Made by a program: the position numbers and the translations under genes | Source of the DNA: Butyrivibrio sp. | GTDB taxonomy: Bacteria; Bacillota; Clostridia; Lachnospirales; Lachnospiraceae | NCBI GenBank assembly: GCA_017535785.1 | Contig: JAFXTN010000031.1 | Span: forward strand, 1-59,940 | Length of the DNA: 59,940 nt | Direction of reading: 5' to 3' | In this document: piece by piece, positions 1 to 59,940 of the stretch | Numbering within the stretch: position 1 is the first letter of the stretch | Layout: each line of letters opens with the position of its first letter | The notes under the pieces: generated by a model | The model's database searches: none | What the model was told of the DNA's origin: nothing | The model's input: only the letters and a program-made list of their open reading frames with translations

Positions 1-748
<748 letters not shown>

Positions 749-825
749 CTAAAATGAATTTAATTAATATGATTGCTGTTACATTAAATATCATAAGAAT
801 TGATAATTTTTTATCAGCAACTCTA

Positions 826-854
826 ATTCTAATAAAAAATGTAGCATAAATCAA
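826..854 (-). promoter_or_regulatory. Candidate sigma-A promoter of gap
   Basis: TTGATT (849-854) and TAGAAT (826-831) on the reverse strand are 17 bases apart, giving a leader of about 80 bases before the gap start. A small dyad TGATAA-N4-TTATCA lies in the leader near 801-816. This is a sequence match only; the forward promoter of the divergent PHP gene was not recognised. Confidence 0.45.
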
Positions 855-941
855 GTAAGAATATTAAAATAATCCTGTGGAAGTTCGACTTTAAAAAATC
901 AAATTTTTCCACCTCACTTTAATCAAAAAAGGAGTAATAAA

Positions 942-1763
942 ATGTTCCCGAGAGCAGATTATCATCTACACACTCACAACTCGACCGACAGCACTGCTTC
1001 TATGGAATCAATGATAGAGAGTGCCCTTTCCAAGGGACTGACTGATATATGTTTCACAGATCATCTTGATCTTGATTATCCTCACTACGAAGATCTGCCG
1101 GAAGATGCTTTTAATCTTGATGCAAAGGCATATCATAAAGAAATCTCTTTTTACCGAGACAAATATAAAGACAGGATCAATATCGGATACGGTGTCGAAG
1201 TCGGAATGCAGACACATATCGCCAAAGAAAATTCCGATTATGTCAGATCCGAGCCTTTTGATTTTGTCATCGCATCGATCCACCTTATAAATAGAAAAGA
1301 TCCATATTATCCCGACTTCTGGGATGGAGTTGACCCTGCTAAGATCCTGAAGGAATACTTCGAGCTCACGCTGGAAAACCTCAAGCTTTTCGATGACTAT
1401 GACGTCCTTGGACACCTTGATTATCTTACAAGATATGTTCCGGACGGCGACAACTCATACTACTCATATCAAAGATACAGTAAAGAGATCGATGCCATTC
1501 TTCTTCATATAATTAAGAACGATAAGGGTCTCGACCTCAATTCAAAGCCTATATTCAAAGGCGGAACGGATCCCAATCCGCATCGCGATGTCCTTAAAAG
1601 GTACAAAGAGCTCGGCGGCAAGATAATAACTTTCGGATCTGATGCGCATAAACCCGAGGGTGTAGCAGGTTCTTTTGACGTGTTAAAAGAAATTGCTCTG
1701 TCCTGCGGCTTTGACGAATACTGTACCTATTCAGGCAGGAACGTTCATTTCCACAAGCTGTGA
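942..1763 (+). CDS. hisJ: PHP-family histidinol-phosphatase (HisJ/HisK-like)
   Basis: 273-residue PHP-domain phosphoesterase, the length usual for the monofunctional histidinol-phosphatase of Firmicutes, which removes phosphate from L-histidinol phosphate in histidine synthesis. Metal ligands of the fold are visible: YHLHTHNSTD at residues 7-16, a TDHLD segment near residue 40, and FGSDAHKPE near residue 230. RBS AAGGAG lies at 930-935, just before the ATG. No other his genes are in the window, so the substrate rests on family resemblance; other PHP phosphatases with different phosphoester substrates remain possible. It stands alone between divergent gap and the GGDEF-like gene. Confidence 0.75.
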   Translation: MFPRADYHLHTHNSTDSTASMESMIESALSKGLTDICFTDHLDLDYPHYEDLPEDAFNLDAKAYHKEISFYRDKYKDRINIGYGVEVGMQTHIAKENSDYVRSEPFDFVIASIHLINRKDPYYPDFWDGVDPAKILKEYFELTLENLKLFDDYDVLGHLDYLTRYVPDGDNSYYSYQRYSKEIDAILLHIIKNDKGLDLNSKPIFKGGTDPNPHRDVLKRYKELGGKIITFGSDAHKPEGVAGSFDVLKEIALSCGFDEYCTYSGRNVHFHKL

Positions 1764-1863
1764 TAAGGCGGATACCGCCGTTACTTATTTATCGAAACGA
1801 CGAAATATTGTACAATGATTAGTGTATGACACGGCTGTTTATTTTTCCCGGAGGGGGGTAATT

Positions 1864-2589
1864 ATGAAAGTCGATTTCTATTCAAGGAGTAAACGCACCA
1901 ATATATACAATTCCATCTTTATATATAAGGTGGTATCTCTTTTTATCTTACTTCTGATAACAGTTATCCTTGCGTTCCATGTAAACAAGAACATGGATCT
2001 TCTTAAAAGCGCCGGAGGCATAATCGGTCTTGTTACCGCTGCGATCATTCTTTTCGCAGTTTCTTTTATCATTGATTTCTATATTCTGAAAAAAACAGCT
2101 TCCATTGGAGTAAGGCTCAATAAGATGGCTTATCTCGACAGGCTCACGGGACTTCCCAACAGATACAGCTGTGATCTTCTTTTTGAGAGTTTCAACGATT
2201 CCGGCAAGCTTGAAAACGCCGGTTTTATCCTTATGAAAATAAACGATCTTTACAGCGTAAACACCAAGAAGGGCCACGCTCAGGGCAACGATCTTATCGC
2301 AGAGTTCTGCTATATCCTCGAAGACGTCGGTGAAAACTATGGCTACGTAGGACGAAACGGCGGCAACGAATTTATCATGCTCATGGAGGACTGTGATCCG
2401 AACAACGCCGATATGTTCCTTATGGATCTGACCAAAAGACTCCACGGCTACAATGAACTCGGTGTAGGTTCTCCGATCGAGATCGCATACGCCAGAGTGC
2501 TCAACTCGGATGAAAAAGTCACAAGGATCTCCGAGCTCATTTCAAAAGCCTACAAGAAGTTAAAGGACGCTCCTCAGGTACTTTCATGA
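1864..2589 (+). CDS. Membrane GGDEF-like protein with altered motif (GGNEF)
   Basis: 241 residues. Two hydrophobic segments (about residues 22-42 and 55-75) are followed by a GGDEF-type domain (LTGLPNR near residue 100). The signature loop reads NGGNEFIM rather than GGDEF, so the Asp that binds the catalytic metal is Asn; the protein may have reduced or no cyclic-di-GMP synthase activity and could act as a sensor. No inhibitory RxxD site is obvious. The ATG at 1864 is chosen over an upstream one at 1822 because CCGGAGGGGGG lies directly before it. The stop overlaps the next start (ATGA), so it is co-translated with the transglutaminase lipoprotein, suggesting a cell-surface or pilus signalling role. 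Confidence 0.8.
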   Translation: MKVDFYSRSKRTNIYNSIFIYKVVSLFILLLITVILAFHVNKNMDLLKSAGGIIGLVTAAIILFAVSFIIDFYILKKTASIGVRLNKMAYLDRLTGLPNRYSCDLLFESFNDSGKLENAGFILMKINDLYSVNTKKGHAQGNDLIAEFCYILEDVGENYGYVGRNGGNEFIMLMEDCDPNNADMFLMDLTKRLHGYNELGVGSPIEIAYARVLNSDEKVTRISELISKAYKKLKDAPQVLS

Positions 2590-3554
2590 AATATAAACAC
2601 CTATATATTTTCAAAAACAGAATATTACTTCCAATAGTAGCCGGAGCTTTGCTCATTAGTCTCGCGGCCTGCGGAAAGTACCATAAATCCACAGTCCCCG
2701 AAGGCTACGGCAACATGGGCGACGAAAAAGGCGCAAGGGACAACTCTCCCGTCTGTCTTGTTCCGACTCACCCGGGAACGGCAACTAAGGAAAATGAGTT
2801 TGCGGTCGTCGATTTTTCCAATTCATCGGAAGGCTACATCACGGTGCGCTATATTGGCTCATCGCCCAAAGTGAAACTCCAGATAACAGGCCCCAACGAG
2901 GTCGTCTATACATACAATCTAAACTCAGAAGAACCTACGGATGAAGTCTTTCCGCTTCAATCCGGAGACGGCGACTACATAGTAAACGTATTTGAAAACG
3001 TCATGGAAAAGAAATATACCATGGTCTTTTCAACACAGATAAGCGTTTCACTCAGTAATGAGTTTATGCCTTTTCTTTATCCCAATCAGTTTGTCACCTT
3101 TACGGAAGATTCGCTTGGGGTACAAAAGGCAAAAGAGCTTGCTTATCCCTGCGATAACGACCTTGAAGTCATCTCTCAGGTCTATAACTATGTCATCGAA
3201 AATATCAGCTACGATCACGATAAAGCCAAGGTTGTCGAGAGCAGTTATCTTCCCGACATCGATCAGGTCTTTACGGACAAAAAAGGCATCTGCATGGACT
3301 ACGCCGCACTTATGACAGCTATGCTGAGGAGCCAGAACATTCCCACAAAAATGGAGATCGGCTACGCGGGAACAACTTATCACGCATGGCTCAGTGCCTA
3401 TGTGAGCGACATCGGCTGGATCAACGGAATGATAGAATTCGACGGAGTCGACTGGTCACTTATGGACCCGACTCTGGCATCAACTACAAAGAAAAGCGAG
3501 CTTCGCTCATTCCTGGATGAGGGCGATAACTACTCGGTAAAATTCATCTACTAA
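2586..3554 (+). CDS. Transglutaminase-like lipoprotein
   Basis: 322 residues. An N-terminal lipoprotein signal ends in SLAACG (Cys near residue 29), so it should be anchored to the outer face of the membrane. The C-terminal half is a transglutaminase-like (papain-fold) domain with the expected triad: Cys in KGICMDYAALM, His in TYHAWLSA and Asp in LMDPTLAS. The middle third (about 55-160) looks beta-rich and has no recognised family. Such domains act as cysteine proteases or protein cross-linkers; the substrate is unknown. It overlaps the GGDEF-like gene by 4 bases and is followed within about 20 bases by the GspF-like gene, so it may process or cross-link the surface structure encoded downstream. 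That link is inference. Confidence 0.85.
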   Translation: MKYKHLYIFKNRILLPIVAGALLISLAACGKYHKSTVPEGYGNMGDEKGARDNSPVCLVPTHPGTATKENEFAVVDFSNSSEGYITVRYIGSSPKVKLQITGPNEVVYTYNLNSEEPTDEVFPLQSGDGDYIVNVFENVMEKKYTMVFSTQISVSLSNEFMPFLYPNQFVTFTEDSLGVQKAKELAYPCDNDLEVISQVYNYVIENISYDHDKAKVVESSYLPDIDQVFTDKKGICMDYAALMTAMLRSQNIPTKMEIGYAGTTYHAWLSAYVSDIGWINGMIEFDGVDWSLMDPTLASTTKKSELRSFLDEGDNYSVKFIY

Positions 3555-3575
3555 ATTCTTATGGGAGAACAGCTT

Positions 3576-4631
3576 ATGAAAGCTACCGCAAAACAAAAGA
3601 AACTAAACAGCTACGAGATATCAGGCTTTTGCAGACAGATGGCTCTTTTGATAAAAGCAGGCATAGCTCCTGTCGACGGTATCGATATCCTGATCGAGGA
3701 TTCCAAGGACAATGCTTCCAAAAAGATCCTCAGCAAGATCAGTCAGATCTTAAAAAGCGGTGAGAAATTCCATGTTGCTCTCAAGATGAGCGAGGTTTTC
3801 CCCGACTACGTGATCCACATGGTGACTATCGGTGAAGAATCCGGAAACATGGATGTCGTTATGGAATCACTCTCCGACTACTATGAACGTGAAGAATCAA
3901 TTCGCGAAAACATCAAAAACGCAGTAAGCTATCCGCTTATCATGGTATTTATGATGATGATCGTCATAACCGTTCTAATCGTAAAAGTCCTCCCGATATT
4001 TGAGCAGGTCTTTGCACAGCTAGGTACGGGCATGAGCGGTTTTTCTCAGTCACTTCTGAATATGGGACTTGCGCTCAACAGATACTCTTTTGTCCTGATC
4101 GCACTTCTTGTGATACTCGCGTTAGCTTTCCTGTATTTCTCATTCACAGAGCACGGCAAAAGAACCTTCAAAAAATTCATATCTAAATTCGGTCCCACAA
4201 AGCGACTTGCAGAAGAGCTTGAAAGCGAGCGCTTTGCAAGCGGAATGGTGCTCACTCTTTCAAGCGGCATTGATACCTACGAAGGTCTTAACCTGGTAAA
4301 AAAGCTTGTTGAGAGCTCCGAAATGAAGGAAAAAATAGACAAGTGCAGAACCCTTCTTCTCGACGGTGACAGCTTCCCCGAAGCCGTAGAAAAGACGGGC
4401 ATATTCACATCTTTTTACTCTCAGATGGTCGCTGTCGGATTTAAATCAGGTTCACTTGATAAGGCTATGCAGCAGATCGCCGAGAGATTTGAAAAGGACA
4501 CTCAGAGGCGCATCTACTCTCTGATCTCCGTGCTTGAACCGACTCTTGTAATCGTGCTTTCGATAATCGTAGGAATGATCCTTATGTCGGTCATCCTCCC
4601 TCTTATGGGAATTATGTCTTCGATCGGGTAA
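3576..4631 (+). CDS. Type II secretion / type IV pilus inner-membrane platform protein (GspF/PilC family)
   Basis: About 351 residues, slightly shorter than classical GspF/PilC (about 400). It has the duplicated T2SSF domain: the first copy starts FCRQMALLIKAGIAP and the second FASGMVLTLSSGIDTYEG near residue 217. Transmembrane segments lie near residues 130-150, 170-195 and 325-350. The family forms the cytoplasmic-membrane platform that couples the assembly ATPase to pilin polymerisation. A GGGAGA at 3562-3567 precedes the ATG at 3576; an in-frame ATG at 3561 would start in front of that site and is less likely. No PilB/GspE ATPase or prepilin peptidase gene is in the window, so these must be elsewhere or absent. 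Confidence 0.88.
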   Translation: MKATAKQKKLNSYEISGFCRQMALLIKAGIAPVDGIDILIEDSKDNASKKILSKISQILKSGEKFHVALKMSEVFPDYVIHMVTIGEESGNMDVVMESLSDYYEREESIRENIKNAVSYPLIMVFMMMIVITVLIVKVLPIFEQVFAQLGTGMSGFSQSLLNMGLALNRYSFVLIALLVILALAFLYFSFTEHGKRTFKKFISKFGPTKRLAEELESERFASGMVLTLSSGIDTYEGLNLVKKLVESSEMKEKIDKCRTLLLDGDSFPEAVEKTGIFTSFYSQMVAVGFKSGSLDKAMQQIAERFEKDTQRRIYSLISVLEPTLVIVLSIIVGMILMSVILPLMGIMSSIG

Positions 4632-4636
4632 AAGAT

Positions 4637-4981
4637 ATGTCTAACAGATTTAGATTCAAAGAAAGCTTAATATACGGCATTACAGGCGATTTCTACAGAT
4701 GGTTTTCCGTGGCGATCTTTATTCTCGTTGCCGTTTTTATCTTCCTTGCTATCGATGCTTCGGGTAAGAGCACTATAGAAAAGCAGCAGGAAGCCCTCGA
4801 GAATGCGATCTCAAGGGATATCGTCCAGTGCTATGCGATAGAGGGCCGCTACCCTCCCAGTCTTTCGTACATCGAAGAGCACTACGGACTTGTTTATGAT
4901 GACTCTACTTTTTTTGTTGATTACCAGCCGGTCGCAGCCAATCTTTATCCCGACTTTACGGTGATCAAGGTCAATAAATAA
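4637..4981 (+). CDS. Small one-helix protein of the pseudopilus cluster
   Basis: 114 residues. A polar N terminus of about 20 residues is followed by one transmembrane helix (about 22-40, WFSVAIFILVAVFIFLAID) and a charged extracytoplasmic part containing YAIEGRYPPSLSYIEEHYGL. The YxxEGxYP...L pattern resembles the conserved motif after the N-terminal helix of type II secretion and competence pseudopilins, where the chain is processed in small steps. No clear prepilin peptidase cleavage motif is visible. It starts 5 bases after the GspF-like gene. I infer a pilus-associated structural protein; no precise family is recognised. Confidence 0.65.
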   Translation: MSNRFRFKESLIYGITGDFYRWFSVAIFILVAVFIFLAIDASGKSTIEKQQEALENAISRDIVQCYAIEGRYPPSLSYIEEHYGLVYDDSTFFVDYQPVAANLYPDFTVIKVNK

Positions 4982-4992
4982 GAGGAAACCAA

Positions 4993-5484
4993 ATGGAACT
5001 TGAAGGAAAAAGATCTCACGTAATAGATACTTTATTTGTGCTCTGCCTTCTTTTTCTTTTTATAATCTCCGCTGTTATGGTGATATTCATCGGTGCGAGT
5101 GTATACAAAAAGAATGTGGAAGCAATGACGGGGAACTATTCGCACAGGATCGCCTGCGCTTATATTTCCGAGAAAGTAAGACAGTCAGATGTAAAAGGCC
5201 GCGTTTTTATCGATGAAATATTCGGCCAGAACACGCTCGTCATGCAGGATGAAATAGACGGAGCACTTTACAACACCTATATCTACAACCACGACGGCTA
5301 TCTCATGGAGCTGTACGCAAGAAGTGACCTATCGGAGGTCTACCCTCAGTCAGGTCAGAAAATTCTTAAGATCAGCTCTTTTGACATAAAAAAAATCGAT
5401 GATGCTTGTTTCCGAATAATGGTAACTCTCGATGACGGCACCGTTGAAGATTTTCTGATAACAAGAAGGAGTGAAGACGCCTGA
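4993..5484 (+). CDS. DUF4860-type membrane-anchored protein
   Basis: 163 residues with one strong N-terminal transmembrane segment (about 11-37, VIDTLFVLCLLFLFIISAVM) and a mainly beta extracytoplasmic domain (IACAYISEKVRQSD..., then YNTYIYNHDGYLMELY). The pattern matches the uncharacterised DUF4860 family found in Clostridia next to GspF-like genes. RBS AGAGGAAA (4980-4987) precedes the ATG. It sits between two pilin-like proteins, so a minor-pilin-like role is likely, but the enzymatic or structural function is unknown. Confidence 0.7.
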   Translation: MELEGKRSHVIDTLFVLCLLFLFIISAVMVIFIGASVYKKNVEAMTGNYSHRIACAYISEKVRQSDVKGRVFIDEIFGQNTLVMQDEIDGALYNTYIYNHDGYLMELYARSDLSEVYPQSGQKILKISSFDIKKIDDACFRIMVTLDDGTVEDFLITRRSEDA

Positions 5485-5487
5485 GCA

Positions 5488-6021
5488 ATGAACGAAAAAA
5501 ATAATGCCAGATCAAGTCTGTTCCTTATGGAACTTATAATAGCGGTATTTTTCTTTTCCCTGGCCGCAGCTGTGTGCATCAGGCTTTTTGCATCCGCGCA
5601 CCTGACCGCCGAAAAGACTACGAACCTAAGTCACGCAACGGTTTGGAGTCAGAATCTTGCCGAAGCTTTCTACGCCAAGCAAGGGGATGTCAGCGAGATA
5701 TCGAAGACCTATCCGACTGCATTTACGACCCCCGATACCGTAATATTGTTTTTTGACAAGAACTGGAATCTATCTGTTGATTCAACAAAAGACGCTTCCT
5801 ACGAAGCCATCCTTATCACAAGCAAAAAAGAAGCATCCGAAGTGTACGGTGATGTTTCCGAATACAATACAGACTATGAGGGCTATGCAATGGTCGGCGA
5901 TATCGCTGTGATCGACATAAGAAAGACAAATGAAGTCCTCTCTTCGATACCAAAGGATTCCAAAGACATAATCTTTTCGTGCTCCGTTGACTGTTACGGC
6001 GCGGGAAAGGAGGCGGAATGA
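5488..6021 (+). CDS. Prepilin-like protein
   Basis: 177 residues. Near the N terminus SSLFLMELIIAVFFFSLAAA resembles the type IV pilin N-terminal helix, including a Glu after five hydrophobic positions as in the pilin E5 motif, but the Gly normally preceding the cleavage site is not present (Ser instead). The rest is a soluble domain with no recognised family. Only 3 bases separate it from the previous stop, and its end overlaps the next start by 4 bases. I infer a minor pilin or pseudopilin; whether it is cleaved by a prepilin peptidase is unclear. Confidence 0.65.
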   Translation: MNEKNNARSSLFLMELIIAVFFFSLAAAVCIRLFASAHLTAEKTTNLSHATVWSQNLAEAFYAKQGDVSEISKTYPTAFTTPDTVILFFDKNWNLSVDSTKDASYEAILITSKKEASEVYGDVSEYNTDYEGYAMVGDIAVIDIRKTNEVLSSIPKDSKDIIFSCSVDCYGAGKEAE

Positions 6022-6422
6022 AAAGTAATAGCCGCAGTGCTTCCAGCGTAGGAAGTGCTTCGATCCTCCTTATATTTACAGTCCTGTGCCTTATTTCATT
6101 TGCAACGCTTACACTTGTAAACTCAAGGGCCGATTATAACCTCAGTAAAGACCTCGCAGACAGGCAGCTCGCCTACTATGAGGCCTGCCACAAGGGAAAT
6201 GCCTTTGTAGCCGCTGTAAACTCCGGATACGATTGCAATTCGGGACAAGCTATACATGAAGAGAGTATACCAATAACCGATACCCAGTCGCTCGATATTA
6301 CGATAATGTCAAATAGTGCAAAAAAAACATTCAATTCAGACAATAGTTGTAGTATAATTCAATGGCAGGTAGTAAATCACAGTGATTCCGAGTATGATTA
6401 CACTCTTCCGGTCGCGAAGTAA
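6018..6422 (+). CDS. Small one-helix protein, PilX-like position
   Basis: 134 residues. The start (ATGA overlap) is preceded by AAGGAGG inside the previous gene. The N terminus has GSASILLIFTVLCLISFATL as a single transmembrane helix at about 15-38, similar in layout to the N-terminal segment of PilX/GspK-like minor pilins (short polar lead, then GxALLxxLLxL). The remainder is polar with two Cys pairs possible (residues near 55, 74, 112). It is the last gene of the cluster; about 180 bases of AT-rich sequence separate it from cheY. Function unknown beyond the context. Confidence 0.6.
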   Translation: MKSNSRSASSVGSASILLIFTVLCLISFATLTLVNSRADYNLSKDLADRQLAYYEACHKGNAFVAAVNSGYDCNSGQAIHEESIPITDTQSLDITIMSNSAKKTFNSDNSCSIIQWQVVNHSDSEYDYTLPVAK

Positions 6423-6508
6423 TTTATCTTTTAAAACGAAAAAAGAGTGAATTTTATCAAATTTTAATTTTTTATAATAACGTTTTAACGCTCATAATCG
6501 AAATCATG

Positions 6509-6517
6509 TGGTACAAT
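6509..6517 (+). promoter_or_regulatory. Candidate extended -10 promoter of cheY
   Basis: TGGTACAAT is an extended -10 element (TGN plus TACAAT) with no good -35 box, giving an AT-rich leader of about 80 bases before the cheY ATG. It suggests that cheY has its own promoter rather than depending only on the upstream cluster, for which no terminator is seen at 6423-6500. Weak evidence, sequence only. Confidence 0.35.
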
Positions 6518-6602
6518 AGATTATGTACTGAACTACTTTTTTTCAGATTATAGAATTGCTTATATTTTTTTGGCAACTAAAAATACTTATTGGAGGTTCA
6601 AT

Positions 6603-6965
6603 ATGGGAAAAAGAATACTCATTACTGATGACGCCGCTTTCATGCGCATGATGCTCAAAGACATCCTTTCAAAGAACGGATATGAGATTGCAGGAGAAGC
6701 TGAGAACGGTAAGGTCGCTATAGAAAAGTATAATGAGTTGAAGCCCGACCTTGTAACTCTTGATATCACAATGCCTGAGCTTGACGGCATCGGTGCTCTC
6801 AAGGGTATAAAGGCTGCAGATCCCAACGCGGTTTGCATTATGTGTTCTGCTATGGGTCAGCAGGCTATGGTTATTGAGTCCATTCAAGCCGGAGCAAAAG
6901 ACTTTATAGTTAAGCCTTTCCAGGCCGACCGTGTTTTGGAAGCTGTTAAAAAAGCCATCGGTTAA
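6603..6965 (+). CDS. cheY: Chemotaxis response regulator CheY
   Basis: 120 residues, a stand-alone receiver domain of the normal CheY length. It has the acidic pair at residues 9-10 (ITDDAAFMR), the phosphoacceptor Asp54 in VTLDITMPELDG, Ser82 in CSAMG and Lys104 in IVKPF. The family shuttles phosphate from CheA to the flagellar switch (FliM). The ATG at 6603 is preceded by TTGGAGG; the longer reading from 6570 lacks a ribosome site. It ends at a strong hairpin. CheC-like and CheR genes occur at 27543 and 37725, while CheA, CheW and receptors are not in the window, so the chemotaxis genes are scattered. RRs of this type can also serve non-flagellar roles. Confidence 0.92.
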   Translation: MGKRILITDDAAFMRMMLKDILSKNGYEIAGEAENGKVAIEKYNELKPDLVTLDITMPELDGIGALKGIKAADPNAVCIMCSAMGQQAMVIESIQAGAKDFIVKPFQADRVLEAVKKAIG

Positions 6966-6987
6966 GCTCCACATCAATCAAAAAATT

Positions 6988-7016
6988 AAGGGAATGCTTA
7001 TGCATTCCCTTTTCTT
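6988..7016. terminator. Bidirectional terminator between cheY and the ABC exporter
   Basis: Inverted repeat AAGGGAATGC-TTAT-GCATTCCCTT (6988-7011) followed by TTCTT on the forward strand and preceded by an A-rich run, so it can end transcription from both convergent units. Seen directly in sequence. Confidence 0.85.
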
Positions 7017-8953
7017 CACGCTGTTTCCGGCTTCATTCCTGTATACAACTGATAATATCTTTGCTTCTTGGCAATGAGCTCATCGTGAGTTCCTTGCTCT
7101 ACTATCCTGCCCTGCTCAAGGACTATGATACAATCACTGTTTCTTACGGTTGAAAGCCTGTGGGCTATAACAAACGTTGTTCTGCCCTTCATGAGCTTGT
7201 CCATTCCATCCTGAACGATCTTCTCCGTTCTCGTATCAATAGAAGATGTAGCTTCATCAAGAATAAGTACCGGCGGATCTGCAATAGCGGCTCTTGCGAT
7301 AGCAAGGAGCTGACGCTGACCCTGTGAAAGATTTGCACCGTCTCCCGTAAGCATTGTGTCATAGCCTTCGGGAAGTCTCTTTATAAAGCTGTGCGCATTG
7401 GCAAGCTTTGCTGCAGCGATAACTTCCTCATCCGTGGCATTGAGCTTACCATATCTGATATTGTCAGCAACCGTTCCTGTAAACAGATGCGTATCCTGAA
7501 GAACTATTCCGAGAGACCTTCTAAGGTCTGCCTTTTTGATCTTGTTGATATTGATATTGTCGTATCTGATCTTACCGTCCTGGATATCATAGAATCTGTT
7601 GATAAGATTCGTTATTGTGGTCTTTCCTGCTCCCGTAGATCCTACAAAAGCGATCTTCTGTCCGGGTGTGGCATGAAGAACGATGTCGTGAAGGACCATC
7701 TTTTCATCGGTATAACCAAAGTCTACGCCATTGAAGGTAACATCACCTTCCATAGGCTGATAGGTTGTTGTATCCGTAGCCTTGTGATAGTGCTTCCAAG
7801 CCCAGTGACCTGTGTGGTGATCTGCTTCCACTATCTCACCGTTCTTTTCCTCGGAATCAACAAGAAGTACATATCCGTCATCCGTCTCAGGCTCCGCATC
7901 AAGGAGCTTAAAGATACGATCTGCTCCGGCAAGAGCCATGACGATCGAGTTAAGCTGCATGCTGACCTGGTTGATCGGCATACTGAAATTCCTGTTAAAT
8001 GTAAGGAAGGATGCAAGCGCTCCAACCGTAAAGCCTACTGCCACGTTGTTTGAAAGAGCTATCGCTCCACCGATCATAGCGCAGATAACATAGCTGGTAT
8101 TTCCAAGCTGAGCATTTATGGGGCCCAAAGAACCCGAAAATGCATTGGCCTTAAACGCACTGTTACAGAGTGCTTCGTTGAGCTCGTCAAACTTCTCGAT
8201 ATTCTCATCCTCGTGATTAAATACCTTAACGACCTTCTGTCCTGTGATCATCTCTTCGATATATCCGTTAAGCGCACCGAGGTTCTTTTGCTGTTCCACA
8301 AAGTTCTTTCCTGAAGCCTTTGTAGCCATAGCTGAACAGAAAAGCATAACAGCTACCATGAAAAGTGTCACAAAGGTAAGAGGCACACTTAAGATCACCA
8401 TGGATACGAGCACGCTGACGATCGTGATACCACTGCTCAATAGCTGAGGTATACTCTGGCTTATCATCTGCCTTAAGGTATCGATATCATTGGTATAGAT
8501 CGACATGATATCGCCGTGTGCATGTGTGTCAAAGTATTTTATAGGAAGGCTCTCCATGTGTGTGAAAAGCTCTTCACGAAGTCTTCTGAGCGTTCCCTGA
8601 TTGATATATACCATCACTCTTGCCTGTACATAAGAGGCAAGCACTCCGAGTGCATAGAATACCGCAACTCTTGCGATAGCACCCAGAAGCGGACCGTAAT
8701 CACTGATACCGCTGTCCAGCATCGGCTGTATATATGAATCGATAAGGCTCTTTGTAAAAAAAGTACCCTGAATATTCGAAGCAACCGTCACAAGAATGCA
8801 TATCAAAATAGTGATCATATGAATGGGATAATATGCAAATACATAACTCATTATCCTTTTCAAAAGTGCTCCCGGATTTTCAATCTTAGGAGCCGGCATT
8901 CCGCGCTTATTTCCGCCTGGGCCTACCTTAATCTCTTTTACTTCTTCTGCCAT
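7016..8953 (-). CDS. ABC exporter subunit (permease-ATPase), consensus-site Walker B half
   Basis: 645 residues: six-helix exporter domain (about 35-340), then ATPase (about 400-640) with Walker A GSTGAGKTT, signature LSQGQRQ, Walker B VLILDEATSSID with the catalytic Glu, and H-loop IAHRLST. The signature LSQGQ departs from LSGGQ, which fits the half that completes the degenerate site of its partner. A linker of about 45 residues between the domains is rich in His and Trp (HHTGHWAWKHYH); this insertion is common in such Clostridial half-transporters and has no known role. It starts 12 bases after the partner gene at 8966. Heterodimers of this type (TM287/288, BmrCD, LmrCD) export drugs, peptides or lipids; the substrate here is unknown. 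Confidence 0.9.
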   Translation of the reverse strand: MAEEVKEIKVGPGGNKRGMPAPKIENPGALLKRIMSYVFAYYPIHMITILICILVTVASNIQGTFFTKSLIDSYIQPMLDSGISDYGPLLGAIARVAVFYALGVLASYVQARVMVYINQGTLRRLREELFTHMESLPIKYFDTHAHGDIMSIYTNDIDTLRQMISQSIPQLLSSGITIVSVLVSMVILSVPLTFVTLFMVAVMLFCSAMATKASGKNFVEQQKNLGALNGYIEEMITGQKVVKVFNHEDENIEKFDELNEALCNSAFKANAFSGSLGPINAQLGNTSYVICAMIGGAIALSNNVAVGFTVGALASFLTFNRNFSMPINQVSMQLNSIVMALAGADRIFKLLDAEPETDDGYVLLVDSEEKNGEIVEADHHTGHWAWKHYHKATDTTTYQPMEGDVTFNGVDFGYTDEKMVLHDIVLHATPGQKIAFVGSTGAGKTTITNLINRFYDIQDGKIRYDNININKIKKADLRRSLGIVLQDTHLFTGTVADNIRYGKLNATDEEVIAAAKLANAHSFIKRLPEGYDTMLTGDGANLSQGQRQLLAIARAAIADPPVLILDEATSSIDTRTEKIVQDGMDKLMKGRTTFVIAHRLSTVRNSDCIIVLEQGRIVEQGTHDELIAKKQRYYQLYTGMKPETA

Positions 8954-8965
8954 AACGATCCCTCC

Positions 8966-10714
8966 TTAAGCCTGCTTATCGAAGTCCGCGTCAGCATTGG
9001 CGCCTGTCTGTGATTCATAGACTTCTCTGTAGATTGTGTTGCTCTCAAGGAGCTCTTTGTGCGTTCCGAATCCGCTGACCTGTCCGTCGTCCATAACGAT
9101 GATCCTGTCACAGTCCTGAACAGATGCGATCCTCTGAGCTATGATAAGCTTGGTCGTTCCCGGGATCTCTTCCGCAAATGCCTTCCTTATCTTGGCATCG
9201 GTAGCTGTATCAACAGCACTTGTAGAATCATCGAGAATAAGGATCTTGGGCTTTTTAAGAAGAGCTCTCGCGATACAAAGTCTCTGTCTCTGTCCGCCGG
9301 ATACGTTTGTTCCGCCTTGCTCTATCATGGTGTCATATCCATCGGGCATTCTCTCTATAAACTCATCAGCACATGCCATTTTGCATGCTCTTATGCAATC
9401 TTCTTTTGTTGCGTTCTTATCACCCCATCTGAGGTTTTCAAGGATCGTTCCGGAGAAAAGAACATTCTTTTGAAGTACAACCGATACCTGGTCCCTTAAT
9501 GCCTCGAGGTCGTAATCCCTCACGTCGATGCCTCCGACTGTAACCTTTCCTTCCGTAACATCGTAAAGACGGCTGATAAGATTAACGAGGGATGACTTTG
9601 CAGAACCGGTACCACCGATTATTCCGATCGTCTCACCCGACTTTATCTCAAGAGAGATATCTTTTAACACGGGCTCCTCAGAATCCTTGGTATAAGCAAA
9701 ATTAACGTGATCAAAAACGATACTTCCGTCCTTAACCTCAGTTACAGCATCTTCTTTGTTTGTGATATCAGCCTTTTCCTCAATGACTTCGGCGATTCGA
9801 TTTCCGCTTGCCTGCGCCATTGTGAGCATAACGAAGATAACTGCAAGGAACATCATACTCATAAGGATGTTCATACAATATGCCAAAAGGCCCATGAGGT
9901 CACCTGTTGAAAGGGTTCCGCCAACTATCATGTGTGCACCCACCCAGCTGATAAGAAGGATGCATATATAAACAGTCGCTGTCATCATAGGACCCATCTT
10001 GATGATGTTCATCTCGGCTCTTACAAACATGTTGTAGATATTGCCTGCTGCCTTTTTGAACTTATCGTTTTCATAGTCCTCACGAACGTACGCCTTAACA
10101 ACTCTTATCGCAGATACATTCTCCTGCACGCTCTCATTAAGCGCGTCATACTTCTCAAAAACTTCTTTGAAATAGACGGTTGCCTTGCTCATTATGATCG
10201 CCATGAAAAAGGCAAGTATGATGATGGCAATAAGATATATCGATGCAAGTCTGGGGCTTATGATGAATGACATGATCATCGCTCCGATAACTGTTGCGGG
10301 CGCTCTCATCGCCATTCTAAGAAGCATCATATATGCGTTCTGAATATTGGTGACATCGGTAGTAAGTCTTGTTACTAGACCCGATGTTGAGAATTTATCT
10401 ATGTTGGAAAAAGAAAAGGTCTGAATGTTATCAAACATGGCCTTTCTGAGGTTCTTTGCAAATCCCGTGGATGCCTTTGAACCAAAATAAGCGCCGCCGA
10501 TTCCCGCCGCAAGACCAAATAACGCGATGACAAGCATCATCATTCCGACACGGAAAATATAAGCCATATTCTCGCCGTAAATGCCGTTATCGACGATCTT
10601 TCCCATGAGCTTTGGGATGATCATCTCCGCCGCCACTTCTCCTATCATACAAAGCGGAGTTAATACAGAAACTAACTTGTATTCCTTTAGTTCCTTAGCC
10701 AAAGTTTTAACCAT
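8966..10714 (-). CDS. ABC exporter subunit (permease-ATPase), degenerate-site half
   Basis: 582 residues: exporter membrane domain (about 15-300) and ATPase with Walker A GGTGSAKSS, canonical signature VSGGQRQRL, but Walker B ending ILDDSTSAVD (Asp instead of catalytic Glu) and IAQRIAS (Gln instead of the switch His). These changes are the hallmark of the inactive nucleotide site of heterodimeric exporters, matching the LSQGQ signature of the partner at 7016. RBS GGGAGATG precedes the ATG. It lies downstream of trpA on the same strand, beyond a strong terminator at 10763-10789, so it is probably separately expressed or reached by read-through. Substrate unknown; multidrug or lipid export is the usual role. 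Confidence 0.9.
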   Translation of the reverse strand: MVKTLAKELKEYKLVSVLTPLCMIGEVAAEMIIPKLMGKIVDNGIYGENMAYIFRVGMMMLVIALFGLAAGIGGAYFGSKASTGFAKNLRKAMFDNIQTFSFSNIDKFSTSGLVTRLTTDVTNIQNAYMMLLRMAMRAPATVIGAMIMSFIISPRLASIYLIAIIILAFFMAIIMSKATVYFKEVFEKYDALNESVQENVSAIRVVKAYVREDYENDKFKKAAGNIYNMFVRAEMNIIKMGPMMTATVYICILLISWVGAHMIVGGTLSTGDLMGLLAYCMNILMSMMFLAVIFVMLTMAQASGNRIAEVIEEKADITNKEDAVTEVKDGSIVFDHVNFAYTKDSEEPVLKDISLEIKSGETIGIIGGTGSAKSSLVNLISRLYDVTEGKVTVGGIDVRDYDLEALRDQVSVVLQKNVLFSGTILENLRWGDKNATKEDCIRACKMACADEFIERMPDGYDTMIEQGGTNVSGGQRQRLCIARALLKKPKILILDDSTSAVDTATDAKIRKAFAEEIPGTTKLIIAQRIASVQDCDRIIVMDDGQVSGFGTHKELLESNTIYREVYESQTGANADADFDKQA

Positions 10715-10753
10715 AAACTTTCATCTCCCATCTATCTAAACTACATTTTAAAT

Positions 10754-10789
10754 GATAGCAAAAGACTCCGCGAAAAAAAAGCGGAGTCT
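10754..10789 (-). terminator. Terminator of the trp operon
   Basis: On the reverse strand AGACTCCGC and GCGGAGTCT form a 9-bp stem around an A/T loop (10763-10771 with 10781-10789), followed by TTTGCTATCATTT. It lies 35 bases after trpA and about 50 bases before the ABC gene. Confidence 0.85.
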
Positions 10790-10823
10790 CCCTCTGTAAT
10801 TCTAAATTTATTATAAACCAAAC

Positions 10824-11591
10824 TCACATAGCTGCCTTCATTGAGTGCACATACTCGCCCACGTACTTAGGCGCGTCTTTTCCGTATTTCTCAAGAAGCT
10901 TGACTATCGCAGAGCCCACAATAGCGCCGTCTGAAACAGCCGACATCTTGGCTGCCTGCTCGGGAGTCGAGATTCCAAAGCCGATCGCGCAAGGAACATC
11001 TGTGTTCTCTCTTACAACCTTAACAATGGACTCAAGATCTGTCTTGATCTCGGATCTTGTTCCCGTAACGCCAAGGCTTGAAACAATGTAGATAAAGCCC
11101 TTAGCTTCTTTTGCGATCATAGCGATCCTGTTCTCTGAAGTAGGTGCGATAAGTGAGATAAGATCAACATCATACTTATTGCAAACAGGCTCAAACTCAT
11201 CCTTTTCCTCAAACGGAAGATCCGGAAGGATAAGTCCGTCTATGCCTATATCTTTGCACTTACTTATGAAGCGCTCTGCGCCGTATGAAAAGACAACGTT
11301 AACGTATGTCATAAATACCATAGGTGTAGAAACTTCTTTTCTAAGCTCAATTACAAGGTCAAAGATCTTATCTGTTGTAACTCCGCCCGCAAGAGCTCTT
11401 ACGTTAGCACCCTGGATAACGGGTCCCTCAGCTGTGGGATCTGAAAAAGGGATTCCAAGCTCTATAAGATCAGCTCCGTTGTTACAAGCCTCGATAACTG
11501 CCTTCTTTGTTGTCTCAAGGTCGGGATCTCCGCAGGTTATGAATGCGATAAATGCCTTTCCGTTTTCAAATGCTTTCTTAATATTACTCAT
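10824..11591 (-). CDS. trpA: Tryptophan synthase alpha chain
   Basis: 255 residues. It splits indole-3-glycerol phosphate to indole, channelled to TrpB. Typical motifs: the catalytic Glu in [20 protein letters not shown], the second catalytic Asp in [14 protein letters not shown], and the phosphate-binding [10 protein letters not shown] plus GAIVGSAIV. Its start overlaps trpB by 8 bases, so translation is coupled and equal output of the two subunits is likely. It is the last trp gene, followed by a hairpin terminator. Confidence 0.97.
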
Positions 11592-12774
11592 GGATATCCT
11601 CCCCTCTGTAGCGCGCGATAGCTGCGCAGTCCTTGTCGCCTCTTCCCGAGATGGTGATGACCATGATCTTGTCCTTTTCCATCTGTCCTGCGATCTTCAT
11701 CGCATGAGCAACGGCATGGGCCGACTCTATAGCAGGGATGATTCCCTCTGTTCTTGAAAGATATTCAAAAGCATTGACCGCTTCATCATCGGTAACAGCG
11801 ACGTACTCCGCTCTTCCGGTGTCATGAAGGTTGGCATGCTCAGGTCCTATTCCGGGATAATCAAGTCCCGCGGATATAGAATAAACAGGTGCGATCTGAC
11901 CATACTCATCCTGGCAGAAATATGATTTCATACCGTGGAATACACCAAGCTTACCTGTATTGATCGTAGCTGCGGTCTCAAATGTATCGATTCCTCGTCC
12001 TGCTGCCTCGCAGCCGATAAGTCTTACTTCTTTATCCTCAATGAAATTGTAGAAGGTTCCGATAGCGTTGGATCCGCCGCCTACGCAGGCCATGACAACA
12101 TCGGGAAGTCTACCCTCTTTTTCAAGCATCTGCTCTTTGATCTCTTTGGAGATAACGGACTGGAAATCACGAACAATTGTAGGGAACGGATGAGGTCCCA
12201 TAACAGATCCAAGGCAGTAATGTGTATCATCGATCCTTGATGTCCACTCTCTCATCGCCTCGGATACCGCATCCTTAAGTGTAGCGGTTCCGCTTGTTAC
12301 AGGGATTACTTCAGCGCCCAGAAGTCTCATTCTGTATACGTTGAGAGCCTGTCTCTCCGTATCCTCTTTTCCCATGAAAACAACACATTCCATTCCCATA
12401 AGTGCTGCTGCCGTAGCGGTTGCAACGCCGTGCTGACCTGCTCCCGTCTCAGCGATGAGTCTTGTCTTACCCATCTTCTTGGCAAGAAGCGCCTGTCCGA
12501 GAACGTTGTTGATCTTGTGAGAACCTGTGTGATTAAGATCCTCTCTCTTAAGATAGATCTTGGCTCCTCCAAGGTCCTTGGTCATCTTCTCAGCATAGTA
12601 GAGATTGGAAGGTCTTCCCGCATATTCATTGAAAAGAGTCTGAAGCTCCTTGTTAAACTGCTCATCGTTTTTATAGTGGTTATAAGCCTTCTCAAGCTCG
12701 ATAACCGCATTCATAAGTGTTTCGGGAATGTACTGTCCGCCATGTATTCCGAAACGACCGTTCATATTTGTCAT
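11584..12774 (-). CDS. trpB: Tryptophan synthase beta chain
   Basis: 396 residues, usual length. It is the PLP enzyme joining indole and serine. The PLP lysine lies in [15 protein letters not shown] (about residue 87), and the phosphate loop in [10 protein letters not shown] near residue 232. The N terminus [18 protein letters not shown] is characteristic of TrpB1. It follows trpF by 13 bases and overlaps trpA. Confidence 0.97.
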
Positions 12775-12787
12775 GACTTTTCCTTCC

Positions 12788-13408
12788 TTATTTCCTGTTT
12801 CTGACTATATTTACAAATTCCTGCATCTTTTGGCTGTCCTTGACGCCGTCCGTCTCAATACCGGAGCTTACGTCAACCGCAAAAGGTGTTATCGCATCAA
12901 GCGCACCTTCTATATTGGAAAGGTTAAGGCCTCCCGCAAGGAAGAACTCCCTGTCCGCCTCTTTTAACAACTCCCAGTCAAAAGAGTTTCCGGTGCCCTG
13001 TCCGGAATCGAGTAACAGCATATCTGCACTGCTGCCCATAGCAGCTATGATATCACTTCTGTCCTTTATCTGAAAAGCCTGAATCACGGGTTTGTCCGTG
13101 ACAGCCTTAAGCTCTTTTATATAGCTCTCATCCTCGCTTCCGTGAAGCTGTGCAATATCGATTATCCCTTCATCCAAAAGATCCTTGATGATATCGATGC
13201 TCTCATCGACGAAAACTCCGACCGCTTTTATCGAACACTCGAGCAAAGCCTTGAGCTCTTTAGCCTTTTCCTTATCAACTTTTCTCTTACTCTTTTCCCA
13301 AAAGACAAAACCTATGTAGTCGGGCTTACACTTATTGGCAGCCTCGATATCTGCGGGGCGTGAAAGCCCGCACAGCTTTATCTTAGGGATGCGATCATCT
13401 TTCTTCAT
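12788..13408 (-). CDS. trpF: Phosphoribosylanthranilate isomerase
   Basis: 206 residues, a TIM-barrel enzyme converting N-(5'-phosphoribosyl)anthranilate to CdRP. Conserved features: [14 protein letters not shown] near the start (catalytic Cys in KLCG), [15 protein letters not shown], and the C-terminal [16 protein letters not shown] with catalytic Asp. It is separate from trpC (not fused as in enterobacteria) and lies 15 bases after it. Confidence 0.95.
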
Positions 13409-13423
13409 ATATAATCCTCAAAG

Positions 13424-14209
13424 TCAAACCAGCTTCGATTTAAGCTCTTTTAACTTTTCCTTCTTATCATCCGCCCTCATAAGCGTCTCGCCGACAAGCA
13501 CCGCATCCGCGCCGATCTCGGAAAGCTTTTGTACATCTTCCGCAGACTTTACACCGCTCTCAGAAACAAAGATCACATCATCGGGGATAATGCTTCTGAG
13601 CTTTGCGCTGTTTCCGGTATCAACGGTAAAGTCCTTGAGATTTCTGTTGTTTACACCGATGATCCTTGCGCCTGCTGCGACAGCAACCTTAACTTCTTCC
13701 TCGTCATGAGCTTCGACAAGAGCCGATAAGCCAAGCTCATCGCAGATACCAAGGTACTCTTTTATCTGCTCGGGACTTAATATGGAACAGATCAAAAGAA
13801 CTGCCGAAGCGCCGAGGATCTTGGCCTCGTATATCATGTACTCGCTCACGGTAAAGTCTTTTCTAAGGCAGGGGATTGACACATTTGCCGCTATTTCCTT
13901 AAGGTAATCATCCTTTCCGAGGAACCACTTGGGCTCAGTCAATACCGATATGCAATCGGCTCCCGCCTTATCATACTCTTTTGCTATATTAAGATAATCG
14001 AATTCTTCCGCAATGACGCCCTTTGAAGGTGAAGCCTTTTTGCATTCACAGATAAAAGAGATTCCAGGTTTTTTAAGACTCTTTTCAAAAGAAAAATCTC
14101 CCTTCGGAAGCTCATAAGCTCTTTTCTTAAGCTCTTCCAAAGATACTTTTTTCTCTGCCTCTTTTACACGCTCCTTGGCGTATGCGGCAATTTCATCAAG
14201 AATTGTCAT
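13424..14209 (-). CDS. trpC: Indole-3-glycerol phosphate synthase
   Basis: 261 residues, TIM-barrel decarboxylating cyclase of tryptophan synthesis. Visible motifs: [15 protein letters not shown] (catalytic Glu and Lys), [37 protein letters not shown] and [10 protein letters not shown]. It starts inside the end of trpD (ATGA overlap). A monofunctional form, with trpF downstream. Confidence 0.96.
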
Positions 14210-15222
14210 CTGTTACTTACCTCTATGATCTTACCGAGTGTCTCAAGTGCCTTGCCTGAATCAATAAGCTCTGCAGCAAGATCCACACCTGCTTTGATAG
14301 AATCAGCCTTTCCACCGATGTAAAGAGCCGCACCTGCGTTCATAAGAACTGCATCACGCTTGGGCCCTTTAACGCCCTTTAATACGTCTTTTGTGATCTC
14401 TGCGTTCTCTTCGGGTGTTCCGCCGACAAGATCTTCTTTTGAACACATATTAAGTCCGAAATCAGAAGGCTTGATAACATATGATTTATACCATCCGTCG
14501 TTGATCTCGCAAACGGTTGTGGGTGAGCTCATTGAAATCTCATCGAGCTTATCCTGTCCGTATACGACCATTCCTCTCTTAACGCCGAGGCTTACAAGAA
14601 CTCTTGCAAGAGGCTCAACGAGGTACTCATCGTATACGCCGAGAAGGAAGAGCTTGGGTGAGCTTGGATTTGTAAGAGGTCCCAAAATGTTGAACACTGT
14701 TCTGAAGCCGAGCTCTTTTCTGATAGGTCCTACATACTTCATTGATGTGTGATACTTCTGAGCAAAGAAAAAGCACATTCCTGCTTCCTTAAGAAGCTCT
14801 ATGCATTTCTCGGGCTCCTGCTGGATGTTTACTCCGAGAGCTTCGAGGCAATCAGCTGTTCCGCACTTTGAAGAAGCTGCTCTGTTTCCGTGCTTGGCAA
14901 CCTTCATTCCACCTGCTGCAGCGACGATAGCTGATGTTGTTGAGATATTGAAGCTGTGTGCGTTGTCTCCGCCTGTTCCTACGATCTCGAACACGTCCAT
15001 ATCTGTCTCGACTTTGGTTGCATGCTCTCTCATAGCAGTTGCACAGCCTGCGATCTCATCTGTGGTCTCTGCCTTTGCACTCTTTGTTGAAAGAGCTGCA
15101 AGGAAAGCCGCATTCTGTGTGGGAGTTGTCTCTCCTCCCATGATCTCATTCATAACTGCATATGCTTCATCATATGTGAGGTCTTCTTTGTTTACGATTT
15201 TTACGATTGCTTCTTTGATCAT
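14206..15222 (-). CDS. trpD: Anthranilate phosphoribosyltransferase
   Basis: 338 residues. It transfers phosphoribose from PRPP to anthranilate. Key motifs: the PRPP loop [14 protein letters not shown] (about residue 82), [21 protein letters not shown], and [21 protein letters not shown]. It begins 4 bases after the trpG stop and overlaps trpC. It is a stand-alone enzyme, not fused to trpG. Confidence 0.97.
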
Positions 15223-15226
15223 GGTC

Positions 15227-15796
15227 TTATTCTCCTTTAATAAAACTTCTTAGCATATTTTTACCATCCAAAGTCATGATAGATTCGGGATGAAACTGTA
15301 CTCCGTAAATAGGATATTCCTTGTGCTGCACCGCCATTATCTCGCCATCGTCCGTAACAGCCGTGATCTTAAGGCAATCGGGCATTGTGCTCGCATCCGC
15401 CGCAAGTGAATGATATCTTGCAACCTTTGCTTCCTTGGGACAATTCTTAAAGAGCTCGCATGAATTGTCGAATGTGACCGTTGACTGTTTGCCGTGCATC
15501 AGCTCTTTTGCATAAGTAATTACCGCACCATATGCCATGCAGATCGCCTGATGGCCGAGGCACACACCAAGTGTCGGGATCTCTTTTCCCAAAGTCTTGG
15601 CAACCTCTACTATGATCCCTGCATCCTCCGGCCTTCCGGGTCCCGGTGAAAGGATGATCCTGTCGGGCTTAAGTGCTCTGATCTCATCGATCGTCATCTC
15701 ATCGTTACGGATGACTTTTATGTCGGGGTCTATCTCTCCGACGTACTGAAAGAGGTTATAAGAAAAGCTGTCGTAATTGTCTATAAGTAATATCAT
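15227..15796 (-). CDS. trpG: Anthranilate synthase glutamine amidotransferase subunit
   Basis: 189 residues, class I glutamine amidotransferase that supplies ammonia to TrpE. The catalytic Cys79 lies in GVCLGHQAI, and His/Glu lie in QFHPESI near residue 168. The N terminus [18 protein letters not shown] is typical of TrpG/PabA. Since it lies between trpE and trpD the tryptophan role is clear, but in genomes with one copy it may also serve folate synthesis (PabA). It overlaps trpE by 4 bases (ATGA). Confidence 0.96.
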
Positions 15797-17259
15797 TCTT
15801 CCACCTCCTGTGCCATCTCAAGTGCCTTGAGTGAAGCTCTTGCTTTATTAAGGCACTCCGTATATTCCTTGTGGGGATCGGAGTCTGCAACGATTCCGGC
15901 GCCGCTTCTTACAAATACCGTTCCGTTCTTCTTGTAGGCAAGTCTTATTGCGATGCAAGTGTCCATATTTCCCGCAAAATCGATATATCCGATCGCTCCG
16001 CCGTAAATTCCTCGCTTGTTGTTTTCAAGCTCTCCTATGAGCTTGCAGGCCTTGATCTTGGGTGCTCCCGAAAGAGTTCCCGCAGGAAGGATCGCATCTA
16101 TCGCATCAAATGCATCTTTTCCCTCCTTGATCTTTCCTCGCACTGTAGATCCGATGTGCATTACATGTGAGAATCTGAGGATATCGTGAAGGCTCTCAAC
16201 TTCTACTGAGCCAAACTCGCTTATCTTTCCGATGTCGTTTCTTCCAAGGTCCACAAGCATGTTGTGCTCGGCAAGCTCTTTTTCGTCAACCAGGAGCTCT
16301 TTTTCCAGGGCCTTGTCCTCTTCCTCGGTCTTGCCCCTTGGCCTTGTGCCTGCAAGAGGGAAGGTATGAAGAATGCCGTCCTCAAGCTTAACGAGCGTCT
16401 CAGGTGATGCTCCCGCAACCTCAACATCGGTTCCTGCAAAGTAGAACATATAAGGTGAAGGATTTATCGTTCTGAACATGCGGTATGCGTTTAATAAGCT
16501 TCCTTCGTAAGGAGCTGATAATCTGTTTGAAAGGACTATCTGGAAGATATCGCCTTCCTTGATGTGATCCTTACCCTTTTCGACCATCTCACAGTACTCT
16601 TCCTCAGAAAAAAGAGCTGTGACCTCGCCTGTAAGTCTTCCGTGGTCGTCCTTTTTCTTCTCGCCCTTCTCTATGAGAAGCTTCATCTGTCTGAGCTCTG
16701 TGACTGCTCTGTTGTAGCCGCTCTCTCCGTCTGTAGCCTTCATGTTGACTATAAGAACTATTTTCTGTCTTACGTTGTCGAAGGCGATAACCTTATCGAA
16801 GAGCATCAGATCTATGTCCTTGAAAGCATCCGAGTCCTCAACGGGGCTCTTGGCTGTAGGCTCGCAGTATCCAAAGTAATCAAATGCGAAATATCCAACA
16901 AGTCCGCCTGTGAAGGATGGAAGATTCTCAAATCTTGGGCTCCTGTGTTCAGCCATGATCTCGCGAAGGTACTGAGCGGGCTTATCTGTCTTTACAGTCT
17001 TGCCTCCAATCTGCATCTCGCCGTCCTTGCAGGTGATCTCAAGCTTTGGATCGTAACCAAGGAATGTATAGCGTCCCCAAGTCTCATCCGCCTGTGCAGA
17101 TTCAAGCATGTAGCAGTGCTCAGATACGTTCCTAAGCTTCCTCATGGTCTCTATCGGTGTTATGAAGTCCGATAAGATTTCCATGCTGACAGGGATCACA
17201 TCATATTTCTGCGTTGCTGCGATTTTCTTTACTTCTTCAAGTGACGGTGTGATGTTCAT
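15793..17259 (-). CDS. trpE: Anthranilate synthase component I
   Basis: 488 residues. It converts chorismate to anthranilate with ammonia from TrpG. The N-terminal tryptophan-binding segment reads [18 protein letters not shown], close to the LLES motif needed for feedback inhibition. Chorismate-site motifs include [27 protein letters not shown] and the C-terminal [19 protein letters not shown]. It is the first gene of the operon, with RBS AAAGGAA before the ATG and the T-box leader and promoter directly upstream. Confidence 0.97.
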
Positions 17260-17293
17260 GGGTTTGGTTCCTTTCGTTTATATTTGTGCAAAA

Positions 17294-17328
17294 TAAAAGC
17301 CCCTGATAGAACTACTATAGTTCTATCA
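17294..17328 (-). terminator. T-box-controlled terminator before trpE
   Basis: Reverse-strand hairpin TGATAGAAC-TATAGTA-GTTCTATCA (arms 17320-17328 and 17304-17312) followed by GGGGCTTTTATTTT. It lies about 35 bases from the trpE start and just after the T-box antiterminator sequence, so it is the regulated stop in the leader. Confidence 0.88.
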
Positions 17329-17600
17329 AGGACGAATATACTTTATCCGCGGTGCCACCTTGATTTCATGGTTTCCATGCGCTTAGCGAGATACCAACAT
17401 ATCTCCGGCAACTGACGTATGCCTTTACGTTGTGGAATACTCGGTAAGATAAATCAGAAGATTTCCTATCTTGCTTTTTGATCCACACCCTCAGCGGTCC
17501 ATTTGACAACTTGTTTCATGCTCGGCTCTCAGCATCCCGGGCTCTCTGTGTTGGCATCATTGCCGTTATCTCCGCTTCAACGGTTTATAATTATTCACTT
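17294..17600 (-). ncRNA. Tryptophan T-box riboswitch leader
   Basis: About 300-base leader between the promoter and trpE. The T-box signature AAGGTGGCACCGCGG lies at 17347-17361; its GGTGGCACC part holds the bulge that pairs with the acceptor end of uncharged tRNA. Stem I begins around 17580. The specifier is read as TGG (17499-17501) followed by A, within AAATGGACCGC, where CCGC can close on the GCGG of the 5' arm near 17571-17574. TGG is the Trp codon, matching the operon. Uncharged tRNA-Trp should stabilise the antiterminator against the hairpin at 17304-17328, turning the operon on in Trp limitation. The family and output are clear; the exact stem I fold was not computed. Confidence 0.92.
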
Positions 17601-17607
17601 AAAGAGA

Positions 17608-17636
17608 ATTTTATACTCTCATTTATGATGTGTCAA
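17608..17636 (-). promoter_or_regulatory. trp operon promoter
   Basis: Consensus TTGACA (17631-17636) and TAAAAT (17608-17613) separated by 17 bases on the reverse strand; transcription would begin near 17600, just ahead of T-box stem I. It lies within 10 bases of the stop codon of the upstream ABC ATPase gene. Confidence 0.8.
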
Positions 17637-17642
17637 CCCTAA

Positions 17643-18227
17643 TTAGGGCACCAGCGTCACTATCCTTCCAAATTCAAGTCCTGTCGTATCTCGTGACGCT
17701 ATGACAAGGGATCCCGATCCCATTTTATCTCTGACAAAAGATATCGCTTTATCACGTATATCTCCTGACAGCCCCTCAAACGGCTCATCCATGATAAGAA
17801 CGTCACTTGGGATGCAGCACGCCCTTACTATGCATACAAGGCGTCTCTCGGCCGGAGAAAGCTCTTTTACCGGTATATCTACTTTGTCCTCAGGAAGAAG
17901 CTTGCACAGCTCTTCTCGAACCGTCTGCTTGAACACTTTCTTACTTACCAGCGAGCAATTTGTCACTGCAGAAAAGCTGTCGCAGAGTCTGTCCTCTTGG
18001 AACACCACTCCTGCATTTATATACGGGTATTTGTAATCCCCAAGGAGTGTCACTTTTCCTGCATCGGGAGTCTCAAGACCCAGGATGATCCTAAGCAGTG
18101 TGGTCTTTCCGCAGCCGCTCTCTCCGGTTAATATATAGCTGTGCTCATCCTCAATATTTATATTGAAATCATCAAGGATCTTCTGTCCGTTAAATGCTTT
18201 AGATATATCTTTTACCTCGATTATCAT
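17643..18227 (-). CDS. Short, degenerate ABC ATPase (nitrate/sulfonate/taurine type), probably decaying
   Basis: 194 residues, against about 240-260 for SsuB/TauB/NrtD-type ATPases. Walker A GESGCGKTT and Walker B VLIMDEPFEGLSG are intact, the Q-loop is present (VVFQEDRL), but the signature is LSPAERR rather than LSGGQ and the switch His region reads ASRDTTG. The C-terminal domain is missing. It overlaps by 4 bases (ATGA) a 40-codon upstream frame that looks like the tail of the cognate permease, and no binding protein is nearby. Therefore it is either a remnant of an importer or a small regulatory ATPase. Loss of function is inferred, not shown. Confidence 0.7.
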   Translation of the reverse strand: MIIEVKDISKAFNGQKILDDFNINIEDEHSYILTGESGCGKTTLLRIILGLETPDAGKVTLLGDYKYPYINAGVVFQEDRLCDSFSAVTNCSLVSKKVFKQTVREELCKLLPEDKVDIPVKELSPAERRLVCIVRACCIPSDVLIMDEPFEGLSGDIRDKAISFVRDKMGSGSLVIASRDTTGLEFGRIVTLVP

Positions 18228-18346
18228 CTGTCTCTCCCCTTCAAAAACGAAAATAACTCCGGGATGTAAATGTATCTGATGACTCTGCTCTTTGGTATAC
18301 GATATACTTTTGCCATCTCCAAAAGCTGCTTTAATTTAACGGACAT
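18224..18346 (-). pseudogene. Remnant of an ABC importer permease (EAA loop and C terminus)
   Basis: A 40-residue reading frame with ribosome site AGGAGAA before the ATG. It reads LKQLLEMAKVYRIPKSR near the start and RYIYIPELFSF near the end. This matches the cytoplasmic EAA coupling loop of SsuC/TauC-like permeases (EMAK-x-Y/F-R-x-P...I-x-L/I-P), which normally lies well inside a 250-residue protein. The membrane helices before it are absent; the XRE gene ends 19 bases upstream of this ATG. Its stop overlaps the start of the ATPase gene by ATGA, the arrangement expected for an intact permease-ATPase pair. I infer a deletion of most of the permease with the junction near 18346. Confidence 0.55.
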
Positions 18347-18364
18347 TACAATTCTCCTTTAGTT

Positions 18365-19354
18365 TCAGTCTTTGCTGAATGTTCTTACGATTCCTGCTAC
18401 TGCGCCGAAAAGAACACCTGCAACAGGCCATACGATCCATGTTGTATCCCATCTCATTGTGATGAAGCTCCATCCAAGGTAACCAGCTACTACTACAGGC
18501 CAGTAAATTGAAGCGATCTTGCCTACAGTCTTACCGATCTTCTTACCCTCGGGAGAAAAATCACCTTCCTGAAGGAGCTTTTTATATGAATCCATAATGT
18601 TTCCGGCTCTTACCATCAAGTTAACGCCTACAGCGATAATGATCAAAAGAGCTGCAACCGCCATTGTTGAAGCGTGCTCAGCCTTAGGGCCTGAAAAGAG
18701 TGAGGTTGCAAAAACAGGGATAACAGCTACGATGCATAAGATAACACCGATCGCGATAAACATTGAGTGCTTACCCTCAAATCTGCTCTTTTTCTCTCTT
18801 ACCATTCCGTCTACGCCATAAGCTGTCTCAATATTGGTATCTTCCAAATATTTATAAACATCAAGCTTTCTGCCGTTCATAATGAAAATAAATACGGCGA
18901 TCGCTATCATTATAAGAAGTGCTGACAATCCGAAGACTGTTGAAGCCGCTGTACTCATTATTCCAAGTGAATTAAATCCAGAACGAAGCATGATGAATAC
19001 AGGCGATGCAATACATAATGAAACACCAAGTGCGATCCTGGGAGCTGTCTTCTCAACCAGGTTAAGGTATGTATTGGCCTCTTCCATGCTAACGCTTCTG
19101 AGTTCTTCTTTAGTAGAAACGGTATCCTCTACTATTGCATTTGCAGGAACCTCTTCAATCTCATCCTTTAATAAGTAATCTGTTGTCACGCCGAAGATCT
19201 CAGCCATCTTAAGTACTCTGTTAAGATCGGGTGTTGCCTGCATGCTTTCCCATTTTGATACAGACTGTCTTGAAACATCAAGCTTATCTGCAAGTTCCTC
19301 CTGTGACCATCCAAGTTTCTTTCTTTCATTGATAATCTTGTCCGCAAGTATCAT
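18365..19354 (-). CDS. XRE-family regulator with membrane domain
   Basis: 329 residues. The N-terminal helix-turn-helix (about 3-58: KLGWSQEELADKLDVSRQSV...) is of the SinR/Cro type; a linker follows, and then about seven hydrophobic segments (near residues 105-125, 138-158, 195-215, 230-250 and 280-320). Membrane-tethered XRE proteins of this kind are frequent in Lachnospiraceae and usually sense membrane or peptide stress; no ligand can be read here. RBS GAGGAAAAG precedes the ATG. The 230-base upstream region has two dyads and a candidate promoter, suggesting self-regulation. It is convergent with nothing and shares its strand with the ABC remnant downstream. Confidence 0.85.
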   Translation of the reverse strand: MILADKIINERKKLGWSQEELADKLDVSRQSVSKWESMQATPDLNRVLKMAEIFGVTTDYLLKDEIEEVPANAIVEDTVSTKEELRSVSMEEANTYLNLVEKTAPRIALGVSLCIASPVFIMLRSGFNSLGIMSTAASTVFGLSALLIMIAIAVFIFIMNGRKLDVYKYLEDTNIETAYGVDGMVREKKSRFEGKHSMFIAIGVILCIVAVIPVFATSLFSGPKAEHASTMAVAALLIIIAVGVNLMVRAGNIMDSYKKLLQEGDFSPEGKKIGKTVGKIASIYWPVVVAGYLGWSFITMRWDTTWIVWPVAGVLFGAVAGIVRTFSKD

Positions 19355-19385
19355 TTTCTTTTCCTCCGATTTTGTTTTTTGATTT

Positions 19386-19420
19386 TCGACCTCGAATCTG
19401 ATTTTTGTTTTCGAGCTCGA
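19386..19420. repeat. Imperfect inverted repeat upstream of the XRE gene
   Basis: TCGACCTCGAA (19386-19396) and TTCGAGCTCGA (19410-19420) form an 11-bp dyad with one mismatch around a 13-base spacer. It lies 31 bases before the XRE start, in the transcribed leader, so it could be an operator or an RNA hairpin. Surrounding bases are a T-rich low-complexity stretch. Confidence 0.5.
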
Positions 19421-19461
19421 TGTGTTTTTTGTTTTTGGATGATCTTAGCTTACAAAAATGA

Positions 19462-19504
19462 TCGGTTGCACACTACAAACTGTGCTTTGAAGTTTGTCAA
19501 CCGA
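19462..19504 (-). promoter_or_regulatory. Candidate promoter and operator dyad of the XRE gene
   Basis: On the reverse strand TTGACA (19495-19500) and TGTAGT (19472-19477) are 17 bases apart. They sit inside a split dyad: TCGGTTG (19462-19468) with CAACCGA (19498-19504), and CAAACT (19476-19481) with AGTTTG (19491-19496). The dyad covers both promoter boxes, the position expected for a repressor site. Binding by the XRE protein itself is inference. Confidence 0.45.
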
Positions 19505-19583
19505 CAGTTGCATCCGCATAGCTACGGGCTTTTCGGGTTTTCTTTTCTTTCGATAACGCATGTTACTATTGCTTATTTAGTTA

Positions 19584-20618
19584 TCACTGCCAAGTGAATT
19601 TTACCATTTTCCGATCGGATGTATCAACTACAGCTTCCACCCCAAAAGGAATTATACAGCGTGGAAGCGCGTGTCCGATATTGATGTTGCAAACAATCGG
19701 AAGGCTCTCGTTTGCTATTACTTCCTTAAGCACCTGCTTGTATTCAGCCTCATATTTCCTGTCCATCGGCTTTCCCACAAGAACTCCGCTTATTACATCG
19801 AAGACTCCATAGTCCTTTAGATACTGCAAAGCAGCGCGATATTTCTCCGGCGCAGGCTGCTCCTCACTTGATTCAAGCAAAAGAATCTTTCCCTTCCAAT
19901 CTTCTTTTGAAGGAAAAAGCTCATATTTGCTGCAAAGAACAGGCATATCCGCATATCGCTCCCCGTTGAAAATATCATATATGGAATCGATGCATCCGCC
20001 TAATATCTCCCCGGCAAAAGAGCTTTCTCCCTGCAATAGTTCAAAGCCGTTATCTTCATGCTTTGGAAGCGCCGTTCCCATCTGATCAAGGTCAAAATTT
20101 GTTCTGCTCTCATACCAGACATCGCTTGGCGTGATCTCTTTTATCTTACCTGTTGTTATCAGCTCTGTGAAATACTTCTTGGTATAGGGCAAAATATCTT
20201 TGTCCATCTCGCATATATCTGCAAGGAATGACTGTCCGTAGAAGCTCTTTACGCCGACTTTGTGCAGCATAAAATGATTGATAGTCGTATCTGAAAAGCC
20301 AAGGAAAAGCTTGTCATTTACCGCTTTCTTAAGCTCATCGTTCTCGAAAAGAAACGGTAACAGGCGATATGTATCATCACCGCCTATAGCGCAAAGAATC
20401 ATGTCTATCTCAGGATCTTTGTAAGCTGCAATGAGATCCTCCGCGCGCTTTTCGGGATGAGCTTCCAAATATTCTATTCCTTTGAGGGCATTTGGCATGA
20501 ACTTCACTTTAAGTCCCATTTCTTCAAGGCGCTTTGTCCCAAGCTCCACCTCATGCTTTACAAAATCTTCTCCTATAGTTCCCCGTGAGAGGCTCACAAT
20601 TCCTACTGTTTTGACCAT
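19584..20618 (-). CDS. S66-family serine peptidase (MccF / LD-carboxypeptidase-like)
   Basis: 344 residues. The S66 fold is shown by nucleophile Ser109 in FLGFSDTT, Glu249 in ILLLESSEE and His316 in NINIGHALPR. The stretch AIGGDDTYRLLPFL is closer to the MccF subgroup than to LD-carboxypeptidases, which carry RGGYG at this point; a Trp at residue 168 (DVWYES) could correspond to the substrate-stacking loop of MccF. MccF enzymes cut peptide-nucleotide (microcin C-like) toxins, while LD-carboxypeptidases recycle murein peptides. The start overlaps the end of the GNAT gene by one base, so the two are co-translated. MccF-like activity is inference from motif and partner. Confidence 0.82.
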   Translation of the reverse strand: MVKTVGIVSLSRGTIGEDFVKHEVELGTKRLEEMGLKVKFMPNALKGIEYLEAHPEKRAEDLIAAYKDPEIDMILCAIGGDDTYRLLPFLFENDELKKAVNDKLFLGFSDTTINHFMLHKVGVKSFYGQSFLADICEMDKDILPYTKKYFTELITTGKIKEITPSDVWYESRTNFDLDQMGTALPKHEDNGFELLQGESSFAGEILGGCIDSIYDIFNGERYADMPVLCSKYELFPSKEDWKGKILLLESSEEQPAPEKYRAALQYLKDYGVFDVISGVLVGKPMDRKYEAEYKQVLKEVIANESLPIVCNINIGHALPRCIIPFGVEAVVDTSDRKMVKFTWQ

Positions 20619-21169
20619 TAATTAAGCTCCTTTACCATGCAAACTTCATCGATATATCTCCCGTCCTTTAACTTAAAAGCTTTGTGAAGTCTTCCGTATT
20701 CTTTAAAGCCCATCTTTTTATAAAGGGCAAGCGCTCTTTCATTGTCCGCAAATGCCCCAAGCTCCATCTGCTCAAAGCCCATTTCTTTTGCCTGCTTAAC
20801 TGCTCTGTCTATAAGAATTCCGCCAAGGCCGGCACCGCAAAACTCCTGAAAAAGAGCTATCGCGAAATTGCAGCGGTGTTTAAGCTTATAATTGTTCCTA
20901 TTTCGATAAACACAAACGTTGCCTACAGCTCTGTCTTTGTCAAAAACAGTAAGGAACACCGAACCGTCATCATTGAGGTTTTCGTTTATGATCCTCTTCT
21001 CATCTTCAAGATCGTCATCAACCTCTTCGGGATATCTGATCATATAATGCGTCTCTTCCGCTATCTTGTATATATACTCAAGCATCGTCTCGGCATCTTT
21101 TTCCTCGGCGCTTCTGATCGTAAGCTTGCGCCCGTCCCTAAGTGTTATTTCTTCCGCTTCATACTTCAT
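20618..21169 (-). CDS. GNAT-family N-acetyltransferase
   Basis: 183 residues. Acetyl-CoA-binding motif A reads FCGAGLGGILIDRAVKQA near residue 115, followed by NERALALYKKMGFKEYG, typical of GNAT enzymes acting on amino groups of small molecules or protein N termini. RBS GGAGGTT lies between the ATG and a 12-bp terminator hairpin only about 20 bases upstream, in a leader of about 210 bases with its own small reading frame. It is co-translated with the S66 peptidase. In microcin C operons a GNAT domain (MccE) and an S66 peptidase (MccF) give immunity to the same toxin, so a resistance role is an attractive hypothesis; the substrate is not known. Confidence 0.85.
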   Translation of the reverse strand: MKYEAEEITLRDGRKLTIRSAEEKDAETMLEYIYKIAEETHYMIRYPEEVDDDLEDEKRIINENLNDDGSVFLTVFDKDRAVGNVCVYRNRNNYKLKHRCNFAIALFQEFCGAGLGGILIDRAVKQAKEMGFEQMELGAFADNERALALYKKMGFKEYGRLHKAFKLKDGRYIDEVCMVKELN

Positions 21170-21180
21170 AAAAAACCTCC

Positions 21181-21218
21181 TTAAAAAGCCTCATCAAACC
21201 GGTAAAGTTTGATGAGGC
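21181..21218 (-). terminator. Attenuator terminator before the GNAT-S66 operon
   Basis: Reverse-strand 12-bp perfect stem GCCTCATCAAAC (21207-21218) with GTTTGATGAGGC (21188-21199), loop of 7, followed by TTTTT. The 5' arm is also complementary to TTTGATGAGG upstream in the leader (21267-21276), which provides an alternative pairing. Seen directly. Confidence 0.85.
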
Positions 21219-21276
21219 CATATATCAATAATCATGTGCAGTTAAAATATTTCTCAGATATGCACATCCTCATCAA
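21219..21276 (-). promoter_or_regulatory. Antiterminator element of the GNAT-S66 leader
   Basis: TTTGATGAGG (21267-21276) can pair for 10 bp with CCTCATCAAA (21208-21217), the 5' arm of the terminator, which would prevent the terminator from forming. Directly adjoining it, ATGTGCA (21260-21266) can pair with TGCACAT (21233-21239), extending the alternative helix. The first strand overlaps codons 27-29 of the leader frame, so ribosome position could decide which structure forms. Confidence 0.6.
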
Positions 21277-21355
21277 AGTATACAAAATCAGTCCCCTGTG
21301 GATTCACGGGATTGGTAGTGCCTGTTTTGTAATTATTGACGAGTAATAATGCCAT
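21254..21355 (-). CDS. Leader peptide of 33 residues before the GNAT-S66 operon
   Basis: Reading frame of 33 codons and a TGA, starting 34 bases after the -10 box. The peptide begins MALLLVNNYKTG and ends VYFDEDVHI. The upstream AAGAAG is a modest ribosome site; an in-frame TAA precedes the ATG. Codons 27-29 and the two following codons form one strand of the antiterminator, so a ribosome reaching the stop would cover it and favour the terminator, while one stalled earlier would leave it free. This is the layout of antibiotic- or amino-acid-responsive attenuators. Three Asp codons lie at positions 23, 28 and 30, three Asn codons at 7, 8 and 15. Translation is not proven. Confidence 0.5.
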   Translation of the reverse strand: MALLLVNNYKTGTTNPVNPQGTDFVYFDEDVHI

Positions 21356-21388
21356 TTCGAATCTTCTTTCTGAAAAATATTAAATCCA

Positions 21389-21417
21389 AGTATAATTGGC
21401 AGACAATTTCATGTCAA
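21389..21417 (-). promoter_or_regulatory. Promoter of the GNAT-S66 operon
   Basis: Reverse-strand TTGACA (21412-21417) and TATACT (21389-21394) with a 17-base spacer. The -35 box overlaps the stop codon of the symporter gene. The start of transcription would be near 21382, giving a leader of about 210 bases. Confidence 0.75.
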
Positions 21418-22616
21418 CCCTTTTTCTTTTCCAAATTTGTGACTACAAGAGCACAGGAAGCATCTCCTGTGATATTAACAGTGGTTCTTCCCATATCAAA
21501 GATCCTGTCGATTCCTGCAACGAGTGCGATACCGTCAACGGGAAGTCCTACAGATGTAAGCACCATCGCAAGCATTACCATGCCCGCGCCGGGAACGCCG
21601 GCTGTACCGATGGATGCAAGCGTTGCTGTAAGAACTATCGTAAGCATCTGCGGGAATGTGAGCTGTACACCGTAACAGGATGCGATGAATATAGCGCATA
21701 CGCCCTGATAGATCGCAGTTCCGTCCATGTTTATCGTTGCGCCGAGAGGCAATACAAATGATGTGATCTCTTTGTCCGCGCCCATCTTCTCGCAGCCCTT
21801 CATGTTGATAGGAAGTGTTCCTACACTTGATGCGCTGGAGAATGCAAAGATCATGGCAGGGAGCTGACCCTTAAAGAATTGAAGCGGACTCATACCGCCC
21901 ATAGTCGCAACTGCCGTGGAATACACGATAACCATGTGAAGTATATAGCAGATATACGCCGCAAGGAGTACCATTGCAAGCGATCCAAGGACCGCACTTC
22001 CGTTTGCCGCAACAACCGGACAGATAAGGCAGAACACACCGATCGGTGAAAGCTTGAGTATCATCTCCATGCACTTCATAAATACCGCATTAAATGAGTT
22101 GATTCCTTTTACAGCAGGCGCAGCTTCTTCTCCGACAAGAATGATAGCAAAGCCGATAAGTATCGCCATTACGATTACCTGAAGCATGGTCGCCTCGGAA
22201 AGCGGCATGATGAAGTTTGAAGGAAAGATATTTACGATGGTATCCATAAATGGGGCACTGCTTGATGCTTCGTAGCTAAGCTCTGAAGTCTGAAGCACGG
22301 GGAAAAATCCCTTGAAGACATTTCCGCCTATAAGACCGATCACTATCGCAACCGCTGTTGTGCACAGATAGTAGATGATGGTCTTGATCCCTATCGATCC
22401 GACTTTTCTTATATCCTGCATGGAGATAACGCCCGCCATGATGGAAAAAAGAACTATCGGAACAACGATAAATTTAACAAGATTGAGGAATATCGTACCG
22501 AACGGCTTGATATAATTCTCCGCTATATCAGCGTGGCTCTGCATAAGAAGTCCCGCAATGATACCGAGAATAAGTGCGATAAAGATCTGAATTGCAAGTG
22601 GTAGTTTTTTCTTCAT
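21414..22616 (-). CDS. Dicarboxylate/amino acid:cation symporter (DAACS family)
   Basis: 400 residues, eight or more membrane segments plus the two re-entrant hairpins of the GltPh fold. Diagnostic motifs: the Ser-rich hairpin FSSASSVGTLPINMKG, the NMDGTAIYQG segment of TM7, and GIDRIFDMGRTTVNITGDA in TM8. The family imports glutamate, aspartate, C4-dicarboxylates or serine/threonine with sodium or protons. The TM8 Arg in the GIDR segment and Asp in MGRTTVN are compatible with an acidic substrate, but specificity cannot be fixed from sequence alone. The gene is monocistronic; an RBS (GGAGGGTTACGG) precedes the ATG. Confidence 0.92.
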   Translation of the reverse strand: MKKKLPLAIQIFIALILGIIAGLLMQSHADIAENYIKPFGTIFLNLVKFIVVPIVLFSIMAGVISMQDIRKVGSIGIKTIIYYLCTTAVAIVIGLIGGNVFKGFFPVLQTSELSYEASSSAPFMDTIVNIFPSNFIMPLSEATMLQVIVMAILIGFAIILVGEEAAPAVKGINSFNAVFMKCMEMILKLSPIGVFCLICPVVAANGSAVLGSLAMVLLAAYICYILHMVIVYSTAVATMGGMSPLQFFKGQLPAMIFAFSSASSVGTLPINMKGCEKMGADKEITSFVLPLGATINMDGTAIYQGVCAIFIASCYGVQLTFPQMLTIVLTATLASIGTAGVPGAGMVMLAMVLTSVGLPVDGIALVAGIDRIFDMGRTTVNITGDASCALVVTNLEKKKG

Positions 22617-22705
22617 ACCGTAACCCTCCGTTAATGTGATGCGTTTTCAAACTGCTACTGCAAAATATGTAATTAAAGAAATACCCCATATAACAATTAT
22701 AAATG

Positions 22706-22746
22706 AAAAGAAAAGTGCACACAATCGAATTAACGATCATGTGCAC
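22706..22746 (-). terminator. Terminator after the membrane-anchored unknown gene
   Basis: Reverse-strand GTGCACA (22740-22746) pairs with TGTGCAC (22715-22721), with an inner ATCG/CGAT pairing, followed by TTTTCTTTTC. A short GC-rich palindrome (CCCCGGCACCGGG, near 22770-22782) lies closer to the gene. Confidence 0.7.
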
Positions 22747-22794
22747 CTTATACATACAAATGACAATCCCCGGCACCGGGTCCATTACCTGTGC

Positions 22795-23736
22795 CTATAG
22801 ATCATCCGTACTTGGCTCAATATAGTGAAGTTCATAGTCATCATCTCCATCGTACAAGATGCAGATGCTGTCGTTGTTTATGCCTGCTCCGAGAGCAACT
22901 TCGGGACTCTTATATAAAGGAATGATCTTTTCCTTTTCTTCGTCATACAAATATACCCCGAGTTCTTTATTATATAGATAGATCTTTCCGTTAGACCTGT
23001 CACATATTCCATATTTGCAGGGGCTCTTTGGAAGTTCCACCTTCCACAGTTCCTCACCGGAATCACTTACACTCTCAAGGTAGCTTCTGTCATCTTCTAT
23101 AGCGACAGTAACTATCTCATCCTTGGAATCATCCACAGCTGTGACAGTTCCTTCAATGTCAAAAGACATCACATTACCCATTCCGTCAAGCACAGAGCCG
23201 ACCACAGCTTTGCCGGAACAGTCCATTGCATAGTAGATCGAATCGTGTGTAGCAAAGCTATCCGGAACGTTTTTATTGGTGAGATACGCACTGACATCGG
23301 TTTTACTAAGGATTTCACCGTTTTTATCGATAACGTCTATCTCGGTAGCTTCGCCTGTAAGCGTACTAAGGAGCGCTCCGTCAACCATTTCGCTCTCAGC
23401 GCTGTATATGAGCATGCTGCAGTTACCGTCATCATCCACAGCCATGCGTATTATCCTCTTGTTCTCAGGGCACTCGAAAGGAAGCTTGATAAAAGAATCC
23501 TTGTCTGTGAAGTATAAAGTGAAATTCTCTCCTTCACTGCAGCACAGATACGATTCTTTTCCGTTAGATGCAAAAACAGATTTCTCGGTTCCGTTCTTGG
23601 GATAAGTAACAATGCTCTCGGTGTATCTTTTTCCCACATGTGCCATGAACACATAGGTAGCGATTCCCATCCCGATAACACTAAATGCTGCCGCCGCCAA
23701 GATCAAGACGTTTTTTACATCCTTACGATTCATCAT
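22795..23736 (-). CDS. Membrane-anchored extracytoplasmic protein of unknown function
   Basis: 313 residues. One N-terminal transmembrane segment (about 10-32: VLILAAAAFSVIGMGIATYV) is followed by an acidic extracytoplasmic domain made of repeated beta-strand units (e.g. IRMAVDDDGNCSMLIYS, IYYAMDCSGKAVVGSV, GKIYLYNKELGVYLYD), suggesting a beta-propeller-like fold. No family is recognised. It starts with two possible Met codons (23736 and 23733). A candidate promoter (TTGCGA-N17-TATATT) lies within about 55 bases upstream. The gene has its own terminator and stands alone. Confidence 0.75.
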   Translation of the reverse strand: MMNRKDVKNVLILAAAAFSVIGMGIATYVFMAHVGKRYTESIVTYPKNGTEKSVFASNGKESYLCCSEGENFTLYFTDKDSFIKLPFECPENKRIIRMAVDDDGNCSMLIYSAESEMVDGALLSTLTGEATEIDVIDKNGEILSKTDVSAYLTNKNVPDSFATHDSIYYAMDCSGKAVVGSVLDGMGNVMSFDIEGTVTAVDDSKDEIVTVAIEDDRSYLESVSDSGEELWKVELPKSPCKYGICDRSNGKIYLYNKELGVYLYDEEKEKIIPLYKSPEVALGAGINNDSICILYDGDDDYELHYIEPSTDDL

Positions 23737-23799
23737 CCATCACCCTTTCTCGCTAATATAAGCGTAATACAATGCAATCGCAAATATATATCTATCGGT

Positions 23800-23925
23800 G
23801 AAAAATAAGGTATGCGATCCTGTGCTGTCACATACCTTATCCGTTCTAATATCTATGAACGTGTACTCTTCCCTCTTAAAACTTTCCTTTTATAAGCGTT
23901 TGCACGAAGCCGCGATCTTCGTGTT
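23800..23925 (-). ncRNA. Candidate small RNA (about 125 bases)
   Basis: An RNA expected to start near 23925 and end in the T-run at 23800-23804. It would contain a 5' hairpin CACGAAG-N7-CTTCGTG (23903-23923) and a terminator with a 10-bp stem, ATAAGGTATG (23831-23840) with CATACCTTAT (23805-23814). No reading frame with start and ribosome site is visible between them. It is preceded by a promoter and two LytTR-like direct repeats. It could instead be the leader of the gene at 23736, but that gene has its own promoter-like boxes after the terminator. No known RNA family was recognised. Confidence 0.4.
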
Positions 23926-23931
23926 ACCCGA

Positions 23932-23961
23932 ATGATAACCCATTTGAAAAAGCAATTTCAA
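23932..23961 (-). promoter_or_regulatory. Promoter of the candidate small RNA
   Basis: Reverse-strand TTGAAA (23956-23961) and TATCAT (23932-23937) spaced by 18 bases. It lies 13 bases downstream of the second LytTR-like box. Confidence 0.5.
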
Positions 23962-23974
23962 TACCGATGTTATG

Positions 23975-24004
23975 AACAACGGTGTTTTTGTTATGAACGA
24001 CGGT
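23975..24004 (-). promoter_or_regulatory. Pair of direct repeats resembling LytTR/AgrA-type response-regulator boxes
   Basis: On the reverse strand ACCGTCGTT (23996-24004) and ACCGTTGTT (23975-23983) are separated by exactly 12 bases, a 21-base period that places both on one face of the helix. This agrees in sequence and spacing with paired nine-base boxes of the AgrA/ComE/VirR class. The repeat extends further (GTTCATAAC also repeated). No LytTR regulator gene is in the window. Confidence 0.5.
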
Positions 24005-24011
24005 TTTTCGT

Positions 24012-24054
24012 AACAAAATAAAAGAGAATGTGTTCATTCTGTGACCACATTCCC
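24012..24054 (-). terminator. Terminator after the histidine phosphatase gene
   Basis: Reverse-strand GGGAATGTG (24046-24054) and CACATTCTC (24024-24032), with loop GTCACAGAATGAA, followed by TTTTATTTTG. It begins 7 bases after the stop codon. Confidence 0.8.
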
Positions 24055-24061
24055 TGATAAT

Positions 24062-24595
24062 TCAAAAATCATACCTGCGGATCTCGCAGTTTTTTATACC
24101 AAATAACGAAAATTCTTCATTGTCCATCTCGCGGAAATACGACTCAACTATCCTTGCGATACCGTTGTGTGCAACGAGCATATAGACCTTGTCGTCGTTT
24201 TTGATATCATCGAGCAGATTATAGATCCTCTGCGCTAGCTGCATCATGGATTCGCCTGTTCCAAACCTGCTCGCCATGTGCTTCTTGGCTTCATGAAACT
24301 CAAGGCCGTCTCTCGGAGTCGATTCATATCTTCCGAAATTCTGCTCAATGAGCCTTTGCTCTATCCTATACGGTATTCCCGTAACCTCCGAGATATGAGC
24401 CGCCGTGTCCTTGGCTCTTACAAGAGGTGAAGTAAGGATCTCATCCGCTTTGAGCCCCTCTTCAAGTATCTTCTTTCCGGTCTCGATCGCCTGCTGATGT
24501 CCAAGCTCCGTGAGCGCGATATCCGTCGCTCCGCAGATCTTATTCTCTACGTTCCAGATCGTCTGGCCGTGTCTTATAAAGTAAAAATGTCCCAT
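24062..24595 (-). CDS. Histidine phosphatase family protein (GpmB/CobC-like)
   Basis: 177 residues. The catalytic motif FIRHGQTIWN lies near the start with His9, a second His lies in VAHNGIARIV, and Glu lies in the middle (LIEQNFGRYE). This superfamily includes cofactor-dependent phosphoglycerate mutase-like proteins, alpha-ribazole phosphatase and sugar phosphatases; at this length a broad phosphatase is more likely than a glycolytic mutase. It follows ptsI by 20 bases and probably shares its transcript, so a role in sugar-phosphate turnover is plausible. Confidence 0.85.
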   Translation of the reverse strand: MGHFYFIRHGQTIWNVENKICGATDIALTELGHQQAIETGKKILEEGLKADEILTSPLVRAKDTAAHISEVTGIPYRIEQRLIEQNFGRYESTPRDGLEFHEAKKHMASRFGTGESMMQLAQRIYNLLDDIKNDDKVYMLVAHNGIARIVESYFREMDNEEFSLFGIKNCEIRRYDF

Positions 24596-24615
24596 TGTGT
24601 TCCCTGTATGTCCTT

Positions 24616-26322
24616 TTATTTTGTATTAGCCTTTTCAAGCACTTCTATGATCTCTTTTTCCGTATCAAGCGAAAGCACTTTCTCTGCCAGCTCATCTGCG
24701 TCTTTTTTGCTCCAGCCGGCAATTGCCGCTCTGGTTCTCAAAACATCCGCAGGATTAACGCTGTATTCCTCAAGTCCAAAGGATATCAAAAGAGGCAGGA
24801 TAAGGCTGTCGGATGCGGCTTCCCCGCACATAGCAACGGGTATTCCGGCCTTCTTACCGCTTTCTATGATATTCTTGATGCTTCTGAGTACCGATGGCTG
24901 CAGCGCGGAATACAGATACGAAACATCACCGTTTCCTCTGTCCACGCTCATCGTGTATTGTATCAGATCATTGGTACCAATGGAAAAAAAGTCTGCTTCT
25001 TTTGCCAGGATATCCGCGATAAGCGCAGCGGACGGCGTCTCGATCATGCATCCTACCTCGACATCCTTGCCGTACTGCATTTTCTCGGCATCAAGCTCTT
25101 TAGCGATCTCTTTTACCAAGGCTCTTACTTCCTTAAGCTCATCAAGGCAAGTTACAAAAGGCACCATGATCTTAACTTTACCGAATTCTCCGGCCCTCAT
25201 GATCGCGCGAAGCTGCGTCCTAAAGCTCTCTTTATTTCCGAGACTGTAGCGCACACCTCTAAATCCCAGGAAAGGATTGCTCTCTTTTTTCAGATTGAGA
25301 TACGGTATTTCCTTGTCGCCACCGATGTCCATCGTCCTTATAACGACGGGCTTCCCTTTCATCGCCGTGACAGCTTCCTTATATGCGTTAAACTGCTCTT
25401 CCTCCGAAGGAAGATGATTGTTTTCCATGAAAAGAAATTCCGACCTGAAAAGTCCGATACCTTCAGAGCCGTGTTCAAATGCTCTGGCAGCCTCATAAGG
25501 ACTTCCGATATTGCTGCAGACCTTACATTCAAAGCCATCCGCAGTAACGGTCTTCTTATCCTTATAAGTTGAAAGAAGCTCTTCACGCCTAAGATAGTCT
25601 TCCCTCTTGGCTATGTAATCATAATATGTCTCATCGTCGGGATTTAAAAGCACATGGCCACGGCTTCCGTCAACTATCACCGTATCCTTGTCTGTCGCTA
25701 GATCCGTGATGTCTTTTACCGCAAGGACAGCCGGGATCTCAAGCGCTCTTGCAAGAATGAGCGAATGCGAGGTTATTCCGCCTTCCTCGGTGATTATTCC
25801 AACGACATTTTCCCTGTTGATGCGGGATGTCACGGAAAGTGTGAGCTCTTTTACCACAAGCACGGTTCCTTGCGGCACCTTCTCAACATCGACCTCTTTG
25901 ACGCCGATAAGCGCCTTTAAAAGCCCTGTCTTGATATCTTTAACATCGGCCGCGCGCTGGCTCATCAGCTCATCGTCCATGTCTCTGAACATCTTGATAA
26001 AGCCGTCAAGAACAGCCTCTGATGCTGCCTCGGCGCTCAGGCCTTCCTCTATTTTCTTGTTAATGGGATCTATGAGCGCAGGATCTGACATCATAAGAAC
26101 ATGTCCGTCCAGAATATCCGCTTCACTTGAACCTATGCGGCTTCTGACAGACTCTGCAGCCTCTTTTGTGATCTTTCTAAGAGTCAAAAGAGCTCCATCA
26201 AGCCTTTTTTTCTCGGCCTTAGCGTCATTAACTATAACTGCGTCGTACTTAAGCTCCTGCTCCTTGATAACACAGACGTTTCCTATTCCAATGCCGCCCG
26301 AAGCGGCGATTCCCTTGTACAT
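24616..26322 (-). CDS. ptsI: PTS enzyme I (phosphoenolpyruvate-protein phosphotransferase)
   Basis: 568 residues, normal length. The phosphorylated His186 lies in EEGGITSHSLILARAL. PEP-binding and catalytic parts appear as GIGLFRSEFLFME, RTMDIGGDKEIPYL, FLGFRGVRYSL and, near the C terminus, the catalytic Cys in VAMCGEAASD. It passes phosphate from PEP to HPr for sugar uptake. No HPr gene is adjacent, unlike many Firmicutes where ptsH-ptsI are paired. It lies between a fruK-like kinase (73 bases upstream) and a phosphatase. Confidence 0.97.
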   Translation of the reverse strand: MYKGIAASGGIGIGNVCVIKEQELKYDAVIVNDAKAEKKRLDGALLTLRKITKEAAESVRSRIGSSEADILDGHVLMMSDPALIDPINKKIEEGLSAEAASEAVLDGFIKMFRDMDDELMSQRAADVKDIKTGLLKALIGVKEVDVEKVPQGTVLVVKELTLSVTSRINRENVVGIITEEGGITSHSLILARALEIPAVLAVKDITDLATDKDTVIVDGSRGHVLLNPDDETYYDYIAKREDYLRREELLSTYKDKKTVTADGFECKVCSNIGSPYEAARAFEHGSEGIGLFRSEFLFMENNHLPSEEEQFNAYKEAVTAMKGKPVVIRTMDIGGDKEIPYLNLKKESNPFLGFRGVRYSLGNKESFRTQLRAIMRAGEFGKVKIMVPFVTCLDELKEVRALVKEIAKELDAEKMQYGKDVEVGCMIETPSAALIADILAKEADFFSIGTNDLIQYTMSVDRGNGDVSYLYSALQPSVLRSIKNIIESGKKAGIPVAMCGEAASDSLILPLLISFGLEEYSVNPADVLRTRAAIAGWSKKDADELAEKVLSLDTEKEIIEVLEKANTK

Positions 26323-26395
26323 TTGATTGCCCCGATCAGTTTTGCGGGAGAGATTCAGTTATTCCCGCATCGCTTATGTATGTTCATGCCATTAG

Positions 26396-27301
26396 TTACA
26401 GTTCCCCATATACTTTCTCTATCATATCTCTGTCTGCAAGATCGTCCGAAAATGCCGTTGCCGATCCCGCTGCAATTCCCATTTTAAGAGCTTCTTCGAA
26501 GTATCCGCCATTCAAAAAGCCTGCGATAAATCCGGCTACCATGGAGTCCCCGGCTCCTACCGAATTCTTCACCGCACCCTCAGGACACGCTCTTCTGAGC
26601 ATATCACCCTTTTCCGTTACAAGAAGTGCGCCGTCGCCTCCCATGGATACAAGAACGTTCCTAGCGCCCATGTTCATGAGGTCCTTCGCAAGTCTCTCTA
26701 TATCTTCATCAGCCTTCGGAGTTTCCCCGAAGATCTCACCCAGCTCGTCGATATTGGGTTTTATAAGAAAAGGCTTATGTTTCAGTGCTTTGAGCAAAAG
26801 ATCTTTTGTAGCATCGACAACAACCTCAACTCCCTTATCGTCGACAAGGCTCATTATATTCTCATAAACATCATCCGGAAGTGATGACGGTATGCTTCCC
26901 GCAAGGATAAGTATATCGCCGTCCGAAAGCTCTTTTATCTTATCATATAACTTTTCAAGCGCTTCCTGAGGGATGCCGGGTCCCTGAGCGTTTATCTCAG
27001 TCTCTTTTGCCCCCTTGATCTTGACATTGATCCTGGACATGCCTTCCGAGAGCTTTATAAAATCGGCCTTAATGCCTCGCTCTTCCACGCTCTTTATTAT
27101 AGCATCGCCTGTAAATCCTGCGACAAAGCCAAGCGCACAGCTCTCGTGCCCAAGATTCTTAAGAACCGACGATACATTGATCCCTTTTCCGCCAAAATAG
27201 CACTCTTCACTGTCAGTGCGATTGGTCATCCCCGGCAAAAGCTCGCTTCCCATACGGACAACATAGTCGATCGCCGGATTGAAGGTAACTGTATAAATCA
27301 T
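26396..27301 (-). CDS. fruK: 1-phosphofructokinase (PfkB family)
   Basis: 301 residues. PfkB motif 1 is YFGGKGINVSSVLKNLG near residue 38, and motif 2 with the catalytic Asp is NSVGAGDSMVAGF near residue 250. The N terminus MIYTVTFNPAIDYVV is typical of FruK, which phosphorylates fructose 1-phosphate to fructose 1,6-bisphosphate; tagatose-6-phosphate kinase is the main alternative. The adjacent ptsI supports a PTS-fructose role, but no fruA transporter or fruR regulator is next to it. It is preceded by a good promoter. Confidence 0.88.
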   Translation of the reverse strand: MIYTVTFNPAIDYVVRMGSELLPGMTNRTDSEECYFGGKGINVSSVLKNLGHESCALGFVAGFTGDAIIKSVEERGIKADFIKLSEGMSRINVKIKGAKETEINAQGPGIPQEALEKLYDKIKELSDGDILILAGSIPSSLPDDVYENIMSLVDDKGVEVVVDATKDLLLKALKHKPFLIKPNIDELGEIFGETPKADEDIERLAKDLMNMGARNVLVSMGGDGALLVTEKGDMLRRACPEGAVKNSVGAGDSMVAGFIAGFLNGGYFEEALKMGIAAGSATAFSDDLADRDMIEKVYGEL

Positions 27302-27333
27302 GATGTGACCACCTTATATTAGTCGATAATAAT

Positions 27334-27362
27334 ATAATAAGAGAACAGGCGGACGTGGTCAA
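27334..27362 (-). promoter_or_regulatory. Promoter of the fruK-ptsI transcript
   Basis: Reverse-strand TTGACC (27357-27362) and TATTAT (27334-27339), spacer 17. The -35 box sits at the edge of an unusually GC-rich stretch (27349-27398). Confidence 0.6.
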
Positions 27363-27398
27363 CGGGTGGACCCGGGGGACGGGGTCAGCGGTCCAAAA
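27349..27398. repeat. GC-rich extragenic palindromic stretch
   Basis: About 50 bases far richer in G and C than the surrounding intergenic DNA, containing GGTGGACCCGGGGGACGGGG and GTCAGCGGTCC. It can form partial hairpins through GGACC/GGTCC and GACCC/GGGTC. A related fragment CCCCGGCACCGGGTCCA lies at 22770-22786, so this could be a member of a dispersed extragenic repeat family. Copy number in the genome cannot be judged here. Confidence 0.4.
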
Positions 27399-27471
27399 AT
27401 TGTGCACAATACGTCAAATTATTTTTATCTAAAAAAAGAATAAAGCTTTAAGGATATATCGTGTAGATGCC

Positions 27472-27501
27472 TTTACAAAGAAGCCAAAAGTACACTAAAA
27501 T
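27472..27501 (+). promoter_or_regulatory. Promoter of the cheC-DUF4317 transcript
   Basis: TTTACA (27472-27477) and TAAAAT (27496-27501) with an 18-base spacer on the forward strand, about 40 bases before the GTG start. Confidence 0.5.
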
Positions 27502-27542
27502 ATTAGTATGACTTGATTCAAAAAACGAAGGAGGCGTGTACT

Positions 27543-28148
27543 GTGGAAGATATTTTACTTACCGGTGATCATATTGATACCATAGGCGAAATAGCTAATA
27601 TCAGCATGGGTAATTCTGCCACGACTTTAAGTCTCATGGTAAACAAAAAGGTTGATATAACTACTCCTAACGTTAAAGTCATCAAAAGAAGCGAAGCCCT
27701 TGATGACTATGAAAATACGTGTATTTTCGTCCAGATCCATTATGTAAAGGGTCTTGAGGGCAACAATGTCTTTATCCTAAAAGAGCATGACGTCAAGGTC
27801 ATGTGTGATCTTATGATGGGCGGAGACGGCACCAATACCTCCGGAGATATCACAGAGCTGCACCTTTCTGCTGCTTCGGAAGCCATGAACCAGATGATGG
27901 GTACAAGTGCCACCTCTCTTTCTTCCATGCTCGGAGTCCCCACAGACATCAGTACTCCCATTGTTAATCAGATCGATGTGGACAGTATAAAAGTTTTTGA
28001 AAAAATGTTTGATACTACTTACGATAAATTTGTTAAAATAGCATTTAGGATGACGATCGCAGATCTTATTGACTCGGTCATGGTCCAGCTCTATCCCGTG
28101 CAATTTGCGCTGGATATGTGCGAAAAATTCATGAATAAAGGAAAATAA
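27543..28148 (+). CDS. cheC: CheC-like CheY-phosphate phosphatase
   Basis: About 201 residues. Two CheC/FliY active-site repeats are visible: D-x3-E-x2-N in IDTIGEIANISMGNSATTL and S-x3-E-x2-N in LSAASEAMNQMMGTSATSL, each followed about 22 residues later by TTP or STP. With both sites intact it should dephosphorylate CheY-P. It is close in layout to the middle domain of FliY but has no FliN-like C terminus, so it is free CheC rather than a switch protein. The GTG start at 27543 is preferred over an ATG at 27513 because GGAGG (27530-27534) lies at the right distance. No cheD is next to it. Confidence 0.82.
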   Translation: MEDILLTGDHIDTIGEIANISMGNSATTLSLMVNKKVDITTPNVKVIKRSEALDDYENTCIFVQIHYVKGLEGNNVFILKEHDVKVMCDLMMGGDGTNTSGDITELHLSAASEAMNQMMGTSATSLSSMLGVPTDISTPIVNQIDVDSIKVFEKMFDTTYDKFVKIAFRMTIADLIDSVMVQLYPVQFALDMCEKFMNKGK

Positions 28149-28157
28149 CGGTTACAA

Positions 28158-29294
28158 ATGAACAAACAGGAGACACTGGAGATCAAGAAGCAGTTCACTC
28201 CCGACAGATGCACCATAGATAGCATTTGCGGCTGCTATGTTGATCATGACAAGAACAAATTATTTACTTTCAGAAAGGCTTTCGGCCAGATTCCCGAAGA
28301 GGAGATGTTCAAATATCTCGACATCTTCCAGCACACATTATCAGGTACATTTGGTAAAAATCTTATCAGTCTTGAGTTCCCTCTAGACCAAGAACAGCCC
28401 GGAGGTACTCAGGACTTTCTTTTGACCCTGCGTAACTCCCAGCTTAAGGACGATGAGCTCGTAGATGAGTGCTACGACAAGATCATTGCCAATTATATCA
28501 ACGGAGAAAACTACTATATCATCCTTGTCCACGCCGTATATGATATTCCCGGCGTTACTTCGGACGGTATTGAGATGGAGGATGCTTCCGAGAAGGTATA
28601 CGACTACATTCTCTGCAGTATCTGCCCCGTTAAGCTCTCCAAAGCAGGTCTTGGTTACAATGAGTCCAAGAATGTGATCGAGGAAAGATTCCGTGATTGG
28701 ATAGTAGACGGTCCGGTGAAGGGATTTCTTTTCCCCGCATTTATAGAAAGAGATACCGACATCCACAACATGCTCTATTTCACCAAAAAGCCCGAAGATC
28801 TTCAGCCCGAGTTTGTGGAAGCAATGTTCGGCGGCCGTGCTCCTATCTCAGCTCCTGAGCAAAAAGACATCTTTGATGCGGTTGTTCAGAATACTATAGG
28901 TGAAGATGCGGACTACGACATCATGAAGAACATCCATGATAATTTAAATGAGATGATCGACGACCATGTGGACGATCCGGAACCTTTGGAGCTTAAAAAG
29001 AGTGACGTGAAGCAGCTTCTTCACGACAGCGGTGTATCCGATGAGAGGCTTGGATATTTTGACGAAACCTACATCAAGTGCGCAGGAGATGAAGACTATC
29101 CTCTTCTTGCAAGCAATATTGCTCACACAAGGAAGTTCGATATCGAGACTCCTAACGTTGTGATCAAGGTTAAGCCCGACAGGACAGATCTTGTAGAGTC
29201 CAGAATTGTTGACGGAAGGCAGTGTCTTGTTATCGCCGTGGATGACCATATTGAAGTAAATGGGATAAATGTAAGAACTTTTATGAATAGGTAA
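28158..29294 (+). CDS. DUF4317 family protein
   Basis: 378 residues, soluble, acidic, with no signal peptide or transmembrane segment. The N terminus KKQFTPDRCTIDSICGCYVD and middle ILVHAVYDIPG with SICPVKLSKAGLGY match the DUF4317 family common in Lachnospiraceae and Ruminococcaceae. The function is unknown. It lies 9 bases after cheC on the same transcript and ends at a strong hairpin; a role linked to chemotaxis would be guesswork because the family is usually found in other contexts. Confidence 0.85.
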   Translation: MNKQETLEIKKQFTPDRCTIDSICGCYVDHDKNKLFTFRKAFGQIPEEEMFKYLDIFQHTLSGTFGKNLISLEFPLDQEQPGGTQDFLLTLRNSQLKDDELVDECYDKIIANYINGENYYIILVHAVYDIPGVTSDGIEMEDASEKVYDYILCSICPVKLSKAGLGYNESKNVIEERFRDWIVDGPVKGFLFPAFIERDTDIHNMLYFTKKPEDLQPEFVEAMFGGRAPISAPEQKDIFDAVVQNTIGEDADYDIMKNIHDNLNEMIDDHVDDPEPLELKKSDVKQLLHDSGVSDERLGYFDETYIKCAGDEDYPLLASNIAHTRKFDIETPNVVIKVKPDRTDLVESRIVDGRQCLVIAVDDHIEVNGINVRTFMNR

Positions 29295-29312
29295 ATATAT
29301 CAGAGCAAGCAA

Positions 29313-29341
29313 AAGCCGGGGAGCAAGTCCCCGGCTTTTAA
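29313..29341. terminator. Bidirectional terminator between DUF4317 and the secreted unknown gene
   Basis: Perfect inverted repeat AAAAGCCGGGGA (29313-29324) with TCCCCGGCTTTT (29330-29341), loop of 5. The ends give A- and T-runs on either strand, suiting both convergent genes. Confidence 0.9.
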
Positions 29342-29349
29342 GCTGTATA

Positions 29350-30036
29350 CTACATACCTTTTATGTTAAACTCTATCATTTTCGCCTTTTTCAGCTTTTC
29401 ATTGAATTTACTGATAGCTTTCTCGGCATCCTCTTTTCCTGATAATGAGTGGAAATTGCCGCGCTCGTTACAATTGGTATATCCATAATATAAGCCACCG
29501 TCTTTTATACCGGCCGCATTAATATAATCTTTTTCTATAAGTCTTTCTCCATTATCCGATACATAAAACGACTCATAGACAAACTCAGGTTGAGGGCCGC
29601 TTCCAAAAGCATTCCTGCAATATAAAACACCATCATATATCCTAATAGGATCATCAAAATACAGTTCTCCGATACATTTCACATTTCTTCCGGATTTTTC
29701 TGTATAGACTTTCACATGATATGCATGCCTATCAAAATCTATATTATCGCGTCCTACTAATAAAACAGTTCTACCGTTAAGTTTGACACGCGCATAAGCA
29801 TTTCCCTTTTTTAATGATTTTTCCAAGTCACTGAAATACTTATAATCTGTTTCTTCATTGTGTATTATAAAAGATTGATACCCCGGATTTTCATTACTCT
29901 CCATCTTGTATTCAACAGTTTCTACACTCCCGACTGCTTCAATAACCCCTATTGACTGCACACCTATAGCACCTGTTGCCATAAGCATTCCGGTTGTTGC
30001 AAGACCTACAAGTAACTTCATGACACTTTTTTTCAT
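29350..30036 (-). CDS. Secreted protein of unknown function
   Basis: 228 residues. The N terminus MKKSVMKLLVGLATTGMLMA is a signal peptide with a hydrophobic core to about residue 26 and likely cleavage near 30-37 (IEAVGS). The mature part is basic and Tyr/Gly-rich with LNGRTVLLVGRDN, ELYFDDPIRIYDGVLY and RLIEKDYINAAG; no family is recognised. The base composition is more AT-rich than the neighbouring genes, which may indicate recent acquisition or weak constraint. RBS GAAGGGAAGGG precedes the ATG. It stands alone, between a bidirectional terminator and its own promoter. Confidence 0.7.
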   Translation of the reverse strand: MKKSVMKLLVGLATTGMLMATGAIGVQSIGVIEAVGSVETVEYKMESNENPGYQSFIIHNEETDYKYFSDLEKSLKKGNAYARVKLNGRTVLLVGRDNIDFDRHAYHVKVYTEKSGRNVKCIGELYFDDPIRIYDGVLYCRNAFGSGPQPEFVYESFYVSDNGERLIEKDYINAAGIKDGGLYYGYTNCNERGNFHSLSGKEDAEKAISKFNEKLKKAKMIEFNIKGM

Positions 30037-30095
30037 TGTTTTACCCTTCCCTTCTTTTTTTGTTTTTTGTTATCCAAATTGCCCCACTGTTAAAT

Positions 30096-30125
30096 ATATT
30101 AACATCTTGTAAAATATTGTGTCAA
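30096..30125 (-). promoter_or_regulatory. Candidate promoter of the secreted unknown gene
   Basis: Reverse-strand TTGACA (30120-30125) and TAATAT (30096-30101), spacer 18, about 60 bases before the ATG. Confidence 0.45.
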
Positions 30126-30171
30126 GTTTGTTAACCCAGGCTATCATGAATTCCCGCTTTGAATTTTCCAA

Positions 30172-30205
30172 CAAAAAAGGACTTTCACCATCAGGTGAAA
30201 GTCCT
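30172..30205 (-). terminator. Terminator after the 53-residue protein gene
   Basis: Reverse-strand AGGACTTTCACC (30194-30205) pairs with GGTGAAAGTCCT (30178-30189), loop of 4, followed by TTTTTTG. A 12-bp perfect stem, 22 bases after the stop. Confidence 0.9.
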
Positions 30206-30226
30206 CTAAAACTCTTTATTTAAGCT

Positions 30227-30388
30227 TTATACATGCATACTTTTGAGCTTTTCAATTCCGGTCTTGGGTCTGCCTATCATCTCGTAAGCGGGGTCGTTGT
30301 ACTTCTTGAGAAGTCTCTCCCTCATTTCTTCGGGATGATTATATAATTGATCCATTATCCTATCAAAGGCAATTTTCCATTCGCCCAT
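30227..30388 (-). CDS. Small protein of 53 residues, unknown function
   Basis: The ATG at 30386-30388 is preceded by GGAGGT at proper spacing, so the short form is preferred over a longer frame from 30433. The protein begins MGEWKIAFDRIMDQLYNHPE and continues with a basic helical part, RERLLKKYNDPAYEMIGRP. It is soluble with no signal. Own promoter, strong RBS and perfect terminator argue that it is a real gene. No family is recognised. Confidence 0.65.
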   Translation of the reverse strand: MGEWKIAFDRIMDQLYNHPEEMRERLLKKYNDPAYEMIGRPKTGIEKLKSMHV

Positions 30389-30432
30389 ATTATCGTACCT
30401 CCGTCTGTTAAACAACAACAGTAACGGGTACA

Positions 30433-30461
30433 ATCATATCGTCAAATACTCATTAATGCAA
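30433..30461 (-). promoter_or_regulatory. Candidate promoter of the 53-residue protein gene
   Basis: Reverse-strand TTGCAT (30456-30461) and TATGAT (30433-30438) with a 17-base spacer, located between the rnfB stop and the small gene. Confidence 0.4.
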
Positions 30462-30479
30462 GTATATATTTACCAAAAA

Positions 30480-31274
30480 TTACAGTGCAGCTATTGCCTT
30501 CTTTGGACACTTTGCCACGCAAACGCCGCAATGTGCGCATTTTTCCTGGTCTATCGAGGCTACATTGTTATCAACTGTTATTGCATCTGCAGGACAATTT
30601 TTTTCGCAGATATGACATGCGATACATCCCGCTTTGCAATAAGAATTAACGATTTTTCCCATATCCTGTGATTTGCATGCAACTGCTTCCATAGCATCAT
30701 AAGGTATGAGATCGATAAGATGATTGGGACAGATGTCCACACACTTACCACAAGCCTTACATGCTTCCTTATCTACCACAGCAACACCGTTTACGATGTG
30801 AATGGCATCAAACTGGCATACAGATACGCATGATCCGCCACCGAGACATCCGTATGAGCAGGTCTTTGCTCCGCCGCCGGGTGCCTGTGACATAAGTCTG
30901 CAATCATTTACTCCGACATAATCATATTTCTTCTCTGCATTTTCACAGGTACCGTTACAGTGTACAAAAGCAACCTTGCGAGCCATATCGCCCGCCTCAA
31001 CGCCCATGATCGCCGAAATAGCTGCTGCTACAGGTGCTCCGCCAACAGGACACTGTGAAACGGCTGCCTCACCTTTTGCAATAGCCGCAGCACATCCGGA
31101 ACATCCGGGATATCCACATCCTCCGCAGTTATTACCGGGAAGGACTTCAAGGATAGCTGCTTCTTTTTCATCTACATCCACATGCAACTTCATGTCTGCC
31201 AGCCCGAGGATCATACCTATGGCAATTCCTACGCCGGCTACAACCGCAGTTGCAATGATTATTCCAATAATCAT
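30480..31274 (-). CDS. rnfB: Rnf complex subunit B (iron-sulfur protein)
   Basis: 264 residues. An N-terminal membrane helix (about 1-25) is followed by the cluster-binding GNNCGGCGYPGCSGCAAA and QCPVGG region, then a GGGAKTCSYGCLGGGSC segment and several ferredoxin-type motifs (CKACGKCVDICP, CIACHICEKNCP, CAHCGVCVAKCP). It receives electrons from ferredoxin for the Rnf chain. It is the last gene of the operon; 13 bases separate it from rnfA. Confidence 0.96.
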   Translation of the reverse strand: MIIGIIIATAVVAGVGIAIGMILGLADMKLHVDVDEKEAAILEVLPGNNCGGCGYPGCSGCAAAIAKGEAAVSQCPVGGAPVAAAISAIMGVEAGDMARKVAFVHCNGTCENAEKKYDYVGVNDCRLMSQAPGGGAKTCSYGCLGGGSCVSVCQFDAIHIVNGVAVVDKEACKACGKCVDICPNHLIDLIPYDAMEAVACKSQDMGKIVNSYCKAGCIACHICEKNCPADAITVDNNVASIDQEKCAHCGVCVAKCPKKAIAAL

Positions 31275-31287
31275 AAGTTTATCTCCT

Positions 31288-31875
31288 TCACTTCAAAGCC
31301 GAGAATCCGGTAAATGCAATAGCCATGAGTCCGGAAGTAAGAAGTACCATGGGCATTCCCTTAAATGATTCGGGGATGTCGTTGTACTCCATCTTCTCAC
31401 GAAGTCCTGCCAATATAACTATTGCGATCGTAAATCCGATAGCTGTTGCAAATCCGCAAACAGTACTCTCAAAAATTGAATAGCCGTCTGTTACATTGTT
31501 GAGAGCAACACCAAGAACCGCACAGTTGGTGGTAATAAGAGGAAGATACACACCGAGGGCTCTGTAAAGTGAAACCACATACTTTTTGAGGACCATCTCA
31601 ACAAACTGTACCAGCATGGCAATAACTAGGATAAATACTATTGTCTGCAGATAAGAAAGATCCAAAGGTTTCAAGATAAACTTGTAAATTGTACTACATA
31701 CAAGAGATGCAAGTGTGATAACGAATACACACGCTCCACCCATTCCAAGAGCTGTGTCAGTCTTCTTGGATACACCAAGGAAAGGGCACAGTCCAAGGAA
31801 CTGACTGAGTACTACGTTATTAACAAGTGAGGCTGATATCATAAGTCCCACAAGGCTCATAATCTGTTGTGCCAT
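31288..31875 (-). CDS. rnfA: Rnf complex subunit A
   Basis: 195 residues with six hydrophobic segments. The N-terminal NNVVLSQFLGLCPFLGVSKK and the middle TTNCAVLGVAL carry the membrane Cys residues that hold a [2Fe-2S] cluster shared with RnfE. Integral membrane subunit of the ferredoxin:NAD oxidoreductase. Two bases separate its start from the rnfE stop. Confidence 0.97.
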   Translation of the reverse strand: MAQQIMSLVGLMISASLVNNVVLSQFLGLCPFLGVSKKTDTALGMGGACVFVITLASLVCSTIYKFILKPLDLSYLQTIVFILVIAMLVQFVEMVLKKYVVSLYRALGVYLPLITTNCAVLGVALNNVTDGYSIFESTVCGFATAIGFTIAIVILAGLREKMEYNDIPESFKGMPMVLLTSGLMAIAFTGFSALK

Positions 31876-31877
31876 AA

Positions 31878-32573
31878 TTATTCAGCCTCCTTTCTCTTTG
31901 CTGCGTTAGCTTTGATCTTGTTCATTGTCGCAATAAGGAATGCAAGAACGATAAATGCACCTGCCTGCTGTACAAAGATACTGATGGGCTTATATCCTGA
32001 AAGGAAAGCACCTACAGCTCCGGGGATAACTGTTCCCTCGCCGAGTATCTGTACATCAAACGCTGTACCTGCACCGATAAACTCTCTTACGAGACCGATG
32101 ATCGTGATCGCACAGGTAAAGCCTATTCCCATTCCTATTCCATCAAAGAAAGAAGGTACTATGCCGTGCTTACTTGCATATGCTTCCGCTCTTCCGAAGA
32201 TGATACAGTTAACAACGATAAGAGGGATATACACTCCGAGCGCACTGTTAAGTGCCGGAACATAAGCCTGCATAAGAAGCTGAACCAAAGTAACGAAGGA
32301 TGCAATAACAACGATGAAAGACGGGATCCTGACTGTTGAAGGGATCGTCTTACGAAGTGCTGCGATAACCGCGTTACTGAGTGCCAAAACAAATGTAGTT
32401 GCAAGTCCCATTCCAAGTCCGTTTATCGCGGATGAAGTAACCGCAAGAGTGGGACACATACCGATCATAAGTACTAAAGTAGGATTTTCAGCAATGAGGC
32501 CGTTAAAAAATCTCTCGGCCGGAGTATCCTGCTTGAAGCCCAAAGCTCCTTTTTTTACATTGTCACTCATCAC
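31878..32573 (-). CDS. rnfE: Rnf complex subunit E
   Basis: 231 residues, six membrane segments. Motifs ENPTLVLMIGMCPTLAVT and IPLIVVNCIIFGRAEA parallel those of RnfA (the two are related, inverted in the membrane). The N terminus overlaps the end of rnfG by 4 bases (ATGA). Part of the membrane electron path and ion translocation. Confidence 0.97.
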   Translation of the reverse strand: MMSDNVKKGALGFKQDTPAERFFNGLIAENPTLVLMIGMCPTLAVTSSAINGLGMGLATTFVLALSNAVIAALRKTIPSTVRIPSFIVVIASFVTLVQLLMQAYVPALNSALGVYIPLIVVNCIIFGRAEAYASKHGIVPSFFDGIGMGIGFTCAITIIGLVREFIGAGTAFDVQILGEGTVIPGAVGAFLSGYKPISIFVQQAGAFIVLAFLIATMNKIKANAAKRKEAE

Positions 32574-33178
32574 TGTCCTCCTTTCAAAACATTCTCAAAA
32601 TATGTGATCGAAGCGTTTACACCATTGGTGATGGCCTTTGATGTGATCGTAGCGCCTGAGATCGCTTCAATCTGAGAAGAAGGACTTGTAAGCTGTCCGT
32701 TCTTAACTACGCTAAACTGCTGTGCCTGCTTGTTCTCAAACTGAGGAACGATCACCTTCTCGGCGTTCATTCCAAGTCCGGGAGTCTCGGCAATAGATAT
32801 AATGGAGATTCCGTTTACGTTTCCATCGTTTTTGATTCCGACTGTGTATGTGATGAAATCACCGTAACCCTTGGATGAAACTCTTATAACATATCCAAGT
32901 GTTGCTCCGGATGCATCCTTAGCTGCTTTTACATCCTCGATGGTAACACCTGTAAGTCCGGAAACAGCTGCAGCTGCTCCGTCAGCATTGAGTTCCGCAT
33001 CTTCAAAAGTTGCTGCATCGGCGAATACCGACATATTGGCCTTGTCCTGTGCAAGCTTAGCCTGATATGCGATAGGGTCCTTGGTAACCTGATAAACAAG
33101 TCCCAATAAAACTCCCGCAACAAGAGTTATAGCAAAAAGAACCAAGGCGTTTTTGATCATGCTCTTTGCATCGTTCAT
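32570..33178 (-). CDS. rnfG: Rnf complex subunit G (covalent flavin protein)
   Basis: 202 residues. One N-terminal membrane helix (about 9-30) is followed by an extracytoplasmic FMN-binding domain. The flavinylation motif is SGATITS, with FMN attached through Thr177. The neighbouring ISIAETPGLGMNAEK segment is typical of the family. It overlaps rnfD and rnfE by 4 bases each. An ApbE flavin transferase is needed but is not in the window. Confidence 0.96.
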   Translation of the reverse strand: MNDAKSMIKNALVLFAITLVAGVLLGLVYQVTKDPIAYQAKLAQDKANMSVFADAATFEDAELNADGAAAAVSGLTGVTIEDVKAAKDASGATLGYVIRVSSKGYGDFITYTVGIKNDGNVNGISIISIAETPGLGMNAEKVIVPQFENKQAQQFSVVKNGQLTSPSSQIEAISGATITSKAITNGVNASITYFENVLKGGQ

Positions 33179-34125
33179 GCTTTCTTCGCCTCCTTCTTTG
33201 CAGTTTTCTTAATTCCGAATGCTCTCGGTATTGTGAACTTCTCAATAAGAGGAACCAATAGGTTGCCAATTACGATGGCATAGGAAACACCCTCTGCGTT
33301 GGCACCGAAAATACGGAACACACCTGTAAGCAGTCCGAGGATAAATCCGTAGATATATCTTCCCTTGGGAGTTATCGGACATGTTACATAGTCGGTTGCC
33401 ATGAAGAATGCACCGAGCATAAGTCCGCCACCTGCAAGATGAGCTGAGATATAAGCCCAGTTAAATCCATATCCTCCAAAGAGTCCGACAAATATCGCAA
33501 ATGTGATTATATAGGTGAACGGGATCACATAATCGATGATACCGAGTGCAAACAAGATCATAGCACCAAACGCAATGCAGAGCATTGAAGTCTCACCGAT
33601 CGTTCCGCCTGTTCTACCTATAAGCATATCCATGATGTTGACATCAACGCCTGCCTTAAGGTTGGCAAGTGGTGTAGCACCTGTATATGTATCGGTAACG
33701 AAGTTGGTCATAAGGGCGGGAAAAGATATCATGAGGAATAATCTTCCGCCAAGTGCGGGATTCATGAAGTTCTGGCCAAGTCCGCCAAAGAGCTGCTTAA
33801 CCAGGATGATCGCAAATACACCGCCAAGTACCGGTACCCAATACGGAACAGTTGAAGGCAGGTTCATTCCGAGAAGAAGTCCTGTTACAACCGCCGAAAG
33901 GTCGCCTATAGTTACACGCTTGTGCATGGCTTTCTCATATATAAACTCAGATAAAACACAAGAAGCCACGGACAGCAAAAGAATAATTAGAGCATCCGGC
34001 CCGAAATTGTAAATACCAAAGCCTGCAGCCGGTAAAAGCGCAATTACAACCCACATCATGATGTTTGATGTAGTCGTGTTTGCTCTTACATGCGGGTTGG
34101 ATGACACTCTTTTCATATCACTCAT
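33175..34125 (-). CDS. rnfD: Rnf complex subunit D
   Basis: 316 residues, about ten membrane segments. The covalent FMN motif appears as YTGATPLANL near residue 168. Related to NqrB; thought to form the ion channel of the pump. The C-terminal tail is Lys-rich (KKTAKKEAKK). It starts 17 bases after rnfC. Confidence 0.96.
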   Translation of the reverse strand: MSDMKRVSSNPHVRANTTTSNIMMWVVIALLPAAGFGIYNFGPDALIILLLSVASCVLSEFIYEKAMHKRVTIGDLSAVVTGLLLGMNLPSTVPYWVPVLGGVFAIILVKQLFGGLGQNFMNPALGGRLFLMISFPALMTNFVTDTYTGATPLANLKAGVDVNIMDMLIGRTGGTIGETSMLCIAFGAMILFALGIIDYVIPFTYIITFAIFVGLFGGYGFNWAYISAHLAGGGLMLGAFFMATDYVTCPITPKGRYIYGFILGLLTGVFRIFGANAEGVSYAIVIGNLLVPLIEKFTIPRAFGIKKTAKKEAKKA

Positions 34126-34141
34126 TAAAAATGTCCCTCCC

Positions 34142-35458
34142 TTACTTTTTCCTGTTAGCCAGCTGAATCTTTCTCATGCCCTTTATCAGCTGAGTGAGCT
34201 GACGTCTGGCAGGACAGATGTAAGTACAGCATCCGCATTCACAGCATTCCATTCCGTACATGTCAAGGAATGCCTTTTCATTGTTATGTTCAACGGCATC
34301 GGCAAGATTCTTGGGGATAAGTCTCTCAGGACATACCTCCACACATCTTCCGCAGTTGATACATGCACTTGGCTCAAGGGCTGAAACCTCATCCTTGGTA
34401 AGGCATGTAAGCGCAGATGCCGTCTTGGTTGTGGGAACATCAAGGTCAAAGAGCGCAAATCCCATCATGGGACCGCCTGATATGATCTTGGCGGGCTCAG
34501 TCTTAAATCCGCCTGCGTCCTCAAGAAGCTCTTTGTAGTTGGTTCCTATTCTGACTTTATAGTTTCTGGGATCTGTAACCGCATCACCTGTAATGGTAAC
34601 GATCCTCTCCATGAGAGGTCTTCCCTCTTTAACCGCTCTGCAGACAGCACAAAGAGTATCAACGTTATCAACGATACATCCCGCATCAGCAGGGAGCATC
34701 GAAGAGTTGATCTCTCTTCCCGTAACCGCATAAATAAGCATACGCTCAGCGCCCTCAGGATATTTGGTCTTGACGGGCTTAACGCTTATCTTCTCTTCAT
34801 CTTTAGTTAATTCCTGGAATTTCGCGATCGCGTCGGGTTTATTGTCCTCTATCGCAAGAATACCTCTGGCGTTGGGGAAAATACTGACAGCAATCTTAAG
34901 ACCTTCCAAAAGAAGCTCCGGCTCCTCTATCATACGTCTGTAATCAGATGTAAGATAAGGCTCACACTCCGAGCAGTTGGCTATTACATAGTCAATCTTG
35001 TCAGGTTCTTTCGGAGAAAACTTGACCGCAGTAGGGAATCCTGCTCCTCCCATTCCTACTACGCCTGCCTCTCTGACCGCTGCAATCTTGTCCTCCGCTG
35101 TCATCTCCTCATATGGTTTGAGTGGTTTAAACTCCACTTCATCATACTTTTCATCGTTCTCAACGATGATGCTATCGCACATTGCGCCGGTAGCCAGCCT
35201 GCGCTTCTCAATAGCCTTAACCGTACCTGATACGGTTGAGTAAATCGGTGCCGAAACAAAACCGCCGGCTTCTGCAATCTTTTGTCCTGTAAGAACGTGA
35301 TCCCCAACAGCGACAATCGCCTTGGCCGGTGCACCGATGTGCTGAGACAACGGATAAACCAAGTCACCTTTTGGTAGCACTGATTTAATGGGCTTGTCCT
35401 TAGTAAGTTCCTTGCCTTCATAAGGATGGATGCCGCCCTTAAAAGTACCTCTTGCCAT
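34142..35458 (-). CDS. rnfC: Rnf complex subunit C (NADH-binding)
   Basis: 438 residues. The N-terminal part begins FKGGIHPYEGKELT, followed by the FMN/NADH-binding region with GMGGAGFPTAVKFS and NCSECEPYLTSDYR. Two C-terminal ferredoxin motifs are present: CINCGRCVEVCP and CCECGCCTYICP. It passes electrons to NAD. The first gene of rnfCDGEAB, the order known in Acetobacterium and Clostridia, where the complex pumps Na+ or H+ while moving electrons from reduced ferredoxin to NAD. A likely -10 box (TATAAT, 35529-35534, reverse) lies upstream, but its -35 box is poor. Confidence 0.96.
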   Translation of the reverse strand: MARGTFKGGIHPYEGKELTKDKPIKSVLPKGDLVYPLSQHIGAPAKAIVAVGDHVLTGQKIAEAGGFVSAPIYSTVSGTVKAIEKRRLATGAMCDSIIVENDEKYDEVEFKPLKPYEEMTAEDKIAAVREAGVVGMGGAGFPTAVKFSPKEPDKIDYVIANCSECEPYLTSDYRRMIEEPELLLEGLKIAVSIFPNARGILAIEDNKPDAIAKFQELTKDEEKISVKPVKTKYPEGAERMLIYAVTGREINSSMLPADAGCIVDNVDTLCAVCRAVKEGRPLMERIVTITGDAVTDPRNYKVRIGTNYKELLEDAGGFKTEPAKIISGGPMMGFALFDLDVPTTKTASALTCLTKDEVSALEPSACINCGRCVEVCPERLIPKNLADAVEHNNEKAFLDMYGMECCECGCCTYICPARRQLTQLIKGMRKIQLANRKK

Positions 35459-35588
35459 TTCCTACCCTTCTTTCATATTTTAGATGTGTACCCGATAAGA
35501 ATAATCGAGTGAAAAATTTAACAATATAATTATACTATATTTTCACAGGAAAATGCTGAGAAATCGAAAAAAAGTTTAAGAGGAAATG

Positions 35589-35597
35589 TGATACAAT
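35589..35597 (+). promoter_or_regulatory. Candidate extended -10 promoter of the YprB-like gene
   Basis: TGATACAAT (TGN plus TACAAT) on the forward strand. A start of transcription near 35604 would lie after the alternative GTG codon at 35588, supporting translation from the ATG at 35636. Confidence 0.4.
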
Positions 35598-35635
35598 ATG
35601 GTAGTAGGCGATTTCGGAAAGTGAGATTTTTTATC

Positions 35636-36832
35636 ATGATCAAGACAAACGAAGCATTGACCTTTAGCGAAGACCACATAGTGCATTCCCTTCCCAAGAT
35701 CCTGGGATGTTCCAATAATGATATTCTTTTCATTGATATAGAGACAACGGGATTATCGCTCAGAAGCTCCGACCTTTATCTCATCGGTGTTTCTTTTTAC
35801 AGAGACGGACACTGGCAGATAAGCCAGTTCTTTGCAGAGGACATCAATAAGGAAAAAGAGATCCTGGAAGAATTCATCAAGTTCTCAAAAGGCTTTACGA
35901 AAGTCCTTCACTATAACGGAGACCGCTTTGATATCCCTTATATAAAGAGTAAGCTCGAAAAGCACGGTCTTCCCAATGTTTTTGAAAACATGGACTCGAT
36001 AGATATCTACAAAAAGATCGGTCCATACAAAAGACAGCTCGGACTTATGGACTGCAAGCAAAAGACCGTAGAGCTCTATCTTGGCATAAACAGAGAAGAT
36101 AAATACGATGGCGGAAAGCTGATCCCCATCTACAAAAACTACGAGCAGACCGGAAATCCCGAGGCGCTCAAGCTTCTTCTTTTGCATAACTTTGAAGACG
36201 TAAAGGGCATGTTCGGAATCCTTCCGATGCTCCAATACAGCTCATTCTTTGCGATGTTCAGAAATCTCCCGAAGGTATCCGTAAGGAGTGATGAAGATAT
36301 CGATGAAGAAAAGTATTGTCCCGGCTGGGCTTCCCGTCTTCCCGTCAAAGCGATCAAGGTTCAAGCCAATCAGTACGATGACATAGACGGTAATTCGAGA
36401 AAAGAGATCTTTATGAAGCTCAACATGGCAATGGAGCTTCCGTGTTCACTTACAGGGAATTTTGAAGGCTTTTATCTTAAGACCAACGGTAACGAAGCTA
36501 CGCTAAGGTTTCCTTTATATGAGACTGAGCTTAAGTATTTTTATGCCAATTACAAGGATTACTTCTATCTTCCTAAAGAGGATATGGCAATCCATAAATC
36601 CATAGCATCATTTGTGGATAAAGCATACCGTGAGAAAGCCACTCCCGAGACCTGCTATACCAAAAAAGAAGGTCAGTTTTTAAAAGAATGGGATCTTGTC
36701 TTTTCTCCCTTCTTCAAAAAAGATTACGAAGATAAGAGTTTCTACTTCGACTTAAACGAAAACATGAAAAAGAGCCGTTTCGCGATGAGCTTGTACGCAT
36801 CTCACGTAATGGCCAAGATACTGGAAATATAA
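35636..36832 (+). CDS. RNase H-fold exonuclease-like protein (YprB domain)
   Basis: 398 residues. The DEDDh-type nuclease core is visible: DIETTGLSLRSSD near residue 33 (acidic pair), LHYNGDRFDIPYI in the middle, and the final HNFEDVKGM. This matches the YprB ribonuclease H-like domain of Firmicutes. In Bacillus yprB adjoins the yprA helicase gene; no helicase is here. The C-terminal half (about 220-398) is a separate region with no recognised family; B. subtilis YprB also has an extra C-terminal part. No signal or membrane segment. The ATG at 35636 is preferred over the GTG at 35588. Confidence 0.82.
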   Translation: MIKTNEALTFSEDHIVHSLPKILGCSNNDILFIDIETTGLSLRSSDLYLIGVSFYRDGHWQISQFFAEDINKEKEILEEFIKFSKGFTKVLHYNGDRFDIPYIKSKLEKHGLPNVFENMDSIDIYKKIGPYKRQLGLMDCKQKTVELYLGINREDKYDGGKLIPIYKNYEQTGNPEALKLLLLHNFEDVKGMFGILPMLQYSSFFAMFRNLPKVSVRSDEDIDEEKYCPGWASRLPVKAIKVQANQYDDIDGNSRKEIFMKLNMAMELPCSLTGNFEGFYLKTNGNEATLRFPLYETELKYFYANYKDYFYLPKEDMAIHKSIASFVDKAYREKATPETCYTKKEGQFLKEWDLVFSPFFKKDYEDKSFYFDLNENMKKSRFAMSLYASHVMAKILEI

Positions 36833-36862
36833 TTAAACTCATACATATAAACCCAAACAGAA

Positions 36863-36897
36863 CAGCGGCCCGAGTGGATATACCACCCGAGCCGCTG
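36863..36897. terminator. Hairpin between the YprB-like gene and cheR
   Basis: CAGCGGC-C-CGAGTGG (36863-36877) pairs with CCACCCG-A-GCCGCTG (36883-36897), two mismatches, loop of 5. It is followed on the reverse strand by TTCTGTTT and on the forward strand by CCCTGCTTT, so it may stop both convergent genes, although the T-runs are weak. Confidence 0.6.
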
Positions 36898-36930
36898 CCC
36901 TGCTTTAGATGTAGAGTTAGGAGAAAACTA

Positions 36931-37725
36931 TTAGGCCTTAGGCTTCTCGTAATAGAAGGAGTTTTTACGAACGAAGCCTATTTCTTTATAATTTATGATC
37001 TGCTCTGTGCTTCCTATAAAGAGGATACCGCCCGGAGCGAGTGAATCATAATACTTTCTGAATATCTCGTCCTTAGCTTCCTCTGTAAAGTAAATAAGCA
37101 CGTTTCTGCAGACTATAAGGTGCAGATCCTTCGGATAAGGATCGCGAAGGAGATCTGATTGTTTAAAGGTAACCCTTGATTTGATCTCATCCGACACCTT
37201 CATCTTACCGTCTTCCGTCTCGGTAAAATACTTTTTCTTAAAGTCCTCCGGGACTCCTGCAACTTCTTTTTTATCGTAAATAGCCGCTTTTGCTTTCGCA
37301 AGAACAACGGCGTCAAGATCCGTAGCAAGTATGCTCACCTGGTTAAGCGGCATATGCTTTGAAAGCAACATAACTATCGTGTACGGCTCATCACCCGTTG
37401 AACATGCAGCGCTCCATATCTTAAGGTTCTTTCCGAATTTACCCATGAGCTCCGGAACCATCTCTTTATCCATAAGGTTCCACTGATCCACATTTCTGAA
37501 AAACTCGGAGACATTGATGGTAAGGTACGAAACAAAAGCATCGAGTGCTTCTCTGTCTTTTTTGATAAGCTCTGCAAATCCGTCATATCCTTTGACGTCA
37601 TACTTTCCGATCAGTGTATCGATCCTTCTCTTCATCTGCTTTTCTTTGTAAGCATTAAGATCAATCTTCGTAAGATCATAAACCGCTTTTTTAAACCACT
37701 CATAATCGTAAACCATAGATGTCAC
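36931..37725 (-). CDS. cheR: Chemotaxis protein methyltransferase CheR
   Basis: 264 residues, two domains. The N-terminal helical domain (about 1-75) is followed by the SAM-binding methyltransferase fold: VSEFFRNVDQW, the glycine-loop segment IWSAACSTGDEPYTI, and LIVCRNVLIYFTEEAKDEIF. It methylates glutamates of chemoreceptors. The RBS lies in GGAGGGTGACATC before the ATG. It stands alone here; cheB, cheA and receptors are not in the window. Confidence 0.94.
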   Translation of the reverse strand: MTSMVYDYEWFKKAVYDLTKIDLNAYKEKQMKRRIDTLIGKYDVKGYDGFAELIKKDREALDAFVSYLTINVSEFFRNVDQWNLMDKEMVPELMGKFGKNLKIWSAACSTGDEPYTIVMLLSKHMPLNQVSILATDLDAVVLAKAKAAIYDKKEVAGVPEDFKKKYFTETEDGKMKVSDEIKSRVTFKQSDLLRDPYPKDLHLIVCRNVLIYFTEEAKDEIFRKYYDSLAPGGILFIGSTEQIINYKEIGFVRKNSFYYEKPKA

Positions 37726-37762
37726 CCTCCTGATCGGCCTATGTATTTTTGAGCCTAATAAT

Positions 37763-37791
37763 ATTTTATAATATAGCAGAATATATGTAAA
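37763..37791 (-). promoter_or_regulatory. cheR promoter
   Basis: Reverse-strand TTTACA (37786-37791) and TAAAAT (37763-37768), spacer 17, about 38 bases before the ATG. This is a sigma-A type element; no flagellar sigma-28 pattern was found. Confidence 0.55.
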
Positions 37792-37860
37792 ATTAAATAA
37801 TTATAAACGACATCTCAAACATATTTGATCCCAAAGTGACATCTGTCAAAGAAAATGCTC

Positions 37861-38901
37861 TTAGTCATCCTCAGGCTTTAGTTCATCTCCATAGGTATAT
37901 ACCTCATCGGAGATGCCGAGCTTCTTGCGATAATCCTTTAAGATATCCTCTATTTCTTCTATGGTGCAAAGCGTCTCATCCGGGTCAACAAAAGCTTCAC
38001 AGGCTTTTTTATACGCATCTTCAAGGTCTGTGGCATCCTCGCCGTGTTCGTCTTCAGGATAACGGTATTCCACGTCTACTGTTATATACTTTTTATTGTC
38101 ATAAAAGGTATACCGGTCTACATCCACCCTTATGTCATCTCCGCCGATCCGGATACCGTTAATGGTCACATCCTCTTCGGGAGGATCATATTCTGTCTCA
38201 TATATCGATTCATCCCACTCATACCACAAATGATACTTTCCTTCAGCATCAAGATATCCGTTAAATCCTCCGTGAGTCATAGCCCCGCCCGAGCCTGATA
38301 CATATATCATTCCGGAATACGTTATGACTGCGGATTGTCTGGCCCAACAGTCCTGAATATAGCATATCTTCAGCTTTCCGCCAAAATTCTTTACTATCAG
38401 ACTTAAGCCATATCCATGTGGATCTTCTTCATCATAAAAATCCACCAATAGTTCATAGCTTCCATCCAGCCCAAGATCAATATATCTCTCACTTAAGTAC
38501 TCCGCATCGTCCGGTATTTTGGTACGATCAATGTCTATCATTCTTTCAATTTCAGGCAATTTGTAGCTTTTTTGCCCGGAGGATAAACCAAACTGTTCGC
38601 AGTATTCACTGCAGTCCTCTGAACATTCTGCCTCTACTTCCCCACTGATAAATCCGGAATATAGCTTTTCAGACTCTTCATCAAGTGTGATCTCCGATCT
38701 ATCTCTGCCGTCGATATAGTCCCGCCATATAGCAAACTTCGAACGGGGTTTTTCAGTGGAAGCCGCATTTCCCGCATCTGCCGCTTCGGTGTCTTCTGAA
38801 TTCACTTCCGAAGCTTGCTCCGTAGACACGGCCGCTTTACTTCCGCAGCCCGCAAGGCATAAACATAGCCCAAGTAACGGTAGTAATCTCACTCTTTTCA
38901 T
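37861..38901 (-). CDS. Lipoprotein of unknown function
   Basis: 346 residues. The signal sequence LLPLLGLCLCLAGCGSK gives a lipobox LAGC with Cys near residue 19. A low-complexity Ser/Glu/Ala linker (about 25-50) is followed by an acidic domain rich in Tyr, Asp and Glu, with LGLDGSYELLVDFYDEED and ITYSGMIYVSGSGGAMTHGG. These look like strand-turn repeats, but no family is recognised. The far C terminus (about 265-346) is helical and charged. Its promoter was not identified. The neighbour upstream on the same strand is an acyltransferase gene. Confidence 0.72.
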   Translation of the reverse strand: MKRVRLLPLLGLCLCLAGCGSKAAVSTEQASEVNSEDTEAADAGNAASTEKPRSKFAIWRDYIDGRDRSEITLDEESEKLYSGFISGEVEAECSEDCSEYCEQFGLSSGQKSYKLPEIERMIDIDRTKIPDDAEYLSERYIDLGLDGSYELLVDFYDEEDPHGYGLSLIVKNFGGKLKICYIQDCWARQSAVITYSGMIYVSGSGGAMTHGGFNGYLDAEGKYHLWYEWDESIYETEYDPPEEDVTINGIRIGGDDIRVDVDRYTFYDNKKYITVDVEYRYPEDEHGEDATDLEDAYKKACEAFVDPDETLCTIEEIEDILKDYRKKLGISDEVYTYGDELKPEDD

Positions 38902-38942
38902 TATTCAATTCTCCTTCTTTTATATAAGCGTTAACAAATCAC

Positions 38943-39989
38943 TTAAGATGCGATGCTCAATGCTTTATGCATATCGATCCGCTTCTTTATCTTTATAAGG
39001 ACTGCGCAGCAAACAATATCAAGTATGCATACCACGATCCAGTTATATGAAACAATTCCCCTTAGAATACTCTTTTGCCAAAAGATCTTACTGTAATAAT
39101 TTATAGTGTAGTTAAAGCCCATGAGCACTATTGTGTTGCGCCCAAAGAACTTAAGAACTCTGTTTGAGCCGATCACATCGCGGCTAAGTAGCAGCACAAA
39201 GACTGACATGCAGGTACTTCCTATGATAAAAAGACCCGGATATGTGCCGAACTTTCTTAGATTTATATCAACCTTGCCCGTTGCCGCGGTACATAGGAAG
39301 AATACTGAAAAAAGAAAGCACATAAAGCCCACATAAAAATGTGGATTCCCTGACATCACCTTGGATACGTCCTTATTATCAAGGACTTTCCTGATATAAT
39401 ATCCCGCCATCATAAAGCCTGCGCCTATAAGAGCTATTCCGATATGCCATGGAAGTATAGGGCTCTTAAGTGCTCCGAGGATGAGGTTGACACCCCAGAA
39501 CGCCATGAGCATGAGGCATCTCGCCGCTCTGCTCCTTAACTTGAAAACCGCCCATACAACTATCGTACTTAAGAAGATACATGGCAAGAACCATAACGGC
39601 ACACTGGTTCCCATTCTTGCTTTGGTGCTATAGGAATACAGCGCCCATAATATACTTCTTACGCCTTCCTGAGAAAAATCCTCAAAGCTGTAGCCGGACA
39701 TCAGATCATAGATAAGCTCAAGACCGATATTTATCCCGCAGAGTACAAAATAGGGAATGATATATGCCTTGAACTTACTTACAACAAGGTTCTTTAATCC
39801 CTTCTCTTCCCACTTTTCTCTGTTATAAAGAAAACCGGAAAGGATAAAGAAAAACGGCATATGGAAACCGTATATAAGGGTTGTAATGATATCAGGGGCG
39901 CCTGAATGTCCTATCAACATAAGGATGATCACGATGCCCCTGGCAATATCTATATATTCAGTTCTTGGTTTAGTACTAATCTTTTTCAT
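38943..39989 (-). CDS. Membrane acyltransferase 3 family protein (OafA/NodX-like)
   Basis: 348 residues with about ten membrane segments. The N-terminal EYIDIARGIVIILMLIGHSG gives the acyltransferase-3 hallmark, with the conserved His after the first membrane helix, and GFHMPFFFILSGFLY follows. Such proteins O-acetylate sugars of surface polysaccharides, using acetyl-CoA from the cytoplasm; here the likely acceptor is a cell-wall or capsular glycan, unknown. The ATG at 39987-39989 is chosen because homology begins there; a longer frame from 40052 would read through a block of inverted repeats. The ribosome site is weak (TAGG), which may mean structured-leader control. Confidence 0.82.
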   Translation of the reverse strand: MKKISTKPRTEYIDIARGIVIILMLIGHSGAPDIITTLIYGFHMPFFFILSGFLYNREKWEEKGLKNLVVSKFKAYIIPYFVLCGINIGLELIYDLMSGYSFEDFSQEGVRSILWALYSYSTKARMGTSVPLWFLPCIFLSTIVVWAVFKLRSRAARCLMLMAFWGVNLILGALKSPILPWHIGIALIGAGFMMAGYYIRKVLDNKDVSKVMSGNPHFYVGFMCFLFSVFFLCTAATGKVDINLRKFGTYPGLFIIGSTCMSVFVLLLSRDVIGSNRVLKFFGRNTIVLMGFNYTINYYSKIFWQKSILRGIVSYNWIVVCILDIVCCAVLIKIKKRIDMHKALSIAS

Positions 39990-40009
39990 GATGCCTAATA
40001 TGTATGATA

Positions 40010-40081
40010 GAATTCCGCTTGCGGAATTCTTGCGCACGAGCGGATTGCGCAAGCAATATTTTCATTTCCGCGAGTTGCGCA
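40010..40081. repeat. Nested inverted repeats upstream of the acyltransferase gene
   Basis: Within about 70 bases: GAATTCCGC-TT-GCGGAATTC (40010-40029), CTTGCGCA (40029-40036) with TGCGCAAG (40046-40053), and TGCGCAA (40046-40052) with TTGCGCA (40075-40081). The TTGCGCA word recurs three times in alternating orientation, so mutually exclusive pairings are possible. This could be an RNA leader or a mobile palindromic element. Confidence 0.55.
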
Positions 40082-40089
40082 TCTTTTTC

Positions 40090-40137
40090 GTTTCTTTATT
40101 TGCGGTAAATCCTTTGGGTTACCGCAAATAAAGAAAC
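40090..40137. repeat. Perfect 18-bp inverted repeat
   Basis: GTTTCTTTATTTGCGGTA (40090-40107) with TACCGCAAATAAAGAAAC (40120-40137), loop of 12. It directly adjoins the rpsA terminator hairpin, sharing one base. The arm is too long for chance; on the reverse strand it could back up termination after rpsA, or mark a palindromic insertion. Confidence 0.75.
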
Positions 40138-40160
40138 CGGCAGCAAATAATTGCTGCCGG
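40131..40160 (-). terminator. rpsA operon terminator
   Basis: Reverse-strand CCGGCAGCAA (40151-40160) with TTGCTGCCGG (40137-40146), loop of 4, followed by TTTCTTTATTTG. It lies 23 bases after the rpsA stop. Confidence 0.85.
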
Positions 40161-40183
40161 TGCAAAAATTCTACTGTTCTAAA

Positions 40184-41326
40184 TTAGTTCTCTTCGTTCT
40201 GCTCAGCGATAACCTTGTCGATATCAACTGATACAACGTCGCCCTCTTCCTCAGCTGCTTCGTCTTCCTTCTCGGGAGCGAACATAGCCTTGATTGAAAG
40301 GCTGATCTTCTTCTCATCCTCGTTGAAATCAACGATCTTAGCTTCTACTTCCTGACCTACCTTGAGTACGTCTGAAGGCTTCTCAACGTGCTCTTTAGCG
40401 ATCTGAGAAACATGAAGAAGTGCATCGATTCCTGCCTCGAGCTCGATGAAAGCACCGAAGTCAGTCATTCTTGCAACCTTACCCTTAACGATGTTGCCTA
40501 CTGCATATTTATCAGTAGCATCCTTCCAAGGGTTCTCGTCATCAAACTTTCTGGAAAGAGCGATCTTGCTTCCGTCAATGCTCTTAACAAGAACCTTGAC
40601 TGTATCGCCGATCTTGAATACTTTCTTAGGGCTCTCAACACGTCCCCAGCTCATCTCTGAGATATGAAGGAGTCCGTCTGCTCCACCGAGATCGATGAAA
40701 GCACCGAAATCTGTAACGTTCTTAACTACGCCGTCAACGATGTCGCCAACCTTGATAGTATCGAAGAGCTTCTTAGCCTGCTCTGCCTTCTCAGCTGTAA
40801 CAAGCATTCTTCTGTTACCGATATATCTGCGTCTCTTAGGATTGTACTCAGTTACAACGAACTGGATCTCCTGATCCTGATACTTGGAAAGATCTTTCTC
40901 ATAGCTGTCTGAAACAAGACTTGCGGGGATGAAGATCCTAACTTCATCAACCACTACTGTAAGACCACCCTCGAGAACCTGAACAACCTTAGCTGTAAGA
41001 ACTTCCTTGTTGTTGAATGCTTCCTCGATTCTCTTGTTACCTCTGTCAATAGCGAGTCTCTTGTATGAAAGAATAACCTGTCCATCTGCATCGTTGGTCT
41101 TAAGTACCTTAACGTCCATTGTGTCGCCAACCTTTACTGCAGTTGTAAGGTCAATGCTGTTATCGTTGCTATATTCGTTCTTGGTCAAGATTCCATCGGA
41201 CTTGTAACCAATGTTAAGGATTATCTCGTCAGGCTTAACGTCAATAACAGTTCCCTCAACAACCTCCCCTGTATGAATTGTTTTGAAAGATGCGTTAAGC
41301 AACTGTTCAAAAGTTTCTTCTGACAT
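40184..41326 (-). CDS. rpsA: Ribosomal protein S1 homolog (four S1 domains)
   Basis: 380 residues, shorter than the 557-residue E. coli protein and typical for Firmicutes S1. Four OB-fold S1 repeats can be followed: starts near GEVVEGTVIDVKPDEI, KEVLTAKVVQVLEGGL, GDIVDGVVKNVTDFGAFIDL and GNIVKGKVARMTDFGAFIEL, with an acidic tail (EKEDEAAEEEGD). It binds mRNA and aids translation. The ATG at 41324-41326 follows GAGGAGGTT, which lies inside the last codons of ispH; the two genes overlap by 20 bases, so translation of rpsA is probably coupled. In some Clostridia the same two are fused as one polypeptide. Confidence 0.93.
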   Translation of the reverse strand: MSEETFEQLLNASFKTIHTGEVVEGTVIDVKPDEIILNIGYKSDGILTKNEYSNDNSIDLTTAVKVGDTMDVKVLKTNDADGQVILSYKRLAIDRGNKRIEEAFNNKEVLTAKVVQVLEGGLTVVVDEVRIFIPASLVSDSYEKDLSKYQDQEIQFVVTEYNPKRRRYIGNRRMLVTAEKAEQAKKLFDTIKVGDIVDGVVKNVTDFGAFIDLGGADGLLHISEMSWGRVESPKKVFKIGDTVKVLVKSIDGSKIALSRKFDDENPWKDATDKYAVGNIVKGKVARMTDFGAFIELEAGIDALLHVSQIAKEHVEKPSDVLKVGQEVEAKIVDFNEDEKKISLSIKAMFAPEKEDEAAEEEGDVVSVDIDKVIAEQNEEN

Positions 41327-42161
41327 AATTCTGAACCTCCTCAATAATGTTCTTTGGGGTTGATGCCCCGGCGGTAATCCCCACTAGTTTAACCGCTTTA
41401 GTTATATCTAAATGCAAGTCATCCAGTGTCTGAATAAAATATGTATCGGAACACTTCTTGCTGCATATTTCGTACAGTTTTCTGGAGTTAGAACTGTGCG
41501 CGCCTCCGATAACGATCATCACATCGGCCCTAGAAGCTATCTCCTCAGCCTCTGCTTGGCGTACTTCGGTAGCGTTGCATATAGTATTCACAATATTAAT
41601 ATTGTAACCGTTATTCCTAAAGATTTCAACGGTTTCTTGAAATTTATTCTTGTTAAATGTAGTCTGGGACACTATTGTGTAATCTTTGGTCTTGTCTCCT
41701 TCAAATTTTAAGGCACTTTCGGGAGAGTCGACTACGTAAACTTCGCCTTTTGAATAGCTTACGATCCCTTCGACCTCTGGATGATTGGCAGAACCTATAA
41801 CAATGATGCTCTTACCCTTCTCACTCTCTTCTTCAACGATCTTGTGGATCCGTTTTACGAAAGGACAGGTTGCGTCCATGATCTCAAGACCTGTCTTTTC
41901 AAGCTTCTCATAAGTCTCTTTTGTCACGCCGTGAGAGCGGATTATTATCGTTCCCTCGGTGATACCTTTTAGCTCGTCTGCAGACTCTATTACCTTCACA
42001 CCCTTTTTTTCCAGGTCGGAGACTACAGTCTCGTTGTGGATTATAGGTCCGTAGGTAAAAATATTTTGGCCGGACTTTTTATTTATCTCATCGTATACGG
42101 TCTCTACAGCCTTGGTGACACCAAAGCAAAAGCCCGCATGCTCGGCAACTACAACTTCCAT
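41307..42161 (-). CDS. ispH: 4-hydroxy-3-methylbut-2-enyl diphosphate reductase
   Basis: 284 residues. The last enzyme of the MEP isoprenoid route, making IPP and DMAPP, with a [4Fe-4S] cluster held by Cys12 (AGFCFGVT), Cys99 (DATCPFVKRIH) and Cys195 (NTICNATEVRQ). The active-site TQ/SQTT segment appears as VSQTTFNKNKF and the C-terminal motif as GITAGASTPKNII. It starts 48 bases after cmk and its end runs into rpsA. Confidence 0.96.
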   Translation of the reverse strand: MEVVVAEHAGFCFGVTKAVETVYDEINKKSGQNIFTYGPIIHNETVVSDLEKKGVKVIESADELKGITEGTIIIRSHGVTKETYEKLEKTGLEIMDATCPFVKRIHKIVEEESEKGKSIIVIGSANHPEVEGIVSYSKGEVYVVDSPESALKFEGDKTKDYTIVSQTTFNKNKFQETVEIFRNNGYNINIVNTICNATEVRQAEAEEIASRADVMIVIGGAHSSNSRKLYEICSKKCSDTYFIQTLDDLHLDITKAVKLVGITAGASTPKNIIEEVQNYVRRNF

Positions 42162-42209
42162 TTTCTTATCTCCTACCGTTTCCGGATAAAACTTATAACG
42201 GGGATATCA

Positions 42210-42869
42210 TCAGCCCTTATAAAGCGAAATGATCTTCTCTGCGACCTCATCTATCGTAAGCTCGGAGGAATCGATAAGTACCGCATCCTCTGCCTGCTTA
42301 AGAGGGGAGATGTCTCTGTGCATATCTCTGTAATCTCTGTCTATTATATCCTTCTCGATCTCATCGATATTGCACTTAACTCCCTTTGCGCTAAGCTCCT
42401 TGAATCTCCTGTCGGCTCTTACCTTGGAGCTCGCTGTGAGATATATCTTAAGGCTTGCCTTGGGAAGGACAACGGTTCCGATATCTCTTCCATCCATTAC
42501 AACGTCTGTTGTCTCCGCAAGCTTTTGCTGAAGCTCAACAAGTTTTTCTCTTACAATACCGATCGTACTGATGGCAGATGCCATGTTTCCGACTTCCTCG
42601 GTCCTGATGAGCCCGTTTACATTCTCACCGTTAAGGAGCACTATCTGCTCCCCGTTTTCATGCTTGATGGTGATATCGGCGCTCGTGCATGTCTCAGCGA
42701 TCTTTTCTCTTTCGTTTCCGCCGACACCTTCTTTTATCATGTATAAAGCCATTGCACGGTACATTGCTCCCGTGTCAACATATATAAATCCAAGTTCCTT
42801 GGCAACTTTCTTGGCTATTGTACTCTTTCCTGCTCCTGCAGGTCCGTCGATCGCTATCTGTTTACTCAT
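42210..42869 (-). CDS. cmk: Cytidylate kinase
   Basis: 219 residues. P-loop IDGPAGAGKSTIAKK near residue 6, the YVDTGAMYRA CMP-binding segment, GRDIGTVVLPKA and RADRRFKEL of the lid. It phosphorylates CMP and dCMP. The ATG at 42867-42869 is chosen because the P-loop begins at residue 6 and AGGAG precedes it; a longer frame to 42971 lies inside the neighbouring gene. The order flavoprotein-cmk-ispH-rpsA is typical of Lachnospiraceae. Confidence 0.96.
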   Translation of the reverse strand: MSKQIAIDGPAGAGKSTIAKKVAKELGFIYVDTGAMYRAMALYMIKEGVGGNEREKIAETCTSADITIKHENGEQIVLLNGENVNGLIRTEEVGNMASAISTIGIVREKLVELQQKLAETTDVVMDGRDIGTVVLPKASLKIYLTASSKVRADRRFKELSAKGVKCNIDEIEKDIIDRDYRDMHRDISPLKQAEDAVLIDSSELTIDEVAEKIISLYKG

Positions 42870-42888
42870 TTCTTTTACTCCTAAAAAA

Positions 42889-44196
42889 TCATATTTCTGC
42901 GGCAGATGTTCCGGCCAGATGTCCCGTTGACCAGGCAACCTGTAAATTAAAGCCGCCCGTCTCAGTATCAACGTCTATCACCTCTCCCGCAAAGTAAAGT
43001 CCCTTTATAAGCTTGGACTCCATCGTTGAAGGATTGATCTCTTTTACGTCCACGCCGCCTCTGGTTATTATGGCTTCGTTAAAGCTTCTCGTTCCGTTGA
43101 CCGTTATCGGAAGATTCTTAATGAGCCTTACGAACGAGAGCCTTTCCTCTTTGGTGATATCGTGAACAGGTCTCTCCGGATCTATCCCGGATAAGCGTAT
43201 CATAACAGGAACAAGTTTTGAAGGGAAAAGACCTCCGATAACATTTTTAAACTGTTTATTGAGTCCCTCATCAAAGTCCCTGAGCACCCTTGTATCAAGC
43301 TGCTTCTCGGAAAGCGCCGGCTTAAGATCCAGTAAAAGCTCAGCCTTTTTATCTTTTTCGTAGTGGCAGCTCGCTGTTAAGACAAGCGGCCCGCTCACTC
43401 CGAAGTGTGTAAACAGCATCTCTCCGAAGCCTTCGTACACCGGCTTTTTCTTTTTGGCACTCTTGCTATTATCTTCAGCTCCGTCTTTATTTGATAAAAA
43501 GAGCTTTAGTCCGACGTTCTTAAGTGACAGTCCCTGAAGCTCCCTGCACCAATCTTCCTTGGTCTCAAAAGGAACAAGCGAAGGTCTTGGCTCTTTTACC
43601 GAGTGCCCTGCTGCCTTTGCAAACTCATATCCGTCTCCCGTCGATCCCGTCGAAGGATAAGAAACACCGCCGGTGCAGACGATAACGCTGTCGAACTCCT
43701 CTCTCATTATCGGCGCGTCGCCGCCCTTCTTGGAAGAACCGGCCTTATCAGCATAGGTTATGGCACTTACGCTCTGGCCGCTCGTCTCAACGGAAAGGAC
43801 CTCTGTATCAAATAAGACCTTGACTCCCGCCTTTTTTACGGCGTTAAAAAGAGTCCTGATTATATCGGACGAATGGTCGGAAACCGGGAATACCCTGTCT
43901 CCTCTTTCAATCTTTAATCTGCAGCCGTTGCTTTCAAAAAAGTCCATAACGGCGGTATTGTCATAGTCATAAAAAGCGCTGTAAAGGAATCTCGGATTTC
44001 TTTTTACATGATCAAAAAAATCCGTCTGATCACAGGCATTGGTCACATTGCAGCGTCCCTTTCCCGTGATATAGATCTTCTTTCCGGGCTTTTCGTTTTT
44101 CTCAAAAATAGTGACGCTCACGCTGCTATTCGCAGCAGCAAGCGCCGCCATCATCCCGGCTGCACCGCAGCCGATAATTGCAATTCTTTTCATCAA
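42889..44196 (-). CDS. HI0933-like NAD(P)/FAD-dependent oxidoreductase
   Basis: 435 residues. The FAD-binding Rossmann motif IIGCGAAGMMAALAAA is at the N terminus; the family signature KKIYITGKGRCNVTN follows, then VVCTGGVSYPSTGSTGDGYEFA and the C-terminal YFAGEVIDVDTETGGFNLQ with the flavin site. This is the HI0933/YhiN family (related to BaiN), of unproven reaction. It overlaps the RpiR gene by 4 bases and precedes cmk by 19 bases. The ancient link with cmk-ispH-rpsA suggests a housekeeping role. Confidence 0.88.
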   Translation of the reverse strand: MMKRIAIIGCGAAGMMAALAAANSSVSVTIFEKNEKPGKKIYITGKGRCNVTNACDQTDFFDHVKRNPRFLYSAFYDYDNTAVMDFFESNGCRLKIERGDRVFPVSDHSSDIIRTLFNAVKKAGVKVLFDTEVLSVETSGQSVSAITYADKAGSSKKGGDAPIMREEFDSVIVCTGGVSYPSTGSTGDGYEFAKAAGHSVKEPRPSLVPFETKEDWCRELQGLSLKNVGLKLFLSNKDGAEDNSKSAKKKKPVYEGFGEMLFTHFGVSGPLVLTASCHYEKDKKAELLLDLKPALSEKQLDTRVLRDFDEGLNKQFKNVIGGLFPSKLVPVMIRLSGIDPERPVHDITKEERLSFVRLIKNLPITVNGTRSFNEAIITRGGVDVKEINPSTMESKLIKGLYFAGEVIDVDTETGGFNLQVAWSTGHLAGTSAAEI

Positions 44197-45122
44197 TTGT
44201 TCTTCTTTCTGAGCGGTTCAAGCATCATCGGATCGTCTGATGCAAAATCAATCTCGTCATTGAGATAAACCTGATAGTTGTTCCAAGTCTCCTCGAGCAT
44301 CTTAAGATCAGCCTTTACTTCATTGGGCTTTCTCATGCAAAGTGCGACAACAAGCGCATTGATAACGCTAAGCGGCGCCACAAGCGAATCCACGATGGAA
44401 GCCATCTCACTCTTAGCAAGGAGATTACAGGATGAATACAGGTTCATCGGTGAATGCACGGAATCGGTTATGGTTATCACCTTGGCATTCCTGTCATTGG
44501 CAAACTCCATACACTTAAGCGTCCTCATGGAATATCTGGGGAAGCTTATTCCTATTATCGCATCCCTGTCGCTTATCCTTATCATCTGCTCAAACATCTC
44601 GGTAACGGACGTTGTCTTAATGAGAACGTTGTTGCCTCTTATCATGTTGAGATAAAAATGAAGGAAATCAGCAAGCGGCTCACAGCTTCTGATACCGACG
44701 ATATACAAGGTCTTTGCCTTTAAAATAATATCAACCGCTGTCTTAAATGCCGCTACATCTATGTTGTTTATCGTATCTTCAAGATTGCTTATATCAGAGC
44801 GCAGAATAGTAGAGAGAATCTCTCCTTCATTGCTCTTTCCGAACTTGCGGCCCACCTTCTCAACGGAGCCGAATTTGTCCGTAACCCATACAGAAAGTGC
44901 CTTCTGAAAAGCGGGATATCCGTCGTATCCAAGGCTCATTGCAAATCTAACAACAGTAGATTCACTCATACCTACTATCTTACCGAGCTCCGCAGCCGTC
45001 ATGAATACAGCCTGCTCATAGTGATCGCAGATATATGTGGCAATGTTCTTCTTGCCCTTACTCATCCTTGAATAACATTCATTTATTCTGGTTATTACAT
45101 CAACATCGCTCTCGAATTTCAT
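44193..45122 (-). CDS. RpiR/MurR-family transcriptional regulator
   Basis: 309 residues. The N-terminal helix-turn-helix (about 1-80, with AELGKIVGMSESTVVRFAMSLGY) is followed by a SIS sugar-phosphate-binding domain (about 125-260: AKTLYIVGIRSCEPLADFL, DAIIGISFPRYSMRTL). Such regulators respond to phosphosugars such as MurNAc-6P or glucosamine-6P. It overlaps the TetR gene and the flavoprotein gene by 4 bases each. The polysaccharide genes starting at 45807 lie just upstream on the same strand, so it might control them; that is inference. Confidence 0.88.
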   Translation of the reverse strand: MKFESDVDVITRINECYSRMSKGKKNIATYICDHYEQAVFMTAAELGKIVGMSESTVVRFAMSLGYDGYPAFQKALSVWVTDKFGSVEKVGRKFGKSNEGEILSTILRSDISNLEDTINNIDVAAFKTAVDIILKAKTLYIVGIRSCEPLADFLHFYLNMIRGNNVLIKTTSVTEMFEQMIRISDRDAIIGISFPRYSMRTLKCMEFANDRNAKVITITDSVHSPMNLYSSCNLLAKSEMASIVDSLVAPLSVINALVVALCMRKPNEVKADLKMLEETWNNYQVYLNDEIDFASDDPMMLEPLRKKNN

Positions 45123-45670
45123 AGACTAAACGCCTTATATGCTGATTCAAGCATGGAAATTGAAGCCTCAGTATCAAGATCATAATCACCGGTAACGGCC
45201 ATACAACCTGCACCGTGAATAAAGATCCACATCTGCATGAAGAGCTGCTGCGCATTGGCAACGCCCTTGGCTGTAGCCTTATTGATCTCTTTAACGACAT
45301 TTTCCGAAGCACCGTTTACAAGATCGTACATTGTCTTGCCATCGTTTCCCTGCTCGGAAATGAAAAGAAGTCTGAAAAGATGAGGATACTTCTGTGCAAA
45401 ACCAATGTATGCAAGACCGAGGTCCACGAAAGGTACCTCGTGGTTCTTGTCGCACTCATTGTAGTAATCCTCGTAGTAAGCTGCTGCCTTATCATAAACG
45501 TCCTTTTTAAGCGCATCCATATTCTCGTAAATACGGAAAATAGGCTGTGTCGAACATCCGGCTGCTGCCGCGAGCTTTCTCGACGTGATCTGCTCAAAGC
45601 CTTCCTTTCTTGTGATCTTAAATGCCGCATTCACGATTTCTTTCTGCGTAATCGTAGCTTTTCTGGACAT
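45119..45670 (-). CDS. TetR/AcrR-family regulator
   Basis: 183 residues. The N-terminal HTH reads ITQKEIVNAAFKITRKEGFE and SRKLAAAAGCSTQPIFRIYEN; the C-terminal part is an all-helical ligand-binding region. It begins the row TetR-RpiR-flavoprotein-cmk-ispH-rpsA, with ATGA overlap into the RpiR gene. The ligand is unknown. The promoter upstream carries a dyad that could be its own operator. Confidence 0.88.
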   Translation of the reverse strand: MSRKATITQKEIVNAAFKITRKEGFEQITSRKLAAAAGCSTQPIFRIYENMDALKKDVYDKAAAYYEDYYNECDKNHEVPFVDLGLAYIGFAQKYPHLFRLLFISEQGNDGKTMYDLVNGASENVVKEINKATAKGVANAQQLFMQMWIFIHGAGCMAVTGDYDLDTEASISMLESAYKAFSL

Positions 45671-45724
45671 ATATACCCTCCCAACAATAATTCTTACCCC
45701 GACGGATGAGCGCCAAAGGTAATA

Positions 45725-45780
45725 GCTTTTTTTATAAAAGCATGCGTTATTATTTTACAAAATCAAATGTACACTGTCAA
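45725..45780 (-). promoter_or_regulatory. Promoter and possible operator of the TetR-RpiR-cmk operon
   Basis: Reverse-strand TTGACA (45775-45780) and TAAAAT (45752-45757), spacer 17, a near-consensus promoter. Just downstream, GCTTTT (45736-45741) and AAAAGC (45725-45730) form a dyad at the likely start of transcription, the usual place of a TetR operator. Confidence 0.6.
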
Positions 45781-45806
45781 CGGATTTTCATGCACAAAGA
45801 GACCTA

Positions 45807-47870
45807 TCAAAGCTCGATATCTCCTTCGATTCCATAGAAATCAACAACCCGTTTTTCTCCGCTTTTGAGCACTATTGTAACGGGGCCGTAGCCGCCGCAT
45901 TTTTGCTCGTCGGTGTATATGATGTCCTTAACAGGAAAAATGTCATCAATGCCGAAGTCCTCGTGACTTTCCTTGGTTATTACCTGAGAGATCAAAAAAT
46001 ACTTCTCATAGCCGTACTGTTTTTCTCTCTTTGTATTGGCGCAAAGAACGACAGACCTCTCGCTGTCAGGGTTTGTACCCACACTCCTTATCACCTCTAT
46101 CTCGTCCCATCCGTCAAAGATCGTGTAGCAAAGCTGCTTCTCTTTTCCGGTGTGATCATATCCCTTTAATATAACTGCCTTAAATCCGCCTTCTTCCTTG
46201 CATTCAACGATTGTCCCGTTGTCAGGGAAACCAAAGGCACCAAGCGTTATCGTTATAGGATTTCTGTACATTCGTATCTTGTCGGCACGCATTATTCCGT
46301 AAGGAACCGCAAAGTCAGCAAGATTCATTGCTGTATTCCAGTGAGTCTCGGTATTAAGCTCATAATCAAAGAACTGTCTCCTGTACAAAACACCGTCTTT
46401 TTCGCCGTGCCAGAAGGTCACGTTCGCCTTTAGTATCTTGTCGTCTTTGTTCTGAATCTCACCTGTTTTTTTATCGGTATATCCAATAACATACTGTTCG
46501 GATTCGACGTCTTTTCTCACAGCGCTTTCCCATGGGAACTTGGAATTATAGACGAGTTTGGAATAGTTCCACATACCGTGCTCATCCGATCTTTCTTTTA
46601 CGACCTTACCTGTACGCAGCTCCGTTATGCCGCTTGCTTCATGGTTTGCAAAAGAAAGAGCGGGACCGTTAAGTGTAGTCACCTTGGTCTCATTCTTTTT
46701 AAGCTTGTCCCAAGTACCGTTATTTTCTTTTGCCGTCCAGAATGGGTGATCAGCGGGAAGATGAAGGCATAGAAACGCCTTTCCAAGCCACAAAGGAGAC
46801 TCCGCGCATGAATAGCTCTGCACAAGAGGCGTGAAGGGGCCGTAAAATCCCAGCGTAGGAACGCCGTTTATGAGAAAATCATCTCTTGTAAGAAATTGCA
46901 AAAGAGATCCCGAACAGATCCTCCTAGCAATTCCCGGATCAGCCTTTGAATCTCTCATCATGAGATTGCCGTCAAAAGCACTCGTTGCGGCATTTCTGTA
47001 AATACCGCTCCTGCCCCACATATTTGTAAAGCCGTCCCTGTCAAAAAAGTCGGGATAGGTCTCCATCAGTTTATTGGAGTTTTCCTCAAACTTTCCTGCA
47101 ATATAAGGCTCTTTTTCATAGCCGTACCAATTGTTCCAAAAAGCCGTATACATGTTAAACGCCCAGCACGAATAGTAGTCAAAAGACTGCCCGTCCCGAT
47201 ACCAGCCGTCTCCGACATAATAATACAAGATATTCTGTGCATGATCGCGCATGATGTCTTCGTCGATCTCATATCCGTTCATGTACAAAAACGCAAGATC
47301 GAGCATATTGAAAAGGCGCCAGTTCTGCGGAACCGTATAGCTGTGCGCATAGTCAGAAAGAAATGCCGCGATCCTGTCTTTTTCTTCCTGTGTATAGGTA
47401 TCCCAGATCTCTTTTTTGCAGATAAAAAGACAGATCACGAGTGCCGCGGTTTCAACCGTCTGTTGGTAGATGGCATACTCATCGCCGTTTTCTTTTTTCA
47501 TGTCCGAATAGTTGTAGACATAATTATCATTGCCCGGCGTGACCGCGCGAAGGACCTGATCCTTGTAATAATCTCTGATATTTATCCTGTTGAGAGAAAG
47601 CGCAGGCTCCTCGCAGATTAAAGGCGCAGCAATGAAAAAAGATCTAGTGAGACCCTCAAAGATCTCTGCCTTAAATCTCCACGTAGGCGCATCCTTCCCG
47701 GGGTAAGTTACTTTTGTCTCATAGCGCGGCATCACTACAGGTTTATCCGCGCTCGCTATATTATCAAATATCCCTCCGAGGAGATATTTCGCAGCCTCTA
47801 TCCAGCTCTCTCTCGTAAGTCCCGTGTAGGGACTCAGCTCATAGTCCGTATATTTAGGTTCAAATACCAT
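45807..47870 (-). CDS. DUF2264 family protein (probable polysaccharide-degrading enzyme)
   Basis: 687 residues, no signal peptide, so cytoplasmic. The N-terminal part TRESWIEAAKYLLGGIFDN and WYRDGQSFDYYSCWAFNMYTA fit DUF2264, an (alpha/alpha)-toroid protein, followed by a beta-sandwich (about 400-687). Members of this family sit in loci for uronate-rich glycans, where some have been reported to act on glucuronides; the reaction here cannot be read. It is the downstream gene of a row with GH88 and heparinase II/III-like genes, with 48 bases before it. Confidence 0.78.
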   Translation of the reverse strand: MVFEPKYTDYELSPYTGLTRESWIEAAKYLLGGIFDNIASADKPVVMPRYETKVTYPGKDAPTWRFKAEIFEGLTRSFFIAAPLICEEPALSLNRINIRDYYKDQVLRAVTPGNDNYVYNYSDMKKENGDEYAIYQQTVETAALVICLFICKKEIWDTYTQEEKDRIAAFLSDYAHSYTVPQNWRLFNMLDLAFLYMNGYEIDEDIMRDHAQNILYYYVGDGWYRDGQSFDYYSCWAFNMYTAFWNNWYGYEKEPYIAGKFEENSNKLMETYPDFFDRDGFTNMWGRSGIYRNAATSAFDGNLMMRDSKADPGIARRICSGSLLQFLTRDDFLINGVPTLGFYGPFTPLVQSYSCAESPLWLGKAFLCLHLPADHPFWTAKENNGTWDKLKKNETKVTTLNGPALSFANHEASGITELRTGKVVKERSDEHGMWNYSKLVYNSKFPWESAVRKDVESEQYVIGYTDKKTGEIQNKDDKILKANVTFWHGEKDGVLYRRQFFDYELNTETHWNTAMNLADFAVPYGIMRADKIRMYRNPITITLGAFGFPDNGTIVECKEEGGFKAVILKGYDHTGKEKQLCYTIFDGWDEIEVIRSVGTNPDSERSVVLCANTKREKQYGYEKYFLISQVITKESHEDFGIDDIFPVKDIIYTDEQKCGGYGPVTIVLKSGEKRVVDFYGIEGDIEL

Positions 47871-47918
47871 AAATAACCTCCGCCTATTTTAAGCTTATAT
47901 AGCAATGTCTTTTCCGGG

Positions 47919-49061
47919 TCAAAAGATCTCAAGCGCGATCCCGGCAAGCTTCATCATTGCCTCAATGAAATAATAATCGCCGTATATGATAGACATATTA
48001 TGTCCGTCGCCGTGGTAGTCGACTGCGCATTTATTTAAAAGGTTATCGGCATCATCGCCCCAGCTTATCCTCTTTTCATCAAGAGTCTTAAGGAGCTTTA
48101 TCGCAGTATCCAGATACTTATCTGAAAGAGCCTCGTCCCCGACCGCCATAGAGAGCTCGATAAGGCCTGAAGCAGTTATAGCTGCTGCTGTTGAGTCCTC
48201 AAGCTCCACATCCTTTGGCTGTCTGTAATCTATAGGGATAAGATGTGAATCCGGTATCTCTGAGATAACGTAATCCGCGATCTCTTTTGCCGTATCAAGA
48301 TATTTCTCATCTCCCGTATATTTAAAGCTCAAGGTAAAGCCGTAGATCCCCCAGCTCTGACCCCTTGTCCATGAAGAGCCTTCGCCGTATCCCTGTCCGC
48401 CCGGCTTTCCGACGATCTCACCGGTCTCGGGATCAAAGATGATTATGTGATTGACCGATCCGTCTTCGCGCACGAAAGCTTCTCTTGCTGTGTCGGCATG
48501 CGCCCTTGCGATCATTTCAAATCTTGGATCGGTCGTCTCCTCACTTGCCCAGTACAAAAGAGGCAGATTCATCATGCAATCGATTATCGCAAAGCCTCTT
48601 CTGTCGACATCATCCCAGTTGTTCCACGCTCTTATGAACTTGCCGGTCATATTAAATCTTCCTGCCATGTTGGTCGCTGCAAGAAGCGCTCTGTTGTATG
48701 ATTCCTTGTTGTTAAAGAGCTTATATCTGCAGACCGATGTCGGAAGCCACTTAAAGCCGTTGTCATGATCCAAGCCCTCGATGATCATAAGATTCTCATC
48801 GAGCTTATCTTCAACCTTTATCGCCTCTTCCTTGTACATCTCATTTCCGGTGAGCTTATAAAGCTGCCACATCTCGCCGCCCCAAAAGCCGTTGGTCCAC
48901 CAGCAGATGTCTTTTCCGGATTTATCGTCGAATCTTCCGTTTTGATCGGTAGTATACGGAATCTTATCCAGGTTTCTCTTTGTAACGACCTCCATCTTAT
49001 CCGAGATCTTTCTAAGCGTTTCGTTAACCCACTGTTTTTCGCTGTCTGTAAGTATTCTCAT
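47919..49061 (-). CDS. Glycoside hydrolase family 88 (unsaturated glucuronyl hydrolase)
   Basis: 380 residues, no signal peptide. The (alpha/alpha)6 barrel shows GFWGGEMWQLYKLTGNE, WDDVDRRGFAIIDCMMNLP with catalytic Asp residues, and SSWTRGQSWGIYGFTLSFKYTG, close to GH88 enzymes that hydrate and release 4,5-unsaturated uronic acid from lyase-made oligosaccharides. GH105 (rhamnogalacturonyl) is the nearest alternative. The ATG at 49059-49061 follows GAAGGGAAAAAGC and fits the family start; the frame extends upstream to 49151 only by chance. An inverted repeat pair lies just upstream. Confidence 0.87.
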   Translation of the reverse strand: MRILTDSEKQWVNETLRKISDKMEVVTKRNLDKIPYTTDQNGRFDDKSGKDICWWTNGFWGGEMWQLYKLTGNEMYKEEAIKVEDKLDENLMIIEGLDHDNGFKWLPTSVCRYKLFNNKESYNRALLAATNMAGRFNMTGKFIRAWNNWDDVDRRGFAIIDCMMNLPLLYWASEETTDPRFEMIARAHADTAREAFVREDGSVNHIIIFDPETGEIVGKPGGQGYGEGSSWTRGQSWGIYGFTLSFKYTGDEKYLDTAKEIADYVISEIPDSHLIPIDYRQPKDVELEDSTAAAITASGLIELSMAVGDEALSDKYLDTAIKLLKTLDEKRISWGDDADNLLNKCAVDYHGDGHNMSIIYGDYYFIEAMMKLAGIALEIF

Positions 49062-49080
49062 GCTTTTTCCCTTCTCTTCA

Positions 49081-49140
49081 TGCATACCCCTATGCAAATT
49101 GTGGCGCAGAATCTTTTTATGATAATTTCCGCGCCACAAT
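49081..49140. promoter_or_regulatory. Two inverted repeats upstream of the GH88 gene
   Basis: Perfect 10-bp arms ATTGTGGCGC (49098-49107) and GCGCCACAAT (49131-49140) are 23 bases apart; next to them TGCATA-CCCC-TATGCA (49081-49096). The first pair has half-sites about three helical turns apart, as for a regulator that binds as two dimers or loops DNA. A substrate-responsive operator for the uronide genes is a reasonable guess. Confidence 0.5.
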
Positions 49141-49215
49141 AATCGTATCATTTTCTCGTTTTAATTTTGATGGATTTTCTTTTCAGAAAACATGACTTTT
49201 TTGATATTCACGCCT

Positions 49216-51114
49216 TCACTTAATAAAAAGAGTCAGCTCATGTGCATCATCCATCTCGATCACAGTCCTGTAAACACTGTGCTTCCAGGATATCGAAAGC
49301 CTTGCATCATTTATAGGGCACTCCTCGATCTCAAAAACCTTTCCGCCCTTTATCTCTATCACTCCTAGGTCTCCAACAGAGATGGCCTCTCCATGCTCCA
49401 TGCCTTTTCCGGACTTCTTCGCAACAGGCTTTTCATACGTCATAACACTGACATAAGCCTTGAGATCACCGTCGTACTTGTCAGTAACTGTAATGCCCAC
49501 GCCCTTATCTAGCGCCACATTTCTGTGATAGCTCCTGATACGGGCATCACCGTAAGCGCTCGCGATATCCATAGACAGGCTGCAGACCGTTCCGTTATTA
49601 ACTTTATCCTTTTCGGCAAAAGAGCTGTCTCCAAGATCACATTTAACAGCCTTAGCCGCATACTCTGCGCCCGGCTTTTGCATTATTTCCGCGCCGCTCT
49701 TACTTTTATCTATAAACGTCGGAAGATTGTGATACTTGGACTGCATCGTCCATATCTCGTAACGCCTGTCGGAGAAAGTCTTCTCGGTATAGGTTCCTAC
49801 TCCCAAATCGATGACAAAAGGCTTTCCGTTTTTGAATATCGTATAAGAGCCGACATCGTTATGATTGTGGCTATCGGCGTTGTTTCCCGCTTTGGCCGCA
49901 AGTGTATAGACATCGTCTCTTGCGATCATAAGTCCCGTGCTCTCAAACCAGGAATCATCGCATTTCTTAGCTTGCTTTGGATATTCCATCATTTCCTTAT
50001 AGGCAAAAGCCTGCATGACATGGTAAAAGAGATTGATCTCATCAGGGATAAGTCTCGCATACATAGTCTCAGACTTAAAGTCATCTGCCGCAAAACCCGA
50101 AAGCGCCTCATCCCCTGTCCTTATACCAAAGAGAAACTCTCTGGCGCCTCTTCTTCCGGGATGAGCACTGCAATCAGCAAAGTTGATATACATATCACCG
50201 GAAACATGCATCTTCATGATGTAGTTTGCCATGTTCTTAATAAGCTTCTCGGAATAGATCTCTGCAAAAGCCTCATCCGTAACATCATATATAAGCTCGA
50301 GGCAGCCAAAAAGAGTGAGCGCCGCATGTGAATAGTACTGCGCTCCTTCACTGCAGCAACCGTCCTCGCCGTACTCATCAAGAAAATAGTCGCATGAGAC
50401 TGCAGCTTTTTCCAAGAACCGTCTTCTCTTATCCTCAGTGAAATAATCCTTGGTTCTTGTAAGAGCACATATAAGAACATTCTGAGTGCACCACGGCGTC
50501 CAGTTGCACATAGCTTCCTTGCCGTTTCCCATCCACCAAAAATGCTCATCCATGAAAGGAACAAAGATCCTCTCTTCAAGCCTGTAATTTACATACTCGC
50601 TAATATTCGGACTTATCTTTTCAAAGACGGGTCTCAAAAGATATTCGCAAAATGCGGCCTCAGCTCCAGACTCCGCGTCAAAGAGATCTATGACAGGCCT
50701 TGCCACATTGGGCATGGCATCATTCTTTCCATCTCTGACATGACTGTTGTGTGGAGGGAGGCACCACGAGCTCTCTTCAAGGATAAGATACAATCCGTCC
50801 AATATCGCATCGACAAAACGCCCCTTATTCTCGACGCACTCCGCCATCACCAAGCTGTTTAGTTTTCTTCTTCTGGGAAAATATTTATCTTCAAATCTCA
50901 CGCGATTGCCGGATCTGAAGAACTCTCGAAAATCAGATACAAGAAGTTCGCTCCAAGGCTCTAAAAGAGCCTCTTCGCCTCTCTTAATGATCTCTCTCTT
51001 TAGTTCAATGGGAAGAGACTCCCATTTTTCTCTGTCGGAAATATCGGGATATCCGGCGTACACTCCGCAGCCGGTTGTTTTAGAAAGATATTCTTTAACA
51101 AAATCTACTGCCAT
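49216..51114 (-). CDS. Heparinase II/III family protein
   Basis: 632 residues, without signal peptide. The N-terminal helical toroid (about 20-330) carries WMGNGKEAMCNWTPWCTQN and GCCSEGAQYYSHAALTLFG; the C-terminal beta-sandwich begins at AKAGNNADSHNHNDVGSYTIF, the signature of heparinase II/III-type lyases (His in HNHND). The family cleaves uronate-containing glycans by beta-elimination. The cytoplasmic location suggests that it acts on short imported oligosaccharides rather than on polymers. Start at the ATG 51112-51114, preceded by GAGGTGGG; a TTG frame further up is unlikely. Glycan identity is unknown. Confidence 0.87.
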   Translation of the reverse strand: MAVDFVKEYLSKTTGCGVYAGYPDISDREKWESLPIELKREIIKRGEEALLEPWSELLVSDFREFFRSGNRVRFEDKYFPRRRKLNSLVMAECVENKGRFVDAILDGLYLILEESSWCLPPHNSHVRDGKNDAMPNVARPVIDLFDAESGAEAAFCEYLLRPVFEKISPNISEYVNYRLEERIFVPFMDEHFWWMGNGKEAMCNWTPWCTQNVLICALTRTKDYFTEDKRRRFLEKAAVSCDYFLDEYGEDGCCSEGAQYYSHAALTLFGCLELIYDVTDEAFAEIYSEKLIKNMANYIMKMHVSGDMYINFADCSAHPGRRGAREFLFGIRTGDEALSGFAADDFKSETMYARLIPDEINLFYHVMQAFAYKEMMEYPKQAKKCDDSWFESTGLMIARDDVYTLAAKAGNNADSHNHNDVGSYTIFKNGKPFVIDLGVGTYTEKTFSDRRYEIWTMQSKYHNLPTFIDKSKSGAEIMQKPGAEYAAKAVKCDLGDSSFAEKDKVNNGTVCSLSMDIASAYGDARIRSYHRNVALDKGVGITVTDKYDGDLKAYVSVMTYEKPVAKKSGKGMEHGEAISVGDLGVIEIKGGKVFEIEECPINDARLSISWKHSVYRTVIEMDDAHELTLFIK

Positions 51115-51122
51115 ACCCCACC

Positions 51123-51911
51123 TCAAGCTTCGTTTCCGTACACCTCAATCTGAACAAGTGCGGGAAAAGGACTCGGATCGTCAGCCTTAACAAGCTTACC
51201 CAGCTTGATCCATCTGATATTTTTCTTCTCAATATCAAAAACATGCGGCTCCTGGATCTTCTTTTCCATGTTCACAGTCTCTGTGCTACCGTCTGAAAAT
51301 TCAAAGGTAGCCTTGGTCCACCAGTTATCATGCGGGAAGTCCGCCCTGGTATAAAGAACTATCTTGTCAAAAGATACTTCTCTTCCGAAGTCCAGCTTAA
51401 ATTCCGCATCGTCCTGCCTGTTGATACCCCATGATTCATACGGCCACTCGCCGTGTGAAAGCGTTGCGATACAGCCATCGATCGCATTTCTTGCCGCAAA
51501 AACAGCCTCGCCTCTCGTCTCAACATTGGCACTTGCATGCGGATAAACACCGGCGAACTCATGCTGGTCAAAAGGATTGAGCGCAAGGTTCTTATAGCTT
51601 TTTATCTCATAGTCTCTTGCTTTTCTGATGGTCACAAGATGTCTGTTTCCCATAAAAGCAAGTGGGTTATAGCTTGTTTTTTTCTCATAAAAAGGAACAG
51701 GAAACAAAACCGTATCCTGCTCGATAAAGCAAAATGCCTCATCAACTGCGGCATCTGCCTTTACAACATAAAAATTACCGGGCTCGATACCCGAAAACTC
51801 GATGATATCGCCCTTTCTGTACTCCCCGTCCCAGGCAAGAACAACAGCTTCTTCCCCTTCTGCTTCTGCCTTTGCTACATGATCCCAATCATTATAAACC
51901 GATACCTTCAT
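51123..51911 (-). CDS. Galactose-binding-fold (F5/8 type C-like) protein
   Basis: 262 residues, no signal peptide. The N-terminal third (about 1-80: KVSVYNDWDHVAKAEAEGEE, PGNFYVVKADA) looks like a small beta domain. The C-terminal half (about 110-260) has the jelly-roll pattern of carbohydrate-binding discoidin-like domains: AARNAIDGCIATLSHGEWPY, SWGINRQDDAEFKLDFGREVSFDKI and WWTKATFEFSDGS. In this locus a substrate-binding or uronate-handling role is likely, but no catalytic family is recognised. The ATG 51909-51911 follows GAGGTAAAAAG; the stop lies just before the heparinase-like start. Confidence 0.72.
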   Translation of the reverse strand: MKVSVYNDWDHVAKAEAEGEEAVVLAWDGEYRKGDIIEFSGIEPGNFYVVKADAAVDEAFCFIEQDTVLFPVPFYEKKTSYNPLAFMGNRHLVTIRKARDYEIKSYKNLALNPFDQHEFAGVYPHASANVETRGEAVFAARNAIDGCIATLSHGEWPYESWGINRQDDAEFKLDFGREVSFDKIVLYTRADFPHDNWWTKATFEFSDGSTETVNMEKKIQEPHVFDIEKKNIRWIKLGKLVKADDPSPFPALVQIEVYGNEA

Positions 51912-51918
51912 ATTCTTT

Positions 51919-52968
51919 TTACCTCGTAGAAAGAAAGACATTCTCTCTGATCGCGTCATTATCCTCAGGATAAACCTTTAAATACTCATCCATCATGGAC
52001 TTGGCAACCTGAAACTCACCCATGTGCTCATATGCTGTTATCTCATTTAACATGAGTGCCTGATTCATCGTCTTATCACCTATATCGATCCCCGATTTAA
52101 AGGATGATATCGCGCCTTCATAGTCACCCTGCCTTATCTGGCACATTCCAAGCTGGTTGTATACCTTGGCGCTGTCCGGATTCTCGCTCAGATATGTCTT
52201 ATATACGCTCACTGCGTAATTGTAATCACCCTGTTTTTCTCCTGTTGCTCCAAGAAGGAGTACCACAGGCTCTTTTTCCTGATCTCTCTCGTTTCTTGCA
52301 GCCTCAAGATAACTCTGTGCCTCAGCATTGTTTCCAAGGTAAAAAGATATCTGCCCCTTCTCAAAGTTACTCATAAAATCGCTTCCGCCGTCAAAGGCGT
52401 TCTGAAGGATCTTGGTGCCCTCTTCCTCGTAACCGTACTCGGCAAGAGCCTTATAAATTCTGATCTTTAATGAATAATCCTTGGGACTTGATTTCATCGC
52501 TTTTGCAAAATCGGAATATGCACTGTCGTGATCGTCCGCAGCAAGCTCGCATACGCCCCTAAGATAATGCGCATCCTTGTCTTTTTCTCTAAGAGCCAAG
52601 ATCGCATCGTAGATTTCCTTGGATTTGTTGTATTCACCAAGTTTCATATATGCTTCAGCGAGGTAATAGTTGGTGTCAAAATCCATGTCGTCAACTATTC
52701 CCTCATCCGCAGCAAGAGAAGCAAGCAGCTGTTCAGCCGCCTGCTCGTATTCATAAATATGAAGATAAGCTATGCCCATGCCTCTTCGCGCCAGGCATTC
52801 ATCCTCTCCGCCTTCAAGTGCTGATTGAAAGCTCTCGAGCGCATCCGCATACTCACAGTTCTCAAGATGAGTAAATCCGGAGTTTACGTTACGTCCGTTC
52901 GTGATAGAGCCACAGCCTGAAAGGATGACAGTCAGCGCAAGTAATCCCGCAATAAATCTATACTTCAT
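51919..52968 (-). CDS. TPR-repeat lipoprotein
   Basis: 349 residues. Signal AGLLALTVILSGCGS gives lipobox LSGC with Cys near residue 20. About eight tetratricopeptide units follow (e.g. NSGFTHLENCEYADALESF, YYLAEAYMKLGEYNKSKEIY, KVYNQLGMCQIRQGDYEGA), so it is a protein-protein scaffold on the cell surface. It follows ridA by 12 bases and precedes the galactose-binding-fold gene by 7 bases. The link with the uronide genes is by position only. No partner can be named. Confidence 0.85.
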   Translation of the reverse strand: MKYRFIAGLLALTVILSGCGSITNGRNVNSGFTHLENCEYADALESFQSALEGGEDECLARRGMGIAYLHIYEYEQAAEQLLASLAADEGIVDDMDFDTNYYLAEAYMKLGEYNKSKEIYDAILALREKDKDAHYLRGVCELAADDHDSAYSDFAKAMKSSPKDYSLKIRIYKALAEYGYEEEGTKILQNAFDGGSDFMSNFEKGQISFYLGNNAEAQSYLEAARNERDQEKEPVVLLLGATGEKQGDYNYAVSVYKTYLSENPDSAKVYNQLGMCQIRQGDYEGAISSFKSGIDIGDKTMNQALMLNEITAYEHMGEFQVAKSMMDEYLKVYPEDNDAIRENVFLSTR

Positions 52969-52980
52969 CTATGCCTCTTC

Positions 52981-53358
52981 TTATTTACCAAGATATGCGA
53001 TAACCTCTACTTCGCAAAGAACGTCCTTGGGAAGCTTCTTAACAGCAACACAGCTTCTTGCGGGTTTGCTGGTAAAGTACTTTTCGTATACGCCGTTAAA
53101 AGCAGCAAAATCGCTCATCTCAGCGAGGAAACATGTAGTCTTTACAACATGCTCATAATCAGTTCCTGCTGCCTTTAATATCTCTCCGATATTCTGGCAT
53201 ACTCTGTTTGTCTGATCCTCAATTGTTGTAGTATCTATCTCACCTGTTGCGGGATTGATCGGAATCTGTCCCGAAGCATAAAGAAAATCTCCCGCCTTGA
53301 TAGCCTGTGAATAAGGTCCGATCGCTGCCGGTGCCTTGTCTGTACTTACATACTGCAT
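52981..53358 (-). CDS. ridA: RidA family enamine/imine deaminase
   Basis: 125 residues, normal length. The N-terminal KAPAAIGPYSQAIKAGDFLYASGQI and C-terminal PARSCVAVKKLPKDVLCEVEVIAY (with the conserved catalytic Arg in PARS and Glu in EVE) define RidA. It hydrolyses reactive 2-aminoacrylate and related enamines formed by PLP enzymes. RBS AAGGAGG precedes the ATG. Confidence 0.95.
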   Translation of the reverse strand: MQYVSTDKAPAAIGPYSQAIKAGDFLYASGQIPINPATGEIDTTTIEDQTNRVCQNIGEILKAAGTDYEHVVKTTCFLAEMSDFAAFNGVYEKYFTSKPARSCVAVKKLPKDVLCEVEVIAYLGK

Positions 53359-53382
53359 GTATATATATCCTCCTTAAGATTG

Positions 53383-53619
53383 TTATTCCTGTCCAAAAAC
53401 GGCCGTCACATAGAACCCTCTTGCGTTCTCTTCAACCTTGGTCACAACGCCTTCCCTCTCGAGCATGCGCTCACGAAAAGGGAAATTACCCGACATTGCG
53501 AGTGACGGATCTATCGTATAGTAATAGTTACTTGGAAGTACACCTTCCGTAACCGTCACATGGTCGCCCTCTTTGAGAAGTCCCGGGCGTTCCATCTTGA
53601 AACTCATCTCTCTAGCCAT
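53383..53619 (-). CDS. Small conserved protein of unknown function
   Basis: 78 residues, soluble. The start at 53617-53619 follows GGGAGTG; a longer frame to 53676 would overlap the SGNH gene. It begins MAREMSFKMERPGLLKEGDH and contains VLPSNYYYTIDPSLAMSGNF and PFRERMLEREGVVTKVEEN, suggesting an all-beta SH3-like fold. Small proteins like this occur in Lachnospiraceae, but no role is known. It lies between the SGNH hydrolase and ridA, all on the same strand. Confidence 0.7.
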   Translation of the reverse strand: MAREMSFKMERPGLLKEGDHVTVTEGVLPSNYYYTIDPSLAMSGNFPFRERMLEREGVVTKVEENARGFYVTAVFGQE

Positions 53620-53633
53620 TTTATCACTCCCGA

Positions 53634-54638
53634 TCAGTCTTTTACAATCGCATGTTGCAAAAGATATTGATGCCATCTTTCATATGCCGAAGCCTTAAGA
53701 TGTACGTCGTCAAAAGAAAGCTCTTTTAACAGATTTCCATCTTCATCATCAACCGACTCGTTCATATCAATGTAGAAGATATCCTCGCCGTTCGCAAGCT
53801 GTGAAAGCGCTTCGTTTCTCTCATTGATGTTCGGATTGTTAAAGTGTTTATCCGTATTGCTCTTATCCGCGGTGACATGCATGATCCCCTGAATATAGAT
53901 GATCGCATCAGGCTGAAGCTCTCTTATCCTGTTTATCACCTCGGTGTACTTTTCAATGAACATGTTGAGATTTCCTGTTCCCATCTCATTGAGTCCGAGC
54001 ATGATATAGATCTTTCCGTATTCATTTTCGGAAAGCGCTTCGTCGACGGTCATCTTGACCTTGCTGCCTTCTTTTTTCAAAAACGGCTTTTCCAAAACCG
54101 TATATATAGTCAGCGAAACCTTTGAATAGAAGGTCGCTCTGGTATCAAGCTCATCTACATATTCGGAAAGGCCGACAGTTCTGGAATCTCCGATGAAAAG
54201 AGCATCATCGAAATACTCATCTGTAACCTCGCAAAATTCCAACTTATCTTCTTCCGAATTGCCCGATATATCATTGCCTGAAATATCGGAATTGCCGGAT
54301 ATATCATTACCCGACACATCGCTGCTCTCAGGCTGACTATCAGTCTCCTGTTCATTGACTACAACCTGCTCAGCCGGCTGAGTTTCGCCCGAATCGGCTG
54401 CCTGCTTTCCTGCAAGTATCTTTTGATCGACCGCACTGAGATCGGCAAACTCATCCCAAGGATAAACTCCGTCCGCCATTCCCTTCATCATAACGGCAAA
54501 AAGCGGCGTCTTTGCAGAATCGTAGTCCACTGCATAGTCGCTGTAAAGATCGTTCTTAAGCGCGAACGTCAAACACGATAAAATTATTGAAACCACCGCT
54601 GTCAAAAATAGCAGCGGGCAGTACTTAACCAGTTTCAT
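53634..54638 (-). CDS. SGNH/GDSL-type acylesterase or acyltransferase, membrane anchored
   Basis: 334 residues. One N-terminal transmembrane helix (about 9-26) is followed by a Gln/Glu/Ser linker with five repeats of the form DISGN/DVSGN (about 115-140), then an extracytoplasmic SGNH domain: Ser in LFIGDSRTVGLSEY, Asn/Gly region LGLNEMGTGN, and Asp-His in SFDDVHLKASAYERW. Paired with the MBOAT gene 14 bases upstream it matches AlgX/AlgJ- or DltD-like partners that transfer acyl groups to secreted polysaccharides. The acceptor glycan is unknown. Confidence 0.82.
   Translation of the reverse strand: MKLVKYCPLLFLTAVVSIILSCLTFALKNDLYSDYAVDYDSAKTPLFAVMMKGMADGVYPWDEFADLSAVDQKILAGKQAADSGETQPAEQVVVNEQETDSQPESSDVSGNDISGNSDISGNDISGNSEEDKLEFCEVTDEYFDDALFIGDSRTVGLSEYVDELDTRATFYSKVSLTIYTVLEKPFLKKEGSKVKMTVDEALSENEYGKIYIMLGLNEMGTGNLNMFIEKYTEVINRIRELQPDAIIYIQGIMHVTADKSNTDKHFNNPNINERNEALSQLANGEDIFYIDMNESVDDEDGNLLKELSFDDVHLKASAYERWHQYLLQHAIVKD
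54254..54321. repeat. Short tandem repeat in the SGNH linker
   Basis: Imperfect repeats of a 15-base unit (GATATATCATTGCCTGA and variants on the forward strand) coding for SGND/SGNS units in the protein. Such repeats can change length by slippage. Confidence 0.6.
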
Positions 54639-54652
54639 TTTTTACTCTTTCC

Positions 54653-56026
54653 TCAAAACTTAAAATACATAAAAGGATTACCTGCGGAATTGGACAGGCT
54701 GAAAACGCAGATCCAAAAGATCACGAACAATATAGCCGTGAACACAGGTTTTTTCCTATTTTTCTCAAATAATCCGTACAGTCCCGGAATCAAAAGGATG
54801 ATGCCTAAAAGAAGGAACACTCCATAAACTCCGAGCTTTTTAATGTAATCACTATCGTTGACCGCTATCCCTACCCCAAAGAACGGGAACAGTCTGCAGA
54901 AATAGTTCTCAAGCATGCCAATCCCGGGTATAGCAAAGATCACCCATGTGAGCGGGATAAGCACTAAAACATGGAGCTTTCCGAGGATAAAGCTGAGCCA
55001 TTTCGGGAAAAACTTAAATACAATGAATTTCTCAATTACTATAATAACAAAAAGAATGAGTCCCCACAGAATAAAATTCAAAGTTATTCCGTGCCAGAAT
55101 CCTGTAATGAGCCAAACAACAAGCAGATTGAATATGATCCTCGGAGCCTTGACTTTACTGCCTCCAAGCGGGATATAGATATAATCCTTAAACCAGGATC
55201 CCAAAGTAGCGTGCCATCTTCTGTAGAATTCCGATACGCTCTTTGCACTGTAGGGCTGATCGAAGTTGACAACAAAAGGAAAGCCCAGCATCACTCCAAT
55301 ACCTGCTGCCATAAGTGAATATCCCCAGAAATCATAATAAAGCTGCATCGAATATGTCGCAGCGCCTATCCACGCCAATGGAGTGGACAAACTCTCATAT
55401 CCGATAGTTCCTATATCATTCCAGAGCATAGCAAGGTGATCAGCAACCATGACCTTCATAAAAAGACCAAGCACAAAAAACCTAAGTCCGTCCTCAATGC
55501 TTTCAAGAACAGTCTTAAGCTCTGCCTTATATGCGTCTTTACCTATATTGTCATTTTCGACATAGTCGGAAAAGCGCATGATCGGTCCCGAAACGATCTG
55601 CGGAAACATGCAAAAATACGTAGCAACATCCGCAAACGGTGGTTCTTCTGTGATCTTGTCCATGTAGGTGTCTGCCTGGAAGGAGATCATCTTAAATACA
55701 AAAAAGCTGACTCCGAGCGGCATGAGACTATTGTCTATCACCTGCCCCAGTATCTTGAATTCCACCAGCATAAGTGCATCAATACATACTATGAAGGCAA
55801 GAAGAAGTTTTTTCTTATTCGCACCGCGTATAGCACGTGAAAAAAGATAGTTTACCACTATAGCCCCGAGTAATACCGGAAGCATCCTTATATCTCCCAC
55901 TCCATAGAAAACCAGACTGCCTATCAAAAGCGTCCACGTTCTGAATGAAACGGGAGTCAAATAATACGCTATAACAAATACAGGTAAGAACCTGAAAATA
56001 AAAGTTAGATCCGAAAAATTAATCAT
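54653..56026 (-). CDS. MBOAT family O-acyltransferase (AlgI/DltB-like)
   Basis: 457 residues, about eleven membrane segments. Family motifs: MFPQIVSGPIMRF, FYRRWHATLGSWFKDYIYIPLGG and the catalytic His in LITGFWHGITLNFILWG. MBOAT proteins carry acyl groups across the membrane; with the SGNH protein directly downstream (14 bases) this makes a two-part surface O-acylation system. No dltA or dltC genes are near, so D-alanylation of teichoic acid is less likely than acetylation of an exopolysaccharide. It begins 20 bases after the TPR gene. Confidence 0.9.
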   Translation of the reverse strand: MINFSDLTFIFRFLPVFVIAYYLTPVSFRTWTLLIGSLVFYGVGDIRMLPVLLGAIVVNYLFSRAIRGANKKKLLLAFIVCIDALMLVEFKILGQVIDNSLMPLGVSFFVFKMISFQADTYMDKITEEPPFADVATYFCMFPQIVSGPIMRFSDYVENDNIGKDAYKAELKTVLESIEDGLRFFVLGLFMKVMVADHLAMLWNDIGTIGYESLSTPLAWIGAATYSMQLYYDFWGYSLMAAGIGVMLGFPFVVNFDQPYSAKSVSEFYRRWHATLGSWFKDYIYIPLGGSKVKAPRIIFNLLVVWLITGFWHGITLNFILWGLILFVIIVIEKFIVFKFFPKWLSFILGKLHVLVLIPLTWVIFAIPGIGMLENYFCRLFPFFGVGIAVNDSDYIKKLGVYGVFLLLGIILLIPGLYGLFEKNRKKPVFTAILFVIFWICVFSLSNSAGNPFMYFKF

Positions 56027-56046
56027 TTCCCCATTTTTTCCTATTA

Positions 56047-57405
56047 TTAGTTGCCGGAGTTATTGATCTCAGCCAACTTGGTCTCGGCCGCAGCCGCAGT
56101 CTTTGTGTTCGGGAATTCCGTCACGACAGCGTCGTATTTCTCCTTGGCTTTCTCAAGATCCCCGTTTTCCGAGTATGAATTGGCCAGATAATACAGTGTA
56201 TTGACGTTGGTATTGTCATACTGATATGCCTTTGAAAGATTGGCAATGGCCTCATCAAACTTCTTAGCTTTATAAGCGTCATATCCTGTGTTGTAATATG
56301 ATGTCGCAAGCTGAGGGCCAACTTTAGACATCAGTGTATCGTAAAGCGCCAAAAACTCAGGAGAAACAGAGTCCTTGATAACCTCAAGGTCTACGTTCTC
56401 AAGTGCTGCCGCTATACCTTCAATATCGGATGAATCATTCTCATAGCAATCCACTGCCTTCATAAGAGAGTTCATGGATGCTGATGTTGAATCTACGCCT
56501 TCGTAGCTGTCCACCTGGCCCTGGAGCTCCTGCATGTTCTTGTCCATAGAAGCCATTTTCTGCTCAAGCTCAACTATCTTGGCGGATTTATTGTCGGATT
56601 CCTCGCTGATACGAGCGATCTTATCCTTATTGTCCGCAGTGATGGTCTCTATTCTCTGAGGCAGTATCAAAAAGAAAGATGCCGCAACGCCGAGCGCTAT
56701 TCCAAGTACGATTCCCCAGATGGAACCGGTTCTTGTGAGCGCAGACTTCTTAAGCGGCTGGATTATCATCTCATTGCCGCTGTTGTATCTGATAACCTCA
56801 TCATTTTCACTTGAAGCGATATCCGAAACAAGCTTGCCGCTCTCACCCGGAAGAAGCATGCTGTCTGCTTCCTTGAGATAACGTCTTGCAAGGGTATTGC
56901 CTGTATCAAGCTTTAATACCTTTTTGGCCTCAACTTTGGCTCTGTCCCAGTTTCCTGCCTTCAAATACAAAAGTGCCAAAAGAAGATGCGCCTTAATAAA
57001 GCCGGCATTGAGCGAAAGAACTTTCTTAAGCTGAATAACGGCCAGGTCAAGGCTGTCCTGATGGCAGTAGTTAAGTGCTATATTAAATTTCTTTATAGTC
57101 TGATTGATATCCTCAAGCTTGGACGGGCTGTTTCTTACCATGTCCATGTACTCGTCGGCGATGTTATCATCGGGCTTAAGGTTCTTACTTATAACCCACT
57201 CCGAGAGCGCCGCAACAACCTCTCCGGTCTCATAATAGATAAGTCCCAAGAGATTACGTGCATTTATATTGTTCTTATCAAGCTTAAGGCTCTGATGAAG
57301 CGACTCCATAGCTCCCGTCAGATCTCTGACCGATGCCTTTTCAAGTCCTTCATTGTAAAAGACATTTGATAAGCTTACAAGCTTCTTATATATGCTGGTT
57401 GCCAT
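56047..57405 (-). CDS. Membrane TPR-repeat protein with coiled coil
   Basis: 452 residues. Cytoplasmic TPR units lie at the N terminus (about 10-190: LTGAMESLHQSLKLDKNNINARNL split across repeats), then one transmembrane helix (about 228-250: IWGIVLGIALGVAASFFLIL), a coiled coil of about 50 residues (ADNKDKIARISEESDNKSAK...), and a second TPR block at the C terminus (about 365-450). A membrane scaffold linking both faces. The start overlaps by one base (TAATG) a 54-codon gene upstream. With the MBOAT-SGNH pair downstream it may organise envelope modification; no partner is known. Confidence 0.82.
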   Translation of the reverse strand: MATSIYKKLVSLSNVFYNEGLEKASVRDLTGAMESLHQSLKLDKNNINARNLLGLIYYETGEVVAALSEWVISKNLKPDDNIADEYMDMVRNSPSKLEDINQTIKKFNIALNYCHQDSLDLAVIQLKKVLSLNAGFIKAHLLLALLYLKAGNWDRAKVEAKKVLKLDTGNTLARRYLKEADSMLLPGESGKLVSDIASSENDEVIRYNSGNEMIIQPLKKSALTRTGSIWGIVLGIALGVAASFFLILPQRIETITADNKDKIARISEESDNKSAKIVELEQKMASMDKNMQELQGQVDSYEGVDSTSASMNSLMKAVDCYENDSSDIEGIAAALENVDLEVIKDSVSPEFLALYDTLMSKVGPQLATSYYNTGYDAYKAKKFDEAIANLSKAYQYDNTNVNTLYYLANSYSENGDLEKAKEKYDAVVTEFPNTKTAAAAETKLAEINNSGN

Positions 57406-57569
57406 TATCTGCTCCTCTTATTGTTATCAGCTTCCGATTTAGCATCTTTAAGGAGCCCTACAATAACATCTGACATATCATCAAGGTCTCTGTTGTAGAT
57501 GATATCTTCCGCATCCTCAATCTCGAGACTTGGTTTAAACTTCTTAAGTTCCTCTTCAAAATTAAGCAT
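57405..57569 (-). CDS. Small acidic protein of 54 residues
   Basis: Frame with ATG at 57567-57569 and TAA overlapping the TPR gene start (TAATG). The protein begins MLNFEEELKKFKPSLEIEDA, continues with RDLDDMSDVIVGLLKD and ends in a basic tail. GGGGAAATC acts as ribosome site. No signal or membrane segment. Fusion-like coupling to the TPR gene suggests a joint role, perhaps as a small partner that binds the cytoplasmic TPR units. No family is recognised; coding is inferred from overlap, RBS and helix-like composition. Confidence 0.6.
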   Translation of the reverse strand: MLNFEEELKKFKPSLEIEDAEDIIYNRDLDDMSDVIVGLLKDAKSEADNNKRSR

Positions 57570-57608
57570 TAGATTTCCCCTTTATAACTCATTCGATAAA
57601 TGCTCTTA

Positions 57609-58988
57609 TCACAGCATTGATTTGATCTGTCCCGCGAGATAAAGCGATCCCGCAGCAAATACAGTATCCCCGGACTTTCTCACGGTGATTATATCCGTGA
57701 CTGCATCCCTGACATTGCTGTAGTACTTTATAGGAAGACCTATGATACCATGTTCTTCCTTACATTCCTCAAAAGCGCTCTTAAGATCCGAAACAGAAAC
57801 AGATCTGCCTGTCTCAAGGACAGCGACAAATATCGAATCAAACTCACCGCATGTAAGCAGCTTGTCTATGATCTCCTTGTACTGCTTGTCTCCGACAATA
57901 CCGAATAAAAGAAGCTTACGCCCTTTGGAATCAATATTCGCAGCAGTGTCGATAAAAGCTTCGATGCCGTCCACATTGTGGGCACCGTCAACGTATACTC
58001 CGGGAAGTATCTCCTCCATGCGGGCTTCCCACTTGGCTTCGATAAGTCCCTCTCTGATATCAAGTTCAGAAATAGTCGCTCCTTCGTTTCTGAGGATTTC
58101 TGCGGCAGTTACCGCAAGCGCTGCATTTTCCGCTTGATATCTCGCTTCGGTGTTGAGTTTTAAATCAACATATTTATCATATAAGGAAATATACGAAAAA
58201 GCAATGTATTTGTTCCCCTCATCCTCTCGGATCGTGGTCACATTCTGAATATTTTTTTCCTCTACGACAATAGCTCTCGAATCAAGCTCCAAAGCTTTTT
58301 TCTTTATGACTTCGGTACTTTCTTTCTGCTTGTCAAAAAATACAACGGGAACCCAAGGCTTGATGATACCTGCCTTTTCTCCCGCGATCTCGGGGATAGT
58401 ATCTCCGAGGTACTGCATGTGATCGTATCCGATCTCTGTTATCACGGTCAAAAGAGGGTTCGAAACCGAATTGGTCGCATCAAGTCTGCCGCCGAGTCCG
58501 GTCTCAAGGATAAGGTAATCCACCGGATATACATCATAGAGTATCATCGCGATAAAGAATAAAAACTCAAAGTAAGTAGGAAAATACTCCTTGTTGTCAT
58601 ACTCGATGACTCTTTTTAATGCTTCAACAAAGACCTCTGTAAACACTCCGTCGGATATCATCTTGCCGTCAATACAGAATCTCTCGTTGACCTTTACAAG
58701 ATGAGGTGATGTGAACATTCCAACGGAATATCCTGCCTTCATGAGTATAGATGAAAGATAGCTGCATACAGAGCCCTTTCCGTTGGTACCCGCAACATGG
58801 ATGATCTTCATGTTGCTATCGGGATTTCCCAAATACTCAAGGAAAGCCACGGTGTCTTTCATAGTATGTTTATCCGTAAAACTCGGAATGGAGTTAAGAA
58901 ATGCCTCGCACTCCGAAACGGAAATCTTTTCGCCTTTATCGGAGCGATCGATAAAATCGGTCGCTCCTTTTATAAGTTCATTATTCAT
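57609..58988 (-). CDS. folC: Folylpolyglutamate synthase / dihydrofolate synthase
   Basis: 459 residues. ATP-binding loop IIHVAGTNGKGSVCSYLSSI near residue 60, FTSPHLVKVNERFCIDG, LETGLGGRLDATNSV and, near the end, the C-terminal domain with VDGAHNVDGIEAF. It adds glutamate to folates (and may join dihydropteroate and glutamate). It follows valS by 19 bases, an arrangement frequent in Firmicutes. It is the last large gene before the 54-codon frame. Confidence 0.95.
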   Translation of the reverse strand: MNNELIKGATDFIDRSDKGEKISVSECEAFLNSIPSFTDKHTMKDTVAFLEYLGNPDSNMKIIHVAGTNGKGSVCSYLSSILMKAGYSVGMFTSPHLVKVNERFCIDGKMISDGVFTEVFVEALKRVIEYDNKEYFPTYFEFLFFIAMILYDVYPVDYLILETGLGGRLDATNSVSNPLLTVITEIGYDHMQYLGDTIPEIAGEKAGIIKPWVPVVFFDKQKESTEVIKKKALELDSRAIVVEEKNIQNVTTIREDEGNKYIAFSYISLYDKYVDLKLNTEARYQAENAALAVTAAEILRNEGATISELDIREGLIEAKWEARMEEILPGVYVDGAHNVDGIEAFIDTAANIDSKGRKLLLFGIVGDKQYKEIIDKLLTCGEFDSIFVAVLETGRSVSVSDLKSAFEECKEEHGIIGLPIKYYSNVRDAVTDIITVRKSGDTVFAAGSLYLAGQIKSML

Positions 58989-59007
58989 AATCTTTATTTC
59001 TAAATCT

Positions 59008-59940
59008 TTACTTCTGAAGCTGGCTAAGTCTCTCTGTTATCTGGTCGTAAGTCTGCTGATATTTCTGCTGCTTCTCTTTTTCCTCAGCGATCTTCTCAGC
59101 GGGAGCTTTTGAAAGGAACTTCTCGTTGCTGAGCATGTTCTGTGATCTCTTAAGCTCACCCTCAAGCTTCTTCTGCTCCTTGGTAAGTCTCTCGATCTCT
59201 GCTGAGATATCAACAAGATCTGAGAAAGGAATGTAAACAGTTGCCTCTGCAAGAACTACGGATACAGCGTCATCTGCGATACCGTCCTTGTTCTTCTGGC
59301 ATACTGACTCTGAAGCATAAGCAAGTGACTCAAAGAAGAGTTTACCTGTTGTGAAGATATCAAGAACCTCATCATTGTCGCTTACAACGAATACTTTAGC
59401 CTTTCTTGAAGGAGCAACGTTCATCTGTGTACGAACGTTACGGATTCCTCTAACGGCTTCCTTGATCGTCTCTATAGCCTTCTCATCGGCTGCAAAGTTC
59501 CACTCATCCTTGTATACAGGCCATTCTGAAACCATGATGGATTCCTCTTCATCCTGAAGTGTGCAGAAGATCTCCTCAGTGATGAAAGGCATGTAAGGGT
59601 GAAGGAGCTTAAGTGCGTTGATAAGTACTGTCTGGAGTGTCCAGAGTGCTGCCTTGTGTGACTCAGCGTCGTCTGAATTGTAGAGACGAGGCTTAACCAT
59701 CTCAATGTACCAGTCGCAGAACTCATCCCAGATGAAGTCGTAAACCTTCTGAACCGCGATACCAAGCTCAAAGTGGTCCATATTGTCTGTAACCTCTTTG
59801 ATAGTGTTGTTGAGCTTGGAGATGATCCATTTATCAACAGGCTCTAGACCTGCAGGAGCAGGCTGGTGAATAGCGCTCTTTGCGCCGTCCTCCATGTTCA
59901 TCATGATGAATCTTGAAGCGTTCCATACCTTATTAGCAAA
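59008..59940 (-). CDS. valS: Valyl-tRNA synthetase, C-terminal part (runs off window)
   Basis: The last 310 or so residues of ValRS; the 5' part lies beyond the window. Visible are FANKVWNASRFIMMNMEDG at the window edge, the anticodon-binding helical domain (DKWIISKLNNTIKEVT, FIWDEFCDWYIEMVKPRLY, LLHPYMPFITEEIF), and a C-terminal coiled coil (ISAEIERLTKEQKKLEGELK) that is characteristic of ValRS. Followed by folC. The valS-specific class I motifs (HIGH, KMSKS) are not in view. Confidence 0.95.
   Translation of the reverse strand, partial: FANKVWNASRFIMMNMEDGAKSAIHQPAPAGLEPVDKWIISKLNNTIKEVTDNMDHFELGIAVQKVYDFIWDEFCDWYIEMVKPRLYNSDDAESHKAALWTLQTVLINALKLLHPYMPFITEEIFCTLQDEEESIMVSEWPVYKDEWNFAADEKAIETIKEAVRGIRNVRTQMNVAPSRKAKVFVVSDNDEVLDIFTTGKLFFESLAYASESVCQKNKDGIADDAVSVVLAEATVYIPFSDLVDISAEIERLTKEQKKLEGELKRSQNMLSNEKFLSKAPAEKIAEEKEKQQKYQQTYDQITERLSQLQK

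Follow-up and report, generated by a model that had tools for sequence, protein, structure and literature searches.

The window, i.e. the whole stretch of 59,940 nt from a Butyrivibrio sp. contig analysed here, carries a gene for a GNAT acetyltransferase that is directly followed by a gene for an S66 peptidase. Upstream of this pair, behind an SDF symporter gene, lies a leader region with its own promoter, a short open reading frame and an intrinsic terminator. The positions of these features, together with the segments that are able to pair with each other, are given in Table 1.

Table 1. Features of the leader region and of the adjoining genes in the window
Feature	Position	Strand	Basis or remark
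SDF symporter gene	21414-22616	-	upstream of leader promoter
Promoter, sigma-70-type TTGACA-17-TATACT	21389..21417	-	11/12 consensus matches; overlaps stop of upstream SDF symporter gene
Leader ORF MALLLVNNYKTGTTNPVNPQGTDFVYFDEDVHI	21254..21355	-	33 codons + stop; Asn codons 7, 8, 15, 18
Segment 1 = P1 5' strand CTCGTCAA	21336..21343	-	within codons 5-7; partner of segment 2 in MFE fold
P3 hairpin CCCGTGAATCCACAGGGG	21293..21310	-	internal G.G mismatch; best-conserved sequence between segments 1 and 2
Segment 2 TTTGATGAGG	21268..21277	-	near ORF end; complementary to segment 1 and to segment 3
ATGTGCA, possible 5' arm of 7-bp antiterminator extension	21261..21267	-	complementarity, p = 0.10 vs shuffled spacers
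TGCACAT, possible 3' arm of 7-bp antiterminator extension	21234..21240	-	complementarity
Segment 3 = terminator 5' arm GGCCTCATCAAAC	21207..21219	-	RNA fold and alignment
Segment 4 = terminator 3' arm GTTTGATGAGGC	21188..21199	-	RNA fold and alignment
U tract TTTTT	21183..21187	-	directly 3' of terminator 3' arm
GNAT acetyltransferase gene	20618..21169	-	183 aa; Shine-Dalgarno GGAGG directly 3' of terminator
S66 peptidase gene	19584..20618	-	344 aa; start overlaps GNAT stop; nearest MccF/'MccC family' proteins

An earlier note had proposed the promoter, the leader frame and the terminator, and all three are present. The segment TTTGATGAGG exists as well, but it lies one base away from the position named there (21267-21276). 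Among 9 promoter-like sites in 4 kb, where 8.6 are expected from shuffles, this promoter ranks first, and by eye similar promoters precede many homologous leaders. The leader RNA of the window folds with -60.7 kcal/mol compared to -38.7 kcal/mol for shuffled sequences (z -5.6, 0/200 shuffles as low), and the terminator appears in this fold as a 14-bp stem. Its U tract is short (5 U) relative to many homologues, and the output of an automated terminator scan did not contain the terminator of the window. The two mutually exclusive helices of the earlier note, 2:3 and 3:4, can both be formed, but the picture of two helices was incomplete, as a fourth segment, CTCGTCAA in codons 5-7, had been overlooked. 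In the MFE fold the partner of this segment is TTTGATGAG, close to the ORF end. Since segment 1 pairs with segment 2, the complete set is 1:2, 2:3 and 3:4, which is the layout of the trp attenuator. A spacer helix of the ATGTGCA/TGCACAT type was better than 90% of shuffles in only 18 of 42 leaders and is therefore not relied on.

The leader is not tied to the GNAT-S66 pair but is one member of a genus-wide family. Among 79 genomes of the genus we found 17 GNAT orthologues with at least 53% identity, of which by eye eight possess an intact leader, three only promoter and terminator, and six nothing of this kind directly upstream. A search pattern derived from the intact leaders resulted in 23 matches in 19 of the 79 genomes and in none when reversed. 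The matches have lengths of 46, 49 or 52, i.e. they differ in steps that are multiples of three, and all 23 are accompanied by an in-frame ATG 12-18 nt upstream, by GATGRGG 65-72 nt downstream and by a terminator with matching arms. The covariance model R1, built from 15 leaders (alignment A2) and applied with a threshold of E 0.1, gave 84 matches in 45 of the 79 Butyrivibrio genomes. One of them (L172) lies inside a longer frame without segment 2 and was rejected, which leaves 83 credible leaders, the highest number in one genome being 6. In 83/83 of these the leader ORF stays open across segment 2, which suggests that it is translated, and P3 stands in the same frame in 82/82 leaders readable by the search expression (all but L158). 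A simple scan detected the terminator in 74 of the 83 leaders and inspection by eye added four (L101, L115, L116, L149), while it is wholly or partly missing in L089, L112, L137, L155 and L159. L089 (G000:C29:7850-7946) is a second copy in the genome of the window; it contains Asn (MQYLRLINTKPSNNTKPVTNEQG), lacks the 3' arm of the terminator, and a GNAT-like frame starts approximately 660 nt downstream of it.

Within a sample of 397 genomes from the whole bacterial family, two of them from the genus of the window, R1 matched in 12 genomes, and the model R2, which was aimed at further synthetase-linked leaders, in 10, nine of them shared with R1. The search pattern gave three matches besides the window leader in these 397 genomes (40, 40 and 50 nt), which we judged by eye to be due to chance because the other parts of a leader were not seen around them; the model match L187 likewise looks by eye like a chance match. 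Four more distant leaders from other genera of the family (L179, L180, L183, L186) have a Thr-containing core (e.g. SNTVTTQPTKE) and an altered P3, and precede methyltransferase-like and GNAT-like genes, as named by eye. When contigs of 84,980 species were scanned for leaders whose P3 carries three Asn codons, 30 stretches resulted: 28 from Butyrivibrio or Pseudobutyrivibrio, one from an uncultured Lachnospiraceae and one from Marinobacter, the last of which we take as chance.

The genes behind the leaders are of very different types. Taking the first gene of at least 100 aa within 320 nt of each of the 83 leaders, 29 belong to a class of GNAT-methyltransferase fusions, methyltransferases and GNAT halves (the classes are single-linkage clusters, this first one thus being mixed), 24 are window-type GNATs, seven nucleoside phosphorylases, four other GNATs and two a P-loop kinase-like protein, named by eye and without Pfam match. 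Six other genes occur once each, among them AlaRS, MFS and a nucleotidyltransferase-like protein, and 11 of the 83 leaders have no gene of this size within that distance. The family assignment was verified for 11 representatives, of which nine were compared with both libraries. For the nucleotidyltransferase-like protein (behind L165) there was no solved structure at E 0.01. A MATE protein is encoded 531 nt downstream of one leader.

The secondary structure is maintained along with the frame. P1 and P3 are part of the MFE structure of 15/15 leaders folded singly (z -2.4 to -4.8), with a variable P2 between them, and RNAalifold recovers both unprompted. The alignment A3 comprises 42 non-redundant leaders, in which 92.1% of the P1 cells are paired; for P1, P3 and the terminator taken together the value is 96.5%, in contrast to 30-52% when slid by 1-3 columns. 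Changes on both sides of a pair occur in 18 cells compared to 4.9 in shuffles (0/500 as high). There is no excess in these 42 leaders in the number of pairs with a change on both sides (5 vs 3.3, 59/500 shuffles as high) or of pair types (18 vs 17.2, 199/500 as high), and covariation is therefore only modest. The 2:3 helix, with 90.2% of its cells paired versus 17-50% when slid, is supported by complementarity only; its columns are nearly invariant and show no covariation. The alignment of homologous leaders that the earlier note had suggested thus bears out conservation of the coding frame and of the pairing, but modest covariation, and none for the 2:3 helix.

The best-conserved sequence of the leader is P3 (CYCGUGA...UCAGGRG, usually with an internal G.G), which in this respect stands far above P2. 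One could assume that its CGTG...CAGG core with the frequent G.G mismatch is an aptamer, i.e. a riboswitch or a protein site, and that the ORF is secondary. We consider this improbable, since the reading frame of the ORF is preserved without interruption and the G.G position varies among the leaders (G-U in L123; A-U in L151 and L171; A.C in L162; A.G in L102, L109 and L152). Moreover, Rfam searches with the window and the leaders at gathering and relaxed thresholds revealed no credible family, the weak matches (rli33, miRNA, snoRNA) being far under their gathering scores. A simpler guess is that P3, with the T-rich stretch after it, might serve as a pause hairpin and would thereby keep the polymerase synchronized with the ribosome.

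The behavior of the switch was modelled by folding 101 leaders (78 from Butyrivibrio and 23 in front of asnS), each as far as segment 3 and with the footprint of a ribosome placed on one codon after the other; five of 106 leaders were left out, as their set of segments is incomplete. In the simulation without ribosome, the mean probability of the 2:3 helix, P(2:3), is 0.16, with values below 0.5 in 85/101 leaders. It rises to 0.76-0.86 when codons 3-12 occupy the A site and falls to at most 0.07 at codons 27-35, with a second, weaker permissive stretch at codons 23-25 (0.43-0.56) in between. The best stall gives more than 0.5 in 98/101 leaders. For the window leader, P(2:3) is 0.00 when untranslated and 0.00 with the ribosome at the stop codon, 0.85-1.0 with codons 2-13 in the A site, 0.67 at codon 14, 0.25 at codon 15 and 0.58 at codon 22; Asn7 and Asn8 give 0.92 and 0.96. 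An Asn-codon stall in codons 5-15 yields the wanted switch in 67 of the 95 leaders that have such a codon. The predictions are not uniform, as protection of the untranslated leader fails in 16/101 leaders, including L163 and L165, and with the ribosome at the stop codon 8/78 Butyrivibrio leaders and 19/23 asnS leaders are predicted to be open. The asnS leaders are open at this point because their stop codon precedes segment 2, and according to the model such leaders would need a prompt release of the ribosome.

Shuffling the codons of 40 leaders raised the mean P(2:3) of the untranslated RNA from 0.14 to 0.62, the real value being lower in 38/40. This control also bears on another explanation of the locus, namely a plain intergenic terminator of the SDF symporter gene with a chance ORF in front of it. 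Indeed the terminator is located downstream of the symporter gene too, and the three GNAT orthologues of L005, L009 and L012, in which promoter and terminator remain although the leader ORF has been lost, would agree with it. However, in the window the promoter sits between the symporter gene and the terminator, and leader, frame and segments are kept at loci with quite different upstream sequence, so that together with the shuffling result this explanation is very improbable. The existence of an attenuator, whatever its signal, is in contrast well supported, with the modest covariation as its weaker side. The ribosome position as the switch, as the earlier note had supposed, is supported by homologous leaders, the kept frame, the pairing in 42 leaders and the footprint folding. 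In a correction to that note, the untranslated leader is predicted to be off, so that only an early stall would activate the operon.

We regard it as rather probable that the leader of the window is a ribosome-mediated transcription attenuator of the trp/his type, keyed mainly to the charging of Asn-tRNA and reused for resistance-like genes. In the untranslated RNA segment 1 would pair with segment 2, the terminator 3:4 would form and the operon would be off. A ribosome that translates straight through would cover segment 2 and the terminator would form again. A ribosome held at approximately codons 2-14 would block segment 1, segment 2 would capture segment 3 and transcription would continue into the GNAT and S66 genes. 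Asn codons (7 and 8 in the window leader) would be the most likely ones to hold the ribosome, when Asn-tRNA(Asn) runs short by asparagine starvation or by inhibition of AsnRS.

The choice of this signal is suggested by the codon content of the family. In 46 non-redundant Butyrivibrio leaders, Asn accounts for 193 of 879 residues (22.0%) before the conserved Gln and for 35 of 668 (5.2%) after it, compared to a background of 4.3%, as measured on 52 long frames from the window, i.e. the leaders reach 5.1x background. The share drops to background past those codons at which a simulated stall releases segment 2. Read in frame, 194 of 864 codons of 45 leaders (22.5%) encode Asn, and in the other two frames the values are 2.8% and 4.5%; since these frames have no Asn excess, the bias is in the codons and not in the base composition. 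We also rejected the idea that it merely reflects an AT-rich loop sequence, since Lys, Tyr and Ile are not enriched and the other frames are poor in AAY triplets.

The second line of evidence comes from Pseudobutyrivibrio, where one R1 match outside Butyrivibrio, with the leader MAFTSMLNNLNNNNNNSVNNNQGI, lies upstream of asnS. The search for the asnS gene gave a match in 27/29 Pseudobutyrivibrio genomes, and R2 matches in 25/29. In 24 of the 26 loci read there, asnS is preceded by a leader that agrees in P3, segments and terminator; L197 is cut by the contig end, and L207 and L209 have no leader. An asnA-like gene comes next after asnS in 12/19 asnS loci; the asnS and asnA gene families were checked for L274. 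In G483, which matches the Butyrivibrio fibrisolvens 16/4 record, asnS has the leader, and another copy precedes a GNAT-methyltransferase gene. No such leader was found at the 30 Butyrivibrio asnS loci read. In four Pseudobutyrivibrio loci (L195, L201, L202, L203), hairpin-rich, repeat-like insertions lie between the terminator of the leader and asnS.

No control amino acid is universal in this family. Some leaders have a single Asn or none at all; 11 of the 46 non-redundant leaders have fewer than three Asn, and some are Thr-rich. It is possible, although we would not bet on it, that the leaders share one attenuator but sense different amino acids (Thr, Ala, Asp or Asn) and that the leader of the window responds to Leu or Thr. 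It contains LLL and four Thr, and stalls at Leu3-5 (0.99-1.0) and at Thr11, 13 and 14 (0.67-0.97) are also permissive in the model. The leader of L165 has 8 Thr. The Ala-rich leader SIAANARPVNAQG (L163) precedes a short AlaRS (NCBIfam PRK01584) that was found in 1/79 genomes at E 1e-200, the same genome also having a full-length AlaRS frame of 893 codons; in a different genome, a near-identical leader (L161) is followed by an MFS gene. These two leaders have 4 Ala, compared to at most 2 in other leaders. In two Pseudobutyrivibrio leaders (L317, L318) Asp codons occur three times (LTLVDSMNKDSKPVDMKQG); the genes that follow were named by eye as methyltransferase-like and GNAT-like. Against this stands that Asn is the sole residue enriched more than about twofold across the family as a whole, and Asn as the signal of the window leader itself is thus a choice suggested by its relatives.

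The trp, his, thr and leu leaders are ribosome-mediated amino acid attenuators. The Butyrivibrio family shares with them the leader ORF with control codons, the 1:2 / 2:3 / 3:4 segments, the intrinsic terminator and a synthetase gene among the targets, but differs in Asn as the main control residue, in the conserved P3 hairpin, in its up to six copies per genome and in the occurrence of one family before many unrelated, resistance-like genes. A Firmicutes precedent is described in PMC2965389, according to which His leader peptides precede hisS/hisZ in bacilli. The working principle is that of these attenuators, and the differences are the control mainly by Asn, the dispersal before unrelated genes and the place before resistance-like genes. 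As the earlier note had presumed, no leader of this type turned up: neither Rfam nor our searches of an open-access library revealed the element.

In Firmicutes, synthetase genes are commonly controlled by T-boxes, with asnS in few species only according to PMC2494555. Like the leader presented here, a T-box senses tRNA charging via the choice between terminator and antiterminator. RF00230 did not match the window leader or six loci, three of them with asnS leaders. A T-box lies elsewhere in the window (17325-17589, minus strand; RF00230, 78.6 bits with a gathering score of 93, E 2e-17), in front of trpE-trpG-trpD-trpC-like genes at 13424-17259. The genome of the window hence has a T-box at the trp operon versus a leader peptide at the GNAT-S66 operon.

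The earlier note had left open whether the attenuator responds to an antibiotic or to an amino acid. Short leaders that are induced by antibiotics, like that of yxjB, which is reportedly induced by tylosin, resemble the present family in having a short uORF before resistance-like genes, and in both, early stalls would switch. Further such attenuators are vmlR, cplR and toiL, as described in PMC12121999. It might therefore be a ribosome-targeting drug that stalls the first leader codons and induces resistance genes, as in the vmlR or tylosin-induced leaders, and not a shortage of tRNA. The downstream genes (GNATs, methyltransferases, a nucleotidyltransferase-like protein, an MFS transporter and a MATE protein) look like resistance genes. 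In the Butyrivibrio leaders segment 2 is likewise released by stalls at codons 2-5 (mean 0.75-0.90), any stall in codons 2-14 would work in the model of the window leader, and the toiL leader of E. coli responds to several drugs, as stated in PMC12121999. However, there is no conserved arrest peptide near the start, residues 2-5 vary widely between groups, and the asnS leaders respond weakly to stalls at codons 2-5 (0.29-0.46) but strongly at codons 6-9 (0.85-0.96). Since a drug would also leave the frame-specific Asn bias and the homologous element before asnS unexplained, we consider this reading unlikely, and a shortage of Asn-tRNA fits better.

If the attenuator is keyed to Asn-tRNA charging, the question arises why it precedes such genes. 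The element is common to Butyrivibrio and Pseudobutyrivibrio, where it would control asnS, with asnA next to it, in Pseudobutyrivibrio, and the Butyrivibrio copies stand before acetyltransferases, methyltransferases, nucleosidases and an MccF-like peptidase that might plausibly detoxify blockers of aminoacyl-tRNA synthesis. We put forward this detoxifying role as a hypothesis. A GNAT and an MccF-like peptidase under a switch that follows tRNA charging would fit the detoxification of a synthetase poison. MccE2-type GNATs and MccF confer immunity to microcin C, a poison of AspRS, according to PMC9239234. In the window an acetyltransferase likewise adjoins an S66 peptidase that by sequence is nearest to MccF-type proteins; its best match is 4e94_A ('MccC family protein') at E 9e-145, chains named MccF follow at E 2e-15 to 2e-19, and the NCBIfam model for muramoyltetrapeptide carboxypeptidase matches below its cut-off. 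In contrast, the GNAT of the window lacks sequence closeness to MccE chains, none of its 20 PDB matches at E 1e-5 being named MccE.

More tentatively, the Butyrivibrio copies might form a dispersed regulon of tRNA-charging attenuators that senses the poisoning of an aminoacyl-tRNA synthetase. Its enzymes would acetylate, hydrolyse (the MccF-like peptidase), methylate or deglycosylate an aminoacyl-nucleotide inhibitor, and the control codons would match the target, i.e. mostly Asn, and Ala before the spare AlaRS; this goes further than the preceding reading, and we hold it for possible but not likely. If the proposed mechanism is true, it would represent, for Firmicutes, a leader-peptide attenuator with asparagine as its signal, of which our searches of an open-access library showed none, and it would show that a sensor of tRNA charging has been copied in front of resistance-like genes. 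The leader codons would then name the synthetase whose inhibitor is fought, which would open a route to the purpose of uncharacterised GNATs, methyltransferases and MccF-like peptidases in rumen bacteria, and the rumen may be a place to look for nucleotide antibiotics directed against AsnRS or AlaRS.

A minor observation concerns the region behind the operon. Between the S66 gene and an HTH gene, the minus strand of the window contains an A-rich near-repeat stretch (19380-19450), and a similar one is present in L009.
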